Part shown: piece by piece, positions 1 through 64,000 of the stretch
Position numbering within the stretch: the stretch's first letter is position 1
Layout: every line of letters starts with the position of its first letter
DNA from: Gimesia alba
GTDB lineage: Bacteria; Planctomycetota; Planctomycetia; Planctomycetales; Planctomycetaceae
Reading direction: 5' to 3'
Length of the DNA: 64,000 bases
Assembly (NCBI RefSeq): GCF_007744675.1
Contig: NZ_CP036269.1
Span: 5,869,546-5,933,545 of the forward strand
Program-made: the position numbers and the translations under genes
Notes under the pieces: model-generated
What the model saw: the letters and a program-made list of their open reading frames with translations, nothing else
The model's database searches: none
What the model was told of the DNA's origin: nothing

Positions 1-1645
1 ATCACCACGGGCGATCGAAAGCCTCGTCACCGGTATCGCCTTCTATCCGGATGACCTCGTCGAAACCATTCTGCAGGCATCTCAACACCCACTGGCGATC
101 CGACAGGCCACCCGACAGAACGGAGTCCAAATCGGCGGCGGTCGCTTCGCACAACGCATTCAACAATTCAAAAACGTAAGCGATCCGAACGTAGAGAAAC
201 TGAAACAGTACCCGGAAATCCTGGCACAACTGGGCGATAACATCGCCACAACAACTTTGCTGGGACGTGCCTATAAGACACAACCCGATGATGTCTGGCG
301 GGCAATCGATAAACTGCGGGCGGAAGTCGATGCAGCTCTGGAACAACCACCGGAACAATTCGTCGATGCCAGCGGTGCGCCCTTAACGGGTCAGGCGGCC
401 TACGTGGCAGCCGCCGGTTATGTCGCCGGTCGCTATTTCGTACCTGCGACTGTTTCTGAACTGTATGCCGCTTACGCTTATCCTAATCAGACAACCACGA
501 CCGCAACCTATCATGGTGAAAACGTCAGCGGCTCCGCGACACAAACTTCAACCACAGGCCCCTATGGTCATGCGACCGCATCTACGGGCAGCAGTTCCAC
601 GACCTACACCGGCCCGAACGGCAACACCGTTACCGGCGCCACGCAAGGGGGAAGTGTCGTCTATCAGAATGGCGCGACGACCGTTGGTGCGGGTGCTGCC
701 ACAACCACCGTCACGGGTCCTCAAGGAAATTCCGCGACCGCCACAGGAACCGGCATTGCCGGCAAAACAACGGTCGGCAGCACCACCTACTTCGGTGCAG
801 CAGGCGGGGGAACGGTAAACACATCGAATGGACTGTCCGCGACTGGAGCCGGTCAGGTCACTGGTTCGGTCACACAAACACAAACCGGAGCCAACTACAA
901 TACCCAGGCCAGCGGTTCTGTCGCCACCAACACCGGCGTGAACGCGTATGGAAGCCGTAACACAAACGGCAGCGTCAATCAGAACGCGGACGGTTCAGTC
1001 AGCGGCGTTCGTTCGTCGTCCACTTCGGTTCAAGGCACAAATGGATACGCCAACGTGCAACATAACAGTTCGGGCACCGCAACCGGCAATGGAAACGGCA
1101 CCTACAACGGTTCCACCAACATCGATTCCAGCAAAGGATCGGCTTCGGTCAACACTACCGCAGCCAACGGTCAGGTCAGTTCCACTGTCACCACAGACAA
1201 TGGTACCAAAACCGGCACACTGGGAGACGGACAGGTCGGCCAGGGTTCATCCTCTGCCAGCAACCGTCAATCGAGCAGCAGCCAGCAGGCTGCCCGCTCT
1301 TCTAACAGTCGCAGCAGCCAGAGTGCCTCATCCCGATCCAGTCGGCGTTCCTCTTCTGCAAACTCTCGATATAGTAAATCGTCGAGCCAGCAGATTGCAT
1401 CCGGCTTAAAGAGCATGCAGAAAAACTGGGGACAGCTCAGCCAGCAGATCAATCGTTCATCTCAGGCTGCGGCTTCAAGAAACGGACGATCGTCTTACTC
1501 ATCACAACGTCCCAGCTCCAGCTATGGTTCCAGTTACTCAAACCGTAGTTCTGGTTACTCGCGAGGCAGCTCGTCTTACTCACGTGGCAGCAGCAGTCGC
1601 GGATCATCAGGCCGCTCTCGCGGAGGTCGTGGCGGACGTAGATAA
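1..1645 (+). CDS. DUF3300-like secreted protein with Ser/Thr/Gly-rich repeats (5' partial)
   Basis: The reading frame is open from base 2, so the true start lies upstream of the window. The first ~70 visible residues (IESLVTGIAFYPDDLVETIL, then QASQHPLAIRQA) resemble the DUF3300 pattern of 'IALYPD.LL..IL.AS.YPLE'. After about residue 150 the protein becomes low-complexity, with alternating Asn/Gly/Ser/Thr (TGPNGNTVTG-type) repeats. It then turns into a Ser/Gln/Arg-rich tail ending SRGGRGGRR. Such composition suggests an exported, cell-surface or matrix protein, but no enzymatic motif is visible. A strong terminator follows. The DUF3300 call rests on motif memory only. Confidence 0.7.
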   Translation, partial: SPRAIESLVTGIAFYPDDLVETILQASQHPLAIRQATRQNGVQIGGGRFAQRIQQFKNVSDPNVEKLKQYPEILAQLGDNIATTTLLGRAYKTQPDDVWRAIDKLRAEVDAALEQPPEQFVDASGAPLTGQAAYVAAAGYVAGRYFVPATVSELYAAYAYPNQTTTTATYHGENVSGSATQTSTTGPYGHATASTGSSSTTYTGPNGNTVTGATQGGSVVYQNGATTVGAGAATTTVTGPQGNSATATGTGIAGKTTVGSTTYFGAAGGGTVNTSNGLSATGAGQVTGSVTQTQTGANYNTQASGSVATNTGVNAYGSRNTNGSVNQNADGSVSGVRSSSTSVQGTNGYANVQHNSSGTATGNGNGTYNGSTNIDSSKGSASVNTTAANGQVSSTVTTDNGTKTGTLGDGQVGQGSSSASNRQSSSSQQAARSSNSRSSQSASSRSSRRSSSANSRYSKSSSQQIASGLKSMQKNWGQLSQQINRSSQAAASRNGRSSYSSQRPSSSYGSSYSNRSSGYSRGSSSYSRGSSSRGSSGRSRGGRGGRR

Positions 1646-1673
1646 GTTTTGCTCTCAATCAATCATTTAAAAC

Positions 1674-1719
1674 AAACACGCCTCTTTTCTTTATTGAAAA
1701 GGGGCGTGTTTTATTTTTA
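1674..1719 (+). terminator. Rho-independent terminator after the DUF3300-like gene
   Basis: A 16-bp stem (1674-1689 with 1696-1711, one G-U pair) closes a 6-nt loop and is followed by TTATTTTT. It lies 29 bases after the stop codon. Confidence 0.9.
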
Positions 1720-1855
1720 CCAATCTTGTTCAGATTCGGATTATTTTCTTCGCCTTTTTAGAAACGGTTATTAGGATAGAAAGCAGGCATGTCAGTCATT
1801 TTCTCACACTTATCTGTGTTTGAACCTGGAATAATCACCAAACCGGGGCGGCAGC

Positions 1856-2560
1856 ATGAAACGCAAGAAGCACACATCTCTCAGTACGACTGAGTTCTTC
1901 ACCGTCATGGTGATCATCACCATTCTTGCTGCATTGCTCGTGCCTCAGGTCCAGCAGGCAGGCTCGAATCCCCGCCGTCAATATTTTAAAAATCAGATGA
2001 AAGCGATTGGATTGGCGTTACATGAATACCAGAGAGACTACGGCCGTCTACCCCCTGCTGTGGTGAGAGATGAACAAGGGAACCCGCTGCACAGCTGGCG
2101 GGCGCTCCTGCTTCCTTATTTGAAGTCAACACGTCCATTCAAAGACTGTCAGCTCGATTACCGATTTGACGAACCCTGGAACAGTCCTCACAATCAGCAA
2201 GTCGCCGAGAAAAATCCGACACTGTTTCGTGGAGACTGGAAATTTTCTCACAACGATCCCCCCATTGAGGGAATAAGAAACTCAAAACTGGTCGCCGTCA
2301 TTGACGAGAGTACCTACTGGCCCAAGAACCAGACGCGACAGATTGGAAATGACCGAGTTCTGCTCGTAGAAGTCCCCGAGTTACCCGGCTTATGGAACGA
2401 GCCCTCTGACATTACCCTTGATGAGTTAAAGGACTTAACCCTGACCGATCGCTTTGCCCCCCACGGTGCCTTTGTTTTATATGACGACGGTCTAGTTAGA
2501 TGGCTTCCCATTGCCGTTTTCAATCCCATGTATATGGATCACCTGCTGCAGGCTCCTTGA
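1856..2560 (+). CDS. Diverged DUF1559-type pseudopilin-like protein
   Basis: The protein has 234 aa. Residues ~10-32 form a type IV pilin-like helix (TTEFFTVMVIITIL) that aligns with the [16 protein letters not shown] of planctomycete DUF1559 proteins and keeps the key Glu. The glycine expected before the prepilin peptidase cleavage site is replaced (Ser at the aligned position). Downstream, KNQMKAIGLALHEYQRDYGRLPPA matches the DUF1559 '[22 protein letters not shown]' block. The C-terminus lacks the usual H-x-G-G-x-x-x-x-x-x-DGS signature, but YDDGLVRWLP is a likely remnant. Function is unknown and processing may be impaired. It is transcribed alone, between a terminator and the NrtR-type promoter. 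Confidence 0.7.
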   Translation: MKRKKHTSLSTTEFFTVMVIITILAALLVPQVQQAGSNPRRQYFKNQMKAIGLALHEYQRDYGRLPPAVVRDEQGNPLHSWRALLLPYLKSTRPFKDCQLDYRFDEPWNSPHNQQVAEKNPTLFRGDWKFSHNDPPIEGIRNSKLVAVIDESTYWPKNQTRQIGNDRVLLVEVPELPGLWNEPSDITLDELKDLTLTDRFAPHGAFVLYDDGLVRWLPIAVFNPMYMDHLLQAP

Positions 2561-2602
2561 GCGTCTTCCTCTAGCTATTTTCACAAAATAGAAAACAAAC
2601 CG

Positions 2603-2631
2603 TTGACTTAGTGTCTTTACAACACTATCCT
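2603..2631 (+). promoter_or_regulatory. Sigma70-type promoter with an embedded NrtR-type operator
   Basis: The -35 TTGACT (2603-2608) and -10 TATCCT (2626-2631) are separated by exactly 17 bp. The spacer plus the first two -10 bases form a 19-bp inverted repeat, TAGTGT-CTTTACA-ACACTA (2609-2627). Arms and 7-nt spacing are those of the repeats at nrtR and pncB in this window. A repressor bound here would block RNA polymerase. Assignment to NrtR is an inference from the shared motif. Confidence 0.8.
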
Positions 2632-2678
2632 TTCTCTGAATCAAGTTGCTACAGACCTGAAACCAGAGGAGGACCACG

Positions 2679-4049
2679 ATGACAACTTTGGTACGCATCA
2701 ACCAAGGGGCTTTGCTTACCCAACCTGATATACAGCTACAATCACGGTACCACGTCACCGTCCTCTCAAATTTTGCACGTGGTTATGACAAATACAGCCA
2801 CGACTATTCCAAAGCGCGAATTCCGGAAAGTAAATTTACGGACAAATTCCATTTGCTGGAACTCGATCAGATCAATATCGGCGTCGAGAAAAACAACAGG
2901 CTGTTAACCAAACTGAATCTGCCGGGCAATGCATTACTCGTCCTCGAAACACAAGTCGATTCCGACACTCTGTTTGTGACAGAACACACGGGCCTGGGAC
3001 ACTACATCAACGGTGATTCCATTCGCATTCAACGCGTCTACCTGTTAAATCAGGATACGACGCTGTGCGAAATCTCGATCGAGGAAGCAATGGCTCGTTC
3101 GCTCTCCGTTCTGCAGCAAAACTTGCCTCAATATAGCGAACTTATACCCCGCTCTATTTCCTTATTACCAGTTGCCATCGGCTATCAGGCAAAATGTTCG
3201 TTCTGTTTTTCCAAAGCTTCCGCGTCAGTGGAACAAGATAAGGGAACGTTGTTACGGGAACACATCGCAACGCTGATGCAGGCCGCGAAATCACGAGGTG
3301 CACAGCGGGCCGTAATCACCGGTGGAGGCGAACCAACGCTTTACCCCCGTGCTAAACTACTACAATTGATTCGCCTGGCTGCCGACTATTTCCCGCAAAA
3401 AGTCGTGTTGATTACAAACGGTTATCTTCTGACCGAGATGCCCGCGACAGAACGGCTCGCTTTTCTGGAAGAACTTCAGACCGCCGGGCTGACTACACTC
3501 GCCGTCTCTCACCATCATCATGACCTTGAGGTGAACCGGCGAATAATGAGTCTGGACATCGACGTCGCGCGAATCGCGGAAAGTCTTGATCTGAATCCGG
3601 AGCGATTCCCCACGCTTTCCCTGCGTCTGATCTGCGTGTTACAGAAAGGGGGTGTTCAAGACAGAATCGCCATCCAGAATTATCTCAACTGGGCCGCATC
3701 TCTAAACGTGCAGGAAGTCTGCTTCAAAGAGTTATATGTCTCCACCAGTGTCGAGTCCGAGTATTACTCCCGGCCTGCCAACGAGTGGAGCGAAGCACAT
3801 CAGGTGCCACTCCGAGTTCTCTTGGACTATCTGCAAGCGAAAAACTGGAACCAGGTCGGCCAACTCCCCTGGGGTGCGCCCCTTTATGAACGCCACATCA
3901 ATGGTGTCCCGATGAAAGTCGCCGCCTATACCGAACCAAGCCTGCTCTGGGAATTGAGCCAGGGCTTATGTCGTAGCTGGAACATCATGGCCGACGGTCG
4001 CTGTTTAACCTCACTGGAAGATCGCAGGAGTGAAATCGAGATATCATGA
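2679..4049 (+). CDS. Radical SAM-like protein with a substituted first cluster cysteine
   Basis: The protein has 456 aa, with GAGGAGG 7 bases before ATG. An N-terminal domain of ~155 residues of unknown fold precedes a radical SAM barrel. The cluster loop reads Y169-QAK-C173-SF-C176, so the usual CxxxCxxC has Tyr at its first position. GGGEPT at 215-220 matches the SAM-binding GGE motif. The C-terminus holds C431 and C442 in CRSWNIMADGRC, reminiscent of a SPASM/MoaA-like auxiliary region. The gene overlaps the following PLP-enzyme gene by 4 bp (ATGA), so they are translationally coupled. The promoter carries an NrtR-type operator, hinting at NAD metabolism. The reaction is unknown. It could be an inactive homologue, use another ligand for the third iron, or have a non-radical role. 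Confidence 0.75.
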   Translation: MTTLVRINQGALLTQPDIQLQSRYHVTVLSNFARGYDKYSHDYSKARIPESKFTDKFHLLELDQINIGVEKNNRLLTKLNLPGNALLVLETQVDSDTLFVTEHTGLGHYINGDSIRIQRVYLLNQDTTLCEISIEEAMARSLSVLQQNLPQYSELIPRSISLLPVAIGYQAKCSFCFSKASASVEQDKGTLLREHIATLMQAAKSRGAQRAVITGGGEPTLYPRAKLLQLIRLAADYFPQKVVLITNGYLLTEMPATERLAFLEELQTAGLTTLAVSHHHHDLEVNRRIMSLDIDVARIAESLDLNPERFPTLSLRLICVLQKGGVQDRIAIQNYLNWAASLNVQEVCFKELYVSTSVESEYYSRPANEWSEAHQVPLRVLLDYLQAKNWNQVGQLPWGAPLYERHINGVPMKVAAYTEPSLLWELSQGLCRSWNIMADGRCLTSLEDRRSEIEIS

Positions 4050-5014
4050 ATTTTCAGGAATACAGGGCCGCCAAAGAAACGTATCTGAAATCCGAGCCGC
4101 TACGGCTCGACTGTATGAATACACAGAAAGCACTGAGTCATCTTGCTCCCCCAGCAAGCGCAGCGGGAGAAGAATCTTCACTGCAAGAAGCGCTCTCCGT
4201 CTGGCAGGACGTGACCGGATTTAACCTTGATCACCTACACGTCCTCCCCGGAAACGGCGTCCGCGATCTGCTCATGCAACTCGTAAAACAGTTCAAACAG
4301 CAACAGGCCTCTTTCATTTTCCCGCAGGATGTCTATCCCGTTTATCATCAGATTTTAGAGGGTTACCCCTGCCGAACATACCGCACCCTGCCCGACTGGG
4401 AGTTCGATGTTTTAACCTCAATATCGGACCAACGACAAGTTCTGCTGCTGACACAACCGGCGGTCCCTGTAGGACGTTACCTGAATCCACAGGAAACCAC
4501 GGTCCTCATCAACTGGTTAACCGCTGACGAAACTCGCACACTGATCATCGATGCCGCGTATGCTTACGACCCCAATCACAGCATCTACTCACAACTCATC
4601 CAAACCGAGCAATGCATCTGCCTGTTTTCTCTCTCAAAACCCTGGCTGATGCCCGAACGATGGGGTCTCGCGGTCGGCCCCCAAGAGTTACTCGAAAGGC
4701 ATTTGCAACCGCGAGCTGACTTCACCTGCAACTGGGTCGAGACCGTTCGCCAACTCGCCGCACTGCCAGCGCAGCTCCGTTCTGCGTTCAGTGAAGAATG
4801 GCAGCGTCTGACTCCCGCGATTCACAACTTCGCCCCTCACTGGCGACCGCCGCAAGCCGGCTATTATTCGACAGTTAACATTCCCTTTACACAACTCTTA
4901 GAGGAACAGAATGTACTGGGCGTCCCCGCCAGCGTCTTCGGTTCCGACCGGGATGATGTAACAGTCATTTCATGTCTGTTCGCGATTCAAAAACGAAGCC
5001 TCACGCGCGTTTGA
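4046..5014 (+). CDS. PLP-dependent aminotransferase, class I/II fold
   Basis: The protein has 322 aa, short for the family. Motifs in order are PGNGVRDLL (~68-76, cofactor phosphate loop), QPAVPVGRYLNP (~137-148, the NP.NPTG-like region), the D169-A-A-Y172 block that binds the pyridine nitrogen and ring, and SLSK198 with the lysine expected to form the Schiff base. PERWGLAVG follows, like the HisC/CobD 'SK..GL.G.R.GY' block. The start ATG overlaps the radical SAM stop, so the two products probably act in one pathway. The substrate cannot be read from the sequence. The shared NrtR-type operator suggests a link to NAD or pyridine nucleotide supply, which is inference. Confidence 0.8.
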   Translation: MNFQEYRAAKETYLKSEPLRLDCMNTQKALSHLAPPASAAGEESSLQEALSVWQDVTGFNLDHLHVLPGNGVRDLLMQLVKQFKQQQASFIFPQDVYPVYHQILEGYPCRTYRTLPDWEFDVLTSISDQRQVLLLTQPAVPVGRYLNPQETTVLINWLTADETRTLIIDAAYAYDPNHSIYSQLIQTEQCICLFSLSKPWLMPERWGLAVGPQELLERHLQPRADFTCNWVETVRQLAALPAQLRSAFSEEWQRLTPAIHNFAPHWRPPQAGYYSTVNIPFTQLLEEQNVLGVPASVFGSDRDDVTVISCLFAIQKRSLTRV

Positions 5015-5121
5015 AAACATCGACTAGCGTCTCAAATTATTGAAATTAAATGCACGCTCGTTGCCCCTTCCTGCTATACTATCTAAATGTACCCAATCCA
5101 AGGCAGATGAGGGAGATTAAT

Positions 5122-6396
5122 ATGCGATTCTCGCGTATATGGAAATGGTTTCTGATTCCAGTATTAGCCGTCTTTGTACTCTGGGTCGTCATGTACTCGG
5201 AGCACCAGAAGATCGAATTCGCCAAACAACGAATTCGTTCCCAAGGAATAAATGTCACAGAAATCTATCGCTTTAACCCCATCCGCGAGTCAACCTTCAA
5301 ACTGGAATACGTATTTGACACAGAAGAACTCCGGATTTCGCATGTCAATCCTTTTACCTCTCACAGGGCGTCTGATTTTATTGAGGACTTAAAAATACTG
5401 GCACCAGCGATCAGAGGTGTGGAAATCGACGGCGCCGTCTTCACTGACCAGGATATACAAGCCTTGCGTCAAATGCCAAAGTTACGATACCTCAGCCTAA
5501 ACGGTTCTGAATTGACTGAATCGGGAATTGAGGTTTTATCGAGTCTCAAACAACTTGGATCGCTTACCATCTATGAGCTTCGGTTAGCAGACAGCAAGGT
5601 CATCTGGTTACAAAACTGCACAGAATTATGGAAACTCAATCTCGCCAAATCTGAACTCAGTCCTGAAACGTACCAACAATTCGCAGCACTGAAACAACTT
5701 GAGAAGCTTAGTCTGCTCAATTCAAACATTAAATCAACTGACTTGCAATCTCTCACGAACCTTCCCAAATTAGGTGAGCTTACTCTTGCAGGAACACAGG
5801 TGGATGACCAGGCGGCACCCTACCTGAAAAACATGATAGCACTGCACAAGCTGGATCTCAGTAGAACGAATGTCGGAGCCGAAGTATGCAACCAACTTTC
5901 AAACATCAACTTAAAAGAACTTATCCTTGAAAGGACACAGGTAGACGACCGGGTGGCACCTTACCTCAAGAATCTGAAAACGATACAACGATTGAATCTC
6001 AGCAGAACGAACGTCGGAGATGAAGTATGCCGTCAGGTTTCAAAAATCAACAGTTTGCAACTCTTAAACCTGAAGCAGACCCCCATCACAGACAGTGGCG
6101 TTCAGGCACTTCTTGAGGGATGTCCCAATGTAAGATGGGTGAATCTCGACCGATGTCAAATTTCGAGCAACGCGTTTACTGCATCAAACAAGTGGCCAGC
6201 AAACCTGATTGGCCTTAGTCTCAAAGGGACTAAACTGTCAGAAACAGAGTTTCTGCAAATCTATCGCGATCATGACTCTTTAATCTGGGCTTCGTTCGAC
6301 TGGAAAGACTATACAGATCCGGCTTATCAAAAGTTTATCAAAACTGAAAAACCTCGTGTCATGAGTGCCAGAAATAATCAAAAAGAGAACAGCTGA
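5122..6396 (+). CDS. Membrane-anchored leucine-rich-repeat protein
   Basis: I chose ATG at 5122 because GAGGGAGA lies just upstream and the protein then starts MRFSRIWKWF followed by a single hydrophobic segment (~10-27). The rest (424 aa in total) is built from bacterial LRRs of ~24 residues (L..L.L..T.V.D.A...L). It has internally duplicated units at TQVDDQAAPYLKN and TQVDDRVAPYLKN. The predicted topology is an N-terminal anchor with the repeats outside the cytoplasm. It is a paralogue of the LRR gene at 6784. Such proteins usually mediate protein contacts; the partner is unknown. Confidence 0.8.
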   Translation: MRFSRIWKWFLIPVLAVFVLWVVMYSEHQKIEFAKQRIRSQGINVTEIYRFNPIRESTFKLEYVFDTEELRISHVNPFTSHRASDFIEDLKILAPAIRGVEIDGAVFTDQDIQALRQMPKLRYLSLNGSELTESGIEVLSSLKQLGSLTIYELRLADSKVIWLQNCTELWKLNLAKSELSPETYQQFAALKQLEKLSLLNSNIKSTDLQSLTNLPKLGELTLAGTQVDDQAAPYLKNMIALHKLDLSRTNVGAEVCNQLSNINLKELILERTQVDDRVAPYLKNLKTIQRLNLSRTNVGDEVCRQVSKINSLQLLNLKQTPITDSGVQALLEGCPNVRWVNLDRCQISSNAFTASNKWPANLIGLSLKGTKLSETEFLQIYRDHDSLIWASFDWKDYTDPAYQKFIKTEKPRVMSARNNQKENS

Positions 6397-6446
6397 CTGA
6401 AGAGTCAGATCACACGCTCCAGGTTCGATTTCTGGGGAGCATATTC

Positions 6447-6761
6447 ATGAATTTCCCGATCCACAAAATTCTGATACAGACCGATTCCGAGAAAAAAATC
6501 GGCGGTTTAGTGCAGGGAGAACTGGCCCACATTCCCCCTGAGATTGAACAGGCAATTTCCGACAGAGATCGATTTGCCTTTCGACTGATTCTGGAGGAGT
6601 TCGTCGTGGGTCTGCTGAAAGAAATGAAGTCAGAACAAAATTTCATACAACGCGGGACCGCCCCCCACTATCAACTGGAAATTATTCTGGATCATTCCCG
6701 AGGTATGATCTGTTTTAACGGACACCAGAAAGTAGTTCGCTTCAGTAACGTTCATAACTAA
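6447..6761 (+). CDS. Hypothetical protein
   Basis: The protein has 104 aa with no signal peptide or membrane segment. GGGGAGC lies ~8 bases before ATG. It is rich in charged residues and ends with an alternating hydrophobic pattern (YQLEIILDHSRGMICFNGHQ). I do not recognise a family. It sits between two paralogous LRR genes on the same strand, with gaps of 50 and 22 bp, so it is likely co-transcribed with them. Confidence 0.65.
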   Translation: MNFPIHKILIQTDSEKKIGGLVQGELAHIPPEIEQAISDRDRFAFRLILEEFVVGLLKEMKSEQNFIQRGTAPHYQLEIILDHSRGMICFNGHQKVVRFSNVHN

Positions 6762-6783
6762 TCATCGATTATGAAAGTGCCTC

Positions 6784-7917
6784 GTGAATTTGAAACGACA
6801 ACGCTTCAATAAATGGCATGTGTTACTCGCACTTTTGCTCTGCGGAGGGGCGTCGGCGCTCTTCTTCAAAGAAGACCAGCTTTCACTCGCGAAAGAGCAA
6901 CTCAAGGCCAAAGGATTTACCGTCAAACCATCTTATCGCCGCCGTCGTAATCCCATCGACAGTTCGATACACGATCTCAAAGGATTATTAAAAATCGAAG
7001 AGATCGAAGTTTACCGTTCGGTCTGGTACAAAGAACAGGAAGCCCTGGAAGTCACCGCGGAACTCGAGATACTAGCTCCCTATATTGATCACTTAAGTTG
7101 TGGGACAACGAAAATTCGAGACTGTGATGCACCTATCATCGGTAAAATGCATCAATTGAAACATTTAGAGCTGTATGGCCCGGACTTGAGTAACCGGGGA
7201 GTCTCTCACCTCTGTAACCTGAAAGATCTCGAATGGTTTGTACTCGATGCTCCACAGGTAACTGACGAAGGCCTCAACTGGCTACACCAATGCCATCAAC
7301 TCTGGTGGCTGATCCTGCCTGATGCGAAAATCACGGGGACTACACTCAAACAGATCTCTAACACCTCTGAACTGCTGACATTGGATATCAGCAATACCCT
7401 GGTTGAATCATCGGATCTGCATTACCTGACGGAGCTTCCCAAATTAAGAAGGCTGATTCTTACCGGAACGCAGATCGACGATAGTGCCGGGCGATATTTC
7501 AAAGAAATGACTGGCCTCAGCTCTTTAGTGCTAAAACAAACCAAAGTAGGTGATGATTTCTGCCAGCAGTTGACAGTGCTTCCTAAATTAGAATCTTTGG
7601 AACTTGATGACACATCGATCACCGATCAAGGCGTGCAGACTCTGCTCGCAGGTTGTCCTGAATTGAAAAGGCTTTCGATTCGAAACTGCAATATCTCAGG
7701 CAAAGCCTTTACTGCGGTAAAATCAAGGCCAATCAAACTGGAACAATTATCGGTCACCGGTACAAAATTAACTGGCGAGGAGATATTCAACATCCTGAAT
7801 GATCATGAATCCCTTGAATCGATCGGTTATAATTCCAAAAACATTGATCCCCAAATCGTCAAACAGATCAATTCGATCAGAGAAGCAAGACTGCATCGGA
7901 GTCTATATGGTCAATAA
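6784..7917 (+). CDS. Membrane-anchored leucine-rich-repeat protein
   Basis: The protein has 377 aa and starts at GTG. MNLKRQRFNKW leads into one hydrophobic segment (~12-28). Then come a short linker and LRRs of the same type as in the gene at 5122. Shared blocks include GTQIDDSAGRYFKEM and ITDQGVQTLLAGCPELK, so the two genes arose by duplication. The 3' end overlaps the next gene by 11 bp, indicating an operon of surface-anchored proteins. Function is unknown. Confidence 0.8.
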   Translation: MNLKRQRFNKWHVLLALLLCGGASALFFKEDQLSLAKEQLKAKGFTVKPSYRRRRNPIDSSIHDLKGLLKIEEIEVYRSVWYKEQEALEVTAELEILAPYIDHLSCGTTKIRDCDAPIIGKMHQLKHLELYGPDLSNRGVSHLCNLKDLEWFVLDAPQVTDEGLNWLHQCHQLWWLILPDAKITGTTLKQISNTSELLTLDISNTLVESSDLHYLTELPKLRRLILTGTQIDDSAGRYFKEMTGLSSLVLKQTKVGDDFCQQLTVLPKLESLELDDTSITDQGVQTLLAGCPELKRLSIRNCNISGKAFTAVKSRPIKLEQLSVTGTKLTGEEIFNILNDHESLESIGYNSKNIDPQIVKQINSIREARLHRSLYGQ

Positions 7918-8365
7918 GCAGCAGGACACGATGGATCAATCACAAACTGGCGCAAGAAATCCCAAGTGGAAACACCGTGGAAACATTCTGGGGGTGATCC
8001 TGATTTTGCTCACACTCTCTCCCTGGATTTACGGTTACCTGACTGCCAACGCGGCGAATGCACAGCTTATCGGCATCTATCAGAAAGCAGAGATTGGCGG
8101 TTCGTTTAACAAATTCAAAGCCAACGTGCGTGACTTGTCACAAAGCCATCTCACTGCTCACTTCTGGGAGTACGGGGCTCTCTTTGATACACCACTCTTA
8201 CTCGGAGCTGTGAACTGGCGACTTTATATTCGCGCAGAAGACAACCAAATCCAATGTGTTAAAATTCGAACCGAAGACTCTCAAGACCAGCATCCCTCAG
8301 ACGCGCCCCCTGACAAAGGGGACTGCCGATGTCGGCTGATTGCGGGAGAATGGGTGGAGCTATAA
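7907..8365 (+). CDS. Hypothetical single-pass membrane protein
   Basis: I chose ATG at 7907 because GGAG (7898-7901) is 5 bases upstream; this gives 152 aa overlapping the LRR stop. ATG at 7931 is an alternative. A hydrophobic helix at ~28-46 (GVILILLTLSPWIYGYL) is followed by a soluble C-terminal domain with three cysteines near the end (QCVK, CRCR). No family recognised. It is part of the LRR cluster by position. Confidence 0.65.
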   Translation: MVNKQQDTMDQSQTGARNPKWKHRGNILGVILILLTLSPWIYGYLTANAANAQLIGIYQKAEIGGSFNKFKANVRDLSQSHLTAHFWEYGALFDTPLLLGAVNWRLYIRAEDNQIQCVKIRTEDSQDQHPSDAPPDKGDCRCRLIAGEWVEL

Positions 8366-8404
8366 GCGATGACAAAGTGAATTCAATCTGAAAGGAATCT
8401 GAGA

Positions 8405-8713
8405 ATGTTACACTCTAAAACAATCCTCTGGCTGCTGATCGCTGCCTTCAGCATCTTCTCATTTTCAGTATCGGAAGGAAATCAGGCCGCCAAACCCAAA
8501 CAGGAAATGATGACCTTCCGAGCGATTCAAACAGTGACCGGACCTGAAATTGAAATCAAGGTCGGCGATCTAGTCTGCTCGGCGCCCTATTTTACATTTA
8601 AACACAAGCAACAGCCGGACTGGTCCGTCACCCCCGTCAAAGGCAAAGTGCAAATACGACGAGGAACCACCGTCAGTACTGCCCAACAGGTTTCGATCGC
8701 GATCCGTCGCTAA
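8405..8713 (+). CDS. Hypothetical secreted protein
   Basis: The protein has 102 aa. A signal peptide is visible at residues ~1-24 (KTILWLLIAAFSIFSFSVSEG). The mature part is short, basic and β-rich by pattern (EIEIKVGDLV, GKVQIRRGTTV). AAGGAA lies ~9 bases before ATG. No family recognised. It is the last gene of the forward LRR cluster, 39 bp after its neighbour, and converges on the SulP fusion gene. Confidence 0.6.
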   Translation: MLHSKTILWLLIAAFSIFSFSVSEGNQAAKPKQEMMTFRAIQTVTGPEIEIKVGDLVCSAPYFTFKHKQQPDWSVTPVKGKVQIRRGTTVSTAQQVSIAIRR

Positions 8714-8767
8714 AAATATCGGCTAACGCAAACTGACAGTCCATTACAGGCTTCCCGACAGACTCTA

Positions 8768-11044
8768 TCAGGCTTGAGGCGATTCTTCCGTTTCCTGCTC
8801 CGCCGACTGTTCCGTGAAAAATTCCATTTCGCCACTTTTCACGTCATACAATGCGCCGACCACCAGCACCTTGCCGGCCTCAACCAGATCGCGAATCACT
8901 TTGCTGCGCGCGGTGATTTCGTGCACACTGCGATAGACGTTCCGTCGGGCGACTTCGTCGATAAACAGTTCCTGTTCTTCCGGAGTCATCTCGTTTAAAT
9001 GTTCGCAGGCTTCTTCGTCCACACAGGGAACCAGTTCATCGACGATGGAATCCAGGTGCGAACAACCGGTAGCCTGCGTGGTATCGTGATGATCGCACAT
9101 CAGCTCTACGGTAGACGAGACGGCACCACAACGCGTGTGTCCCAGCACTAACACCAGTTTCACTCCCGCGACTGCGACGCCGTATTCAATGCTGCCCAGT
9201 GATTTATTCCCGATCACATTCCCGGCAACACGGACACTTAAAACATCACCAATCCCCAGATCCAGCACCAACTCAGCCGGCACACGGGAATCGATGCAGC
9301 TCAGCACAACGGCAATCGGGTTCTGCTCCCCAGCCGTCGCATTCACCTGACGCCCCAGATCGCGTGAAAGTCGATTGCCCGTATAGAAACGCCGGTTCCC
9401 TTCGCGCAATATTTCCAGTACCTGCTCTGCCGTCACACGATCCTGTAATTCACGTGTGGAAAAATCGGCAAATTGAATCTCATCATGCAGCTGATATTTT
9501 TTGCGAAAGCCGCGAAGACTCACAGAGACACCGCGCGCGGGTCCGATTTTGGTTTTATATTCCTGGATCAGACTCAGAATATCAGGGTCAATATAATCGG
9601 TATCGCTGGCATCAATCAGCATATGTGTACCCGGTTCTGCCTCGTTAAACAGCTGATCCAACGCCGCCCGGTTCAAAAAACTAACCTGATTGGCGAGCTC
9701 AATATGCAGGATATCTCCCCCGAGGTGCGTTTCGACAATCCGTCGGATCGGCTGACGCAGACTACTGTTAAGAATAAACAGCACACTCACGCCCAGACCA
9801 ATCAGAATCCCCGTCAGCAGGTCAGTAAATACAATTGACAATAGCGTGATCAGAAACGGAGCGAACTGATAGCGGCCTTCCTTCCACATCTGGCGAAACA
9901 GAGCGGGACTGGCCAGCTTAAATCCGGTGACGAACAGAATCGCCGCCAGGGCAGCAAGCGGAATCATATTTAAATAGACGGGAAACAGTCCCACACAAAT
10001 CAGCAACAATACCCCATGAAAGATACAGGAAACCTTGGTCTTGGCACCCGAGTTCACATTCACCGAACCTCGGACAATCACCGATGTCACGGGCAAGCCC
10101 CCTACCAGACCGGAAACCATATTGCCCACTCCCTGAGCCAACAGTTCGCGACTGGCGGGCGAATTGCGATTTTCGGGATCGAGTTTGTCAACCGCTTCCA
10201 GATTCAATAACGTTTCCAGCGAAGCAACAATGGCAATCGTCACACCGGCCAGATAAATCGCCGGATTGGCCCACTGGGAAAAATCGGGGAATGTTAAAAA
10301 CGTCAATAAGTCATTAGCAGATTCGGCAACCGGAATCTGCACCAGGTGACTGGATTCAATGGCCCAGGGTCCGCCAAGTCGTTGAAACAGAAGATGCAGA
10401 CTCACCCCCAATAGTACCACTACCAAGGGACCAGGAATGACCGAATTCTTCAGCAGTTTGACGCGGCCCCAGGTTGTCAGCAACACAATCGACATGAGTC
10501 CGACGACAGCTGCACCAAAGTGAATGTCTCCTTCAAACAGAGTCAGAATTTCGGAGAACGTATTCTGCTTGTCTGGTTGCGTAAATGACATTTCCCCTTC
10601 CGGGTCTGTATCGTGACCTAAAAGGTGTGGAATCTGTTTGAGAATCAGAATCACTCCAATGGCCGCTAACAAACCTTTAATCACACTGGATGGGAAAAAG
10701 GCAGACAGTGAACCGGCACGGACAATTCCCAGACCGATCTGAATGAGACCACCAATCAGAACCGCCAGCAGAAATGCTTCGAAGGAGCCCAGCGCTGCAA
10801 TCTGAGCAATCACAATCGCCGTCAGACCGGCAGCAGGTCCACTGACACTGGTACTGGAGCCACTGATCGAACCGACCACAATCCCGCCAATAATACCGGC
10901 CAGTAGCCCGGAGAACAGCGGTGCGCCGGAGGCCAAAGCAATTCCCAGACATAAAGGAAGCGCCACCAGAAACACCACCAGCCCCGATGTCAAATCGCGC
11001 GGCAGATAAGAAAGCGGGTAACTTGAAAGACGGGCTTCATCCAT
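8768..11044 (-). CDS. SulP anion transporter fused to β-carbonic anhydrase
   Basis: The protein has 758 aa. Residues ~1-430 are a SulP/SLC26 permease with 10+ membrane segments, starting at the typical YLPRDLTSGLVVFLVALPL. Residues ~435-530 are a degenerate STAS domain. From ~540 on there is a β-class carbonic anhydrase with the zinc ligands in SCIDSR (C-x-D-x-R) and GHTRC (H-x-x-C), plus the RVAGN strand. SulP-CA fusions are known in bacteria and are taken to couple bicarbonate transport to CO2 interconversion. Zinc ligands and the Asp/Arg dyad are intact, so the enzyme half should be active. It is transcribed divergently from the PQQ-propeller gene. Confidence 0.93.
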   Translation of the reverse strand: MDEARLSSYPLSYLPRDLTSGLVVFLVALPLCLGIALASGAPLFSGLLAGIIGGIVVGSISGSSTSVSGPAAGLTAIVIAQIAALGSFEAFLLAVLIGGLIQIGLGIVRAGSLSAFFPSSVIKGLLAAIGVILILKQIPHLLGHDTDPEGEMSFTQPDKQNTFSEILTLFEGDIHFGAAVVGLMSIVLLTTWGRVKLLKNSVIPGPLVVVLLGVSLHLLFQRLGGPWAIESSHLVQIPVAESANDLLTFLTFPDFSQWANPAIYLAGVTIAIVASLETLLNLEAVDKLDPENRNSPASRELLAQGVGNMVSGLVGGLPVTSVIVRGSVNVNSGAKTKVSCIFHGVLLLICVGLFPVYLNMIPLAALAAILFVTGFKLASPALFRQMWKEGRYQFAPFLITLLSIVFTDLLTGILIGLGVSVLFILNSSLRQPIRRIVETHLGGDILHIELANQVSFLNRAALDQLFNEAEPGTHMLIDASDTDYIDPDILSLIQEYKTKIGPARGVSVSLRGFRKKYQLHDEIQFADFSTRELQDRVTAEQVLEILREGNRRFYTGNRLSRDLGRQVNATAGEQNPIAVVLSCIDSRVPAELVLDLGIGDVLSVRVAGNVIGNKSLGSIEYGVAVAGVKLVLVLGHTRCGAVSSTVELMCDHHDTTQATGCSHLDSIVDELVPCVDEEACEHLNEMTPEEQELFIDEVARRNVYRSVHEITARSKVIRDLVEAGKVLVVGALYDVKSGEMEFFTEQSAEQETEESPQA

Positions 11045-11380
11045 GGTGATTCACTCAGACATAAAACTTAGTTGGCGGGTTTCGAGCAAAATCAGACTAA
11101 CGAATTGATTTTCTGAAGAGAAATAAACTTTCTCAGACATAGTGTAAAAACGTTTTAACCGTTTTTTAGCGTAATCCACAGACTCAGTCTATAGTTTTGC
11201 TCCCTTATTATACGCAGTAACCTCTTTTTACAAATGGCATTTACCTCATTCTGACATTTTCAGACTCCGATCTGAATTTTCCTCTTTAAAAACCAATTTG
11301 TGCGCTATAACAACAGTAGGGAGAAGTCGTTCTTTCTGATCCACCTGATCTGCATTCCTGTTTTCAAGGTCCCCAGAGAA
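11045..11380. other. Divergent intergenic region, 336 bp
   Basis: This AT-rich stretch separates the divergent SulP-CA and PQQ-propeller genes and must hold both promoters. I see no high-scoring -35/-10 pair, hairpin with T-run or small gene. A single TAGTGT at ~11139 lacks its partner arm. Confidence 0.4.
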
Positions 11381-12640
11381 ATGATCATGCAATCGCAACT
11401 TTTGGCTCACCTCTTCTGTTCATTCCTGCTAATTGGCTTCATCCCTGCTATTTCAGCAGGAGATGAGACGACTGCACAATCGTGGTCACAATGGCGTGGT
11501 CCGAATCGGGATGGATCAATTTCCCACACAAAGCTGCCAGAGAGTCTCACAGAAGATCGGCTGAAACAAATCTGGCGCGTGAATTTGAGTCCGAGTTACT
11601 CAGGTCCGATTGTTAGTGAAGACAAAGTCTTTGTCACTGAAACCGTGGATCAGAAAACCGAAGTCGTGCGTGCCCTGGATCGCAAGACGGGTAAGGAATT
11701 GTGGAAACAGGGCTGGCCGGGTTCCATGAGCGTTCCCTTCTTTGCCAAAGCCAACGGCGACTGGATTCGAGCGACGCCCGCATTGGATGGCAACCGACTG
11801 TTCGTTGCCGGTATTCGCGATGTGCTGGTGTGTCTTGGTGCCAACTCCGGTAAAGTTCTCTGGCGCATCGACTTTGTCAAAGAAACCGGAGCTGATCCAC
11901 CTGCCTTTGGTTTCGCCTCTTCCCCGCTGGTTGTCGGCGATGCGGTGTATGTCCAGGCGGGCGGCGGATTTTGTAAGGTTGATCAACAAACAGGGAAAAT
12001 CGTCTGGCGCATCCTCGAAGACGGGGGCGGCATGTCAGGCAGCGCGTTTTCTTCCCCATTTTTCACCAGTCTGAACGGCGTACCCCAAATTATCGTACAG
12101 ACCCGCACCACATTGGCCAGCGTCGATCCCAAACAGGGAACTGTGTACTGGAAACAGCATATCCCCGCTTTCCGTGGAATGAATATTCTGACGCCCACCG
12201 TGATTGACGATTCCATCTTTACCAGCAGCTACGGCGGCGGTTCCTTTCTTTTCACAAGTTCCAAAAACGAATCCGGCTGGAACCTCGAGCAGAAATGGAC
12301 CAGTAAAACACAAGCCTACATGTCTTCACCGAATATCATCGACGGATATCTGTATCTTCACCTGCGAAATCAGCGATTCACCTGCCTGGATCTGAAGACG
12401 GGCGTCGTACGCTGGACAACCACTCCCTTCGGCAAATACTGGAGCACTATTACCGATGGTGAAAAGATACTGGCTCTCGATCAAAAAGGGGACTTGTTGT
12501 TGATTCGAGCCAATCCTGAAAAGTTCGATCTCATCGACCGACGAAAAGTCGCCGATGATTCCTGGGCTCACATCGCTATCAGCGGGAATGAAATTCTCAT
12601 TCGCGACTTAAATCACCTGACTCTTTATCGCTGGGAATAA
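11381..12640 (+). CDS. Secreted PQQ-like β-propeller repeat protein
   Basis: I set the start at ATG 11381 (or 11387), which places a signal peptide (QLLAHLFCSFLLIGFIPAISA) at the N-terminus. The mature part opens with WSQWRGPNRDG, the hallmark of planctomycete BamB/PQQ-like propellers. It contains repeated blades of the form 'ALDRKTGKELWK', 'CLGANSGKVLWR' and 'CLDLKTGVVRWT'. No dehydrogenase cofactor residues are evident, so it is more likely a structural or binding propeller in the periplasm. Length is about 419 aa. It is followed after 27 bp by photolyase, but a functional link is doubtful. Confidence 0.85.
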   Translation: MIMQSQLLAHLFCSFLLIGFIPAISAGDETTAQSWSQWRGPNRDGSISHTKLPESLTEDRLKQIWRVNLSPSYSGPIVSEDKVFVTETVDQKTEVVRALDRKTGKELWKQGWPGSMSVPFFAKANGDWIRATPALDGNRLFVAGIRDVLVCLGANSGKVLWRIDFVKETGADPPAFGFASSPLVVGDAVYVQAGGGFCKVDQQTGKIVWRILEDGGGMSGSAFSSPFFTSLNGVPQIIVQTRTTLASVDPKQGTVYWKQHIPAFRGMNILTPTVIDDSIFTSSYGGGSFLFTSSKNESGWNLEQKWTSKTQAYMSSPNIIDGYLYLHLRNQRFTCLDLKTGVVRWTTTPFGKYWSTITDGEKILALDQKGDLLLIRANPEKFDLIDRRKVADDSWAHIAISGNEILIRDLNHLTLYRWE

Positions 12641-12667
12641 ATTCAAATCAACAAACGATCCAACACC

Positions 12668-14161
12668 ATGAACGTCCCGGAAATTCGTATACGACAACTC
12701 AATCAGGCACCACTAAGAGGAGACGGCGATTATGTTCTCTACTGGATGATCGCCAATCGTCGCACCCGTTATAACTATAGTTTGCAGCATGCCGTCGAAT
12801 TGAGTCAGGCCTTAAACAAACCGCTGCTGGTTTTCGAGGCGTTGCGTTGCGGCTACGAATGGGCCAGCGACCGCCTTCACAAGTTCATCATCAAGGGCAT
12901 GGCCGCGAATCAGAAGAGTCTCAAAGATTCAGCCGCCACCTATTATCCCTACGTCGAACCCGAGTCTGGTCATGGCTCAGGGCTGCTGAAAGCATTGGCT
13001 GCGAATGCGTGTGCCGTCGTCACAGATGACTTTCCCTGCTTCTTCATCCCCCGCATGCTGCAGCAGATTGCGCCACGGTTGCCGGTGAGTCTGGAAGCCA
13101 TTGATTCGAACGGCCTATTACCCATGCGGGCGGCTTCCCAGATTTATCCGACCGCCTACGCCTTTCGCCGATTCCTGCATAAGAAATTGCCGCCTCATTT
13201 ACTGGAGAGACCTCAGGCCAATCCCCTGGCCCGCATCAAGCTGCCCCCACTCAAGCAGATCCCGACGAAGATCCTTGAACGCTGGCCGCAGGCTACTGAG
13301 AAAACATTGCAGGCAACGCCGGAAACGCTGGCTGAGCTCCCCATTGACCATCAGGTTGGCCCTTCCGTTTTTAATGGAGGCATGGACGCTGCGAAAGCCA
13401 GGTTGAAGCAGTTTCTTGATAAACGGTTCGACCGCTATCTCGATGAACGAAATTTGCCTGAAGAAGACGTCACCAGCGGCTTCTCTCCTTATCTGCATTT
13501 TGGCCACATCTCGGCTCATGAAATTTTCGATCAGATTATCAACCACGAACATTGGACGATAGAGAAAGTGCTCGATCAGAAAGCCACCGGGAAGCGGGCC
13601 GGCTGGTGGAACATGAGCGAAACCGCCGAGGCCTTTCTCGATCAACTCATCACCTGGCGCGAGCTGGGTTATAACATGTGCTGGCAGCGTGCCGATTATG
13701 ATCAATATGAGTCACTGCCCGACTGGGCACAAAAGACATTGGAAGCACACGCCCGCGATCCGCGTGATCCCTGTTATACGCGGGATGAATTTGAAAATGC
13801 AGAGACGCATGACGAATTATGGAATGCTGCCCAGACACAACTCGTCACCGAAGGCCGCCTGCATAATTACATGCGAATGGTCTGGGGTAAAAAAATTCTA
13901 CACTGGTCAGCCTCTCCTCAAGAAGCATTACTGACGATGATTCATCTCAACAACAAATACGCGGTCGATGGTCGTAATCCGAATTCTTACAGCGGTATCT
14001 TCTGGTGTTTGGGCCGCTATGATCGGGCCTGGGGACCGGAACGCCCCATCTTCGGAAAAATCCGCTATATGTGCAGCAAAAACACGGCTCGAAAATTCAG
14101 CGTGTCCGGTTATCTCGAACGCTATAGCCGGGAACCGCGACAGGGGCAATTGTTCGATTGA
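12668..14161 (+). CDS. phr: Deoxyribodipyrimidine photolyase, class II
   Basis: The protein has 497 aa. It repairs UV-induced cyclobutane pyrimidine dimers with light and FAD. The N-terminal antenna domain starts with GDYVLYWMIANRRTRYN, which matches the class II 'VVYWM..DQR..DN' block. The FAD-binding half contains GFSPYLHFGHIS, FLDQLITWRELGYN and, near the C-terminus, NPNSYSGIFWCLGRYDRAWG with RPIFGKIRYM, all class II features. Length is normal. Class II enzymes are common in planctomycetes, which fits a surface-water habitat. Confidence 0.93.
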   Translation: MNVPEIRIRQLNQAPLRGDGDYVLYWMIANRRTRYNYSLQHAVELSQALNKPLLVFEALRCGYEWASDRLHKFIIKGMAANQKSLKDSAATYYPYVEPESGHGSGLLKALAANACAVVTDDFPCFFIPRMLQQIAPRLPVSLEAIDSNGLLPMRAASQIYPTAYAFRRFLHKKLPPHLLERPQANPLARIKLPPLKQIPTKILERWPQATEKTLQATPETLAELPIDHQVGPSVFNGGMDAAKARLKQFLDKRFDRYLDERNLPEEDVTSGFSPYLHFGHISAHEIFDQIINHEHWTIEKVLDQKATGKRAGWWNMSETAEAFLDQLITWRELGYNMCWQRADYDQYESLPDWAQKTLEAHARDPRDPCYTRDEFENAETHDELWNAAQTQLVTEGRLHNYMRMVWGKKILHWSASPQEALLTMIHLNNKYAVDGRNPNSYSGIFWCLGRYDRAWGPERPIFGKIRYMCSKNTARKFSVSGYLERYSREPRQGQLFD

Positions 14162-14201
14162 TCTCTCGCACAGAGTCACTACACTATCTTTAACAATCAA
14201 G

Positions 14202-15032
14202 ATGGTTGACTGTGATATCATGCGTCGAGTTTTTTTTCTGCGGAGTCCGGTTGTGGCCAGAGACCTGTTTCGGGGAACCGTCCCTTATTATGTTCGCTAT
14301 CGAGTTCCTTATCCGGATCCATTGTTGAACCGGATTCTGGACCTGACCGTTGCCCCTGGTCGGGGACGACTGCTGGATTTAGGTTGCGGCACCGGTGAAC
14401 TCGCAGTACGGCTGTCTCCTTCGTTTCAAGAAACCATCGCTGTGGACCCGAATCAGGAAATGTTAGCGGCAGCGAAACAGTTAGCACATGAGCTCAAACT
14501 CCCCAATATCCAGTGGCACCATCAACGTGCCGAAGAGTTTTCCGCCGATGCTGCTTCATTTGATCTTGTAACGATCGGCGCGGCCTATCATTGGATGGAT
14601 CGCCCCATCATCGCATCCCGCGTACATGAATGGTTGAAACCAGGGCAGCCACTAGTCATTTTCGGATACTCCAGCATCTGGAGAGGCACCATGGACTGGC
14701 AGCTCCTTGTGTGTAGCGTGATTAAAAAATGGCTGGGAGCCAAACGACGTGCCGGTTTGGGCGAGTATAACGACGCAGCTGATCCACATGAACTGGTACT
14801 GATCCAAGCCGGCTATACTCTGGATGAGATCGAATATCAGCATCCGCACACCTGGACGCTCGACGAACTGATCGGCAACTTGTACTCGACATCGTTTGCT
14901 TCTCCCGCCGTTCTGGGAGACAAACAAACCGCATTCGAAGCCGACCTGCGGAAAACACTGCTCGACTATGATAATGGCGGTACGTATCAGGAAGAAATGA
15001 CGTTCTACGCGCTTCTGGCAACCCCGTACTAA
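14202..15032 (+). CDS. Class I SAM-dependent methyltransferase
   Basis: I chose ATG 14202; the frame stays open upstream into phr, but the domain begins here (276 aa). ATG 14220 is also possible. Motif I reads LLDLGCGTGELAVRL, followed by the acidic residue at the end of β2 (IAVDPN) and motif II/III (FDLVTIGAAYHWMD). This is the Methyltransf_11/25 type, similar to ubiquinone/menaquinone or yeast Crg1-like methyltransferases. The substrate is not predictable. It follows phr after 40 bp. Confidence 0.85.
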   Translation: MVDCDIMRRVFFLRSPVVARDLFRGTVPYYVRYRVPYPDPLLNRILDLTVAPGRGRLLDLGCGTGELAVRLSPSFQETIAVDPNQEMLAAAKQLAHELKLPNIQWHHQRAEEFSADAASFDLVTIGAAYHWMDRPIIASRVHEWLKPGQPLVIFGYSSIWRGTMDWQLLVCSVIKKWLGAKRRAGLGEYNDAADPHELVLIQAGYTLDEIEYQHPHTWTLDELIGNLYSTSFASPAVLGDKQTAFEADLRKTLLDYDNGGTYQEEMTFYALLATPY

Positions 15033-15034
15033 CA

Positions 15035-15238
15035 TTAACGGAACGTTCGAATTACCAGATACAACTCAACCCGGGTGGGATCGAATGTAATTCGATCCGA
15101 GCACAGCGAGCAGGAGGTCTCAGTAGAGGAAAGCAATTTGGATATACTCGCACAGGTCAGAGAAAAAGTCAGCCAGATCAGCAAGATCGGATAGGCAGGT
15201 CGGTTGGCTGATGTCACATAGAAATCGATCACATTCAC
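15035..15238 (-). CDS. Possible small membrane protein with GTG start
   Basis: A perfect AGGAGG (complement at 15244-15249) lies 5 bases before a GTG at 15238, giving a 67-aa product. Residues ~14-33 are hydrophobic (PAYPILLIWLTFSLTCASI), so it may be a small inner-membrane protein. Its stop lies 2 bases from the convergent methyltransferase stop. No homologue is known to me. The main evidence is the ribosome-binding site and the hydrophobic segment. Confidence 0.45.
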   Translation of the reverse strand: MNVIDFYVTSANRPAYPILLIWLTFSLTCASISKLLSSTETSCSLCSDRITFDPTRVELYLVIRTFR

Positions 15239-15297
15239 TGCAACCTCCTGTTGCCTGTGGCAATCCCGAATTTCATTCGGGACCATCCGGTTTCGTC

Positions 15298-15345
15298 TGA
15301 TCTTTTTTCGTGTGCTTTCGTGTTTTTCGTGGTAGTAAATAGTTT
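15298..15345. repeat. Dispersed-repeat-like sequence (TTCGTG / TTTCGTGGT type)
   Basis: CGTGTGCTTTCGTGTTTTTCGTGGT contains TTCGTG units spaced 9-10 bases apart. Its reverse strand reads CCACGAAAAACACGAAAGCAC, a sequence I recall as a common intergenic remnant in planctomycete genomes. Only one copy is seen here, so repeat status is inferred. Confidence 0.35.
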
Positions 15346-15412
15346 TCTTGGTTGGCACGCTGGGCTTGCCATCAATGAATGAGAAACACTCTACTCTAAA
15401 AAACGTCGTAGA

Positions 15413-15790
15413 TCATTCGTAGATCAGCGCACCGCCATAAAAGATTTGCTGGCTCCTGCCCGGTTTGAGTTGTGGATAGAACCCCGGTAAGGAGACCTGC
15501 CAGTTCAATTTAGATCGCCGTTCTTTGGAATCTATCGTTGCTTCGCGCACCATTTGTGGAAAAGGAACCGTTTGATTAAGAAAGATCTGGTCGAGGGTAT
15601 GATACTTTATCTTATAACTCTTGACTGAGGGGAGTGTCTGTACGGGTTTTACGATAACCGGCTCAACACGAATGCTCTGATCAGCTTGACCCAAAACATC
15701 CGTTTGGTTTTTAGAATTCGGCTTGTCATCTGCAAATAAGGATGAATATGCACAACAGAAACATACGATGTTCAAACACAGTTTCTTCAT
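15413..15790 (-). CDS. Small secreted hypothetical protein (paralogue of the 15890 gene)
   Basis: The protein has 125 aa. The signal peptide MKKLCLNIVCFCCAYSSLFA nearly repeats that of the gene at 15890-16258. The mature parts share the pattern 'hydrophobic-F-x(2-4)-N-x-(T)-PF-x-x-(M/L)-VR-(E/K)-AT' (NQTVPFPQMVREATID here). This points to an old tandem duplication. No catalytic motif is visible. Location is probably periplasmic. Confidence 0.6.
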   Translation of the reverse strand: MKKLCLNIVCFCCAYSSLFADDKPNSKNQTDVLGQADQSIRVEPVIVKPVQTLPSVKSYKIKYHTLDQIFLNQTVPFPQMVREATIDSKERRSKLNWQVSLPGFYPQLKPGRSQQIFYGGALIYE

Positions 15791-15889
15791 GTCATACTTT
15801 CGAAAACCATCTGGCTCAAATTTTGATTATTGTTTCGCAATCGCATCGCGATATTGCCGCATTCTGTAATGTATCCAGAAAACTGATTT

Positions 15890-16258
15890 CTATCGATGTC
15901 GGTATCCATACATCAGATTGAGTAACCGAAACTTTTCGTTCGTCTCTAATTGATATAACCCCAACTCAACATCAGGCCCCTCAAAAGTTGCTTTTCTTAC
16001 CAGAGGTGTAAAGGGTGTGTTCCCCTCTTGAAAGATGTGACTGACTTGCTGGAGCTTAACATGACAGTCTATATCTGACTGGGAGATGAAAAGTGTATCT
16101 TCTTCATTTTCATTGGCCTCAACCAGCGGTTGAATCAAATCGTCCGAAACATGTTGATCGAACGGTTCAATTTCATAAGCGTTGATTATTTCGTCGTTTG
16201 CAATCACAGAAGTAAAAGCACAACAAAAACAGACCAATCCCACAAATAGTTTTTTCAT
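15890..16258 (-). CDS. Small secreted hypothetical protein (paralogue of the 15413 gene)
   Basis: The protein has 122 aa, with AGGAGG 7 bases before ATG. The signal peptide is MKKLFVGLVCFCCAFTSVIA. The middle is acidic, then NTPFTPLVRKATFEGP matches the paralogue's core motif. No family recognised. The two genes are separated by 99 bp and face the same way, so may be co-transcribed. Confidence 0.65.
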   Translation of the reverse strand: MKKLFVGLVCFCCAFTSVIANDEIINAYEIEPFDQHVSDDLIQPLVEANENEEDTLFISQSDIDCHVKLQQVSHIFQEGNTPFTPLVRKATFEGPDVELGLYQLETNEKFRLLNLMYGYRHR

Positions 16259-16376
16259 CTCAGGCCTCCTGAAATCATCGGGCTCGACTTAAAGAACGCA
16301 CTTCAGAGCCGTGAAATAACAAAAATCCCAAACGCTGTCGAGAGCATTTGTCACCTAAACCAAATCTCGCCAGCCC

Positions 16377-16787
16377 CTAATAGATGGGCCAGATGCCGGG
16401 AGTCGCGAGTTCGAGGACATGGTTGTCGGGATCACGGAAGTAGAGGCTTTCACCGCCACGAGGCCAGCTGACGCGGCTTTCGATTTCGACTCCCTCAGTA
16501 ATGAGCCGTTCTTCCCACTCTTTCAGATCGTCGCGTTCAATCGCAAAGGCGAAATGCACGGGCCCCGATCCATCGTGTGGCGGAATCACACCCCCTTCCA
16601 GATGAGCCGCGGTATGCGTTGCGCCCCGCTTGAAGATCAGGAAGACGCTGCGGTCACCCGCGTTCATGGCACAAAACCGCTGGTCTTCGGCCATGATTTC
16701 AAACTCAAACAGCCGTCGATAGAAGTCGACCGCCAGTTGCAGGTCATCCACATAAATGGCTGTTTCCAGAACGCCGTGCACTTTCAC
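16377..16787 (-). CDS. VOC (glyoxalase/bleomycin-resistance fold) protein
   Basis: I prefer GTG 16787, since GAGGGAG lies ~8 bases upstream; GTG 16796 would abut it. The protein has 136 aa. It has two βαβββ modules, the first beginning LETAIYVDDLQLAVDFY. The second ends YFRDPDNHVLELATPG, which holds the conserved metal-binding Glu. His in PVHFAFAI is the other usual ligand. The family covers dioxygenases, isomerases and antibiotic-binding proteins; the substrate is unknown. It follows the XRE regulator gene after 15 bp, suggesting co-transcription. Confidence 0.85.
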   Translation of the reverse strand: MKVHGVLETAIYVDDLQLAVDFYRRLFEFEIMAEDQRFCAMNAGDRSVFLIFKRGATHTAAHLEGGVIPPHDGSGPVHFAFAIERDDLKEWEERLITEGVEIESRVSWPRGGESLYFRDPDNHVLELATPGIWPIY

Positions 16788-16802
16788 GATTTCCACTCCC
16801 TC

Positions 16803-17027
16803 TCAGGCTGCCTGACTTTGTGAATCGACTTCATACCGTAGAATATCCCCTGGCTGACACTCCAGAAACTCGCAGATCTTTTCCAGAGTCGCAAACCGAA
16901 TCCCTTTCACCTTTCCCGATTTCAGCAGAGAAAGATTCTGCTCGGTGATTCCCACATGACGGGCCAGATCGCGCGACGTCACCTTGCGTCGGGCCAGCAT
17001 CACATCCAGTGTAATACAAATTCGCAT
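16803..17027 (-). CDS. XRE/Cro-type transcriptional regulator (YozG-like)
   Basis: The protein has 74 aa, with AAGGA 6 bases before ATG. A single helix-turn-helix covers most of it (VTSRDLARHVGITEQNLSLLKSGK). It ends with FLECQPGDILRYE, typical of the small Cro/C1 regulators that pair with DUF2975 membrane proteins. Its partner gene is directly upstream (78 bp). It probably autoregulates the group. Confidence 0.88.
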   Translation of the reverse strand: MRICITLDVMLARRKVTSRDLARHVGITEQNLSLLKSGKVKGIRFATLEKICEFLECQPGDILRYEVDSQSQAA

Positions 17028-17105
17028 GATGTCCTTATCAACTCTGCAAGAGGTTTTTGTTCTGGTCCTGTACTATAACGCAAACAAACCAGTTCGACCA
17101 GCGGC

Positions 17106-17639
17106 TTAAATAATCTGGGCATTTTCATCCGCGATCAGGCTGGCCCGTTTAAGTAAATTCGCCAGCACAAACAGTAAGCCTCCCACCGCAGCCAGGGTAA
17201 TTTGATTCGAGCTGATCCCAATCGCCAGCATTTTCTTTCCCGGCGGATTATGCATCGTCAACAGGACGCTCAAAATCGCGCCCGAAACGGGTGACAACAG
17301 AGCCGTCCCGATGAGACCGAAAGCGAAACGTTTCAGATACCGGCTGTTCTGTTTACTCAAATAGTCCTCGGCACAACAGGCCTTCAGAAAACGACGCAAG
17401 GCAAACAAACCCCAATAAGTGGGCGCGCCAACGATCGCCGTCATGAGAACCAGGAAACATTTGGAAGAGACGCTCAACGGGAATGAAATCGCGTCGGCCG
17501 GGATCATTCCGTTCGCAGCCACCATGCGATCCGCATAAAACCAGACCCACACCAGTAAGGTGGGAACGACAAATAACGACACCACAATGAAATAATAGAG
17601 CAGCTGACAAACGGTTCGTGTTCGATCTTTCGACGCCAT
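17106..17639 (-). CDS. DUF2975 family membrane protein
   Basis: I chose ATG 17639 because GGAAAGGA is ~8 bases upstream. The protein is 177 aa, with four hydrophobic segments at ~12-32, 53-75, 98-122 and 136-157. The segment order and the acidic loop before 'KRFAFGLIG' fit DUF2975. This family is usually encoded beside a YozG-like XRE regulator, as here. The function of the pair is unknown; a membrane-sensing or sigma-like antagonism role has been suggested only by context. Confidence 0.75.
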   Translation of the reverse strand: MASKDRTRTVCQLLYYFIVVSLFVVPTLLVWVWFYADRMVAANGMIPADAISFPLSVSSKCFLVLMTAIVGAPTYWGLFALRRFLKACCAEDYLSKQNSRYLKRFAFGLIGTALLSPVSGAILSVLLTMHNPPGKKMLAIGISSNQITLAAVGGLLFVLANLLKRASLIADENAQII

Positions 17640-17738
17640 ATTTGGATTCCTTTCCAAAAGGTTTATTGCTAGACGGCGAGTTTTTATCGTTTTACGATAA
17701 ACTGCACAACCCCAATGTCTGAGAAATCAAGACACTGA

Positions 17739-19184
17739 TCAACTCCCTTTCGACAGCCAGCCCCCCGGTTGTGGCGTAGCGGTCGACTGTGTATCACGAT
17801 ACCAGTCCTTGAGTTGCTTCAGCATTTTCGCAGCCTGCTGCGGTTCCTGTTTGAGCAAATTGTTTTTCTCGCCGGGATCTTGATCGAGCCGATAGAGTTC
17901 GAGTTTTTCGTTTTCAAATGTGCCCGGCTTGGCACGGGGGTGCAACACGACCAGCTTCCACGGCCCTTGCCGCATCGCTTCGGAACGCCCCCCTCGATTC
18001 GACAATGAGGCCCAGAATAAAGGCCGCTCAGGCAGCGTTTTCTGCTCGAACAGAACCGGAGCCAGATCCACACCATCCAGGGGACGATCCTCGGGTTGTT
18101 TCACACCGGCGATCCCGAGCAGTGTCGGCATGACATCAATGCTGATTGCCTGCACATTCGAAACGGTGCCCGCTTTAATTTTTCCGGGCCACCAGGCAAT
18201 CGCTGGCACTCGATGACCGCCTTCATAAACGGACCCCTTGCCGCCCCGCCACTTAGGACTGCCGCTCGGGAAATCGCGTGAGGGACCATTGTCTGAGAAA
18301 AATAAAACAAACGTGTTTTTGTCGAGCCCGGACTTCACTAAAAATTCGCGAATCTGCCCCACCCCTTCATCAACGGGCAGCGTCATCCCCCGATACTTTT
18401 CAATCCGCTCTGCTTCGTTCGCCGGTTTCCAGCGTTTCCAGCCCTCTGCTTCACTACGGCGGACTGGATCGCCGGGCACCTGTACGGGATTGTGAATAGC
18501 TTCATGCGCGACATACAGGCAGAAGGGTTGATCCTGGTTCTCTTTAATAAACTGCATTGCATACTGATTGATGAGGTGCGTGGAATAGCCGTCTTCCTGT
18601 GTTTCCTTGCGGCCGTGCCACCAGTCGTGCTTGACGTGATCGCCGACATGACTGATGAAATCGATGTTGCCGCTGTGATAACCGATGAACGTATCAAAAC
18701 CATGATTGTCGGGATGGAACTCATCAGAGTTATGCGGATAGCCCTGATGCCATTTCCCGATCAACCCGGTCCGATAACCGGCCTGACGTAACGGCTCTGC
18801 AAACGTGTTTTCCGTATTTCTCAACCCCTTGCGGTGTTCGGGGTGATCACTCACCGGATGAATCACGGCTTCAATCCCCGCGCGTTGCTGGTAGCGGCCC
18901 GTCAACAGGCCGGCACGCGTGGGAGAACAGACCGTTCCTGAAGAATGAAAGTCGGTCAGTTTCAAACCTTCTTTGGCTAGACGATCAATTTCGGGCGTTT
19001 TGAAATAGGGATTGCCGAAGCAACTCACTCCCGCATAGCCCATGTCATCCACCATGATCACAATCAGATTGGGCCGAGCTCCCGGTGCACGATCGGCGGC
19101 GTGCGAGGTGAATTGCAAACAGAGCAGACACATGATCGCTAAGAGTGTCTGAATTGCCGTTAATTGAAATCTTTGGTATTGCAC
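17739..19184 (-). CDS. Secreted arylsulfatase-type sulfatase
   Basis: The protein has 481 aa and a GTG start with AAGGA ~8 bases upstream. A signal peptide at ~1-30 (LAIMCLLCLQFTSHAA) precedes the sulfatase fold. Metal ligands are in IVIMVDDMGY (DD). The C86-S-P-T-R motif marks Cys86 for oxidation to formylglycine. GKWHQG and FFSDNGPS are further active-site blocks. It likely removes sulfate from algal polysaccharides in the periplasm or outside. It is transcribed alone and divergent from the zinc-ribbon/propeller gene. Confidence 0.93.
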   Translation of the reverse strand: MQYQRFQLTAIQTLLAIMCLLCLQFTSHAADRAPGARPNLIVIMVDDMGYAGVSCFGNPYFKTPEIDRLAKEGLKLTDFHSSGTVCSPTRAGLLTGRYQQRAGIEAVIHPVSDHPEHRKGLRNTENTFAEPLRQAGYRTGLIGKWHQGYPHNSDEFHPDNHGFDTFIGYHSGNIDFISHVGDHVKHDWWHGRKETQEDGYSTHLINQYAMQFIKENQDQPFCLYVAHEAIHNPVQVPGDPVRRSEAEGWKRWKPANEAERIEKYRGMTLPVDEGVGQIREFLVKSGLDKNTFVLFFSDNGPSRDFPSGSPKWRGGKGSVYEGGHRVPAIAWWPGKIKAGTVSNVQAISIDVMPTLLGIAGVKQPEDRPLDGVDLAPVLFEQKTLPERPLFWASLSNRGGRSEAMRQGPWKLVVLHPRAKPGTFENEKLELYRLDQDPGEKNNLLKQEPQQAAKMLKQLKDWYRDTQSTATPQPGGWLSKGS

Positions 19185-19436
19185 AACGGAGTCCTTATTT
19201 TCTTGCCAGAATGATTGACGACTGCATCAAGGGGTTGGGAAACATTATACCAGACAAGCACTCAAATACACGGAACTAAATCGTGCATCACATCAGAGAG
19301 ATCGGAATAACAGACGCAAAACCTGTAAAACAAAGATTTTCTGCTTGCGATTCGATACAAAAAACTACATGATTCTCATTGAGATGTCTTCCTTTTGAAT
19401 TCATATCCTGTCTCATACAAATTTAAGGGCTTCGCA

Positions 19437-21761
19437 ATGATCAAATTCGAATGCGAAACGTGTTTTCAGGAGTACAAGGTACGCGATGAGCGAGCCGGCC
19501 AGGTTCTGAAATGCAAATCATGCGGTCATAAAATGCGAGTTCCTGCGGGAGAAGATGACCTGCTGGATGACATGTATGATGACTTCGAAGCCCCTGCCCG
19601 CCCTGCCAGAAACAAGAAATCGTCAGGTGCTTCAAAAAGTGCTTCTAAAAGGAAGAATTCGAACGCTCCCGTCGGCATTATTGTGGGTGTTATCTCGTTT
19701 GCAGTTGCCTTTTATTTGTCTTCCACGTTTGTCAGCGGTCTGTTTGGGAAAAAGAATAAAGAGGAAGCGGCAGACCCACCGGCTATCGTCCAGAATGAAG
19801 CTGAAAATTCTTTAACCACATCGGATGCAAATCCCGCCGCCTCTACGAGCCCACAGCAGACCAGCACGGAAGCAAATTCATTCGGCCCTCCTCCACTGAC
19901 GCCGAAAGAACGAAGTGCAGAACTCACCAGACTCCGGGAGCAAATGAAGGTTTATGCCGAAGCAATCAAGACTGCGACGCCGGAAGACCGAAAAGACCTG
20001 CTCGCGAAAATGAAAACCACTCTGGCCCGCGTTAAAGAGTTGACCGGAAAGGATGAGACGAAGACAGCAGCCACGGCAGGTACCAGTACTCCCGCCAAAC
20101 CGGCACAAGTCAATAGCCAGAAATGGACTTCTCTAGTCGATGCTCCACCCGTAGTCGCTGAATGGCCTGAGTCATCCAAGTTGAAGATTGACTTGAAAAA
20201 CATGGAAGAAGAATTAATTACCCCAAATTCCTTTAGTCCCTTTGTCGGAATTCGGCAGCGCAACCATAAGTTCTATCGAATTGATGTCTGGAATCTGGCT
20301 TTGGAAGAAAAAGTAGGGCAGATTACCATTACGCCTGAGAAAAACTGGATCGTTTTAACTCCCAAATTCAAATTAAGTGCTGACGGCAAACACCTGTTAT
20401 TGCAGTATATCACCCGGGATACCAAAGTCCCGATGCTCGCCTGCTGGGATACGACAACTGGGGAAATAGTTGCGGAGTGGGAAGCCGACCAGGCGAACAC
20501 GACCGTCTCACTTTATGAAATCTGTGGATTGACGTCGGCCTTTGCCAAAATCATTCGAAAAGAAGGGACAAAATACAAAACCATTTTAAAACACTGGGAT
20601 CTCGTCACAGGAAAACTGTTAAAGGAATCAGAGGTCAAATCGAACGAATTTTATGATACAGGTTATAAAATCAGTCCCGGCGGAAAATATCTGATCTCAC
20701 ACACCAGTAACAAAATGTTTTTCTATGATTTGGAATCATTGAAGCTGATTTATCAGACGGAGTTGGATTTATTCTTAAAATCAAATGAGCAATATCCATC
20801 ATTGGAAACCGTTGATTTCTCTGCCGACGGAACCGAGCTGGGGTTACTGGTAACGTCCTCAGATTCCACATCAGTCTGGGTGACGAATCTGGAAAAAGGA
20901 ACCGCTACGCAAGGCTACCACACCAGTGGAAGATTACGAACGGTATTCAGCGAACCCTCTTACAGTGGTAATAATCTCGAACTGACCCCCTCCGGAAAAA
21001 GTTTTCTGTTGTATGGCGCTTTGTTAGTTGACCGTCCGAGTCAACGGAATGTCTGGCTCTTTCAGCCTGTACCCCGTGTCACCATCAGAAGTAAACTGTT
21101 TCTCACTCCCCACTATTTGCTTGCTGGAACCGATAGCGCTCTCACCGACGAACGGAATCGGCTTCGGTTAAACAGAAAGCCCAGGCTGGTTTCAGTTCCT
21201 CTTCCGGAGCAGAAAATCATTGATAGTCTGGCCGCTTATCGAAGCAATAACGATGCCATTTTAGGTTCGGCTCAAAAAGTCAGTATTGATGTGAATATTG
21301 GGAGCGTTAAATTCAGCAATGCAGATCAGGTGAAATCCATCCTGAAAGAAGTCATTCAGGAACGGCTTGAAGCAGAGGGGTTTGAAATTGCCGAAGACCA
21401 ACCCATCGTTTTCAAAATGGAATATCAGGAGCAGGAAGGGAACAAACTGCAAATGACAAAACGGGGCAGACCCACTCCCGGAAATCCTCTGGGACGTACT
21501 GCCACCGGGAAAACTCTCCAATCGACGGCGGCTGCTTTTAAGCTCTCCTGGGTTTCGAATTCGCCGAAAAGAACGCTCTGGTCCAAACAGGCATTAGTGA
21601 ATCCCCGCTTTCTCATCTTAAGAGACGCCACCGCAGAAGAAGCGCGAGAAAGCATGTTTGAGGGCCTGCAAAATAGACTGATGGCGGAATCCATCCCCTA
21701 TTTTATTCCCAAACAGAAAACGCTTTCGATGTTGCCGGGTGAAACTCAGCTGCCGGAATAA
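19437..21761 (+). CDS. Zinc-ribbon membrane protein with WD40-like propeller
   Basis: I chose ATG 19437; the product is 774 aa. The N-terminus is a zinc ribbon (FECETC ... LKCKSCGHKMRVPAG), common in planctomycete proteins. An acidic linker and one membrane segment (~78-98, PVGIIVGVISFAVAFYLSSTF) follow, then a Ser/Thr-rich linker and an Arg/Glu-rich helix. Residues ~250-600 show WD40-like blades (SADGKHLLLQY, SPGGKYLISH, SADGTELGLL). A ~150-residue C-terminal domain is unassigned. Topology suggests ribbon inside and propeller outside. Function is unknown. Confidence 0.8.
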   Translation: MIKFECETCFQEYKVRDERAGQVLKCKSCGHKMRVPAGEDDLLDDMYDDFEAPARPARNKKSSGASKSASKRKNSNAPVGIIVGVISFAVAFYLSSTFVSGLFGKKNKEEAADPPAIVQNEAENSLTTSDANPAASTSPQQTSTEANSFGPPPLTPKERSAELTRLREQMKVYAEAIKTATPEDRKDLLAKMKTTLARVKELTGKDETKTAATAGTSTPAKPAQVNSQKWTSLVDAPPVVAEWPESSKLKIDLKNMEEELITPNSFSPFVGIRQRNHKFYRIDVWNLALEEKVGQITITPEKNWIVLTPKFKLSADGKHLLLQYITRDTKVPMLACWDTTTGEIVAEWEADQANTTVSLYEICGLTSAFAKIIRKEGTKYKTILKHWDLVTGKLLKESEVKSNEFYDTGYKISPGGKYLISHTSNKMFFYDLESLKLIYQTELDLFLKSNEQYPSLETVDFSADGTELGLLVTSSDSTSVWVTNLEKGTATQGYHTSGRLRTVFSEPSYSGNNLELTPSGKSFLLYGALLVDRPSQRNVWLFQPVPRVTIRSKLFLTPHYLLAGTDSALTDERNRLRLNRKPRLVSVPLPEQKIIDSLAAYRSNNDAILGSAQKVSIDVNIGSVKFSNADQVKSILKEVIQERLEAEGFEIAEDQPIVFKMEYQEQEGNKLQMTKRGRPTPGNPLGRTATGKTLQSTAAAFKLSWVSNSPKRTLWSKQALVNPRFLILRDATAEEARESMFEGLQNRLMAESIPYFIPKQKTLSMLPGETQLPE

Positions 21762-21939
21762 TAGTTCTTTCTCAGACATATCTTTTAAACTCCCGGAAAC
21801 AGCATTTCTGATTGCTGCACGCAAACCTGGATTGCGATCCTCATCAAGAATCTTTTATAATAAAGGACGTCGGCATCCTATTACCGACCTTGTAAACCGG
21901 TTCTTCCATTATCTGCCAATAGAGATTAAGGACACACTC

Positions 21940-22410
21940 ATGCGTAAAACGATCTGCTTGTTAATTTGCGGCGCTCTACTTTTAGGATTTTGGGGCGGGA
22001 CTGAGGAGTCACAGTTTGCCCACGCCGTGGATCCCGACAAATGTGAAAGTAAGTCGAAAGATAAAGAAAAAGGAGATGACAGCAACGGCGAGAAAAAACT
22101 CAGCAAATTCATGCGCGAGAAGCTCACCAGTTCTCAACTCGTTCTGGAAGGGCTCATGGTCGAAGACTATGACATGATGCAGAAGGGGGCTCAAAAAATG
22201 ATTGAAATGAGTAACGCCACCGAATGGCAGGTGATCGAAGGCCCCATCTTCGCGCGACAAAGCGAAGAATTCCGTTCCGCCGCCAAACAGGTGATCAAGT
22301 TCGCAAAGCAAAAGAATATCGACGGCGCCTCGCTCAGTTACCTGCACTTGACCATGACCTGTATCGCCTGTCATAAGAAAGTCAACAAAGTGCTGATTTC
22401 TCAGCGTTAA
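21940..22410 (+). CDS. Cytochrome c'-like periplasmic protein
   Basis: I chose ATG 21940, which gives a signal peptide (TICLLICGALLLGFWGG) and 156 aa. The mature protein is helical and highly charged. Its single haem motif, C-I-A-C-H, lies near the C-terminus, the position typical of the four-helix cytochrome c' fold. It could bind small gases such as NO or carry electrons. A strong terminator follows. Confidence 0.8.
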   Translation: MRKTICLLICGALLLGFWGGTEESQFAHAVDPDKCESKSKDKEKGDDSNGEKKLSKFMREKLTSSQLVLEGLMVEDYDMMQKGAQKMIEMSNATEWQVIEGPIFARQSEEFRSAAKQVIKFAKQKNIDGASLSYLHLTMTCIACHKKVNKVLISQR

Positions 22411-22440
22411 AACAGCACTCCTTGTAAGCCATCAATGACA

Positions 22441-22478
22441 CAGGGGAATGCGAAACAGACTCGCATTCCCCTGTTTTG
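22441..22478 (+). terminator. Rho-independent terminator
   Basis: A perfect 12-bp stem (22441-22452 with 22462-22473) with a 9-nt loop is followed by TTTT. It terminates the cytochrome c' gene and may also serve the convergent phosphoesterase gene. Confidence 0.88.
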
Positions 22479-22499
22479 ATATTCAACTGGTTGACCGTC

Positions 22500-24113
22500 T
22501 TATTTTTCAGTCACTGCTGTGGCAGCGGTTTCTTTGGCGGGCAGGACTCGAATCACACGACCGCTCTGCAGCTTGTCGCCGTCCATTTCCACCGTACGAA
22601 TTCGCAGTAGATGCGTTCCCGGTTTCAATCCCTTTGGAAGCTTCGCATACCAGAGATGGGTCGATTTCTTTGCTTTTGGCAGATCACGATATTTCTTGTC
22701 TTTCACGCCGTTCTCTGACTCAGACAGTTTTTTGAAACTGGGATCAATGCCCTCATGATGCTGCATCGAAACCCAGCTTCCCGCTTCGCCGATCATCATT
22801 TCCACTTTGGATCGTTCTGATCCGTTAAAAATGTTGACCAGTACATCAGTCTCGGCCAATTGATCGGCGGTGACTTCTTCGGGAGCCATTATATTCATCT
22901 GATATTTTGCAGAGCGTCCTGCAGCGCGAAAGTCCAGATTATATTCCTTCCCGTCAAAGGTAATGATCGAATAACCGTTAGGAGCGCCATCGGCCATCAT
23001 AGTATGGGGAATGCCCCGCTCATCCGGTGCTCCTGACCACCAACTGCCGCTGACAGTCACGTTAATGATATGATGGTGCGGCTTCGGCCCACGCCATCCA
23101 TCAGCTTTCGTAATGAAACGATGCTCATGGTGATGTGTGTGCCCAGAAATCGACATGCAGAAGGGTCGTTTTTCAATCAACCGATACAGCTCCTGCCGAT
23201 CTTCGACGTCGACCAGTGGAATATGCATCATCAGCACGACCAGTTGATCTTCGGGAATCTGCTTCAGGTCATTCTTGATAAACGTCATTTGCTCTTTACC
23301 CAGTCCGCCCTGATATTTCCCCTTCTTTTTCCCTTCGGGAACGATCCAGTTAATATCATCCACAGCAATAAAATGGACGGTTCCGTAATCGAATGAGTAA
23401 TAAGCAGGACCAAAATTACGTTCGAAGGTTTCATCACTCAGTTTGTCGTTGGGTGCATCGTAGTTTATGTCATGGTTACCGATGACGTTGTACCAGGGAA
23501 TCCCCAACAGCGCGATGCCGCGTGCCTGCGATTCGAATAGAGAGAGATTATCAAACAGAATATCACCCAGAGTCACGCCGAATGAAGCATCGGTACCAAC
23601 CAGTTCTTCAATCACGTCATGCGCGATGTAATCAATTTCCTTCTGATCGCGTGGCTGTGGATCGCCAAAGAAGATCGCCCGAAACTGGCTGGGCTCTTTC
23701 TGAGGATACAGCGGAAAATCCACTGATGCGGGCAGAGGCCCGGTTGGCTTGACGCCCGCATATTTTGTTTTCGGTGAACCGTTGGGCTTATGAATGTAGT
23801 AAAACTCCGGTGTCAGATTCTTACTCAGTGGCGTCCGCCAGCCTTGCGGTTTAATCACAAACAGAATCGTATCATCGGTCACTGGCAGTTGATACTGGCC
23901 TTTTTCATCGGTGCTGACGATCTCAACGCCATTCGATACGCGGACCCCCGGCAGAACTTTTTCTCCGGCGTCCTTCCTGCGATTGTTATTCGCATCGTGA
24001 AACACATACCCGGTGGCGGTCTGCTCTGCTTTCGCTGCTGCCTGCCCGTTTGACTGATACGACATGATTAGAAGTAAGGTAAGACCATACTTCACAAGCG
24101 ATGTGCGACTCAT
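22500..24113 (-). CDS. Calcineurin-like phosphoesterase with MetallophosN/C domains
   Basis: The protein has 537 aa, with GAGGGAA ~7 bases before ATG. A signal peptide comes first, then an Ig/SdrD-like N-terminal domain (GYVFHDANNNRRKDAGE, ~33-50). The dinuclear metal site motifs follow: FFGDPQPRD, VTLGDILFD, VIGNHDINYD and SISGHTHHHE. A C-terminal β domain (~400-530) completes the arrangement of the MetallophosN/Metallophos/MetallophosC family. It is secreted and likely hydrolyses phosphoesters. The substrate is unknown. Confidence 0.9.
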   Translation of the reverse strand: MSRTSLVKYGLTLLLIMSYQSNGQAAAKAEQTATGYVFHDANNNRRKDAGEKVLPGVRVSNGVEIVSTDEKGQYQLPVTDDTILFVIKPQGWRTPLSKNLTPEFYYIHKPNGSPKTKYAGVKPTGPLPASVDFPLYPQKEPSQFRAIFFGDPQPRDQKEIDYIAHDVIEELVGTDASFGVTLGDILFDNLSLFESQARGIALLGIPWYNVIGNHDINYDAPNDKLSDETFERNFGPAYYSFDYGTVHFIAVDDINWIVPEGKKKGKYQGGLGKEQMTFIKNDLKQIPEDQLVVLMMHIPLVDVEDRQELYRLIEKRPFCMSISGHTHHHEHRFITKADGWRGPKPHHHIINVTVSGSWWSGAPDERGIPHTMMADGAPNGYSIITFDGKEYNLDFRAAGRSAKYQMNIMAPEEVTADQLAETDVLVNIFNGSERSKVEMMIGEAGSWVSMQHHEGIDPSFKKLSESENGVKDKKYRDLPKAKKSTHLWYAKLPKGLKPGTHLLRIRTVEMDGDKLQSGRVIRVLPAKETAATAVTEK

Positions 24114-24281
24114 TTATTTTCCCTCTGTTAGTAAACCAGTTAAATTGTCTCTGCTGATTTATATTACGCTCCACGCTGCCCTTACAAAACCCATAGACCA
24201 GATTTTATATGAAGTTGCCGACAACACTGTACAATCGGCGAGCAGGTATCAACACTCATTTCCTCTTACCTGTAACAGGAC

Positions 24282-24315
24282 AACCGGAGAATGAGTGGAA
24301 GTTCATTCTCCGGTT
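24282..24315 (-). terminator. Hairpin downstream of DUF1559 copy 1
   Basis: A 13-bp perfect stem (24282-24294 with 24303-24315), 8-nt loop, lies 37 bases past the stop of the DUF1559 gene. No T-run follows on the minus strand, so it may stabilise the 3' end and not terminate. Confidence 0.5.
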
Positions 24316-24352
24316 GAATCAAGTGAGATCATCAACTTCTGACTTCGTCGTG

Positions 24353-25345
24353 TTAGAAGTTATCGATCACCTCACGTCCGGCTCGTGTTCCTAAAGCCTG
24401 CCAGATCGTCTGGCTGATATTTTCGGAAATGAACCGACAGGAACCATCGGCAAGACAGACCTGCACACCTCCCGTATGAAAACTTCTCAGAGTGGCAATC
24501 TGAGTTCCGTCATTGGCTTCAGTACAAGGCATTTCAGTCGTGTTACTGCACTTCGCCAGGATGTCGGGAGTGATGCTGTTTGGGTTACGTCCCGTACTGA
24601 AGGCTGAACCGCCCATTCCGGAATACACCCAGGCACCACGTGCATCAGACGTGACATCGTTGATGTATTGAACTTCGCCTACCAGAAGCGTATTGGTTGT
24701 TCCATCTTTAATATCTCGAATTGCAACTGCTGAATTGATCGTGAATACACCTGCAGTCTGACCTTTATAAGACGCAGTCAAATCACCAGAACCATAATTC
24801 GCCGCATAGTTTCCACGCGACATGTGCTCGATCGAACGGAAAGCGACATTGCTGCGACGATCCCAGGGATGGCTTGGACAACGGTAGGCAGCAGGAGAGA
24901 AATGGCCGAAAATATTATTCATATAATCCAGTGGGTCTCTCCCACTGAGAATGGGAGCCGCTTTTTCCCACAGGGGGCCTTGTTCCATTTGAGGCAGAAT
25001 ATAAAGCAACCAGTTGCCCCCCAGACTTTCCCCATTCCCACATTCTTGTAGTCCTGTCAGATTTGTTGGAGGAGAACCTCCACAAGGCCCGATGACTCCC
25101 CCCGGCGGGAATACGCTGTGAGTGTCATGATAATTTTGCAGGGCCAATCCCAACTGCTTGAGATTATTTTTACAGCTGCTGCGTCGGGCTGCCTCGCGTG
25201 CCTGTTGTACGGCAGGTAACAGCAAAGCAATCAGAATGGCAATGATCGCAATCACAACCAGAAGCTCAATCAGCGTAAATCCGCGACGGTTCCTTACAGG
25301 CCGTTTGGATGCAGAGGCAGTGATCAATGATAATGGGGTTAGCAT
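24353..25345 (-). CDS. DUF1559 pseudopilin-like protein, copy 1
   Basis: I chose ATG 25345, since AAGGAG is 6 bases upstream; the in-frame ATG at 25351 abuts it. The protein has 330 aa. The prepilin-like motif [19 protein letters not shown] is at ~20-38. The DUF1559 core follows ([23 protein letters not shown]). The C-terminal signature is [14 protein letters not shown]. It is very similar to copy 2 at 25717 over the whole length, with the same last ~25 residues ([20 protein letters not shown]). These are abundant planctomycete surface or pseudopilin proteins of uncertain role. Confidence 0.93.
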
Positions 25346-25447
25346 CGTCATCTCCTTAAAGTGAAATAGAAGAAATAAAAAAGTGCACAGCGTTTTGAGT
25401 GTTTCATTCAGATTTGACCGGCCCGCGTCTTGTCTGATCCGTTTTCT

Positions 25448-25472
25448 ATCAGAAACGGAAATCGTTTCTGAT
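25448..25472 (-). terminator. Hairpin downstream of the small lipoprotein gene
   Basis: A perfect 10-bp stem (25448-25457 with 25463-25472) with a 5-nt loop lies 8 bases after the stop codon. There is no minus-strand T-run, so a 3'-end stabilising role is equally possible. Confidence 0.5.
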
Positions 25473-25480
25473 GGCAGATC

Positions 25481-25609
25481 TTAGGGATCGGTATATTCCG
25501 GAGTCGGCGTGGAGTCTCCGGGCGTTCCCTCTTCCGAATCACCAGAGCAACCGGGCAGTGTCAACATCAGACAAAACAGACAGACCATGAGCAACAAATA
25601 ATGTTTCAT
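25481..25609 (-). CDS. Small lipoprotein
   Basis: ATG 25609 gives 42 aa: MKHYLLLMVCLFCLML, lipobox LPGC, then an acidic Pro/Thr-rich tail (GDSEEGTPGDSTPTPEYTDP). Very small lipoproteins of this kind often accompany DUF1559 genes in planctomycetes. It lies between the two DUF1559 copies on the same strand. Role is unknown. Confidence 0.75.
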   Translation of the reverse strand: MKHYLLLMVCLFCLMLTLPGCSGDSEEGTPGDSTPTPEYTDP

Positions 25610-25645
25610 TGAGCATTTCTCCAAACAGTTAGAAAAAAGAGAAGT

Positions 25646-25679
25646 ACCGGAAAACGAATTTGTAAATCCGTTTTCCGGT
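25646..25679 (-). terminator. Terminator-like hairpin downstream of DUF1559 copy 2
   Basis: An 11-bp stem (25646-25656 with 25669-25679) lies ~37 bases past the stop. On the minus strand it is followed by ACTTCTCTTTTTT, so termination is plausible. Confidence 0.6.
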
Positions 25680-25716
25680 GAAAAGCGATGCAGCAAATCA
25701 GAACTTTGCTGATACG

Positions 25717-26703
25717 TTAGAAGTTATCGATGACTTCCCGACCAGCGCGTGTTCCTAAAGCCTGCCAGATTGTCTGGCTGATGTTTTCTGAGATAAACCG
25801 ACAGGAACCATCGACAAGACAGACCTGCACGCCCCCGGTATGAAAACTACGCAGCGCGGCGATTTGTGTCCCATCATTTCCTGCGGTACAAGGCATTTCA
25901 GTGGTGTTACTGCAACTAGCCAGAATATCGGCAATCGTACTATTGGGATTTCGCCCTGAACTGAAGGCTGAACCTCCCATACCCGAATACACCCAGGCAC
26001 CGCGGGCATCGGAAGTCACATCATTGATGTAATTAACTTCGCCGATCAATAGAGTATTCGTGGTACCATCTTTAATATCCCGGATGCTGGTTGCTGAATT
26101 CAACGTAAAGACACCCGCAGTCTGCCCCTTATAGGAAGCAGTCAAATCCCCAGAGCCATAGTTCCCCGCATAATTACCGCGAGACATATGCTCCAGAGCA
26201 CGAAACGCAACATTGCTGCGACGATCCCAGGGATGACTGGGACAACGATACACGGCAGGGGAAAAGTGTCCGAAAACATTATTCATGCTATCCAATGGAT
26301 TATTGGTATTTAAAATCGGTGCTGCTTTTTCCCACAGGGGACTTTGTTCCATCTGCGGCAGAATAAAAAGCAACCAGTTGCCTCCCAGACTCTGTCCACT
26401 GCATTCTTGAATGCCGGAAATATTAGTCGGAGGATTCCCGGCACAAGTTCCAATCACACCCCCTGGAGGAAACACGCCATGGGTGTCATGGTAGTTTTGC
26501 AATCCCAGACCGAGTTGCTTGAGATTATTTTTACAGCTGCTGCGACGGGCTGCTTCACGCGCCTGTTGGACAGCCGGTAACAGCAAAGCAATCAGAATCG
26601 CGATAATGGCAATCACCACCAGCAATTCAATCAGAGTAAATCCAGAACGACGAACGGATTTGTCAGCACGCGCACCAGCAGCGCGCGAAAAAGAAAGAAG
26701 CAT
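25717..26703 (-). CDS. DUF1559 pseudopilin-like protein, copy 2
   Basis: ATG 26703 has GAGGAG 8 bases upstream; the product is 328 aa. It carries the same prepilin-like motif ([18 protein letters not shown]) and the same DUF1559 domain as copy 1, and differs mainly at the N-terminal leader and in a few loops. [19 protein letters not shown] matches copy 1 in all but two or three positions. The pair arose by recent tandem duplication with the small lipoprotein gene between. Confidence 0.93.
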
Positions 26704-27133
26704 CAACAGACTCCTCAAAAGGAAAAAATAAAATTAATTGTTTTCGCATTTCAAGGCATTTGATGCCGGTGTCGGTCTTGTCTGACCAGTTGTCGGAAGG
26801 AAGATTGATTCGCTCTCCGATGTTGGGCAGATAGTACTTTCCAATTGTGAAGATTACATGACCGAAAAATGAATACTTACTTGAATCCCAGACGAACCGG
26901 AATACAGGACGTTTTACTCTCATCCTGTCTGCGCCGTTCCGTCGCATACAGATTTCAGAATGAGTTGCTCAACGAATTTTCAATACGGAATATTAATAAT
27001 TTGGAATGTAACGATGAATGAGTTGACAGTAGGTATCGTCTGAACAGAATCATTGTTCACCTGATCGAAATTCTGATGGATCAACTTTAGACGCTCCCAC
27101 GAATGAATATTGATTTTAAACGAGGAACCTCTC
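26704..27133. other. Intergenic region, 430 bp
   Basis: This separates DUF1559 copy 2 from a small divergent membrane-protein gene. It should hold both promoters. The open frames here have no ribosome-binding site or recognisable composition, and I see no gene. Confidence 0.4.
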
Positions 27134-27376
27134 ATGCATCCCAAGTATCTACTGGAAAATTGGCAATCCGTTCTGTTTGGTCTGCTCCTCATCGGTCTGG
27201 GAGTGGCATCTTTTATGTATCCTGATGCCATGATTGATGCGGAAGCCAGAGGGAGAAGAGGCCTCATTAAGCTGATTATCATCAAAGCCTGGGGCTGGCC
27301 GCTCGGCGTGGGTGGACTGCTTTTTGGTGGACTCTGCCTCTGGGGAAGCTTCTCACCTTCCGATGATGACGACTAG
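27134..27376 (+). CDS. Small two-helix membrane protein
   Basis: ATG 27134 has GAGGAA ~7 bases upstream and gives 80 aa. Hydrophobic segments at ~10-29 (SVLFGLLLIGLGVASFMYP) and ~52-71 (WPLGVGGLLFGGLCLWGSF) flank a basic loop (EARGRRGLIK). The acidic end is SPSDDDD. No family recognised. Confidence 0.65.
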   Translation: MHPKYLLENWQSVLFGLLLIGLGVASFMYPDAMIDAEARGRRGLIKLIIIKAWGWPLGVGGLLFGGLCLWGSFSPSDDDD

Positions 27377-27558
27377 TCTGTTCAACGTATGGATACCCTC
27401 AGAATAACCTCCCTCAGCCGGTTTTGACTGAGGAAACGCACCTCATGGATTGACGTAAGTGAACGGTTCACTCATAGTAAAAGTGGAAGCTTTCCGCTCT
27501 GTCTTCCCTGGACAGAGCCCAATGATAGCCAGACTTTTTCGCGCAGGAGCCAACCACC

Positions 27559-28371
27559 ATGCAGAAACGTTGTCTATTTACACTGAGTGCCCTCTGTCTT
27601 CTCTGCCTGTTTTCTCATCGCGTAGAGAGTGCCGAAAACACGGACACGCTTCGCATCTTATGCTACAACATCCACTACGGTCAGGGCACTGACGGCAAAT
27701 ATGATGTCGCCCGCCTGGCCAAAGTGATTGAGCGTACGAAACCAGATCTGGTCGCTCTGCAAGAAGTTGACGTCGGTGTCAAACGCTCCGGCCGTGTTCA
27801 CGAAGCACAGCGACTTTCTGAGTTGACCGGCATGGAAGTCCGCTTTGGCCCGACACAACACTATGAAGGGGGGCTGTTCGGCAATGCGGTTCTCACACGC
27901 TTGCCAATCCTGGATGTGATGATTCAACCGCTGCCTTATACCGAGAGTACACCCAAGCTGGTAACCTACCCACGCGGTGCGATTGTCGTCACCGTCCGTG
28001 GTCCTGGCAACAAGCCGCTGCGTTTTATCAGTACCCACTTTCAACACAACCTGCCTGAAGATCGTGTCGCGGAAGCCAAAGCCATCAACAAACATTTCGC
28101 CGTCGATGATGGCATTCCCACCATTCTCGCAGGCGACATGAACGCCAAGCCGGACGCCGAGCCGATTACAATCCTGCTCAAACAATGGACCAACGCCATC
28201 GATGACAACGCCACACCAACAGCGCCGTCTACCAAACCGAGATCCCGCATTGATTATATTTTCTACCGGCCCGCCACACGATTTGAAATGCTGGAATCGA
28301 AAGTCATCGCCGAACCACTGGCGTCCGATCATCGCCCCGTCTTTGCGATCCTGAAATTAATACAGCAGTAA
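27559..28371 (+). CDS. Secreted endonuclease/exonuclease/phosphatase family protein
   Basis: The protein has 270 aa with AGGAG before ATG and a signal peptide to ~residue 25. EEP-fold motifs in order: ILCYNIHYGQG, LVALQEVD (metal Glu), STHFQHN, AGDMNAKPD (catalytic Asp/Asn), RIDYIF and SDHRPVFAIL (catalytic Asp-His). All catalytic residues are present. Targets in this fold range from DNA to phospholipids and sphingomyelin; the exported location argues for an extracellular phosphodiester substrate. Confidence 0.9.
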   Translation: MQKRCLFTLSALCLLCLFSHRVESAENTDTLRILCYNIHYGQGTDGKYDVARLAKVIERTKPDLVALQEVDVGVKRSGRVHEAQRLSELTGMEVRFGPTQHYEGGLFGNAVLTRLPILDVMIQPLPYTESTPKLVTYPRGAIVVTVRGPGNKPLRFISTHFQHNLPEDRVAEAKAINKHFAVDDGIPTILAGDMNAKPDAEPITILLKQWTNAIDDNATPTAPSTKPRSRIDYIFYRPATRFEMLESKVIAEPLASDHRPVFAILKLIQQ

Positions 28372-28400
28372 ACGCAGCCTCTACGTTCGTCTCTGAATTG

Positions 28401-30908
28401 ATGTGCTTGAAGAATCGGGAACTAACTGTGATAAGAAGTTTGAACAGAATTACTATCGCCTGTTTTTTGCTTTGCTTCGGATCAGTCAGTCGGGGCACAG
28501 CCGAAGAATATCAGGCGACGCCCGTCAGTTCGATTCGCGTGCAGCCCGGCTTTCAGGTCGAACTGCTCCGTTCCGCTCAGAAAGGGGAAAGCTCGTGGAT
28601 CAGCATGACGTTCGACGATCAGGGACGGCTCATTCTGGGACTCGACGATGTTGGTCTCGGAAGACTCTCACTTAACGACGAAGCGAAAAAGATCCCCTTC
28701 GAAAAAATCGACAACACGCTCAAACACTGTCGCGGCGTACTGTATGCCCATCACAGTTTATATGTCAGCGAGACCAACGGCCAAGGCCTGCATCGCTTAA
28801 AAGATACCAACGGTGATGGCCAATTCGATCAACGACAGTTATTGAAAAAACTGGAGTATGGCAGCCGCTTCGGTCACGGCAGTAATCAGATCGTCCTTGG
28901 CCCCGACAACAACATCTACCTCGTGGTCGGCAATGATGTCGCATTCCCGGAAGGTGTATCCCCCAATTCTCCCTACCGCGATCCACACAACGATCACCTG
29001 CTGCCGAATCCGCACGACGCTGGCCAGGATGATCGCGTCGGTTATATTCTGAAAACGGACCCTGATGGGAAGACCTGGGAAATACTGGCGAGCGGCTTTC
29101 GCAATCAGGTCGACATGGCCTTCAATCCGGAAGGGGAAATGTTTACCTACGACGCCGACATGGAATGGGACATCGGACAACCCTGGTATCGTCCGACACG
29201 CGTGAATCATATTATTCCAAGCGGCGAATACGGCTGGCGGTGGGGCACTGGGAAATGGCCCGAGTATTATGCTGACAGCCTCCCCAGCACGCTCGATACC
29301 GGCCTGGGTTCACCCACCGGCATGGTCTTTGGAACCAACGGCAACTTCCCCGAACGCTTTAAAAAGGCGCTCTACATCGCCGACTGGCAAAACGGGCGAA
29401 TTCTGCTCGTTGATCTGATTCCCAACGGCGCCAGCTACAACTGCCAATACGAGGTCTTTCTGGAAGGGGGCCCGCTGAATGTGTGCGACATGCAGTTCGG
29501 CCCCGATGGCGCCCTCTATTTTATCACCGGGGGCCGGGGATCGCAGTCAGGCCTGTACCGTGTCACACCAACAGCACACCAAAACAAAAAATCGACAGCC
29601 CCTGAGATCGATGAGGAAACCAAAAACCTGGCTGAGGCCGCACGATTATTGCGTCGTCAGCTCGAACAGTATCAAACAAGTCCCGTCACGGACATCAACT
29701 TAATCTGGCCTCACTTGAATAGCCCCGATCGCTGGCTCCGTTTTGCAGCCCGCCGTGCGATTGAAAACCAGGATGTTTCTAGGTGGCGTGCACGCGCCCT
29801 CTCGGAAACAAACAGCACCGCCGCGATCGCCGGCTTGATTGCACTGTGTCACCAGGGAACCGCTGCAGACAAAGACGCAGTCCTCGCGGCTTTGAACCGC
29901 ATTGATCTGAATCAAGTAGATCAACAACAGCTGCTCGCCCTACTGCGGGCATACGAGCTTTGTTTTATTCGACTCGGTGCTCCCACGACAGCACAGGCCG
30001 ACCTCGTTAAACAACGACTACAGCCACTGTACCCCCACGCTACCAGCAGTGCCAATCACCTGCTCTGTGATCTGCTGGTTTATCTCAAAGAGGAAACAGT
30101 CATACCGCAAACTGTTGCTCTGTTGACCGACACCGACACATCCACACAAGAGGAACAAATTAGAGCCGCGCGCACTCTGACATTTGCCCGACAGGGTTGG
30201 AATAAGGACCTGCGGCAAAAATTCCTCGCCTGGCTGGCACACGCCCGCACATTCTCCGGTGGCAAACAGCTCACCGAACGCATGCGGGATATCCGTGTCG
30301 ACTTCTTAGATATGCTGACCGAACAACAACGTCAGCAGTTCAGCAAGGAAATCGCGGCACTCGATAAGCCTCTTGTCGAAGAAGAAACCGTTCCCGCCCG
30401 CCCCTTCGTGCAGGAGTGGAAACTCGACGATCTCGAACCGCATCTGGCATCAGTCACCACAAACCGTTCCTATAAACGTGCGCGACAGGCGTTGCTCGCC
30501 GCCAATTGCCTGAAGTGCCATCGCATCGGTTCCACGGGAGCCCAGATCGGCCCGGACCTGACGAACGTGGGCAAACGCTTCGACAGCCGCGCCATACTGG
30601 AATCGATCATCACACCCTCCAGGGTCATGGACGAAAAATATCTTTATACTGTTTACATCCTTGAGAGTGGAAAGGTTGTCACAGGACGCCCTGTCGGAGT
30701 GAACAAGACTACCATCACCGTCGAAACCGATCCGATCAAGCAGACAACCGTGCCTGTCCCACGGGACGAGATTGAAGAATCGATTCTGTCTAAAACTTCG
30801 CCGATGCCTGCCAGCCTGATCAACGTTCTCACTAAAGAAGAAATCTTGGATCTGCTGGCCTATCTCAAAGCGGGCGGCGATCCCCAGGCGGATGTGTTTC
30901 AGAAATAG
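28401..30908 (+). CDS. PVC-type membrane-bound dehydrogenase: propeller, HEAT region and c-type haem domain
   Basis: ATG 28401 gives 835 aa. A signal peptide is followed by an N-terminal NHL/sorbosone-dehydrogenase-like propeller (~35-390). It contains the GHGSNQIVLGPDNN, DLVG-type and QFGPDGALYFI blocks usual in planctomycetes. Residues ~400-660 are helical repeats. A C-terminal haem domain has NCLKCHRIG (CxxCH, ~700) and the planctomycete-specific IGPDLTNVG and ILESIITPS signatures. These large proteins are typical of PVC bacteria and are thought to oxidise sugars or alcohols in the periplasm. The exact substrate is unknown. Confidence 0.9.
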   Translation: MCLKNRELTVIRSLNRITIACFLLCFGSVSRGTAEEYQATPVSSIRVQPGFQVELLRSAQKGESSWISMTFDDQGRLILGLDDVGLGRLSLNDEAKKIPFEKIDNTLKHCRGVLYAHHSLYVSETNGQGLHRLKDTNGDGQFDQRQLLKKLEYGSRFGHGSNQIVLGPDNNIYLVVGNDVAFPEGVSPNSPYRDPHNDHLLPNPHDAGQDDRVGYILKTDPDGKTWEILASGFRNQVDMAFNPEGEMFTYDADMEWDIGQPWYRPTRVNHIIPSGEYGWRWGTGKWPEYYADSLPSTLDTGLGSPTGMVFGTNGNFPERFKKALYIADWQNGRILLVDLIPNGASYNCQYEVFLEGGPLNVCDMQFGPDGALYFITGGRGSQSGLYRVTPTAHQNKKSTAPEIDEETKNLAEAARLLRRQLEQYQTSPVTDINLIWPHLNSPDRWLRFAARRAIENQDVSRWRARALSETNSTAAIAGLIALCHQGTAADKDAVLAALNRIDLNQVDQQQLLALLRAYELCFIRLGAPTTAQADLVKQRLQPLYPHATSSANHLLCDLLVYLKEETVIPQTVALLTDTDTSTQEEQIRAARTLTFARQGWNKDLRQKFLAWLAHARTFSGGKQLTERMRDIRVDFLDMLTEQQRQQFSKEIAALDKPLVEEETVPARPFVQEWKLDDLEPHLASVTTNRSYKRARQALLAANCLKCHRIGSTGAQIGPDLTNVGKRFDSRAILESIITPSRVMDEKYLYTVYILESGKVVTGRPVGVNKTTITVETDPIKQTTVPVPRDEIEESILSKTSPMPASLINVLTKEEILDLLAYLKAGGDPQADVFQK

Positions 30909-30937
30909 AAATCATCGGAATCGGAAAGAACAGTCAT

Positions 30938-31825
30938 ATGTCAGTACAGAACTGCACGAAACATCTGGGACTTGTACTGTTATTAGTCTGTCAGTCCATC
31001 GACTTATCCGCTGCAGAGCCGAACAACCTCAACACCCTCCCCTCCGATTTAACCGTCCCCGCAGTCACACATGACAAACCCCAGGCCGGCAAACGGGTCT
31101 GGCAAACGAACCCCGGATTTGAACAAACCAAAATCGCACACGCGCTGTATCTCCCCTCGGACTGGAAACCGGACAAAACATATCCCGTGATCATGGAATA
31201 TCCGGGGAACGGCGGTTTCAAGAATGCCCTCGGCGATCGTAGCCAGGGTCGCGTCCAGGATTGCAAACTAGGCTATGGATTATCAGGCGGGAAAGGCATG
31301 ATCTGGGTCAGCCTACCCTTCGTCGATTCTAAAGCTGGCAAGCACGCTCTCAAATGGTGGGGCGATCCCGATGCGACCGCCGACTACTGCAAACAGACCG
31401 TCACCCGCATCTGTCGCGAATATGGCGGCGACCCTGATAATGTGATCCTCACTGGCTTTTCACGCGGCGCCATCGCCTGCAATTATATTGGCCTGCGTGA
31501 TGATGAAATCGCGGCCCTCTGGAAAGCCATGCTGCCACACAGTCATTACGACGGCGTCCGGAAATGGAATTACGCCGACAGCGACTCCACGTCCGCCCGC
31601 AAACGACTCGCGCGACTGGGAACACGCCCGCAATTCATTAGCCACGAACGGAGCACCCAGGCAACGGAAGATTTTTTGAAAGCGTCGCAATCTCCAGGCC
31701 AATTCACATTCATGGCACTCCCCTACCCCAATCATTCCGATGAATGGGTTTTGAAAGACATCCCTGAACGCACCCAGGTAAGAGAGTGGCTTAAAACTAT
31801 CGTAACTAATAATTCATCAGAGTAA
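30938..31825 (+). CDS. Secreted α/β-hydrolase (putative esterase)
   Basis: The protein has 295 aa. A signal peptide (LVLLLVCQSIDLSAAEP) comes first. The nucleophile elbow is G-F-S-R-G in VILTGFSRGAIACNYIG, preceded by the oxyanion strand PVIMEYPGNGG. The catalytic His is likely in YPNHSDEWV. The family covers esterase D/feruloyl-esterase-like proteins. It follows the PVC dehydrogenase after 29 bp and precedes a glycosidase-like gene after 25 bp, so the three may form a polysaccharide-utilisation operon. Confidence 0.8.
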   Translation: MSVQNCTKHLGLVLLLVCQSIDLSAAEPNNLNTLPSDLTVPAVTHDKPQAGKRVWQTNPGFEQTKIAHALYLPSDWKPDKTYPVIMEYPGNGGFKNALGDRSQGRVQDCKLGYGLSGGKGMIWVSLPFVDSKAGKHALKWWGDPDATADYCKQTVTRICREYGGDPDNVILTGFSRGAIACNYIGLRDDEIAALWKAMLPHSHYDGVRKWNYADSDSTSARKRLARLGTRPQFISHERSTQATEDFLKASQSPGQFTFMALPYPNHSDEWVLKDIPERTQVREWLKTIVTNNSSE

Positions 31826-31850
31826 CTTTTTCCTGACTTGAGAATTTCCC

Positions 31851-32966
31851 ATGACCAGAAATTTAAAGTGGATACTACTTTCCTATACCTGCCTGTTCCT
31901 GGCTCAAGATGCCCCTTTGCAGTCGGCTGAGCCAAACCCTCGACCCCACATCAAAATTCGCGGCATCTATGGCGGCACGCCGACACAACTGCTGGAGCAG
32001 AATAAAAGACTACCGGAACTGGGTGTGAATGCCATCTTCATGGGATCAGGGAGCTTGACTGACAAACGCATCGCCGAGTTGAAACAGCAGGGTGCAAAAG
32101 TCTTTGCGGAATTTAATACGATGCACGTTGCCAATTATCTCAAAGACCATCCGGATGCATCTCCCATCGGAGTCGACGGAAAGATCTGTCCCGCGCCGCA
32201 GGGATGGCAAGGAATCTGCCCGACGCACCCCGGTTATCGCAAATATCGGATGGACGAATTTCGCAAAGTGCTCAAGGAATATGAAATCGACGGCATCTGG
32301 CTCGATTATCATCACAGCCACGCCAGTTGGGAACGCGCAGTTCCCGACATGCCGGATACCTGTTTTTGCGATCGCTGTCTGAAACAGTTTCAGCGGGATA
32401 CGAAAATTGAATTACCTGATGCCCCCACTACCGAACTCTCTTCGCTTCTATTGGGAAAAGAGAAAGCGGCCTGGGTGCAGTGGCGTTGTGATGTGTTTAC
32501 CGACTGGGTCCGCGAGTTTCGTTCGATCATCGATGAAACACGCCCCAAGGCGCTGTTGGGAACATTTCATTGTCCCTGGACCGATACCGAGTTCAACGGC
32601 GCCCTCAAAAACAAACTCGCCATCGACTTGAAAGCGCAAGCAAAGTATGTCGATGTCTTCAGCATTATGCCCTATCACGCGCGATTTAATCATCCCAAGG
32701 ACCCGGCCTGGATTTCTCGTCAGACCACCTGGCTGGGCAACTATCTGGACATTAAAGGCGAACCGGGAGAACGGCTCAAAATCTGGCCAATCGTCCAACT
32801 CTCAGACTGGGGCGAAGCAGTCTCTGTCGAACAGGTGAAACCAGTGCTCGATCATGGCACGCGTCTACCCGCGACCGGGGTGATGGTCTTCCGCTGGGGC
32901 TCATTGCATCCCCAAACCGACAAAGTGGATGCGATGATCGAATACTATCTCGCGATCAAACCGTAG
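31851..32966 (+). CDS. Secreted glycoside-hydrolase-like TIM-barrel protein
   Basis: The protein has 371 aa with a signal peptide (ILLSYTCLFLAQDAPLQSA). It shows barrel strands such as KIRGIYGG, LGVNAIFMGS, AKVFAEFNT and YEIDGIWLDYHH. The last (D-G-I-W-L-D) is shared by GH10-like/DUF4015-type putative glycosidases. A CFCDRC cysteine cluster at ~165 and WPIVQLSD near the end are further marks. Substrate and catalytic acids are unassigned. Probably co-transcribed with the upstream esterase. Confidence 0.7.
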   Translation: MTRNLKWILLSYTCLFLAQDAPLQSAEPNPRPHIKIRGIYGGTPTQLLEQNKRLPELGVNAIFMGSGSLTDKRIAELKQQGAKVFAEFNTMHVANYLKDHPDASPIGVDGKICPAPQGWQGICPTHPGYRKYRMDEFRKVLKEYEIDGIWLDYHHSHASWERAVPDMPDTCFCDRCLKQFQRDTKIELPDAPTTELSSLLLGKEKAAWVQWRCDVFTDWVREFRSIIDETRPKALLGTFHCPWTDTEFNGALKNKLAIDLKAQAKYVDVFSIMPYHARFNHPKDPAWISRQTTWLGNYLDIKGEPGERLKIWPIVQLSDWGEAVSVEQVKPVLDHGTRLPATGVMVFRWGSLHPQTDKVDAMIEYYLAIKP

Positions 32967-33057
32967 TCGGTTCGTTTGCAGTTTGTTGACAATCCGACTT
33001 GCGCGATCTATAACCGATGCGGACACACATCAAACTGCAGAAGGACGGATCGCGACC

Positions 33058-33849
33058 ATGTTGACGGTACTCTCTCCCGCCAAATCTCTGAATCTGGAAC
33101 CGCAAACGCAAACATCGAAATTCTCGATGCCCGAATTTCTGAATGAAGCAGAAACGCTCGTCAAAAAACTGAAGCGGATGTCCAAAAAATCATTGAGAGA
33201 ATTAATGGGCATCAGTGATGATCTGGCCGAACTGAATCACAGCCGCTTCAATGAGTGGTCACGGCCCTTTTCCAAAGATAATGCCAAACAGGCAATCCTC
33301 ACATTCAACGGCGACGTTTACCAGGGACTCGACGCCAAACGCTTCAAAGCCCGCGACTTGTCCTTCGCGCAAGATCACTTGCGAATTCTCTCAGGTCTTT
33401 ACGGCGTATTGCGTCCACTGGATCTGATGCAGGCGTATCGGCTGGAAATGGGGACCAGTCTCGTTACACGCAGCGGGAAATCGCTGTATGACTTCTGGGG
33501 CGACAAAATCACGGAGTCACTCAATCGTGATCTGGCAAAGCAGAAACAGAAAGCGTTCGTCAATCTTGCCTCGAATGAATACTTTAAAGGGATCAGACCC
33601 CGATTACTGGACGGTCCGGTGATCACGCCAGTCTTTAAGGAAATCAAAGACGGCAAATCACGCACGATTGCCTTGTTCGCCAAGCAGGCCCGTGGACGCA
33701 TGGCGGCCTGGATGATTCAGAATCGCGTTGATAAACCAGAACAACTGACCAACTTCAATCTGGATGATTATGAATATCAGGCCGATGAATCGACGGCCGA
33801 AAAATTAACATTTTCCCGACCTCAACCACCGCCGGTCGGAAAAAAATAA
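33058..33849 (+). CDS. yaaA: YaaA family protein (UPF0246), peroxide-stress associated
   Basis: ATG 33058 begins MLTVLSPAKSLNLE, the family's invariant N-terminus; the product is 263 aa, the usual length. Further hallmarks are FNGDVYQGLDA, LRILSGLYGVLRPLD, YRLEMGT and NLASNEYFK. YaaA limits intracellular iron during hydrogen peroxide stress in Escherichia coli and has a DNA-binding fold related to helix-hairpin-helix proteins. All main motifs are present here. Confidence 0.95.
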   Translation: MLTVLSPAKSLNLEPQTQTSKFSMPEFLNEAETLVKKLKRMSKKSLRELMGISDDLAELNHSRFNEWSRPFSKDNAKQAILTFNGDVYQGLDAKRFKARDLSFAQDHLRILSGLYGVLRPLDLMQAYRLEMGTSLVTRSGKSLYDFWGDKITESLNRDLAKQKQKAFVNLASNEYFKGIRPRLLDGPVITPVFKEIKDGKSRTIALFAKQARGRMAAWMIQNRVDKPEQLTNFNLDDYEYQADESTAEKLTFSRPQPPPVGKK

Positions 33850-33876
33850 CATCCCCCAATGAGAGAAACAAAGCCC

Positions 33877-34884
33877 ATGACGGAAACCGCACCGCATCAG
33901 CAACTCGACCAGATGATTACCGGCTACTGGTCATCGCAGGCCATTTACGCCGCCGCCAGTCTGGGAATTGCCGACCTGCTGGCTGAAGGACCACAAACGG
34001 CAGAGCAGCTGGCGACTGCAACGGAAACTAACGCTGGCGCACTATATCGTCTGTTACGGGCGCTGGCGAGTGTGGACATCTTTATCGAAAATGAACAAAA
34101 AGAATTTGCACTCACTCCTCTTGCCGAATACTTGCGGAGTGACGTTCCGGGTTCCAAACGGGCGCTGGCGATGATGACGGGCGACGAACATTTTCAGGCA
34201 TGGGGCGAGATACTCTATAGCATTCGAACCGGCAAAACGTCATTCGATAAAGTGTTCGAGAAGCCGTTCTTCGAATACCTGCCGGAGCATCCTGACAAGG
34301 CCCAGATTTTTGATAAAGCGATGACCGGCATTCACGGCAGAGAAACCGACGTCATTCTGCAATCGTATGATTTTTCAGAAATGAAAACGCTGCTGGACAT
34401 CGGCGGTGGAAACGGCTCGAATATCACCAGCATTCTTCACAAGTATCCTGAAATGAAAGGTACTCTGTTTGACCTGCCGCATGTCGTTGAACGAGCTCAA
34501 CCGCATATCGAACAGTCAGGCCTGGGTGACCGCTGTGGCTTGATCGGAGGTAGTTTTTTTGAATCTGTTCCCCAGGGAGCGGACGTGTATTTCATGCGTC
34601 ACATTATTCATGACTGGGACGATGAAAAATCACTCACCATTCTCCGAAACTGCCGCGCCGCGATGCCCGAAAACAGCAAGCTACTGATCGTCGAGAGCGT
34701 AATTCCCGCAGGGAACGACCCGTTCGCCGGCAAATTTCTCGACCTGGTCATGCTGTTGATTCCCGGCGGCAAGGAACGCACCGCCGAAGAGTACCAGTCT
34801 CTCTTAGAACAGGCGGGCTTCAAATTGACACGCATTATTCCCACAGAGTCTGAACTCAGTATCATTGAAGGCGTCAAGCAATAG
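33877..34884 (+). CDS. O-methyltransferase (Methyltransf_2 type), copy 1
   Basis: I chose ATG 33877 over 33859 because GAGAG is upstream and it matches the start of copy 2. The protein has 335 aa. An N-terminal dimerisation/winged-helix part (YWSSQAIYAAASLGIADLL, GALYRLLRALASV) precedes the SAM domain with LLDIGGGNGSNI, and RHIIHDWDDEKSLTIL holds the catalytic His. This architecture is that of small-molecule O-methyltransferases such as hydroxyneurosporene or polyketide methyltransferases. The substrate is unknown. Copy 2 follows after 31 bp. Confidence 0.9.
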   Translation: MTETAPHQQLDQMITGYWSSQAIYAAASLGIADLLAEGPQTAEQLATATETNAGALYRLLRALASVDIFIENEQKEFALTPLAEYLRSDVPGSKRALAMMTGDEHFQAWGEILYSIRTGKTSFDKVFEKPFFEYLPEHPDKAQIFDKAMTGIHGRETDVILQSYDFSEMKTLLDIGGGNGSNITSILHKYPEMKGTLFDLPHVVERAQPHIEQSGLGDRCGLIGGSFFESVPQGADVYFMRHIIHDWDDEKSLTILRNCRAAMPENSKLLIVESVIPAGNDPFAGKFLDLVMLLIPGGKERTAEEYQSLLEQAGFKLTRIIPTESELSIIEGVKQ

Positions 34885-34915
34885 CCACGCTGAAACGATC
34901 TCGGGAGGAAATGAC

Positions 34916-35923
34916 ATGACGGATCAGGCAAACTACCAGCAACTCGAACAGATGATTACCGGCTACTGGAAATCACAGAGTATTTATGCCGCCGCGAAAC
35001 TGGAAATTGCCGACCTGTTAATCCCCGGTCCCCAGACGCCAGAACAACTCGCTGCCGCCACACAAACCGATGCCGAGTCTCTCTATCGTCTGTTACGGGC
35101 TCTGGCCAGTGTCGGTATCTTTGAAGAAAATGAAGCGGGAGAGTTTTCCCTAACGCCACTGGCAGAACCACTGCGCAGCGATCACTCCCATTCAAAACAG
35201 GCCTTAGCCATCATGAATGGCGAAGACCAGTTTCGTCCCTGGTGTGAAATCATTTACAGCCTCCAGACCGGTAAGCCTGCCTACGACAGTATCTGGGGAA
35301 AATCGATTTTTGAATTTCTTTCCGAGCATCCGGACAAGGCCCGCATCTTTGACAAAGCCATGATCGGCATTCATGGTCGAGGAACGGATGCGATCTCCGA
35401 TGCGTATGATTTTTCCAAAATCAAAGTACTGGCGGATGTCGGCGGAGGCAATGGTTCGAACCTGATCAGCATTCTCCAGGCTAATCCTGGATTGCGGGGA
35501 ATTCTGTATGATCTACCTGATGTTGTTGAACGGGCACGATCGCTGTTTGAACAGGCCGGAGTCGCAGATCGCTGTGACCTCATTGGCGGCGATTTTTTTG
35601 AATCGATTCCCCCGGGAGCAGACGCCTATCTCATGCGTCATATCATCCATGACTGGAACGACGATAAATCACTCACCATTCTTAAAAACTGTCATACCGC
35701 CCTGCCTGAGAACGGAAAACTGCTGATAATCGAAAGTGTCATTGATCCGGGCAACGACCCCTTCATGGGAAAATTCGTAGATCTGGTCATGTTGCTGGTC
35801 ACCGGTGGCAAAGAACGAAAAGCGGAACAATTCCGAACTCTGTATCAGCGGGCTGGCTTTGAACTGACAGGCATTTTCCCCACTGAAACCGAACTCAGTA
35901 TTATCGAAGGTGTCAAACGCTGA
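34916..35923 (+). CDS. O-methyltransferase (Methyltransf_2 type), copy 2
   Basis: GGGAGGAA precedes ATG 34916; the product is 335 aa, the same length as copy 1. Domain order and motifs are the same (SLYRLLRALASV, VLADVGGGNGSNL, RHIIHDWNDDKSLTIL). By eye about two thirds to three quarters of residues are identical to copy 1, so this is a tandem duplication. Key SAM and catalytic residues are kept in both, so neither looks like a pseudogene; substrate divergence is likely. Confidence 0.9.
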   Translation: MTDQANYQQLEQMITGYWKSQSIYAAAKLEIADLLIPGPQTPEQLAAATQTDAESLYRLLRALASVGIFEENEAGEFSLTPLAEPLRSDHSHSKQALAIMNGEDQFRPWCEIIYSLQTGKPAYDSIWGKSIFEFLSEHPDKARIFDKAMIGIHGRGTDAISDAYDFSKIKVLADVGGGNGSNLISILQANPGLRGILYDLPDVVERARSLFEQAGVADRCDLIGGDFFESIPPGADAYLMRHIIHDWNDDKSLTILKNCHTALPENGKLLIIESVIDPGNDPFMGKFVDLVMLLVTGGKERKAEQFRTLYQRAGFELTGIFPTETELSIIEGVKR

Positions 35924-35944
35924 TTCTATCATGTTCCTGTTTCG

Positions 35945-36919
35945 TCAGGGAAAGCGAATCGAGCAACCTGCGCCGACAAAATAATCAATGGCGGCTTCGT
36001 TCAGACCCACGCCGGCACTAATATCGAGCTGCAGATTATTGTTAATCAGATAGGTGAAACCGCCGTCCATATAATGTTCGGTCTGTTCGGTATTCGAACC
36101 GCAGGGAATCAGTGCGAACCATTCGGTAAAGGCACTCATCTGCTTTGTTAATGTATAATTCACGTTCCATGACTGTGCCAGTTCCAGATAGGAACGGTGA
36201 TTGTCATCAAAACTACGATTGCCCTGCGTGGAGCCGGAAAATGAAATAAAATCATTCACATCCCAAGCATAAATCCAGTCGACTCCCGGCTCGATTTGAT
36301 TCGAAGTAAATGCGGTACTGCCGGTCGGCACACTCATCTGCACAATCAACGCCGATTCCGGCAAGAGCCCCGACTGGGGTGTCAATGCAAACTGGAATGC
36401 GACAGACAAATCTTCGCTGCCTGCCGTAGTATTCTGAAACGGTCCCGCCACCGTCGTTTGCTGCAACGGAGAAAAACCCAGACGAAATTCCAGCCACTCC
36501 GCCAATATGCCGCGCCGATACAGGAATTCGCCAAACGACTGATAACTGACCTGTTGCCCTGCCGGGCTGTCATCGGCAAAGGTATATCCGAATTCAAGCT
36601 GTGTGACACCTTTGCCCACGGTGACCGAAGTCGAGGTAAAATTCGGACGATCCGTCTGCAGAGGCTGATCGAGTTGAGGTCCCCCCGAACAGCCAGTTCC
36701 CTCACTCCACTGAAACAGGGTCCCGCATTCAGGAGAATAGAAGAGCCCTTTGCGAATGCAGATTTGACACTCCCCGTCTCCGGCCTCTTCCCGTGTTTTC
36801 CCCAACAGACTCTGCTCAAACAAAACCGGTTCACTGTCTGCAACCAATGAATCGGGGCGGCTTATAATCGAGCATAATATCAACAGGCAGAGCAAGTGGT
36901 GATTCCGATGTCTTATCAT
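35945..36919 (-). CDS. Putative outer-membrane β-barrel protein (phenol MetA-like transporter)
   Basis: ATG 36919 gives a signal peptide (LLCLLILCSIISRPDSLVA) and 324 aa. From ~85 the sequence alternates in β-hairpin fashion: LQTDRPNFTSTSVTVGKGVTQ, YTFADDSP, EWLEFRLGFSPLQQ. The opening 'DRP.F..' and the C-terminal barrel pattern resemble the MetA-pathway (Phenol_MetA_deg) family. It ends YFVGAGCSIRFP with a terminal aromatic-type strand. A cysteine-rich patch (ECQICIRKG, CGTLF, GTGCSGG) is unusual. It is the last gene of the secretion-like operon. Confidence 0.7.
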   Translation of the reverse strand: MIRHRNHHLLCLLILCSIISRPDSLVADSEPVLFEQSLLGKTREEAGDGECQICIRKGLFYSPECGTLFQWSEGTGCSGGPQLDQPLQTDRPNFTSTSVTVGKGVTQLEFGYTFADDSPAGQQVSYQSFGEFLYRRGILAEWLEFRLGFSPLQQTTVAGPFQNTTAGSEDLSVAFQFALTPQSGLLPESALIVQMSVPTGSTAFTSNQIEPGVDWIYAWDVNDFISFSGSTQGNRSFDDNHRSYLELAQSWNVNYTLTKQMSAFTEWFALIPCGSNTEQTEHYMDGGFTYLINNNLQLDISAGVGLNEAAIDYFVGAGCSIRFP

Positions 36920-37020
36920 CGTGGTGGCTCTCTGTTGAGTCTTTTTTCGAATCGTTAATGACCTGAGTGATCTCTTCCTTATCTCAAGCAACGAATCTCC
37001 GCAGAACAAAACAGAGACTG

Positions 37021-38697
37021 TTATTCACCTTGAGAAGCCGGCAGCTGATCTTCTGCCAGTGCGGCCCTGTAGTCCGCCTGCTCTTTGAAATACAGAAGTT
37101 TTGCATCCACTGCTTTTTCTGCTGACTCAACCGCATATTGTTCACGTAAAGTCACTTTTAACAGATCTGACAACCCTTCTTCAAAATTGCGACGCTCGCG
37201 TCGTGCCAGATCTTCTGCGTACCCAACGGCCTGCTCGGCCTGTTTGGCCTGTTTAAAAGCTCCAATCAGCCCGGCGTAGGCTGATTCGACTTCCGCGACA
37301 ATTTTCTCTTCGGTTAATTTTCGCTTTGCATTGAGCTGCGAGATCTTGCCACTCACCGACTGAATTTTCCCGCGGGCTTTACGACGTTCAATGGGAACGT
37401 CTACATACAGCATGGCATCGAGTTGAAATGGGCCTTTATCATTCTTGGGATCGGTTCGATAACCCACATCCTGGGCAGCCGCCATCACTAAATCGACTGC
37501 GGGAAGACAGTCATTCATCGCTTCAGAATGATCAATGTCTAATTGGCGCTGTAAGAGATCAAGTGCATAAATTTCCGGGCGTTGTTCCAGTGCCAATTGG
37601 GAATCGTGCTCTACCTGCTCAGCATTGATCAATTCTAAATCGGGAAAAGTCGGAATCTTATCAGGTCCTGGAATCAGCGGGTTGCCATAAGCATCACGAT
37701 AATACAATGAGAGTTTCACTGCCGCTTGTTGGAGTTTTCGTTCGGCAAAAGCACGCTTCCCAGAACGCTCAGCAACCAGTCGCAAGTTATCGGTTAATTC
37801 CGGTGGATCGAGAAATCCATTTTCTACCTGACTACGAATCCGATCCGTCCGCGATTCAGCCAGCTTGAGAATTTGATCTGCGATCACGAGCTTGGCACCC
37901 GCTGCGACCCAGTCCCAATAAGCATAGGTCCCTTCCTGAACGAAACCGATCAGCTGTGCCTGGATATCCGGCTCAACAGCATCGACGCCGAATGTCGCAC
38001 GCCACAACGCAGCCCGTCGGGCATCAATATCCCGATTTCGAGAGAGTGGCACCGAAAAGCCTGCTTTAAACTCTCCCGCTTCATTGGTCTGCCTTTCCTT
38101 ATACCAGGGCTGGAAATTTCCCCGACCAATTTTATAGCCGGCAAAGACTTCCCCCCCCGAATACAAAGGCTTCACCAGACCGATATGCTGTCGATACGTT
38201 TTGTAATACCCCATCGGCCCATTTTCGGTAGCTGCTTTGAATTTACGGTCAAATTCTCCTAATGTTTGCAAACGATCACCGGCAGCAACCTCACGGGAAT
38301 ACATCGCTGCATCAAGCAATGGGTAGCTTTGATAAACTGAATCGATGACCTCTTCGAGAGCCAGACCCGTTCGGCTGGGCGCAAAGTTTTCATCTGGTAA
38401 AGGGGGAATTTGAGGAATGGCGATCACTTCCTCATTGATCGCTTCAGACGAAACGAGAGACACTTCCTGCGAAGGCTGTGGTGGCTCACTTTTCTCTTCA
38501 AATTTGGCCAGCGATTCCTCATCACGCTGTATGTTCAGAGAAATTTGTGACAATTCATCCGTTTCAGTCGGTGCGGGCTCAAGCGAAATCCGCGCAACAG
38601 CAACAGGCATTTCAGAATCAGACTGAGACACTTTCTGTTGTGTGCCAGCGCATCCGATTGCCATTGCAGACATAAATGGGACTAAAACTCTGAACAT
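37021..38697 (-). CDS. TolC-family outer-membrane efflux protein
   Basis: The protein has 558 aa. A lipoprotein-like leader (MSAMAIGCAG) precedes a ~85-residue acidic linker, then two OEP repeats. The repeats show the usual helical pattern (SQLALEQRPEIYALDLLQRQ, GIPVERRKA-like VDVPIERRKARGKIQ, AYAGLIGAFKQAKQA). It should form the outer-membrane exit duct of a tripartite export system with the HlyD-like and ABC proteins encoded upstream (210-bp gap). Length is greater than most TolC proteins because of the linker. Confidence 0.88.
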   Translation of the reverse strand: MFRVLVPFMSAMAIGCAGTQQKVSQSDSEMPVAVARISLEPAPTETDELSQISLNIQRDEESLAKFEEKSEPPQPSQEVSLVSSEAINEEVIAIPQIPPLPDENFAPSRTGLALEEVIDSVYQSYPLLDAAMYSREVAAGDRLQTLGEFDRKFKAATENGPMGYYKTYRQHIGLVKPLYSGGEVFAGYKIGRGNFQPWYKERQTNEAGEFKAGFSVPLSRNRDIDARRAALWRATFGVDAVEPDIQAQLIGFVQEGTYAYWDWVAAGAKLVIADQILKLAESRTDRIRSQVENGFLDPPELTDNLRLVAERSGKRAFAERKLQQAAVKLSLYYRDAYGNPLIPGPDKIPTFPDLELINAEQVEHDSQLALEQRPEIYALDLLQRQLDIDHSEAMNDCLPAVDLVMAAAQDVGYRTDPKNDKGPFQLDAMLYVDVPIERRKARGKIQSVSGKISQLNAKRKLTEEKIVAEVESAYAGLIGAFKQAKQAEQAVGYAEDLARRERRNFEEGLSDLLKVTLREQYAVESAEKAVDAKLLYFKEQADYRAALAEDQLPASQGE

Positions 38698-38907
38698 TAC
38701 TTAATCACTCTACGGGCGGGTTCAACCAGCAACCTGAATTATTAATACAGCTATTATAATCGGCACAAAGCCTTCTCTCTTAGAATTCGGCATAAGTGGA
38801 AGGGTAGATTGATTCAGAGTCAGACTGCTCTCGACGTTACTGCAGAAAACTGCAGGTTTTTCGCAACAGATAACGAAGGCAGCAAACACAACCTATTTCA
38901 CCCAAAC

Positions 38908-40392
38908 TTACTTCGGCAGCTTTGGAGGCTTTGACTTGCTGTTTTTCTGGCCTGGCTCGTCGATTGAGACTGCGGGCGGGAAGCCATTTAATTTTCGCCA
39001 GACTTCATACCAGAGAGGAACTCGTTTAAGCAAAACCCATGCATTGGTTCGGACCCCTTGTCTCAGAAATCGATCTTGAGGCCAGGGTTCATCTGACGGA
39101 TCCGGGCGTACCAGAATTCGAAACTTTCCATTCCCATTGTCGGTGGCATCGACAGAAACGACTTCGCCACCAAACGTCCCAACAGCAACGGAAGGCCAAC
39201 CTGCAAACTGGATTGCAGGCCAACCTTCAAACTGCAGTCTCACAGGCCGCCCCGGCTCAACAAGTGGTGCATCATTTCCATCAAGCCAAATCTGAACCGA
39301 TCGCTCAGTCGTGTAAGGTACGATGGTGCAGATGGGATCTCCCTGTTTTAAGATTGCGGTTCCCAGATTGGGCGTGATCTGAACAATATAACCATCAAAG
39401 GGAGCCTTAATCACCCGGTTCTCTTGCCGCGAAACTTTGACCTTCATATCAAGTAGTTCCTTCTCGGCTTTATTCAGCTCCTGCTGCGCCTTGGCGATAT
39501 CGCTTTCCGCTTTAGAAACATCCCCGTTTGCTTTACGCAACAGTGCCTTGGTTTTATCGATATCAGCCTGTGCCTTTTCAATTTTCGCTTTTCGCTCACT
39601 CTGCTTACCCGACAATTCATCTTGCGCAGCACCGTAATAGAACTCAGCTCCCTTTGCTTTACTGGTTGCTTCCTTCAGTTTCCGACTCACTTCCTGCAAT
39701 TTCTGTAGCGAGATATTATTTTCAGCCTGAAGCGTTTTCATACGATTATATTCAGCCTGTAATTGAGGTAATGCGGCCTCATATTCAACCAGTTTCTGGT
39801 TCTCGGCCTTTACTTTCTTGGCAGCCATTTCGATATAGGCATCCTGAGCGTCAATCGTCTCTCGCTTGACAGTTTCATAAGCCTGAACTTGTGCCTGATA
39901 GGATTCGACAATCGTCTTCGCTGCGTCCAGGGCACGCTGACTGGCCTCCAGTTGCTGACCTGCCGCCGTCACTGCCTGCTGGGAGTTCATCAACTGCAGA
40001 TCCAGACGGGCCGCGTACGATTCATCCAAATCACGAATTTCAGCAATTTCCTGCCCTTTTTTCACACGGGCATTTTCAAAGATTCCCTCTCCCCACTGGG
40101 CCAGCCGCCCTTTAATTGGTGCTTGAATGATTTGCTGCCGTTCATCGGGTGCATACGCCAGCACATTGCCCGTCCCGGTCACAGATTGCTGCCAGGGAGC
40201 AAATGCCATCAATACAATTGATAATAACAGAGTCACAAATAGATAACGGGCGATCCGACGCGCAAGGCGTGATGATCTTGCCAGCCTCAATGCGGGCATA
40301 CTGGATTCACTATAAGCTACCGGCACCAGCATCGACCAACGTTGTTGCTCTGTCTGGGATGCGGGTGTATCAAGCGGTTTTTTAGCTGTCAT
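38908..40392 (-). CDS. HlyD-type membrane fusion protein
   Basis: ATG 40392 overlaps the ABC stop by 11 bp, with GGGAG 6 bases upstream; the product is 494 aa. One membrane segment (~47-65, YLFVTLLLSIVLMAFAPW) is followed by the lipoyl half-motif (ERQQIIQAPIKGRLAQW), a long coiled coil (~110-300; many Lys/Glu/Ala heptads) and the second lipoyl half (RVIKAPFDGYIVQI). A β-barrel end with LRQGVRTNAWVLL completes it. It links the inner-membrane ABC exporter to TolC. Confidence 0.92.
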   Translation of the reverse strand: MTAKKPLDTPASQTEQQRWSMLVPVAYSESSMPALRLARSSRLARRIARYLFVTLLLSIVLMAFAPWQQSVTGTGNVLAYAPDERQQIIQAPIKGRLAQWGEGIFENARVKKGQEIAEIRDLDESYAARLDLQLMNSQQAVTAAGQQLEASQRALDAAKTIVESYQAQVQAYETVKRETIDAQDAYIEMAAKKVKAENQKLVEYEAALPQLQAEYNRMKTLQAENNISLQKLQEVSRKLKEATSKAKGAEFYYGAAQDELSGKQSERKAKIEKAQADIDKTKALLRKANGDVSKAESDIAKAQQELNKAEKELLDMKVKVSRQENRVIKAPFDGYIVQITPNLGTAILKQGDPICTIVPYTTERSVQIWLDGNDAPLVEPGRPVRLQFEGWPAIQFAGWPSVAVGTFGGEVVSVDATDNGNGKFRILVRPDPSDEPWPQDRFLRQGVRTNAWVLLKRVPLWYEVWRKLNGFPPAVSIDEPGQKNSKSKPPKLPK

Positions 40393-42571
40393 GACCACTC
40401 CCTTCCGCAGAAACAATGGCAGGTTCGCCTAATTCGTAGATCTCTGTTCCCAATTCTGCAAGACTTCTCCGCCCCGTAACCATAATCAGTGTCCAGAGAC
40501 GCGCTGGATCGACCAGCATTTGCGTCAACTGTTCCGCTTCATGATCGGGTAGCGCATCGATCAACCCATCAATCAGTAACAATCTGGGACGACCAACGAT
40601 GGCTCGAGCCAGCATTAACTTGCGCGCCTGATTTGACGTCAGCGGGTACCCTGTCTCGACAAGATGTGTATTCAGCCCTTCGGGCAGTCTCAAGATATCA
40701 TCAATCAGTCCCACTCGTTCCAGTGCTTCACGGACATCACTGGTGGAAACAGTAGGACGTTCCAGATGCACATTTTCTTCCAGAGATCCTGAAAATATTT
40801 CAATGTCCCGGATCAGCGCCACATGTTTCCTGAGTGCATCAGGTCGCAAATCACGTGGATCAATTCCATTGATTGAAACATGCCCCTCAGCAGGCACTCT
40901 TAATCCGAATAATAAATCCAGCAACAGGCTCTTTCCTGTTCCGCTGGGCCCCATCAGCATCAGACTCGCCCCACTCTCAATATTCAGGTTAATCTGTGCC
41001 CCATGGTCGGAATGATGATGCATTGCACAACTGACATTACTGGCCGCCACTTCCGCTGGCTGGTCATGAGGCATTTTGAGAAGCCCATCCCGGCGTTCCA
41101 TAGGCAAATCAAACAATACCCCCAGTTTGTCTACTGAAGCTAAGAGATCGTAATAGCTCTGCATATGTTTGCCCAACTTGGCGAAAGAGCCGACGATCAC
41201 CGTCACGATCAACTCAGCAGCCACAAGCTGTCCGAGAGTCAATTGACCGGAAATGACCAGCCATCCGCCTAAGCCCAGTAAGGCCGTACTCGCGACTGCC
41301 TGCATTCCCAAAGCAAAAATAATCTGTCGCATTACAATCCGGAAATGTTTCTTGCGGGCACTCAAATATTCATAGGTTAAATGGTCTGCCTGATCCAACG
41401 CGTACTCTGCAGCTCCCCGATAACGAAAGGCAGTTCCGCAACTGACTAGATCTTCCATCCAGGCAGCCACTTTGTACTTTGCCTTGGACTCTTTGATACT
41501 CGTGTTAACAGCACCTCGCCCCAAAACTAAAATCACAAAGGCAATCAACGCCAGCAAGACGATATCAAAGCCCAACAACCAGGGATGATAAAAAGCCAGG
41601 ACTGTCATACCAATCAACGTGCTCAGTACCAGCGAAATCCCGTCCAACAGGAGTGCTGCGGTTGCTTTTTGAACTGTGATGACATCAAAGAAGCGATTCA
41701 CCAGTTCCCGCCCCGATTGACCATCCAGCGCAGCAGGAACCACGCGCGGCAAGCGATAAGAAAGATCAGCGGCGACGCGCGCAAAAAGCCGTCGTTGAAT
41801 AATTTCTGCCACATAAGTCTGCAAGCCAAGCAACGCTGCTGAAAAAGAAAGAAAAGCCAGCAGCATCAAAGCCAATATAATCACGGGCTGAAGCAACCGA
41901 CCAAAGGCAACAGTGTTAACTAAAGTCTCCACTGCTAAAGGGGTCGCCAAAGCCAACAACCCGGTGACGAGCGCGAAAACCATGATGATCCAGATATCCG
42001 AGAATTCCGGCTTCAACAATCTCAGTACGCGATCAAGCGGACTATGATCGTGTATTTCTCCCGAATTCATATCGGAAGCAGTGAGTTCCGGTTCGATGAC
42101 CAGGCAACGGACCACATCTTCTCGACTTGAAACCTCTAACGTGCTCCGCATTCTGCGGGCACTAATCCAGATCCGGGTACGATCCCGTTGAGGCTGGAGA
42201 ATCTGGAAGCGTCGACGTTTGGTAGAAAGAATGGCAGTCCAGCGATGCTCATCGCCCACCCGAGTGATGACGCGCCCCCCTTCACTGGTAATCGCGACGA
42301 GTTCACGGAAGGTACAATCCATAACTTTATATTGCAGCTCTAAACTCTGGCTGGCTTCGACTAACCAATTCCACCAATCGTCGTCTGTTTTTGTTGTTCT
42401 TGCAGACGCTGCTTCGATCAATGCACGTCGAATCCGTGATCGATCAGCAGAGTGACCGGCATCAACGGCCAATTGCTCAAACAACCAGGCGGCTGCTTTG
42501 ATGTCAGTCTGTACCGACTTTCGATCAGCGTCTGCTGAATTGTCCGCGTTGTCAGGCTGTAGGGTCGACAT
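40382..42571 (-). CDS. ABC exporter of type I secretion class with degenerate ATPase motifs
   Basis: The protein has 729 aa. Residues ~1-185 resemble a peptidase-C39-like or accessory domain without a recognisable Cys-His pair. Residues ~190-480 are the six-helix exporter domain. In the nucleotide-binding domain Walker A is intact (GPSGTGKS, 541-548). The other motifs are not: the Q-loop Gln is Arg (ALIRDIEIF), the signature is LTSNQ (~644) and not LSGGQ, Walker B reads LLLIDG (Asp668 kept, catalytic Glu replaced by Gly669), and the switch His is Gly700 (VTGRRS). It may bind but barely hydrolyse ATP. It is first in an operon with HlyD, TolC and an outer-membrane protein. No cargo gene is evident. 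Confidence 0.88.
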   Translation of the reverse strand: MSTLQPDNADNSADADRKSVQTDIKAAAWLFEQLAVDAGHSADRSRIRRALIEAASARTTKTDDDWWNWLVEASQSLELQYKVMDCTFRELVAITSEGGRVITRVGDEHRWTAILSTKRRRFQILQPQRDRTRIWISARRMRSTLEVSSREDVVRCLVIEPELTASDMNSGEIHDHSPLDRVLRLLKPEFSDIWIIMVFALVTGLLALATPLAVETLVNTVAFGRLLQPVIILALMLLAFLSFSAALLGLQTYVAEIIQRRLFARVAADLSYRLPRVVPAALDGQSGRELVNRFFDVITVQKATAALLLDGISLVLSTLIGMTVLAFYHPWLLGFDIVLLALIAFVILVLGRGAVNTSIKESKAKYKVAAWMEDLVSCGTAFRYRGAAEYALDQADHLTYEYLSARKKHFRIVMRQIIFALGMQAVASTALLGLGGWLVISGQLTLGQLVAAELIVTVIVGSFAKLGKHMQSYYDLLASVDKLGVLFDLPMERRDGLLKMPHDQPAEVAASNVSCAMHHHSDHGAQINLNIESGASLMLMGPSGTGKSLLLDLLFGLRVPAEGHVSINGIDPRDLRPDALRKHVALIRDIEIFSGSLEENVHLERPTVSTSDVREALERVGLIDDILRLPEGLNTHLVETGYPLTSNQARKLMLARAIVGRPRLLLIDGLIDALPDHEAEQLTQMLVDPARLWTLIMVTGRRSLAELGTEIYELGEPAIVSAEGSGHDS

Positions 42572-43021
42572 GAAAATTTCGTAAGTACAAGATTAAAAAA
42601 GAAAGTGAGTCAGGAACTTGATCCTCTGCGAAACATTCAACAGAACCAGTTAATTTGTTCTCCAGCGGGACAAGGATAAATCCCAATTACTTCGTATACG
42701 AGGTAATTGACAACCCCAGAAAACGTATTCATGTGAACACAATACTTTCGAAGCAAGCTTCTATTTTCTATCGACCATTTCCGACATGACATCCCACAAA
42801 ACTTACGCCCTGGTGCCACCAAAATCATTCTCGTCAAATTCTAGGCATCCCAGGCATTTAGACAAGAAACGATCTCCAAATACAAGCAGGTTTTTAAGTT
42901 AGCGTTTCACACCACAAGATTTCACATACTGATGATTGAACAATTGATTCTATGGTTGTAGGCTGAATTCATCCGTTTGAATGAAGACACCAATTTCAGC
43001 CCACGACGAAAGTAAACAAAC
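42572..43021. other. Divergent intergenic region with a 26-bp palindrome, 450 bp
   Basis: This separates the exporter operon from the divergent GDPD gene. Apart from the palindrome at 42684-42709 I see no gene; open frames here lack ribosome-binding sites. Confidence 0.5.
42684..42709. promoter_or_regulatory. 26-bp near-perfect palindrome, candidate operator
   Basis: The half-sites CAATTACTTCGTA and TACGAGGTAATTG pair at 12 of 13 positions, with no spacer (centre GTATAC). It is 113 bases upstream of the exporter operon start codon. The size and perfect twofold symmetry fit a dimeric repressor site; the regulator is unknown. Confidence 0.55.
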
Positions 43022-43846
43022 ATGAATCGGCTTTTTGCATTTTTGATTACGTCAATCGCGATTCTCTTCTTCACTCTGAACGTCCATTCTGCAAATGCTG
43101 CTCCACCTTTGATAGTCGCGCACCGGGGACTGTTAAAAGTTGCTCCTGAGAATACTCTGTCGAATTTCCGGGCTTGCCTGGAATTGCGGCTTGGCTTTGA
43201 GTTTGACGTGCAGCGCACGAAAGACGGTCATCTGGTTTGCATTCACGACACTACTGTCAACCGTACAACAAACGGCTCTGGAAATGTGAGTGACCTGACA
43301 CTGGCAGAAGTCAAACAGTTCGACGCGGGAAGTTGGTTTGATCCCCGGTTTGCCGGTGAAAAAGTACCAACAGTAGAGCAGGTCCTGCAGCTAGCATCTG
43401 AATATCAACGGCACCCGATTTTGATCGCCGTCGACTTCAAAGATGAGAATGTGGAACAGGACGTCGTACGCCTCGCGAAAAAGCATGGCATCTTGAACCG
43501 GCTGATCTTCATCGGCAGAACCATTCAAGAACCCCAAGTTCGCGCCAATATCAAAGCAACTTCTGAGAAAGCCGAAACCGCAGCCGTCGCCAATAATGCA
43601 ACTGAGTTTCCCGCGGCACTGGCCGACAGCAGAGCCGACTGGGTCTATGTCCGCTACATTCCAACCCCAGCAGAAATCAAACGCGTGCATGCAGCCGGCA
43701 AACGGGCCTTCATCGCGGGACCGACCGTAGGCGGAAAGATACCCGAAAACTGGCAAGAAGCAGCCAGCGTGGGCATCGATGCGATTCTCACCGACTATCC
43801 TCTGGAATTACGGGCTGTACTCAAACAGAAAGCAGTTGGTGATTAG
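43022..43846 (+). CDS. Glycerophosphodiester phosphodiesterase
   Basis: The protein has 274 aa with a signal peptide (LITSIAILFFTLNVHSANA). GDPD motifs in order: IVAHRG (catalytic His), APENTLSNF, FEFDVQRTKDG (metal Glu/Asp), CIHDTTVNRTTNGSG (second catalytic His) and VPTVEQVLQLA. The C-terminal VGIDAILTDYPLEL is the usual last strand. It releases glycerol 3-phosphate from lipid headgroups outside the cytoplasm. It is monocistronic. Confidence 0.93.
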   Translation: MNRLFAFLITSIAILFFTLNVHSANAAPPLIVAHRGLLKVAPENTLSNFRACLELRLGFEFDVQRTKDGHLVCIHDTTVNRTTNGSGNVSDLTLAEVKQFDAGSWFDPRFAGEKVPTVEQVLQLASEYQRHPILIAVDFKDENVEQDVVRLAKKHGILNRLIFIGRTIQEPQVRANIKATSEKAETAAVANNATEFPAALADSRADWVYVRYIPTPAEIKRVHAAGKRAFIAGPTVGGKIPENWQEAASVGIDAILTDYPLELRAVLKQKAVGD

Positions 43847-43939
43847 TTTCGCTCCCTATTCTTGAATCGGAAATTGCTTGACCACGATAGTCCGATAAGC
43901 GATGATTGATATAAAACAAGATCAACGGGAGCGCAAACT

Positions 43940-44890
43940 ATGATCGAGTTCGATTACCTGTATAAAGGCGTCTGCGGACTGGCCCATTCATACCAAGCGG
44001 GAGAGATGGCCGGGCATCTGGGTGCTGCTGTCGCCGCCGGTTATTTCTTAGGGGAAGATCAAAGCGAGCTCCCCGATGAAGTCTTCGTCGGCATCACCGG
44101 CGAATTGAAACGCATCATCGCAGGTGAGGAAGCATTCTGGTTCAACGCAAAAAAAGCGGGCATCACCCCTACCGAACTGTTTAAGCCGTACCCCAAAGAA
44201 GCATCCAATGAAGCCGCAATCAACTCGATTGTGCGAACCCTGCAAAAGAATGTCGGAGAGACCCGGCAATCGGGGCATAATATTATTTTCGCTTCGATCG
44301 GCATCCGTGCGCTGCGTGACCACAGTGATTTTGCTACGCCCCAAATCATAGAAGGCATCCGCAAACTGACGGCAGGTTTCAACAACGCACACGCGGGGCG
44401 TGGATATTACGGCAAAGAGAAAGGCTGGCGGACCGGGAAACAGATCAAGCTTGCGGAGCTCAACAACTTTCCCATGTATGGCTCAATCCAGGATATGGTC
44501 AACATCACGATTGCCGAGATGATTGCAACAGCTCCGATTAAGAGACAGGGCTTTGGCGGCTTGTGGCATATCATCAATCATGCCGCAGCGATCACAGAGC
44601 TGAACCGCTTCGGTTATGAAAAGGTTGCCCAGATGGCGCTCCCCGCACATCATCAACACATCCGCTTATGGCGTTCACTGCCAAATGTCGAAAGCGAACT
44701 CGGAGCGCAGATCAAATCTGCACACGATCCCCGCGAGCCAGCCTACTGGGAAGGCATGCTGAAGCGGGACCAAGCCCGCCTGACGCACCGCATCAAAACG
44801 CTGTATGGGTATTACACAATCCGGCGTTTCATCGAAAACGATGACACAAAGAATAAAGCCGACGATGCGTTTCTGTTTTTGATGGCCTAA
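43940..44890 (+). CDS. Hypothetical conserved-looking protein
   Basis: The protein has 316 aa, with GGGAG 8 bases before ATG. No signal peptide. Helical and His-rich, e.g. GLWHIINHAAAITELNRFG, LPAHHQHIRLWRSLP and SGHNIIFASIGIRALRDHSDF. The NHAxAI and HHQH blocks recall metal-binding helical bundles and faintly the questin-oxidase-like family, but I cannot assign it. It is separated from the GDPD gene by 93 bp. Confidence 0.7.
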   Translation: MIEFDYLYKGVCGLAHSYQAGEMAGHLGAAVAAGYFLGEDQSELPDEVFVGITGELKRIIAGEEAFWFNAKKAGITPTELFKPYPKEASNEAAINSIVRTLQKNVGETRQSGHNIIFASIGIRALRDHSDFATPQIIEGIRKLTAGFNNAHAGRGYYGKEKGWRTGKQIKLAELNNFPMYGSIQDMVNITIAEMIATAPIKRQGFGGLWHIINHAAAITELNRFGYEKVAQMALPAHHQHIRLWRSLPNVESELGAQIKSAHDPREPAYWEGMLKRDQARLTHRIKTLYGYYTIRRFIENDDTKNKADDAFLFLMA

Positions 44891-44959
44891 ACGCAGTCCG
44901 ATCAAACAACGGTCGTGCGTCTTGTTCAGATCACTTTTTATATCAGGTCTCGAACCAAG

Positions 44960-44989
44960 TTGAAAACAATTACTTTGTGTGCATAATAT
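44960..44989 (+). promoter_or_regulatory. Promoter of the MarR-type gene with shared TTTGTRTGCA element
   Basis: TTGAAA (44960-44965) and TAATAT (44984-44989) are 18 bp apart. CTTTGTGTGCATAA (44973-44986) overlaps the -10. The same core occurs inverted in the ectA promoter, consistent with autoregulation by the MarR protein. This is inferred from sequence similarity only. Confidence 0.5.
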
Positions 44990-45042
44990 CGAGTACGCTT
45001 TGCTCTGTGCTTTATTTATCTCCTGAAAATATCGAGAATCCC

Positions 45043-45558
45043 ATGTCGCCTCTCAGCATTGAGGATCAGGTCCTAGTCGCGCTGCGACGAATTACGCGTG
45101 CAATTGACTTGCATTCCCGAGGTCTGATGCAGGAAATCGGCCTGACAGCCCCCCAATTGGCATCGTTGCAAACTATCGCACGCATGCAACCCATCACCGT
45201 AGGGGCACTCGCAAAATCAATTCATCTGAGCCAGGCCACGATAACTGGAATCCTGAGCCGACTGGAAGCACGAAACCTCGTTTCCCGCTCACGAAGAGGG
45301 ACTGACAAACGGACTGTTGTTGTCGAACTCACCGAAGAGGGTCAGGCAATGCTGAAGAACGCACCTTCCCTGTTACAAGATCGATTTCGTCGAGAACTGC
45401 TGAGACTACAGGAATGGGAACAGACCCAGATGCTGTCTACTTTACAGCGGATCGCTTCCATGATGGATGCAGAAGATCTCGATGCATCGCCAGTCCTGTC
45501 GGCTGGTGAAGTCACACCACCTTCCGAAGAGGAAAATACGGACTACTTGAATAAGTAG
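45043..45558 (+). CDS. MarR-family regulator, probable ectoine repressor (EctR-like)
   Basis: I chose ATG 45043 (171 aa); the upstream extension lacks MarR character. The winged helix spans ~30-110: LTAPQLASLQTIARMQPITVG, LAKSIHLSQATITGILSRLE (recognition helix) and the wing SRSRRGTDKRTVVVELTEEG. MarR-type EctR repressors sit beside ectABC in several halophilic methylotrophs. The same arrangement is seen here, on the same strand and 376 bp from ectA. Confidence 0.85.
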   Translation: MSPLSIEDQVLVALRRITRAIDLHSRGLMQEIGLTAPQLASLQTIARMQPITVGALAKSIHLSQATITGILSRLEARNLVSRSRRGTDKRTVVVELTEEGQAMLKNAPSLLQDRFRRELLRLQEWEQTQMLSTLQRIASMMDAEDLDASPVLSAGEVTPPSEEENTDYLNK

Positions 45559-45934
45559 CCACAGGCATACTTGTCTCCTCAAACCTCATCAATTGTGCAA
45601 ACTTTATGCACTCAATCTCGCTTCAATTCGTGCAGCAGATCTCATTTTCATCTGCATTTAAAAACAGTAGGGGTTGACACTCCCATATTATTTGCATACA
45701 AAACATTGCACACTAAGCTTTTGACTAGCACACATGTTTATGTCACCGCTGCCCGAAACCTTGCCTAACCCCTTTAATAAAAGCTTTTTTAATATTAAAA
45801 CCAGCAAAACGCCTTTCATCGGGTACAAACTTATTTACTAAGCACTGAAGAATTTAACCTTCAGATATATTTTGGACACTAAATATCTTATCGACCCAGA
45901 TTTTTTTATCAGAAGCCGATAAATACATAGCCCA
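45559..45934. other. ectABC upstream region, 376 bp
   Basis: This contains the ectA promoter at 45674-45702 and then a ~230-base AT-rich leader before the ectA start. I see no coding sequence. The leader is long enough for additional osmotic or translational control, but no defined riboswitch was recognised. Confidence 0.5.
45674..45716 (+). promoter_or_regulatory. ectA promoter with two direct copies of a putative MarR half-site
   Basis: TTGACA (45674-45679) and TACAAA (45697-45702) have a 17-bp spacer. TTGCATACAAA (45692-45702) and TTGCACACTAA (45706-45716) repeat with 14-bp spacing across the -10. Their reverse complement matches the element in the marR promoter. Binding by the MarR regulator would block transcription. 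Confidence 0.6.
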
Positions 45935-46468
45935 ATGGAACAGGCCACCCAATTGATTTTTCGCGAGCCCCGGCTGACCGATGCCCTCGCAATAACCAAC
46001 CTGATCAAGAGTTGCCCCCCCCTTGACGTTAATTCCCATTACGTCTCGCTCTTGTTATGTCGTGATTTTCATGACACTTGCGTGATTGCAGAATCCGATT
46101 CGAAAATCGTCGGTTTTCTTTCTGCTTATCACCCTCCTCAACAAGAGAACACAATTTTCATCTGGCAAGCCGCCGTTGATCGCAGCGTGCGTTCTTGTGG
46201 TGTTGCATCGCGAATGCTTGACGCTCTGCTATCCCGCCAGATCAACTCCCATGTGAATTACCTGGAAACGACGATTACTCCCTCGAATCAATCGTCCCAA
46301 AAGCTGTTTCGCTCACTGGCAAAACGGCTTAACACGGAGTGCCGAACTTGTAATGGCTTTTCTTCGGAATTGTTTGGTGAAGCTGAAGAACACGAACCCG
46401 AAGAATTGTACCAGATTGGCCCCTTCTCACTAAAACCTAATTTCGGAGAGAAATCACCAGTATCATGA
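45935..46468 (+). CDS. ectA: L-2,4-diaminobutyrate acetyltransferase
   Basis: The protein has 177 aa. A GNAT fold with FREPRLTDALAITNLIKSCPPLDVNS, the EctA N-terminal signature including the CPPLD-N-S-Y block. The acetyl-CoA loop is in DRSVRSCGVASRML. The YLETTITPSNQSSQKLF block follows. It acetylates diaminobutyrate at N4, the second step of ectoine synthesis in the cytoplasm. It overlaps ectB by 4 bp (ATGA). Confidence 0.95.
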   Translation: MEQATQLIFREPRLTDALAITNLIKSCPPLDVNSHYVSLLLCRDFHDTCVIAESDSKIVGFLSAYHPPQQENTIFIWQAAVDRSVRSCGVASRMLDALLSRQINSHVNYLETTITPSNQSSQKLFRSLAKRLNTECRTCNGFSSELFGEAEEHEPEELYQIGPFSLKPNFGEKSPVS

Positions 46469-47760
46469 CTATATTCAACCGACTCGAATCAAACGTTCGC
46501 GGTTACTGTCGCTCATTCCCTACCACATTTACTAAAGCCCAGAACGCCAATTTGCGCGATGCTGAGGGTAACGAATTTATCGACTTTCTTGCGGGCGCAG
46601 GAACCTTAAACTACGGCCATAACAATCCAAAACTGAAAGCAAAGCTGATCGAGTTTCTGGAACGGGACGGGATGCTGCACGGCCTCGACATGCAAACGGA
46701 TGCAAAGGCTCGCTTCCTGGAAGTTTTTGAAAAACGAATTCTCTCTCCACTGGAACTCGATTACAAAGTCCAGTTCACTGGACCAACTGGAACAAACGCT
46801 GTTGAAGCCGCATTAAAGCTGGCACGAAAAGTGACTGGGCGTACGAACGTAATCTCGTTCACCAATGGTTTTCATGGTGTAAGCCTGGGATCAGTTGCCG
46901 CTACGGGAAACAGCCATTTTCGTGATGCCGCAGGGACACCTCTGAATAACGTGACCTTTATGCCCTACTACGGTTACATGGGCTCCAATATGGACACACT
47001 GGAATATTTTGAGACCATCCTCAAAGACAGCAGTAGCGGTTTAGACCTGCCTGCTGCCGTAATTGTCGAAACGGTACAAGGTGAGGGTGGTGTAAATGTA
47101 GCCAGTACAGAATGGCTGCAACAACTGGAAACACTCTGCCAGGAACACGGAATCCTGTTGATTATCGATGATATCCAGGTTGGCTGTGGACGAACGGGGA
47201 ACTTTTTCAGCTTTGAAAAAGCGGGCATCGTGCCTGACATCGTCACGCTTTCCAAATCGCTCAGCGCTTACGGTTTACCGATGTCTCTGGTACTGATGAA
47301 GTCAGACCTCGATCAGTGGGAACCGGGTGAGCACAACGGAACCTTCCGTGGCAACAACCTGGCTTTTGTCTCAGCAGCCGAAGCGATTGAACTGTACTGG
47401 AGCGATTACCGCTTCGCACGCGAAGTCCTCCGAAAAGGGGCCTTGATTAAAAATCGACTGGAAGAGATTGCAGAAAACGTGAGTGATGTTGATCTGGAAG
47501 TGCGCGGTACCGGCATGATCTGGGGACTGGCCTGCCAGGAATGCCCGGGATTGCCTGAAAAGATTTCAGCGGCTGCATTCGAACGTGGTTTGATCATCGA
47601 AACCAGTGGAACTGACAGCCATGTCCTGAAAATTCTCCCGCCGTTAACCATCGAAGATGACCAACTGCTGCAAGGGCTGGATATTGTCGCCGACAGCCTG
47701 AAAGCGGTACTCAACGATGACAGCATTCTGGAAGAACTGGGTCTGGTACACGCAGACTGA
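46465..47760 (+). CDS. ectB: Diaminobutyrate-2-oxoglutarate aminotransferase
   Basis: The protein has 431 aa. Class III aminotransferase: [38 protein letters not shown] (cofactor phosphate loop), [13 protein letters not shown] (cofactor Asp) and [13 protein letters not shown] with the Schiff-base Lys. It makes L-2,4-diaminobutyrate from aspartate semialdehyde and glutamate, the first ectoine step. The [13 protein letters not shown] motif is characteristic of EctB. Confidence 0.96.
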
Positions 47761-47800
47761 TCTCAGTATAGAAAATAAGATAAGAAGAGAGACACACATC

Positions 47801-48196
47801 ATGATTGTACGTCAACTGAATGACATTCTCGGAACCGAACGCGATATCAAAGCCAAAACCTGGAACAGCCGACGGTTATTGCTCGCGAATGAAAATATGG
47901 GATTTTCCCTGCACGATACGATTATTCATCCAGGAACGGAAACAGAAATCTGGTACCAGAATCATCTGGAAGCCGTCTATTGCATCGAAGGGGAAGGCGA
48001 GATTGAACTCATCCCCGATGGGCCCACGCATCCGATTTCTCCCGGCATGATGTATGCGCTCGATGAAAATGATCGTCATCTGCTAAGAGCCAAAACACAG
48101 CTGCGCATGGTCTGCGTCTTCAACCCACCTGTCACCGGACAGGAAGTTCATGATGAAAATGGCGCCTACCCGGCTGCTGCTGCGGCAGAAAATTGA
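47801..48196 (+). CDS. ectC: L-ectoine synthase
   Basis: ATG 47801 gives 131 aa, the normal length. Cupin fold: [16 protein letters not shown], the Fe-binding region [22 protein letters not shown], and [23 protein letters not shown]. It closes N-acetyl-diaminobutyrate to ectoine. No ectD (hydroxylase) or dedicated aspartokinase gene follows, so the product should be ectoine. It is 48 bp from the TRAP genes, likely one operon. Confidence 0.97.
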
Positions 48197-48244
48197 ATCA
48201 ACAATGCCCAAACAATTTCTTGCAAGTCAGCCAAAGCCGTTTAG

Positions 48245-48775
48245 ATGAATCTGCTCTTCCGCTTTATCCAACGTATCGAAGCATTTCTTCTTGCCTGGTC
48301 AATCATCGCGATTGCTGCCCTGTCAATCGGTAATGTTTTTTGCCGCGCGCTGCTCGGCTTCAGTCTCGCCTTCACCGGCGAACTCTCACAATTTCTCATC
48401 ATCATCGTCACATTCATCGGGCTGAGTTACGCAACAAGCCGCGGCAGACACATTCGGATGACGGCCCTCTACGACCAACTCAACAAACGCTGGCGGAAGA
48501 GATTGATGATTCTCATCTGCATTTTCACCGCACTGTTGATGTTTGCATTGACCTGGTACTCATTTGAATATATTTCCACCGTCTATTTCCTGGAGACGGT
48601 CTCTCCCGTTTTACAGGTCCCCCTGTATCTGGTTTACTTGTGCGTCCCGCTGGGTTTCACGTTATCCGCCATCCAATACACGCTGACGGCTGTGCGGAAC
48701 GTCATTTCTTCCGACGTTTATATTTCGTTCACTCAGAAGGACGAATATGAATCCCCTGTCATCGGAGAAGTGTAA
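48245..48775 (+). CDS. TRAP transporter small permease (DctQ-like)
   Basis: The protein has 176 aa with four membrane segments. The DctQ hallmark is VFCRALLGFSLAFTGELSQFLIII, and GRHIRMTALYDQLNKRWRKRL matches the conserved cytosolic loop. It pairs with the large permease that follows. Position directly after ectABC suggests uptake or recapture of ectoine-like solutes, as in TeaABC/UehABC systems. Substrate is inferred from context. Confidence 0.88.
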   Translation: MNLLFRFIQRIEAFLLAWSIIAIAALSIGNVFCRALLGFSLAFTGELSQFLIIIVTFIGLSYATSRGRHIRMTALYDQLNKRWRKRLMILICIFTALLMFALTWYSFEYISTVYFLETVSPVLQVPLYLVYLCVPLGFTLSAIQYTLTAVRNVISSDVYISFTQKDEYESPVIGEV

Positions 48776-48804
48776 CTTGAACTTTTCCGAACAGAGGTGA
48801 ATCC

Positions 48805-50094
48805 GTGGAAGCGTTACTCATCATCGGGGTTATGCTCATATTGCTGATGTCCGGGTTCCCGATGAAGGTCCCGCTCATTACAGCAGCCTTCGCCGTTCTA
48901 CTGGTCTTCCACCCGGATGTCACCCCGGCCGTCCTCATTCAGCAAATGATCGGTGGGATCAAACCGGCTGCCTTATTAGCCGTCCCGATGTTCATTTTTG
49001 CTGCCGACATCATGACACGCGGCAACTCAGCCAATCGCTTACTGGATCTGGTAACGGCGTTTGTGGGACACCTGCGTGGCGGATTGCCGATTGCCAGTGC
49101 CGTCAGTTGTACGCTGTTCGGGGCGATGTCCGGTTCAACGCAAGCCACCGTGGTCGCGATCGGCGGCCCGTTACGACCACAGCTGCTCAGAGCCGGCTAT
49201 TCCGATTCCTTCACGACCGCCCTGATCATTAATGCCAGTGATATCGCCCTGCTCATTCCGCCCAGTATCGGCATGATTGTCTACGGCGTCGTTTCCGGCA
49301 CCTCGATCGGCGAGCTGTTTATCGCCGGTATCGGCCCCGGCCTGTTGGTCTTGCTCCTGTTTTGTGTCTATTGCTGGTTCGCTTCGATTCGGATGAAAAT
49401 CCCGCGACAACCCAAAGCAGATTCATCCACGCGCAAAACAGCAGCCAAACGAGCCCTGCTCCCATTGGGATTCCCGGTCATCATCATTGGTGGCATCTAT
49501 TCAGGAATCTTCAGCCCGATCGAAGCGGCTGCAGTATCCGTACTTTACGCGGCGATTCTGGAAATTCTCTTTTTTCGCGAACTTTCGCTGAAAGACATCC
49601 CGGAGATTGCCCTCTCAACCGGCTTAGTCACAGCCGTAGTGTTTATCCTCGTCGGATCGGGAGCCGCCTTCAGTTGGGTGATCTCTTTTGCACAACTCCC
49701 CGATGCGCTCATCAATGACTGGCTCGGGCTCACCGCCGACTCCGGTTACTGGACGATCATGTTGACGATTGCCATCGCTTATTTCATCGGTTGCATGTTT
49801 GTCGACCCGATCGTGGTGATCTTGATTCTGACTCCCATCTTCCATCCTGTGGCCGCTGCCGCCGGTATTGATCCCGTATTGGTGGGAATCGTCGTCACAC
49901 TGCAAGTCGCCATCGGTTCCGCGACGCCTCCGTTTGGCTGTGATATCTTTACGGCGATTGCCATCTTCCGACGCCCCTATCTTGAAGTCATTCGAGGCAC
50001 TCCCCCGTTTATTGCCATACTGTTATTTGCAGCCGTGTTACTGATTGCCTTTCCCGGCATTTCCCTGTTTCTGCGCAATCTTGCCTTTGGTTGA
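48805..50094 (+). CDS. TRAP transporter large permease (DctM-like)
   Basis: The protein has 429 aa and a GTG start with AGAGGTGA upstream. About twelve membrane segments. DctM signatures include GFPMKVPLITAAFAVLL, AVPMFIFAADIMTRGNSANRL, GAMSGSTQATVVAIGG and PPSIGMIVYGVVSGTSIGELFIAG. The sodium-coupled translocation unit of the TRAP system. Gap to the small permease is 29 bp. Confidence 0.94.
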   Translation: MEALLIIGVMLILLMSGFPMKVPLITAAFAVLLVFHPDVTPAVLIQQMIGGIKPAALLAVPMFIFAADIMTRGNSANRLLDLVTAFVGHLRGGLPIASAVSCTLFGAMSGSTQATVVAIGGPLRPQLLRAGYSDSFTTALIINASDIALLIPPSIGMIVYGVVSGTSIGELFIAGIGPGLLVLLLFCVYCWFASIRMKIPRQPKADSSTRKTAAKRALLPLGFPVIIIGGIYSGIFSPIEAAAVSVLYAAILEILFFRELSLKDIPEIALSTGLVTAVVFILVGSGAAFSWVISFAQLPDALINDWLGLTADSGYWTIMLTIAIAYFIGCMFVDPIVVILILTPIFHPVAAAAGIDPVLVGIVVTLQVAIGSATPPFGCDIFTAIAIFRRPYLEVIRGTPPFIAILLFAAVLLIAFPGISLFLRNLAFG

Positions 50095-50110
50095 TCGAAG
50101 TGGACACGAC

Positions 50111-51175
50111 ATGAATCTTTCGCCTCTTTATAGATCGTTCCTCATGGTCAGTCTCTTGACCTTGATTGCCCTGCTTCCTGCCTGCAGTTCAGAAAGCAAA
50201 ACGCAGTCTAGAAAACCGGTTCAGTGGCGATTTGCGATTGAAGAAACCGTCGGCAGTGTCCAGCACAAATACGCACTCAAATTTAAGGAACTCGTCGAAG
50301 CGCGATCAGAGGGAGAAATTGAAGTCACGATTTACCCGTACGGGACACTCGGGACTTCAGATCAGATTACCGAACTGGTCGATATGGGCGTCATTCAATT
50401 TGCCATGGCGTCGCCGGGACATCTCGGTAAGCTGATCCCGGAAGTACAGGTCTTTCTCTTACACTTCCTCTTTTCGGACGATGACGAAATCAATAACAAA
50501 GTTCTGAATGAAGATCCCGAGCTGCGGGAAACTTTCAACGAACTTTACGCTCGCAAGAATTTGAAATTGCTCTCCATCTTCTCGGAAGGCTGGCAGGTCT
50601 GGACCACTAAGAAATCGATTCAGACCCCTGACGACTTTCGCGGCGTCAAAATGCGGGTCATGACCTCACCGTTACTGCTCGCCGCCTACGAAGCCTATGG
50701 GGCCAGTCCGACTCCACTGCCTTATTCCGAAGTCTACTCGGCGCTGCAATTGAATATGATCGACGGACAGGAAAATCCGGTGTTTGCTATTCAGGAAATG
50801 AGCTTCTATGAAGTCACCAACTGGATGATTTTCGCCCGGCACGCCCCTTTCATTTCCACATCAGTCACCAATCGAGAATTCTTCGACTCGCTTCCCCCAG
50901 AACGCCAGAAGTTGATCACGGACGTCGTCAGCGAATTAAACGGTTACATTCTTGAGGTTCAGAAACAGTTCAACCGTGATCGCCTGGACTTGATTCGTGA
51001 GAACAAACCCAAGCTGAAGATCATCACCGAACTCACACCCGCGCAACGTGAATTATTCCGTCAGTCCAGTCAACCGGTACGGGAGCAGTTCATCGAAATG
51101 ACCGGTGAAGACGGTCAACACCTGCTGGAAATGATCAAATCCAAAATCCGGGCTCTGGAATCGCAAGACGATTAG
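50111..51175 (+). CDS. TRAP transporter substrate-binding lipoprotein (DctP-like)
   Basis: ATG 50111 gives 354 aa. The leader ends in a lipobox (LIALLPAC), so it is probably membrane-tethered, unlike the usual soluble TRAP binding proteins. The family blocks are ALKFKELVEARSEGEIEVTIYP, FRGVKMRVMTSPLLLAAYEAYG, PLPYSEVYSALQLNMIDGQENP. The conserved Arg that binds substrate carboxylates is likely in KMRVM. It completes the TRAP operon. Ectoine is the likely ligand by context. Confidence 0.9.
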   Translation: MNLSPLYRSFLMVSLLTLIALLPACSSESKTQSRKPVQWRFAIEETVGSVQHKYALKFKELVEARSEGEIEVTIYPYGTLGTSDQITELVDMGVIQFAMASPGHLGKLIPEVQVFLLHFLFSDDDEINNKVLNEDPELRETFNELYARKNLKLLSIFSEGWQVWTTKKSIQTPDDFRGVKMRVMTSPLLLAAYEAYGASPTPLPYSEVYSALQLNMIDGQENPVFAIQEMSFYEVTNWMIFARHAPFISTSVTNREFFDSLPPERQKLITDVVSELNGYILEVQKQFNRDRLDLIRENKPKLKIITELTPAQRELFRQSSQPVREQFIEMTGEDGQHLLEMIKSKIRALESQDD

Positions 51176-51362
51176 CCCCTGCCCGTTGACTCTTCATCCG
51201 CTTCAATTCGTTAAAAGTTCTTCAACTCATCCGAACCACGGCCTGCCCCTTCTTGTCCAAGTGGGAACCGTTGTATGTCGTCTGTCCAGCGGCGTGCGGG
51301 CCACCGAATCAGGTTGGGTGCTGCACGTCCCGTGTATGGTTTCTAAACCAGGTGATGTCAAC

Positions 51363-51438
51363 GTCAGGATAGCTCAAATGGCAGAGCATCAGACTATGAA
51401 TCTGAAAGTTGCGGGTTCGAGTCCCGTTCCGACTACCA
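51363..51438 (+). tRNA. tRNA-like gene with anticodon ATG and irregular acceptor stem
   Basis: Cloverleaf: D-arm GCTC/GAGC (51372-51375, 51384-51387), anticodon stem TCAGA/TCTGA with loop CTATGAA (51394-51400, anticodon 51396-51398 ATG, which would read CAU), T-arm GCGGG/CCCGT with loop TTCGAGT (51416-51422), and encoded CCA (51436-51438). The acceptor pairs only as GTC/GAC plus GGA/TCC with A51366 bulged. Bacterial tRNA-His normally has GTG and an extra 5' G. This may be a degenerate tRNA or a tRNA mimic. It lies 459 bp before the slipin gene. Confidence 0.75.
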
Positions 51439-51897
51439 GAGCCGGCCAACCGCCGGTTCACCAAATGCTTGAACAGCATTACCCCTGAAAACCGGACGAA
51501 GGCAGATGTTCTACGATCGGCTTTGGGTGATGGACTGTTTCTGAATCGCTTGCGACTCAGACCAGAAACATTGCCCGAAGCAGCACGCGGCGACGCCCTG
51601 CAGTTCGTGGATACCGTGTTCGTGCTTCCTAAGTGGAAGCACATCGAAACAATGTTGCATTTCCGAATGGAATCCTGCGGGAGACCAGGACGAAGCGCGA
51701 CAGCGTGACGGTGTGTGGACACTATGGAAGGCGTTCACTCAAGCGGACTCCGCGATTTGCCCGTGTGATTGGCGAACATTCTGTCTTCGAAAGGTGTCTT
51801 CAACAAACTGTTTGCGGTACTGAAACCGTTTTTTATGTATGTGCTCTCAATGAAATGGAGCGGAAAGGCCCAGGGATAGTCCCTGAGGAGGTATGAG
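51439..51897 (+). other. Non-coding-looking stretch between the tRNA-like gene and slipin, 459 bp
   Basis: No open frame here has a ribosome-binding site or protein-like composition. It ends in a short perfect hairpin just before the slipin ribosome-binding site. It could be a long leader or an unrecognised RNA that follows the tRNA-like element. Confidence 0.4.
51871..51885 (+). promoter_or_regulatory. Hairpin abutting the slipin ribosome-binding site
   Basis: CAGGGA-TAG-TCCCTG is a perfect 6-bp stem with a 3-nt loop, immediately followed by GAGGAGG and then ATG 51898. The stem does not cover the ribosome-binding site itself. Confidence 0.5.
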
Positions 51898-53004
51898 ATG
51901 TTTGGTATCAAACGCTATGAAATTCGCAGCTACGAACTGGGGCTGGTGTTCCGGAATGGAGAATTCCAGGGACTGCTCAACGAGGGAACGCACTGGTACT
52001 TCAAGCCGTTCTCAGACTTCTATGTGGATGTCGTCTCGCTGCGAGAACCGTTGCTGGTTCATCAGCACCTGGACCTACTCGTGAAATCTAAAGCACTCGA
52101 GGGACATGCGATCGTGCTGGACCTGAAAGACCACGAACGCGGTCTGGTCTGGATTGAAAATCGATTCAGCCACATTCTGCCACCTGGACCTTATGTTTAC
52201 TGGACGGGTCAGAAAGAGGTACGGATTGAGGTGATCGATGCGCACGAGGTCCGTTTCGAGCACGTTGATTTAAAGCTGATCGCACGTAGTTCCATGGCGA
52301 AGCAGTATCTTGATATCTGCACGGTTGAACGTGACCGCGTGGGTGTTCTATTCATCGACGGTCAGTATGTCGATGCTTTGGCTCCGGGGATCTATGCCTT
52401 CTGGCTGGGTCAGTCTGATGCGCTAGTGGTTGAAATCGACATGCGTGAAACGACGGTTGACGTCAACGGTCAGGACATCATGACGGCTGACAAAGTCACG
52501 CTGCGAGTGAACGCTGCAGTTACGTACAAAGTGATTGACGCGCGAAAAGCAGTTAGCCAGACCGACAACGTGCGGCAGGCTCTGTATCGCGAAACGCAGC
52601 TGGTGCTGCGGGCGGTCCTGGGTGCGCGTGAGCTGGACGTCTTCCTGACAGAAAAGGATGCGCTGGCGAACGACATCGAAGAAAGTATTCGCCGTCGCGC
52701 AGGTGAACTGGGTCTGGAAATCGCTTCGGTTGGCATTCGTGATGTCATCCTGCCGGGCGAGATGAAGGACCTGATGAACAAGGTTACGGAGGCCAAAAAA
52801 GCAGCCGAGGCCAACCTGATCGCACGCCGTGAGGAAACGGCGGCGATCCGCAGTCAGGTCAACACGGCCAAGTTGCTGCAGGACAACCCGGTTCTGATGC
52901 GGATGCGGGAACTGGAAGTCCTGGAAAAGATCGCTTCGAAAAACAAGCTCAACATCGTCCTCGGCGAGAAGGGCCTGGCAGATCGAGTGGTCAACCTGCT
53001 GTAG
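51898..53004 (+). CDS. SPFH/Band-7 (slipin-type) protein
   Basis: The protein has 368 aa. AGGAGG is 6 bases before ATG. The N-terminal ~150 residues are two divergent β-rich repeats (RSYELGLVFRNGEF and CTVERDRVGVLFIDGQY), then an SPFH core (DVNGQDIMTADKVTLRVNAAVTYKV, LRAVLGARELDVFLTEKDA) and a coiled-coil region (NKVTEAKKAAEANLIARREE). It lacks an obvious N-terminal membrane helix. Slipins of this type occur in some bacterial RNA-repair (RtcB-containing) gene groups; no rtcB is in this window. Function is unknown. A strong terminator follows. Confidence 0.85.
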   Translation: MFGIKRYEIRSYELGLVFRNGEFQGLLNEGTHWYFKPFSDFYVDVVSLREPLLVHQHLDLLVKSKALEGHAIVLDLKDHERGLVWIENRFSHILPPGPYVYWTGQKEVRIEVIDAHEVRFEHVDLKLIARSSMAKQYLDICTVERDRVGVLFIDGQYVDALAPGIYAFWLGQSDALVVEIDMRETTVDVNGQDIMTADKVTLRVNAAVTYKVIDARKAVSQTDNVRQALYRETQLVLRAVLGARELDVFLTEKDALANDIEESIRRRAGELGLEIASVGIRDVILPGEMKDLMNKVTEAKKAAEANLIARREETAAIRSQVNTAKLLQDNPVLMRMRELEVLEKIASKNKLNIVLGEKGLADRVVNLL

Positions 53005-53028
53005 TCAGTCAGATGGCATCATCTGCTC

Positions 53029-53062
53029 CCCGGGGATCGAGAAATCGACCCCGGGATTTTTT
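53029..53062 (+). terminator. Rho-independent terminator after slipin
   Basis: An 11-bp GC-rich stem with one bulged A and a GAAA tetraloop (53041-53044) is followed by TTTTTT (53057-53062). It lies 25 bases after the slipin stop. Confidence 0.9.
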
Positions 53063-53080
53063 CATTCAACGGAACGGATT

Positions 53081-53557
53081 TCAATCTTCCTCATTGACAG
53101 AAATCCGGCTTTTCACAAATGCGGCCAGATTCTCCGCGTCATCTGTACCGACACGTAATGTTCCCTTGCGGAGTTTGAGCACAACACATTCGCGTCCCCA
53201 AAGATTCCAGACCCAGCCGCCTCGAAAACTGAGATGAATACCCCAGCCATCCAAAATCGTCGTACGGCCGACTTCGGCACTCAGAATGTCTTCATACAAA
53301 ACTGATCGCTGAAAGAGGGGCAGAGGCCCAAAGCGAATGCGCAGGCGATCGATTTCATCGGCCACCGTCAAATGATGGAAGCCAACAGCGACAACCGTCA
53401 GTAGCAGTCCGATACCGAAGAAATAGAGACACAGATAGGGTCGAGGCGGCTCGTTCCGCGTGAACCATGCTGCCAGATACAGCAGCCCCGCTGCTGCATA
53501 AATAAACAGACAGAGCGGCCCTCGTTGCGTGTGATAATAGATGGCAAGACTGTTCAT
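53081..53557 (-). CDS. Hypothetical membrane protein with PH-like C-terminus
   Basis: The protein has 158 aa. Two hydrophobic segments at ~14-33 and ~40-62 (YLCLYFFGIGLLLTVVAVGF) precede a β-rich domain (RLRIRFGPLPLFQRSVLYEDI, VVLKLRKGTLRVGTDD) that resembles bacterial PH-like domains. Its start overlaps the stop of the upstream zinc-ribbon membrane gene by 4 bp, so they are co-translated. Confidence 0.7.
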   Translation of the reverse strand: MNSLAIYYHTQRGPLCLFIYAAAGLLYLAAWFTRNEPPRPYLCLYFFGIGLLLTVVAVGFHHLTVADEIDRLRIRFGPLPLFQRSVLYEDILSAEVGRTTILDGWGIHLSFRGGWVWNLWGRECVVLKLRKGTLRVGTDDAENLAAFVKSRISVNEED

Positions 53558-54318
53558 CGTTCTCCACTCTCATGCTCAATACTTTCTCCCGACTGTGAAA
53601 CATCATGGGAGACCTCATTCAATAATGTAACGCATTCATGCGTATCCCGAATAGAGAACTTCAGTATCATACTCAATGATACTGGCATTAATGAAAACAT
53701 AACGATCACCAGGCATAGAGTAGAAAAAATAGAAGCTACCTCTTTGCCCAGCAGCGCATTGGTCTGTCTTAACCACAAACTGACAGGTATTCCAATCAAA
53801 ATCCCTGTCAAAGTAACCAAAACGATAAAGCGAACTAAACCGTTCGACTCCGTTTTTGTTTTCTGATAGTGCGCAATTGCAGCCGCTTCTGAATCCAATT
53901 TTCCCTTAAAGAGTCTTGCCATGCAAACGGGACAAAAGCCAGTCATTAGGACCAGTTGCCTGAAACGCCATTTCGCTAAAAACACATGACAACTGGGACA
54001 ATGAGGCCCCGTGTTTTGCCTGAGTTGTTTCGCCTGTCTGAACAGAAACGTGATGGGAACAATTGCTGAAATCAGGAAAATGGGGAAAATGAAGAGAGAG
54101 CTAGTCCCTTTCGGACAGTCAGTCGCTCCCGAATCAATTCCCAAAAATTCATTCAGGTCTGTTTGAAAATACCTTATGATGAGAGCCAACACAAACATCA
54201 ACAAAAAGAGCATGATCCAGGCAATCATCACTCGAATGATGATCTGAAGGTCATATTTTTTGATTGCGGTTTCAAATGCCTCTTTGAAATCGGATATCGT
54301 TTTGGATGAATCATCCAT
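53554..54318 (-). CDS. Hypothetical membrane protein with zinc-ribbon-like cysteines
   Basis: ATG 54318 gives 254 aa. Four hydrophobic segments at ~30-52, 78-97, 163-185 and 200-226. The cytosolic loop has CPSC and CPVC pairs (PHCPSCHVFLAK, FCPVCMARL) 32 residues apart, enough to bind zinc. It forms a two-gene operon with the 53081 gene. No family recognised. Confidence 0.7.
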   Translation of the reverse strand: MDDSSKTISDFKEAFETAIKKYDLQIIIRVMIAWIMLFLLMFVLALIIRYFQTDLNEFLGIDSGATDCPKGTSSLFIFPIFLISAIVPITFLFRQAKQLRQNTGPHCPSCHVFLAKWRFRQLVLMTGFCPVCMARLFKGKLDSEAAAIAHYQKTKTESNGLVRFIVLVTLTGILIGIPVSLWLRQTNALLGKEVASIFSTLCLVIVMFSLMPVSLSMILKFSIRDTHECVTLLNEVSHDVSQSGESIEHESGER

Positions 54319-54596
54319 GCTTATTCTCACTTTGCCTGACTCTCAAAATAAATTTCCTGCCTCTCGCTCTAAGAACGGAATCGGAACGTCTGAGGATCAA
54401 TAGATCTGGTAGATCTTATGACAATATTGATTTCCCATTTCACTCTATTTTAGAATACTTAACCTGTTTCACAGATAAATGTTATGCTACAAACGAACCA
54501 TCTTCATTTATTATTGTCCAGAACCTGACAGCGTCATTCTCAATCAAGTAATCGCTGTGAATCAATTCAGGAACCTAATGGAGCAAGCCGACCACC

Positions 54597-55055
54597 ATGT
54601 CAGAACCGGGCCATATCATCAATTTTTACAGCGTGACGGAACCGTACGGGGAGTTCTCCAATTTTGCCGGGTACCCGATTCAGTTGGATGGAAAACGCTG
54701 GCCGACCTCGGAGCATTATTTTCAGGCGATGAAATTCCAAGATGCCTCACATCAGGAAGCAATCCGTCAAGAGAAATCGCCGATGCGGGCAGCACGGATG
54801 GGCCGCGACCGGAAACGTCCGCTTAGAAAAGACTGGGAATCGGTCAAAGACTCCATCATGCGCAAGGCCGTTGTCTGCAAATTTACGCAACACGACGATC
54901 TGCGTGAACTGCTGCTTTCAACGGGCGAGGCGAAGCTGGTGGAGCACACGACGAATGACGCTTACTGGGGAGATGGGGGAGACGGGAGCGGCAAGAACAT
55001 GCTGGGGCGGATACTGGTGGAAGTCCGGGAACAACTTCGGCAGGAGAGCGTGTGA
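54597..55055 (+). CDS. NADAR-family protein (YbiA-like, ADP-ribose glycosidase class)
   Basis: The protein has 152 aa. Family motifs are GEFSNFAGYPIQLDGKRWPT, SEHYFQAMKF, KAVVCKFTQHDDLRELLLSTG and YWGDGGDGSGKNMLGRIL. NADAR proteins cleave N-glycosidic bonds in ADP-ribose-linked compounds; some reverse guanine ADP-ribosylation of DNA or RNA. Others (YbiA/RibX) act on riboflavin precursors. It converges on kptA with 7 bp between stops. Neighbouring NAD salvage genes favour the ADP-ribose role. Confidence 0.9.
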   Translation: MSEPGHIINFYSVTEPYGEFSNFAGYPIQLDGKRWPTSEHYFQAMKFQDASHQEAIRQEKSPMRAARMGRDRKRPLRKDWESVKDSIMRKAVVCKFTQHDDLRELLLSTGEAKLVEHTTNDAYWGDGGDGSGKNMLGRILVEVREQLRQESV

Positions 55056-55062
55056 TGTCCGC

Positions 55063-55608
55063 TCAGGGAAAATCAATATACGCCGCCGGTACACTTTCTG
55101 TCAGCCAGACCTGATTCGGCGTCACAAAAAATTCACAACCCGCCTGATGCATCTCGAGTGACCGGACTCTGAGCAATACCGGCGTCCCGCGCCTGCGCCC
55201 CACAGTGAGGCTGGTCTGCTCATCCACGTGCAGGTGCACATGATGCCGCTGCATTTTCTTGAGTCCTTCACGGGCGATCGAATCCACAAACTCTCGAGGC
55301 GTGCCGTGAAACAGGATCTCAGGTGGGACAGCTGCTTCATACCCCAGATCGATTTTGACCGAATGCCCCTGATTCGCGCGGATACGTGTGCCCGTTTCAT
55401 CAAAGGAAAACCGCTGTTTATCATTCGTCCGCACCACCATCTCCAAAGTGTTGCGCGACATTGATTTGCCGTGTCGCGCCATGGAGGTTAACAGTTCTTC
55501 TACATCAATCCAGCCTGATTCATCCAGGCTGATTCCAATCGTTTCCGGCTGATGCCGGAGCACCAGACTCAGAAACTTACTTTTTCTTCGTACTTCTTTT
55601 TCGTTCAT
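55063..55608 (-). CDS. kptA: RNA 2'-phosphotransferase (Tpt1/KptA)
   Basis: The protein has 181 aa. Motifs are KFLSLVLRHQPETIGISLDESGWIDV (N-terminal winged helix), IRANQGHSVKID, LFHGTPREFVDSIAREG and RHHVHLH with GRRRGTPVLLRV. KptA uses NAD to remove a 2'-phosphate left by RNA ligation, yielding ADP-ribose 1'',2''-cyclic phosphate and nicotinamide. It is the third gene of the nrtR-pncA-kptA operon (52-bp gap), so its expression is predicted to follow NAD status. Nicotinamide released would feed PncA. Confidence 0.95.
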   Translation of the reverse strand: MNEKEVRRKSKFLSLVLRHQPETIGISLDESGWIDVEELLTSMARHGKSMSRNTLEMVVRTNDKQRFSFDETGTRIRANQGHSVKIDLGYEAAVPPEILFHGTPREFVDSIAREGLKKMQRHHVHLHVDEQTSLTVGRRRGTPVLLRVRSLEMHQAGCEFFVTPNQVWLTESVPAAYIDFP

Positions 55609-55660
55609 TCTTCTTTACTCTTCTTTGTTACTAACTTTTCAAAATTCTGTTTTACTTGTA

Positions 55661-56257
55661 TTAGATATGTGCGACACCGGCAGCCTGCATTTCCTCACAG
55701 GCGCGCTGCACATCATCGGGTTTTAAATTCACCCCGCGGCACCCTTCTCGTATCAAGCTGGTCTTCAAACCGAGCTTGATTGCATCGAGGGCCGTATATT
55801 TGACGCAGTAATCTGTAGCCAGCCCCATGATGACAACTTCATCGACGGCGCGTTCTTTTAAATATTCCGCCAGTCCCGTGGAATGCTGATGGCAGTTATT
55901 GAAAAAGCCGCTATAGCTGTCGATATAAGTATCCGTGCCTTTATGGAAGACACGCGTAATACGATCTGCATGCAGATCGGCGTGGAGTTCCGCGCCCGAG
56001 GTTCCCTGCACACAGTGATCGGGCCACAAAACCTGCTCCAGGCCTCTCAACTCAATCACGTCGCCAATCTGTTTGTTATCATGCTGACTGGCAAAGCTCT
56101 GGTGGTTTTCCGGATGCCAATCCTGCGTCGCAACAACGAGTTCAAAACGAGGCATCCACTCATTGGCAACTGAGATGATTTGATCTCCCTCGGAAACAGC
56201 CAGTGCCCCTCCCGGCAGGAAATCATACTGCAGGTCAACCAGAATCAATGCTTTCAT
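55661..56257 (-). CDS. pncA: Nicotinamidase
   Basis: The protein has 198 aa. MKALILVDLQYDFLPGGALAV (catalytic Asp), TQDWHPENHQSFAS (metal-binding Asp/His), LWPDHCVQGTSGAEL, FHKGTDTYIDSYSGF (catalytic Lys) and VIMGLATDYCVKYTALDA (nucleophilic Cys). All catalytic and metal residues are present. It converts nicotinamide to nicotinate for PncB. Gap to nrtR is 29 bp. Confidence 0.96.
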   Translation of the reverse strand: MKALILVDLQYDFLPGGALAVSEGDQIISVANEWMPRFELVVATQDWHPENHQSFASQHDNKQIGDVIELRGLEQVLWPDHCVQGTSGAELHADLHADRITRVFHKGTDTYIDSYSGFFNNCHQHSTGLAEYLKERAVDEVVIMGLATDYCVKYTALDAIKLGLKTSLIREGCRGVNLKPDDVQRACEEMQAAGVAHI

Positions 56258-56286
56258 CGTTCTATCGTTCTGTTTCAGGGTTCATG

Positions 56287-56976
56287 TCAGATCTCGAAGT
56301 GAAATCCCTGTTTGGTCAAACGCCGATACTTGCGGCGATCAAATTTATAGAGTCGAGCCGCTCGATGAGCGACGTCCGTTTCGACTTCATCCAGTTCTAC
56401 CAAAATGCCCATGCTCAGAATTTTTTTGCGGAAGTTTCGTTTATCCAACTGCCGATCCAGAATAACCTCGTACAGATGTTGAATCTGACGCAGTGTAAAT
56501 TTGGCAGGTAGCAATTCAAATCCAATCGGCTGATAGCGAACTTTGCTTCGCAGCCGCTCATGCGCCATCTTCAAGATTTTCGGATGGTCAAACGCAAGCG
56601 ACGGTACATCCTCAATCGCAAACCAGGCCGCGTTTCGGGCATCGGTGGCAGCATGCACGCGGTGATCAGAAAGGTTCACCAGAGCATAATAAGCCACCGT
56701 CACCACACGTTCGCGCGGATCGCGGTCGACATCGCCGATCGTGTAGAGTTGCTCCAGGTAGACATTTTCGATGCCAGTTTCTTCGCTCAATTCACGGCGG
56801 GCCGCTTCTTCAAGCGTTTCTTCCAGACGAACAAAACCGCCGGGTAAAGCCCAGCAACCTTCGAACGGCTCCAGATCACGCTGAATCAGCAGGACCTTCA
56901 AGTCTTCCTCATCCAGACCAAATACGACGCAGTCAACCGTGAGTGCTGCCCGGGGATATTCATAATGATAATTCAT
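56287..56976 (-). CDS. nrtR: NrtR, NAD-metabolism repressor (Nudix domain plus winged helix)
   Basis: ATG 56976 gives 229 aa; an upstream in-frame GTG lies inside the operator. The Nudix domain (~10-140) has a complete Nudix box, [18 protein letters not shown] plus SEETGI, so it may still hydrolyse ADP-ribose-type ligands. The C-terminal ~80 residues form the winged helix typical of NrtR ([34 protein letters not shown]). ADP-ribose is the usual anti-repressor. It heads the nrtR-pncA-kptA operon and probably represses itself. Confidence 0.95.
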
Positions 56977-56987
56977 CTTCAAACCTT

Positions 56988-57006
56988 TAGTGTATATCAC
57001 ACACTA
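56988..57006 (-). promoter_or_regulatory. NrtR-type operator, downstream copy at nrtR
   Basis: TAGTGT-ATATCAC-ACACTA, both arms perfect. It lies just downstream of the -10, in the 5' leader, 11 bases before the nrtR ATG. Confidence 0.8.
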
Positions 57007-57035
57007 TTATTAGTGTCTATACAACACCATGACAA
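57007..57035 (-). promoter_or_regulatory. nrtR promoter with embedded NrtR-type operator
   Basis: On the minus strand -35 TTGTCA (57030-57035) and -10 TAATAA (57007-57012) have a 17-bp spacer. The operator TGGTGT-TGTATAG-ACACTA (57011-57029) fills the spacer and enters the -10 by two bases. The geometry is the same as at 2603-2631. It shares a 23-bp period with the copy at 56988-57006. Confidence 0.8.
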
Positions 57036-57092
57036 CTAAAAAATAAACAGGTTCACAAAAATAACTGATTTTAGCCCAAAAAATAACCAAAA

Positions 57093-59075
57093 TCACAACA
57101 GATCCCGCATATCGCTTAACTCCTGCTCAAATCCACCAGAGAGAATCGGAAAGCGGCACCAGGTTTTCGGATCCAGATTCTCATCGTCCACATGAAACGA
57201 GGGGGCATACCGTTCGCGCTTCCACTGATTACGTGACCAGAGCCGAAAGAATCGCGTAATCCATTCCACCAGTTGAGCAGGCGGGTAGCCTGGAAATTCG
57301 ACCCGCGCCATACGAAACAGATCAACGGGCCCCTGTTTGTCGCGAATCGCGGCTCGCTCGATCCAATCGAGCAGATCGTAGGGCATCAAGTCACCTTCAT
57401 CTGTCTGTTCTGCGTTCTGTGGGCGTAATTCCGCCGTCGGTTCCTGTCGATTGATCAGTTCGAGCACAGGCAGGTTTCCTGTCTCCTCCGGCCCGGTCTC
57501 ACACATCCAGCTCAGCCAACTGCGTAAAAACGCTTTATCGATTCCTGATATTGGCGAGAGTCCGCCGCAGGTATCTCCGTCCATTGTCGTATACCCCACT
57601 GCTGCCTCGGATCGATTGCTGGTCGCTAATAGCAGTGAATCGCGCAAATTGGCAACCATCCACACACCGGGAGCACGGACGCGGGCCTGGATATTCTGGA
57701 GCGCAATATCATCCTCATCCCAGTTGAGATCCCGACCGACTGCTTCCGACACAATTCCCGTATACGCTTCCACGATCGAATCCACATCCAGCCTGAGATA
57801 TTCCGCCCCGATTGCTTCCGCGAGCGAAGCGGCCGCCTGCTCCGTCGTCTCAGAACTGTTACGCGTGGCCTGATAGACGCACGTCAGCAGCCTGGGCATG
57901 ATCTGCTCGGCTGTCTTTAGCTCTGCTAATCCTGCGATATATGCCAGTTTGGACAGAAACTTTTCTGCCCCTAATTCATCCAGCCCCAGTTTCACCAGCA
58001 GCCAAACCAGAACAGCGGCGGCAGCCGAATCCGCGCCACCACTCAGTGAAATCACGAACCCTTTCGCATGGCTCTTTCGCAAGTAATCAAACAGTCCCAG
58101 AGCAATCGTGCGGGTAAACTCTTCTTCTTTGACAGAGGGCCCCTGCTCCCACCCGGGCATTTTGTTCTGAATCGTTTCCGGCTCAATGTCAGCAAAAGCA
58201 AACGGAACGTCCACAGAATTCGCTGCTTGAGGTGTTTGATGCGGTCGAAAGCTCATCAACCGGGCGCGGTTCATGCGTGTAAGATCTACGTCAACGATCG
58301 CTGTCGTGAGCACAACATCGTCAAAGGATAACCGGCGTCCTTCAGCCAGCAACTTTCCGCTACTGGCGATCAGCGCGGCGCCATCATAGATAATCCGTCC
58401 CGCTTCATTGCCGAGCAGATTTGTATAGACATAAGTCACTCCGTAGGCTCGAGAGCTCTCGAGTACCAGTCGACGACGAATCTCCTGCTTGCCAAAGGCA
58501 AAGTGACTGGCACTCGGATTCAAAATAATATCGACGGCCGCCTGTGATAACGCATGCGCGGGGCGATGTGCAGCCCAGGCGTCCTCACAGATTTCAAAAC
58601 CGATCCGCACGCCTTCACAGTCAAAAATCAAATTCCCAAGCGGATAGGACCGGCCCTGAATTTCCACTTCACTCACCTGACTGGATTCCCAGGGCTTGAA
58701 CCAGCGGGGCTCATAATGAATTCCATCACCGGCGAGCTGATTTTTGGCGACAAATCCCATAATCTGTTGATTGGCAATTAGACAGGCACAATTGTAAAGG
58801 GCGCCGCCATGAAACAGGGGAAGCCCCAGTGAAACAACAATTCCTTCTGTCAGCGGAACCAGATCCAGCAACGTGCGTAAAGCCCTTTGCTGAACGTCGA
58901 CTGAGAGAAACGCATCTTCACAACCATAACCTGTGATACACAATTCCGGCAGGCAAACCAGGCTGGCACCCTGATCGCGGGCTAAGGTGATCGCAGATTT
59001 GATGTTGGTTAAATTACCTTCCCAGTCCAATGGGGTTTGATTGAGAACAGCGGTTGCGACTTTGATAAGTTGCAT
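57093..59075 (-). CDS. nadE: Glutamine-dependent NAD+ synthetase
   Basis: The protein has 660 aa. The N-terminal nitrilase-fold glutaminase (~1-290) has SLVCLPELCITGYGCED (catalytic Glu), KNQLAGDG (Lys) and GFEICEDAW (nucleophilic Cys). The synthetase half has the PP-loop ISLSGGADSAAAA and the SNRSEAAVGYTTMDGDTCGG block. It amidates nicotinate adenine dinucleotide to NAD. It is 44 bp after pncB, so the two genes form an operon under an NrtR-type operator. Confidence 0.96.
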   Translation of the reverse strand: MQLIKVATAVLNQTPLDWEGNLTNIKSAITLARDQGASLVCLPELCITGYGCEDAFLSVDVQQRALRTLLDLVPLTEGIVVSLGLPLFHGGALYNCACLIANQQIMGFVAKNQLAGDGIHYEPRWFKPWESSQVSEVEIQGRSYPLGNLIFDCEGVRIGFEICEDAWAAHRPAHALSQAAVDIILNPSASHFAFGKQEIRRRLVLESSRAYGVTYVYTNLLGNEAGRIIYDGAALIASSGKLLAEGRRLSFDDVVLTTAIVDVDLTRMNRARLMSFRPHQTPQAANSVDVPFAFADIEPETIQNKMPGWEQGPSVKEEEFTRTIALGLFDYLRKSHAKGFVISLSGGADSAAAAVLVWLLVKLGLDELGAEKFLSKLAYIAGLAELKTAEQIMPRLLTCVYQATRNSSETTEQAAASLAEAIGAEYLRLDVDSIVEAYTGIVSEAVGRDLNWDEDDIALQNIQARVRAPGVWMVANLRDSLLLATSNRSEAAVGYTTMDGDTCGGLSPISGIDKAFLRSWLSWMCETGPEETGNLPVLELINRQEPTAELRPQNAEQTDEGDLMPYDLLDWIERAAIRDKQGPVDLFRMARVEFPGYPPAQLVEWITRFFRLWSRNQWKRERYAPSFHVDDENLDPKTWCRFPILSGGFEQELSDMRDLL

Positions 59076-59119
59076 TTTCGTGCCAATTCGTTTTCTACAG
59101 TTGAATAATCATGCTTGTA

Positions 59120-60592
59120 TCACAATGGTGTTTGTATGCTGCGTGCCCGATGAATCCACTCGGTTTTTAAATCGTACAACTCCTGCTCTAACCCGACCGG
59201 ATAGGGCTGTGGGTTTTCATGTCGTCGCACTCCCACATGAAACAAGGCAAGCTGCTGCTCGACCCGTTCCCGAATTGTTGTCAGCGATTCATGCCGATAG
59301 ACAATGTCACCGTTGCGAACAACGGGAACCAGCAGATCCACGGCGTTCAGCCCCCCATCCAACGGCTGACGGTTTATCGGATCCAGCGGATCAACCATGA
59401 CTACGGTATCCAAATTCGCGTTGAGTTCATTAAACATCACATCAGCAACGGCTCCGGCTTCATTTTGGAACCGTCTGACTTGCAGCATACCAGGAGTTGA
59501 TGTCTTGATGGCCTGCTCTGACAATTTCAGTTTCGGCTGCCACTCGCCCTTTTCATTTTTGATCGCCCCCAGTTTGTAGACGCCCCCCAGTGCAGGCTGA
59601 TCATACGCAGTCACCAGCTTGGTGCCAACGCCCCAGACAGCAATCGTCGCTCCCTGCGCTTTCAGACTGGTGATAACTGCTTCATCCAGATCGTTACTCG
59701 CAACAATCGCCACACTGGTGAGTCCTGCCGCATCCAGCAGCTGGCGTGCTTCGATACTGAGTTGGGCCAAATCCCCGGAATCAAGACGTATCCCCACCAT
59801 TTCATGACCCGCTTCCCGTAGCCTCAGGCCAACCCGGATTGCGTTTCGCACGCCCTCCAGCGTGTCGTAGGTGTCGACGAGGAACACACAATTATTCGGC
59901 ATCGCGTGAGCGTACTCTTCAAATGCAGAGAGTTCATCATCAAACGACATCACCCAACTGTGTGCGTGGGTGCCTTTGACGGGGATCTCAAATAATTTTC
60001 CCGCCAGCACATTGGAAGTAGCTGCACAACCGCCGATATACGCGGCACGGCTGGCCGCTAAACCGCCATCAATTCCCTGGGCACGTCGGAGTCCGAATTC
60101 CAGCACAGGGTCGCCTCCCGTCGCCGCACAAATTCGCGCGGACTTGGTGGCAATCAACGTCTGAAAGTTAATGAGATTGAGCAGTGCCGTCTCCAGAAGC
60201 TGACACTGCAGAATCGGACCTTTCACACGCACCAAAGGCTCATGCGGAAAGACAACGGTGCCTTCCGGGACAGCATCCAGATCGCAGCTTAATTTCAGTT
60301 CCGATAGATAGGTTAGAAATTCTGTGGCAAATAGCGGTCGACCATCGTTTCCTTCCAGCTGTGAAAGATACTTAATATCCTCAGCGGTGAATCGGAACTG
60401 TTTCAGATAGTCAAATATGTATTCCAGTCCCGCGGCAATCGTATAACCCCCGCGAAACGGGTTGCTTCGAAAGAACAAATGAAACACCGCTTCCCGCTCG
60501 GACCGCCCCGACTTCCAATAGCCTTGAGACATCGTGAGCTGATAAAGATCTGTCAGTAGCGCTAAAGAAGTTTCATAGATATTCGTAAGCAT
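59120..60592 (-). CDS. pncB: Nicotinate phosphoribosyltransferase
   Basis: ATG 60592 has AAGGAG ~7 bases upstream; the product is 490 aa. Motifs include [64 protein letters not shown] (phosphohistidine region) and [13 protein letters not shown]. It makes nicotinate mononucleotide from nicotinate and PRPP. First gene of the pncB-nadE operon. Confidence 0.95.
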
Positions 60593-60614
60593 TGTTGTTT
60601 CTCCTTGAAACACT

Positions 60615-60649
60615 TAGTGTATATTACACACTTTCGCATCTAAAATCAA
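60615..60649 (-). promoter_or_regulatory. pncB promoter with overlapping NrtR-type operator
   Basis: On the minus strand -35 TTGATT (60644-60649) and -10 TAATAT (60621-60626) are 17 bp apart. The operator AAGTGT-GTAATAT-ACACTA (60615-60633) covers the -10. One arm has a single change from consensus. It lies 22 bases upstream of the pncB ATG. Confidence 0.8.
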
Positions 60650-61156
60650 GATCACTTTAGATTAATTTAAAATCGAATAACCGGCTGTGACCTGAATCTG
60701 CCCTTCGAAGATTTCCGAGGGCTTACAGACAACAACCTCATCATAGCAAATCATCGACGATGCTGAGTGAAAATGGAACCTGACAGTGCAACCGACTTCA
60801 AGGAATTCGTCTTGAAATATGCGCCATAAGCGAAGCGGTTTCTTTAGTTTCTCGCTAAACCGCCCCGTTTTATGAAAAACAGGACGCGATTTCCAGTCAC
60901 TCGCTGAAAAACCGGCATTGCTCAAATGACAACCACAACTTCAATGACTCAAGCTGGTTTCCACAAGTGGATCAGGTTGCATTCGATCTTGTACCAATCG
61001 CCCATCCTTGCTAACGTTCCCCCTATCCTGATGCCTGATCCATATGCTCAATCAACTCCTCTCTCGAGTATTCTACAGCCTGATTTGTAACAAGCGTCTT
61101 CAACATAGAATAATCCAGTTCTGAGCTGTCTCCTTCTTTAAAAAAGGAAAAACGTC
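60650..61156. other. Intergenic region upstream of pncB and the Tat sulfatase, ~507 bp
   Basis: It separates pncB (minus) from the sulfatase gene (plus). A minus-strand open frame at 60662-60925 (87 aa, TTG start) has a protein-like composition but no ribosome-binding site, so I leave it as unproven. A GC-poor stretch upstream of the sulfatase should carry its promoter. Confidence 0.4.
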
Positions 61157-62881
61157 ATGGAACAATCTCCGCTGAACCGTCGCGATTTCAATAAGCTAAC
61201 CGTAGCTGCTGTGAGTGGAGCACTCTCAACCAGCCAACGTTCCAATGCGGATGAAAACGCAGCGACTCGAAAACAGCCTTATAATATCGTGATGGTCATG
61301 GCTGACCAGGAATCCTATCACTTGAATCAGCCGGCCGGTTACGAGCTTCCCTCGCGTGCTGAACTGAGTCGCCGGGGAACCACCTTTGAAAATCATTATA
61401 TCGCAGCCGCAATGTGTACCCCCTCACGGGGAGTCCTCTTCAGCGGACGTCCTCCCCAAATTAATGGGGTCTTCGACCAGATGGAACTCGGATATGTTCC
61501 CAGCTTGAATAAAGACAAGCCGAGTATGGGGACAGTGATGAAAGCACTCGGATATACAACCGCCTATTTTGGAAAATTTGAACTCCGTCGCGACATTATC
61601 TACCCTAAGGACACGATCAATTATACAACAGCACTTACCGAATACGGCTTCGACACATTTGCCCCGGATGGAGATAAAATTGGTGCCCCCAACCAGGGTT
61701 ATGATACTGACAACTACACGGTCATAGAGGGAACACGCTGGCTGCGAACTAATGCGCATCAGTTGAACCGAGAAGGTAAACCCTGGTTTTTACTGACCAG
61801 CATGGTCAGTCCGCACGATATTATGTATGCGAACGGAAATCTGCCTGGTGAAAAAGTACAAGTCTCTCAGGCCGGCGCAGAGCTGACACATCCGCCTCAA
61901 AATAGTCTGTATCAATATCCATGGCGATTTCCCCTCTCCCCCAGCCGACTGCAGCCTGTGAAACCTCCCGCTCGACCAGATGCGCAGCTGCAATATCTGG
62001 AAGGCTGGTCGTACTGGTTGGGAACCATCCCCGCCGATCGTACAGAGATGTGGCGAATTTTTTATAACTACTATCTCAATTTAATCCGTGACAACGACCG
62101 GATGTTGCAATCATTGCTGACAACGTGTGATGAACTGGATCTCTGGAAAAACACGATCTTCATCTTTACCGCCGATCATGGCGAATTGGGAGGCAGTCAT
62201 GGTGGCTTGCGGGGGAAAGGACCATTTCCGTTTGAGCAACAATCGCACGTTCCTTTCATCATCGTACATCCGGATCATCAAGGGGGCCGAAGTTGTACTG
62301 CCGTCACCAGCCATATCGACCTGTTACCAACTCTGGCCAGTCTGACAGAGCAACCCCTGGACGCACGTAAAAAAGCAACACAGGGCATGCCTGGTAAGGA
62401 TATCTCGGTACTACTGGAGAATCCGGAAGCGGCTGCCGCAGATGCAATTCGAAAAGGGGCTCTCTTTAATTATGTCGGTCTGCAGACCATCGACGCCAAT
62501 TACTTAAAGAAAATCGCCCCACTGCAGGCACATAGCAAGTTTGTTCCCCCACTCAAAGAGCTTCACCCCAATCTGAAAAAACGCGGCTTCCTGAATTTCG
62601 TGTTTGACGGGCGCTATAAATATGCTCGGTATTACGCACCCAGTGAATTCAACATGCCAGAAACGCTCGAACAGATATATCAATACAACGATCTGGAACT
62701 GTTTGACCTTTACTGTGACCCCCATGAAATGAACAACCTGGCGATGGAGCCGGAAGCAAACCGGGAACTGATCTTAAGGCTCAACGGCTTAATGAACGAA
62801 TTGATGATGCAAGAAGTGGGCGTCCATGACGGCCAGTTTTTACCCGCAGCCGTTCGCCCCAAAGGGCCGATCAAGTTCTGA
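61157..62881 (+). CDS. Sulfatase exported by the Tat pathway
   Basis: The protein has 574 aa; AAAAGGAAAAACGTC precedes ATG. A twin-arginine leader, NRRDFNKLTVAAVSGAL, differs from the Sec-type leader of the sulfatase at 17739. The formylglycine motif is C87-T-P-S-R. Metal ligands are MVMADQES near residue 50 (D-Q, as in choline-sulfatase-like enzymes, and not D-D) and FTADHGELGGSH. HIDLLPTLASL is the usual C-terminal half block. Likely a periplasmic sulfatase of algal sulfated glycans. Confidence 0.92.
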   Translation: MEQSPLNRRDFNKLTVAAVSGALSTSQRSNADENAATRKQPYNIVMVMADQESYHLNQPAGYELPSRAELSRRGTTFENHYIAAAMCTPSRGVLFSGRPPQINGVFDQMELGYVPSLNKDKPSMGTVMKALGYTTAYFGKFELRRDIIYPKDTINYTTALTEYGFDTFAPDGDKIGAPNQGYDTDNYTVIEGTRWLRTNAHQLNREGKPWFLLTSMVSPHDIMYANGNLPGEKVQVSQAGAELTHPPQNSLYQYPWRFPLSPSRLQPVKPPARPDAQLQYLEGWSYWLGTIPADRTEMWRIFYNYYLNLIRDNDRMLQSLLTTCDELDLWKNTIFIFTADHGELGGSHGGLRGKGPFPFEQQSHVPFIIVHPDHQGGRSCTAVTSHIDLLPTLASLTEQPLDARKKATQGMPGKDISVLLENPEAAAADAIRKGALFNYVGLQTIDANYLKKIAPLQAHSKFVPPLKELHPNLKKRGFLNFVFDGRYKYARYYAPSEFNMPETLEQIYQYNDLELFDLYCDPHEMNNLAMEPEANRELILRLNGLMNELMMQEVGVHDGQFLPAAVRPKGPIKF

Positions 62882-62922
62882 GCCAATCGGAAACAAGACT
62901 TGAGATTGAAGACTCAACACGG

Positions 62923-64000
62923 TTATTTCTCAACCGGAATGAAGCGATAGATCGTATCGATGATACGATTATGGTGCTTCGTACGATTGACCGTGTTACT
63001 TTGCATGAGCAACACTCCCACCAAATCCCGTTCAAAGTCGACCCAGGCGACAGGGCCCGAATAACCGGGGTGTGACAAAATACGCGAATTACCGTTCACT
63101 TTACTGTCTTTAATCTGAAAGGCCAATCCGTATCGACCATTGGTTCCCGGCTGAGGTTGATAGAGTTGCTGTAATGCCTCCGCTTCAATCAGCTGTTTCC
63201 CATTGTGAATACCGTGATTCAGATGCAGCTGCATCAGCGTGCCGATATCATCGAGCGTCGAATAGACGCCGCCACCAGCTGTGGAAAACCGCTTGTTCTG
63301 TCTTTCGGCCACTTCCAGACCAAAGTTATCCGGCTCGAAGACGCCCGCTTTGCTCGACTGATACAAGGGTGCAAGCTTCTTCAGTTCCTCTTTCGTCGGC
63401 TGAATCGTTGAAGCCTTCAGATTGAGGGGTTTAAAGACACGGTTCTGCATCAGTTCGATAAATGTTTTCCCCGTAATTTTTTCAGCCACGCAGGCAGAGA
63501 GATCGATGGGGCGACCATACATCATCCGCGTCCCCGGTTCGACGACGAGCCCCAGTTTCAGACAGCCATTCACAAAATCCTCTGGCGTCTGCGGGAAGAC
63601 ATAGTCTTTGAGTTCCGGGCTGGATTTCTCAAGCTGTTTTTCCGACTTGAGCCAGTTATCGTTGGGAATTCCCGAAGTGTGACTGAGCACATGAGACAAA
63701 CGGACCGGCTGTTTCGGCTTAGCACCGTCGGGCAGTCGGATCTCGGCAAACTCCGGGAAAGTTTTCGCAATCGGATCATCAAACGTCAATAGACCGTCAT
63801 CCACCAGCGAAGCCATGAGTGTGGCGGTAAACAGTTTACCGGTCGACGCCAGCCAGCAGAGTTGATCCACGGTAAAGGGTTTCTTTGTTTCGATATCGAC
63901 GACGCCATGTGCTTCGCGCATGACAACCTTGCCACGATGAATAAGCAAAACAGAAATTCCAGGGTAATAACCTTCCTTGATCACCGCCTGAATTTTCGCA
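62923..64000 (-). CDS. Serine hydrolase of the class C β-lactamase/esterase type (5' partial)
   Basis: The frame is open to the window edge, and residues before GTG 63984 (AKIQAV) continue the family pattern, so the start is outside. The catalytic S-T-G-K is in LASTGKLFTATL. The second-motif tyrosine (Y-x-N in the family) appears as MYGRP, so Asn is not conserved. The third motif is SHPGYSGP (H-x-G). Such proteins are often periplasmic esterases or D-alanyl peptidases and not antibiotic-resistance enzymes. It converges on the sulfatase gene. Confidence 0.85.
   Translation of the reverse strand, partial: AKIQAVIKEGYYPGISVLLIHRGKVVMREAHGVVDIETKKPFTVDQLCWLASTGKLFTATLMASLVDDGLLTFDDPIAKTFPEFAEIRLPDGAKPKQPVRLSHVLSHTSGIPNDNWLKSEKQLEKSSPELKDYVFPQTPEDFVNGCLKLGLVVEPGTRMMYGRPIDLSACVAEKITGKTFIELMQNRVFKPLNLKASTIQPTKEELKKLAPLYQSSKAGVFEPDNFGLEVAERQNKRFSTAGGGVYSTLDDIGTLMQLHLNHGIHNGKQLIEAEALQQLYQPQPGTNGRYGLAFQIKDSKVNGNSRILSHPGYSGPVAWVDFERDLVGVLLMQSNTVNRTKHHNRIIDTIYRFIPVEK

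What the first reader, a model, noticed from the sequence alone, without database searches (positions are those of the whole stretch)
2679..5014. Radical SAM protein with Tyr replacing the first cluster Cys, coupled to a PLP enzyme
The loop reads Y-x3-C-x2-C where radical SAM enzymes have C-x3-C-x2-C, while GGGEP is intact. The gene overlaps an aminotransferase-fold gene by 4 bp. Either the enzyme uses a different third iron ligand (for example Cys130 or the C-terminal Cys431/Cys442), or the protein has lost radical chemistry. The pair does not match any pathway I can name.
Basis: partly seen in the sequence, partly recalled or inferred. Interest (0 to 1): 0.72.

Follow-up and report, generated by a model that had tools for sequence, protein, structure and literature searches.

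The report
Broken radical enzyme in NAD-linked cassette
In this bacterium one accessory enzyme has lost a cysteine that every relative compared here keeps for holding an iron-sulfur cluster, most likely a recent crippling mutation in a fading pathway; the intact pathway elsewhere is an apparently undescribed gene cassette that in some bacteria sits in NAD-recycling operons.

Summary
In detail: window 2679-4049 encodes a radical-SAM-like protein with Tyr169 at the first cluster position, intact GGGEP, overlapping a PLP-enzyme gene by 4 bp. A new cluster ligation is not supported. Cys is present in 5 of 5 same-genus orthologues and in 20 of 21 rows compared, the exception being this one (TAT; TGT in the nearest relative). 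C169Y is the only residue identical in the 14 other main-alignment rows that this protein breaks. This genome and its sister G016 lack the operon's third gene, a methyltransferase, which the four other same-genus carriers have; on these two tips the radical SAM and PLP genes show the largest rise in dN/dS of 35 gene groups, stronger in G016, which keeps Cys. Best reading: private loss of radical chemistry under relaxed selection; sequencing error is not excluded. The intact cassette looks new. Its N-terminal domain models as an ADP-ribosyltransferase fold (no sequence-profile support); the PLP enzyme is fused to it in 6 of 6 Gemmataceae-type loci; in 3 of 3 Verrucomicrobia loci it lies in operons with NrtR, ADP-ribosylglycohydrolase, KptA or nicotinate-salvage genes. 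I infer a nucleotide- or ADP-ribose-linked amine-forming pathway; the substrate is unknown.

The parts
2679..4049 (+). Radical-SAM-like protein, 456 aa, degenerate cluster motif YxxxCxxC
   Evidence: AF2 model pLDDT 85.9; fold matches MoaA, GDGT-MAS, viperin over residues 148-456
2736..3137 (+). N-terminal domain (residues 20-153) that models as an ADP-ribosyltransferase fold
   Evidence: own model pLDDT 92.0; VIA Z 8.9 CC0527, 8.5 and 8.2 Tpt1/KptA; Foldseek best E only 9e-3; no sequence-profile support
3183..3185 (+). Codon TAT, Tyr169, at the first cluster-Cys position (TGT in G016, TGC in the four other orthologues)
3321..3335 (+). GGGEP (SAM-binding motif), intact
4046..5014 (+). PLP fold-type I enzyme, HisC-like, 322 aa; family-invariant K198, D169, Y172 kept
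5015..5049 (+). Gap after the PLP gene; four relatives carry the third gene, a class I methyltransferase, at this place, absent here and in sister genome G016
54597..60613 (.). NAD-salvage cluster in the same window (NADAR +; KptA, nicotinamidase, NrtR, NAD synthase, NAPRT -); related to the cassette by context in Verrucomicrobia, not adjacent to it here

Best explanation
The protein descends from an ordinary three-cysteine radical SAM enzyme. In this lineage a single G-to-A change turned the first cluster Cys into Tyr, which very probably abolishes a stable [4Fe-4S] cluster and radical chemistry (inferred from the superfamily, not measured). It happened in an accessory operon (radical SAM + PLP enzyme + methyltransferase) that had lost its methyltransferase, probably in the ancestor shared with G016, and was evolving under relaxed selection. 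The intact cassette most likely acts on a nucleotide- or ADP-ribose-linked substrate: the radical SAM step creates a carbonyl or similar group, the PLP enzyme installs or rearranges an amine, and the methyltransferase N-methylates it, with the N-terminal ART-fold domain binding or using an NAD-derived compound. Shown: the private substitution, the methyltransferase absence, the dN/dS shift, the fused PLP-radical SAM genes, the operons with NAD-salvage genes. Inferred: loss of activity, every chemical step and the substrate. The confidence given is for the first part (loss of function under relaxed selection); I would give the pathway part about 0.3.
For: Cys at this site in 5 of 5 same-genus orthologues and 20 of 21 rows (14 of 15). 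C169Y is the one position where this protein breaks a residue identical in the 14 other rows. Methyltransferase present in 4 of 6 same-genus carriers and without a close homologue in G000 and G016. Codon model on 35 orthologue groups (cassette genes included) in five genomes: dN/dS on the G000+G016 tips is 0.274 against 0.115 for the radical SAM gene and 0.375 against 0.114 for the PLP gene, the two largest likelihood gains (2dlnL 16.0 and 16.1; next 12.6, every other below 7); the G013+G009 tips, which keep the methyltransferase, show no rise in these two genes (p 0.81 and 0.43). Function: PLP and radical SAM parts lie in one ORF in 6 of 6 Gemmataceae-type loci; methyltransferase best NCBIfam hit is the daptide methyltransferase, 102 bits, below its cut-off of 175; ART-fold N-terminal domain; gene orders NrtR-DraG-rSAM-AT-MT-KptA-DraG-PncB-PncA (L015), DraG-DraG-DUF1152-rSAM-AT-MT-KptA (L016), NrtR-DraG-rSAM-AT-MT (L017), with 4-bp overlaps at ten joints and gaps of 225 bp (AT-MT) and about 0.5 kb (NrtR-DraG) in L015.
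Against: dN/dS stays below 1, both ORFs are intact, and the PLP enzyme breaks no residue identical in the other 13 rows, so the locus is not a plain pseudogene. With separate ratios the rise is smaller in the window lineage (0.196 and 0.240) than in G016 (0.471 and 0.742), which keeps Cys. Fused Gemmataceae-type genomes do without the methyltransferase (no match at E 1e-15 in 5 of 6, a partial 4.8e-17 match in the sixth) yet keep the Cys, so losing it need not doom the pathway. A rise in dN/dS can also mean positive selection. The codon model is my own, fixed tree, one start per fit; other genes also show large shifts: p 0.0004 for one other group on these tips, and on the G013+G009 tips falls with 2dlnL 25.6 and 14.6. 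The ART assignment rests on fold comparison alone. In the window's genus the cassette is about 50 kb from the NAD cluster, whose KptA gene is present with or without the cassette.
Confidence: 0.66

Rival explanations
1. Sequencing or assembly error: the strain really has Cys169.
For: One base, one genome; no reads and no second strain could be examined.
Against: The assembly is one contig, 99.97% complete; the change is an isolated substitution, the ORF has no frame break against its orthologues; the gene independently shows relaxed selection. The window genome also lacks the ADP-ribosylglycohydrolase gene that G016, G010 and G013 have in the NAD cluster.
Confidence: 0.13
2. A retained pseudoenzyme: radical chemistry is lost but the protein still works through its ART-fold domain or as partner of the PLP enzyme.
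For: Both ORFs intact, dN/dS below 1, PLP enzyme without breaks at family-invariant positions; the two enzymes are physically fused in 6 of 6 Gemmataceae-type loci.
Against: Nothing seen points to a new constraint; the shift in dN/dS is shared with, and larger in, G016, which keeps Cys.
Confidence: 0.13
3. Altered cluster: Tyr169 or another residue serves as third ligand and the enzyme is active.
For: C173, C176 and GGGEP are kept.
Against: Tyr occurs in 1 of 21 rows; C130 is private to the genome and lies in the N-terminal domain; C431 is Ala in 6 of 15 rows.
Confidence: 0.06

Closest known systems
MoaA / viperin / GDGT-MAS (Tes) radical SAM enzymes
   Same: Core fold: GDGT-MAS Z 20.1 (275 residues, rmsd 3.6), MoaA 19.1 (261, 3.5), viperin-type 17.8 (235, 3.3)
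   Different: 15-20% identity; no NCBIfam cut-off reached; this family has its own N-terminal domain and PLP partner
Daptide pathway (oxidative decarboxylase, aminotransferase, methyltransferase; PMC10036551, passages read)
   Same: Order of an oxidising step, a PLP enzyme and an N-methyltransferase; the methyltransferase is the best NCBIfam hit
   Different: Daptide aminotransferases are compared with class III enzymes and the oxidation is by an alcohol-dehydrogenase-like enzyme with an RRE-bearing partner; here the PLP enzyme is HisC-like and no precursor-like ORF was seen shared beyond sister genomes
Desosamine-type amino-sugar tailoring, DesII radical SAM with aminotransferases and N-methyltransferase (pathway recalled)
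   Same: Same three enzyme kinds; DesII is among the fold matches, Z 14.7
   Different: Sugar aminotransferases of that pathway are another PLP family (recalled); no sugar genes were noticed beside the cassette, but this was not searched for
KptA/Tpt1 and DUF952 ADP-ribosyltransferase-clan proteins
   Same: Fold of the N-terminal domain (CC0527, a DUF952 protein as recalled, Z 8.9; Tpt1/KptA 8.5 to 6.0); invariant H25 on the first strand; both families are in Pfam's ART clan (PMC7955679, passages read)
   Different: No HMM match; fused to a radical SAM core

Membership tests
Radical SAM superfamily | partial TIM barrel core | tested here: met
   Pfam 46.2 bits over a cut-off of 29.5; model and fold matches
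Radical SAM superfamily | three cluster cysteines CxxxCxxC | tested here: not met
   this protein has YxxxCxxC; the 20 other of 21 rows compared have Cys. The family is radical SAM; this member is degenerate
Radical SAM superfamily | GGE-type SAM-binding motif | tested here: met
   GGGEP at 215-219, invariant in 15 of 15
Radical SAM superfamily | reductive cleavage of SAM by a [4Fe-4S] cluster | not testable with these tools
   needs purified protein
PLP fold-type I, class I/II aminotransferases | PLP lysine and pyridine-binding Asp | tested here: met
   K198 and D169 (roles recalled) invariant in 14 of 14; profile matches aminotransferases; a fused homologue hits Pfam Aminotran_1_2 at 39.8 bits, cut-off 19.7
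PLP fold-type I, class I/II aminotransferases | C-terminal Arg that binds the substrate alpha-carboxylate (recalled) | tested here: not met
   no invariant Arg in the C-terminal part of the 14-row alignment; so transaminase activity is not assumed
ADP-ribosyltransferase clan (N-terminal domain) | ART fold | tested here: met
   31 of the 32 rows with Z of 4.0 or more are ART-fold proteins as I recall their classification (row 28, VPA0770, not known to me); the best Z, 8.9, is only a little above the 7 to 8 that the tool gives as typical for models without a clear match; Foldseek best E 9e-3
ADP-ribosyltransferase clan (N-terminal domain) | sequence-profile relation to a known ART family | tested here: not met
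ADP-ribosyltransferase clan (N-terminal domain) | catalytic triad | tested here: inconclusive
   H25 invariant in 15 of 15; the other two positions could not be assigned
Daptide biosynthesis | methyltransferase over the NCBIfam cut-off | tested here: not met
   102.4 and 83.9 bits against 175
Daptide biosynthesis | precursor peptide next to the enzymes | tested here: inconclusive
   gaps at 8 loci hold short frames, none shared beyond pairs of sister genomes; starts were taken loosely and L015, L017 and the Embleya loci were not examined

The most novel reading that the evidence does not exclude
The intact family is a new kind of radical SAM enzyme that carries an ADP-ribosyltransferase-fold domain and, with a fused or adjacent PLP enzyme and an N-methyltransferase, builds or removes an aminated form of an NAD- or ADP-ribose-derived molecule under NrtR control; the window shows this system being dismantled.
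Probability: 0.3. Interest if true: 0.78.

Novelty: new variant of a known kind. Interest (0 to 1): 0.45.

Why it matters
As posed, a natural Tyr-ligated radical SAM cluster would have been remarkable; the comparison shows instead a private substitution, which saves that search. What remains of interest is the intact cassette: an ART-fold domain joined to a radical SAM core, a PLP partner fused to it in some genomes, and a place in operons with NrtR, DraG, KptA, PncA and PncB. It would tie radical chemistry to the NAD and ADP-ribose network, and the L015 operon can be tested directly in a laboratory host.

Tried and rejected
Alternative cluster ligands C130, C431, C442: rejected. RiPP reading (daptide-like): no precursor found in the gaps examined, different aminotransferase class. 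Antiviral reading: only weak hits, to pVip models for the radical SAM protein and to mad2 for the methyltransferase, over the generic domain. Viral homologues: none confirmed in one scan of viral contigs. Two Embleya plasmids carry the radical SAM and PLP genes, unannotated in the held table; in L025 the methyltransferase query matches over only about 50 residues, in L026 not at all. Phylum search with the narrow alignment at E 1e-40: 5 of 392 genomes, all of the window's genus. Literature: ten searches; no listing showed a paper on this cassette. The one paper listed for radical SAM with ADP-ribosylglycohydrolase and aminotransferase (PMC10434189) was not opened. I read passages only of PMC10036551, PMC9503650 (not used in the argument) and PMC7955679. 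The first codon-model run over 35 groups timed out and was repeated with one thread per process. A pattern found nothing because it was written wrongly; one search repeats it. On re-reading the calls I lowered the main confidence from 0.68 to 0.66, because the separate-ratio fit puts more of the dN/dS rise on G016 than on the window lineage.

The genus name Gimesia, used in my notes and in two paper searches, is recalled; no call names the window's genome. Its class includes Zavarzinella formosa and Gemmata sp. IIL30, as G493 and G571 have contig lengths equal to those records.

Full report
Observation. The ORF at 2679-4049 (+, 456 aa) has Tyr169 where radical SAM proteins have the first cluster Cys, keeps C173, C176 and GGGEP, and overlaps the next ORF (4046-5014, 322 aa) by 4 bp. 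It scores 46.2 bits to Pfam Radical_SAM against a cut-off of 29.5. Among the 24 other Radical_SAM loci of the genome, 23 have CxxxCxxC and one has Cx7CxxC, so the missing Cys is exceptional here.

Orthologues. In a search of 40 genomes, the own one included, 6 of the 17 of the window's genus (own included; three of the others are draft genomes of over 800 contigs or under 80% completeness) have the gene. The five besides the window all read GCQAKC. At the codon level the window has TAT, its nearest relative G016 TGT, and the four others TGC. A scan of GTDB genome contigs gave seven more homologues from Verrucomicrobia, Gemmataceae-type planctomycetes, an unplaced bacterium and Agitococcus; records near the window's own may be left out there. 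A class-wide search of 397 genomes found 16 with a match at E 1e-25, 12 of the close family and 4 of a distant one; two Embleya plasmids carry it. Of 21 rows compared, 20 have Cys at the site; the fourth distant hit, L052, has an internal stop and also shows the Cys motif. The window protein breaks exactly one residue that is identical in the 14 other rows of the main alignment, and that is C169. C130 is private, C431 is Ala in 6 of 15 rows, C442 is invariant in 15 of 15.

State of the operon. Four of the six same-genus carriers have a third gene, a class I methyltransferase of 256 to 264 aa that overlaps the PLP gene by 4 to 8 bp. G000 (the window) and G016 lack it and have no close homologue elsewhere: best E 9.7e-12 and 4.5e-12, the level of other methyltransferases in the genus, against 1e-154 or better in the four carriers. 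Both have the same downstream gene in its place. Two relatives without the cassette, G001 and G005, run straight from the gene before it to the gene after it (six such relatives were fetched, and in the other four the flanks differ more), and G003 has the cassette at another place. It is an accessory cassette.

Selection. With my own codon model on six genomes the G000 and G016 tips together have dN/dS 0.286 against 0.111 for the radical SAM gene and 0.375 against 0.129 for the PLP gene; fitted separately, G000 has 0.196 and 0.240 and G016 0.471 and 0.742. As control, 35 orthologue groups (the two cassette genes included) from 78 kb around the locus were fitted in five genomes. The two cassette genes have the largest gains in likelihood for a raised ratio on these tips (2dlnL 16.0 and 16.1); one other gene reaches 12.6 with a smaller rise (0.178 against 0.096), and no other exceeds 7. 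The G013 and G009 tips, whose cassettes are complete, show no rise in either gene, though on those tips two other genes show large falls (2dlnL 25.6 and 14.6), so single tests of this kind swing widely (first eight genes). This fits relaxed selection that began before C169Y, since G016 shows it, and more strongly, while still having Cys. Ratios below 1 and intact ORFs mean that decay, if that is what it is, is recent or partial; positive selection is not excluded. The tree supports G000 with G016 (99/95) and G013 with G009 (94/88), and leaves the places of G010 and G003 open.

What the intact proteins are. AlphaFold2 gives a confident model (pLDDT 85.9; residues 161-190, the cluster loop, 61 to 74). 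The core matches GDGT-MAS, MoaA and viperin (Z 20.1, 19.1, 17.8). The N-terminal domain, predicted alone (pLDDT 92.0), matches almost only proteins that I recall as ADP-ribosyltransferase-fold: CC0527 (DUF952, recalled) Z 8.9, Tpt1/KptA 8.5 and 8.2, then further ART proteins down to Z 4. DUF952 and PTS_2-RNA (the KptA family) are both in Pfam's ART clan (PMC7955679, passages). Against this, Foldseek's best E-value is 9e-3, and no sequence profile supports it: no PDB sequence match up to E 10, no Pfam ART family in any of 13 members, no hhalign support against KptA. The PLP enzyme family keeps K198, D169 and Y172 in 14 of 14 rows but has no invariant Arg in the C-terminal region, so ordinary amino-acid transamination should not be taken for granted. 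In 6 of 6 Gemmataceae-type loci it is in one ORF with the radical SAM protein, strong evidence that the two work together; 5 of those 6 genomes have no methyltransferase match at E 1e-15 and the sixth only a partial one at 4.8e-17. The methyltransferase resembles the daptide methyltransferase model most (102 bits, cut-off 175).

Context. In 3 of 3 Verrucomicrobia loci the cassette lies among NAD and ADP-ribose genes on one strand: L015 NrtR, DraG, rSAM, AT, MT, KptA, DraG, PncB, PncA; L016 DraG, DraG, DUF1152, rSAM, AT, MT, KptA; L017 NrtR, DraG, rSAM, AT, MT, with 4-bp overlaps at ten joints and, in L015, gaps of 225 bp before MT and about 0.5 kb after NrtR. PncB and PncA of L015 were named by similarity to the window's own. 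A DraG gene also lies near the fused gene in 3 of the 6 Gemmataceae-type loci, three closely related genomes. The other three Gemmataceae-type loci, Agitococcus and the two Embleya loci show none in the stretches examined, and in the window's genus none of the DraG genes lies near the cassette. The window itself carries an NAD-salvage cluster at 54597-60613, about 50 kb away; its KptA gene is present in 5 of 6 cassette-negative relatives searched too, so the distance means little. G016, G010 and G013 have a DraG gene between nicotinamidase and NrtR; the window genome does not. That loss in the same lineage is suggestive but a single case.

Mechanism. Best reading: a nucleotide-linked amine-forming pathway, by analogy with oxidation, PLP step and N-methylation in daptides (PMC10036551, passages) and with desosamine tailoring (recalled). 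The step order, substrate and product are inferred. In the window strain the radical step is very probably dead, which is inferred and not measured.

Verdict. The finding as worded (Tyr in place of the cluster Cys as a possible new ligation) is best explained by a private substitution. The cassette behind it was met in none of the ten literature searches listed in Tried and rejected and deserves the attention.

Noticed in passing
window 54597-60613: NAD-salvage cluster NADAR, KptA, nicotinamidase, NrtR, NAD synthase, NAPRT; the ADP-ribosylglycohydrolase gene that three relatives have between nicotinamidase and NrtR is missing here.
   Followed up: partly
L107 2827-3368 (G010): KptA of this relative matches in two overlapping pieces, so it looks frameshifted.
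   Followed up: no
window 5050-6396 and 6784-7917: Two similar leucine-rich-repeat-like ORFs (name recalled) next to the cassette; the first occupies the place of the methyltransferase gene in this genome and G016.
   Followed up: no
L049-L052: A distant radical SAM subfamily (canonical Cys, no N-terminal domain in the three intact members) with three unknown neighbours shared by L049, L050 and L052, one with a DVSGS motif as in vWA domains (recalled).
   Followed up: no
L100 (G000:C1:3532896-3533513): Radical SAM locus with Cx7CxxC spacing instead of CxxxCxxC.
   Followed up: no
L025 17333-17821: Embleya plasmid: the cassette's methyltransferase matches only over about 50 residues, as if truncated or replaced; none found beside the genes in L026.
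   Followed up: partly
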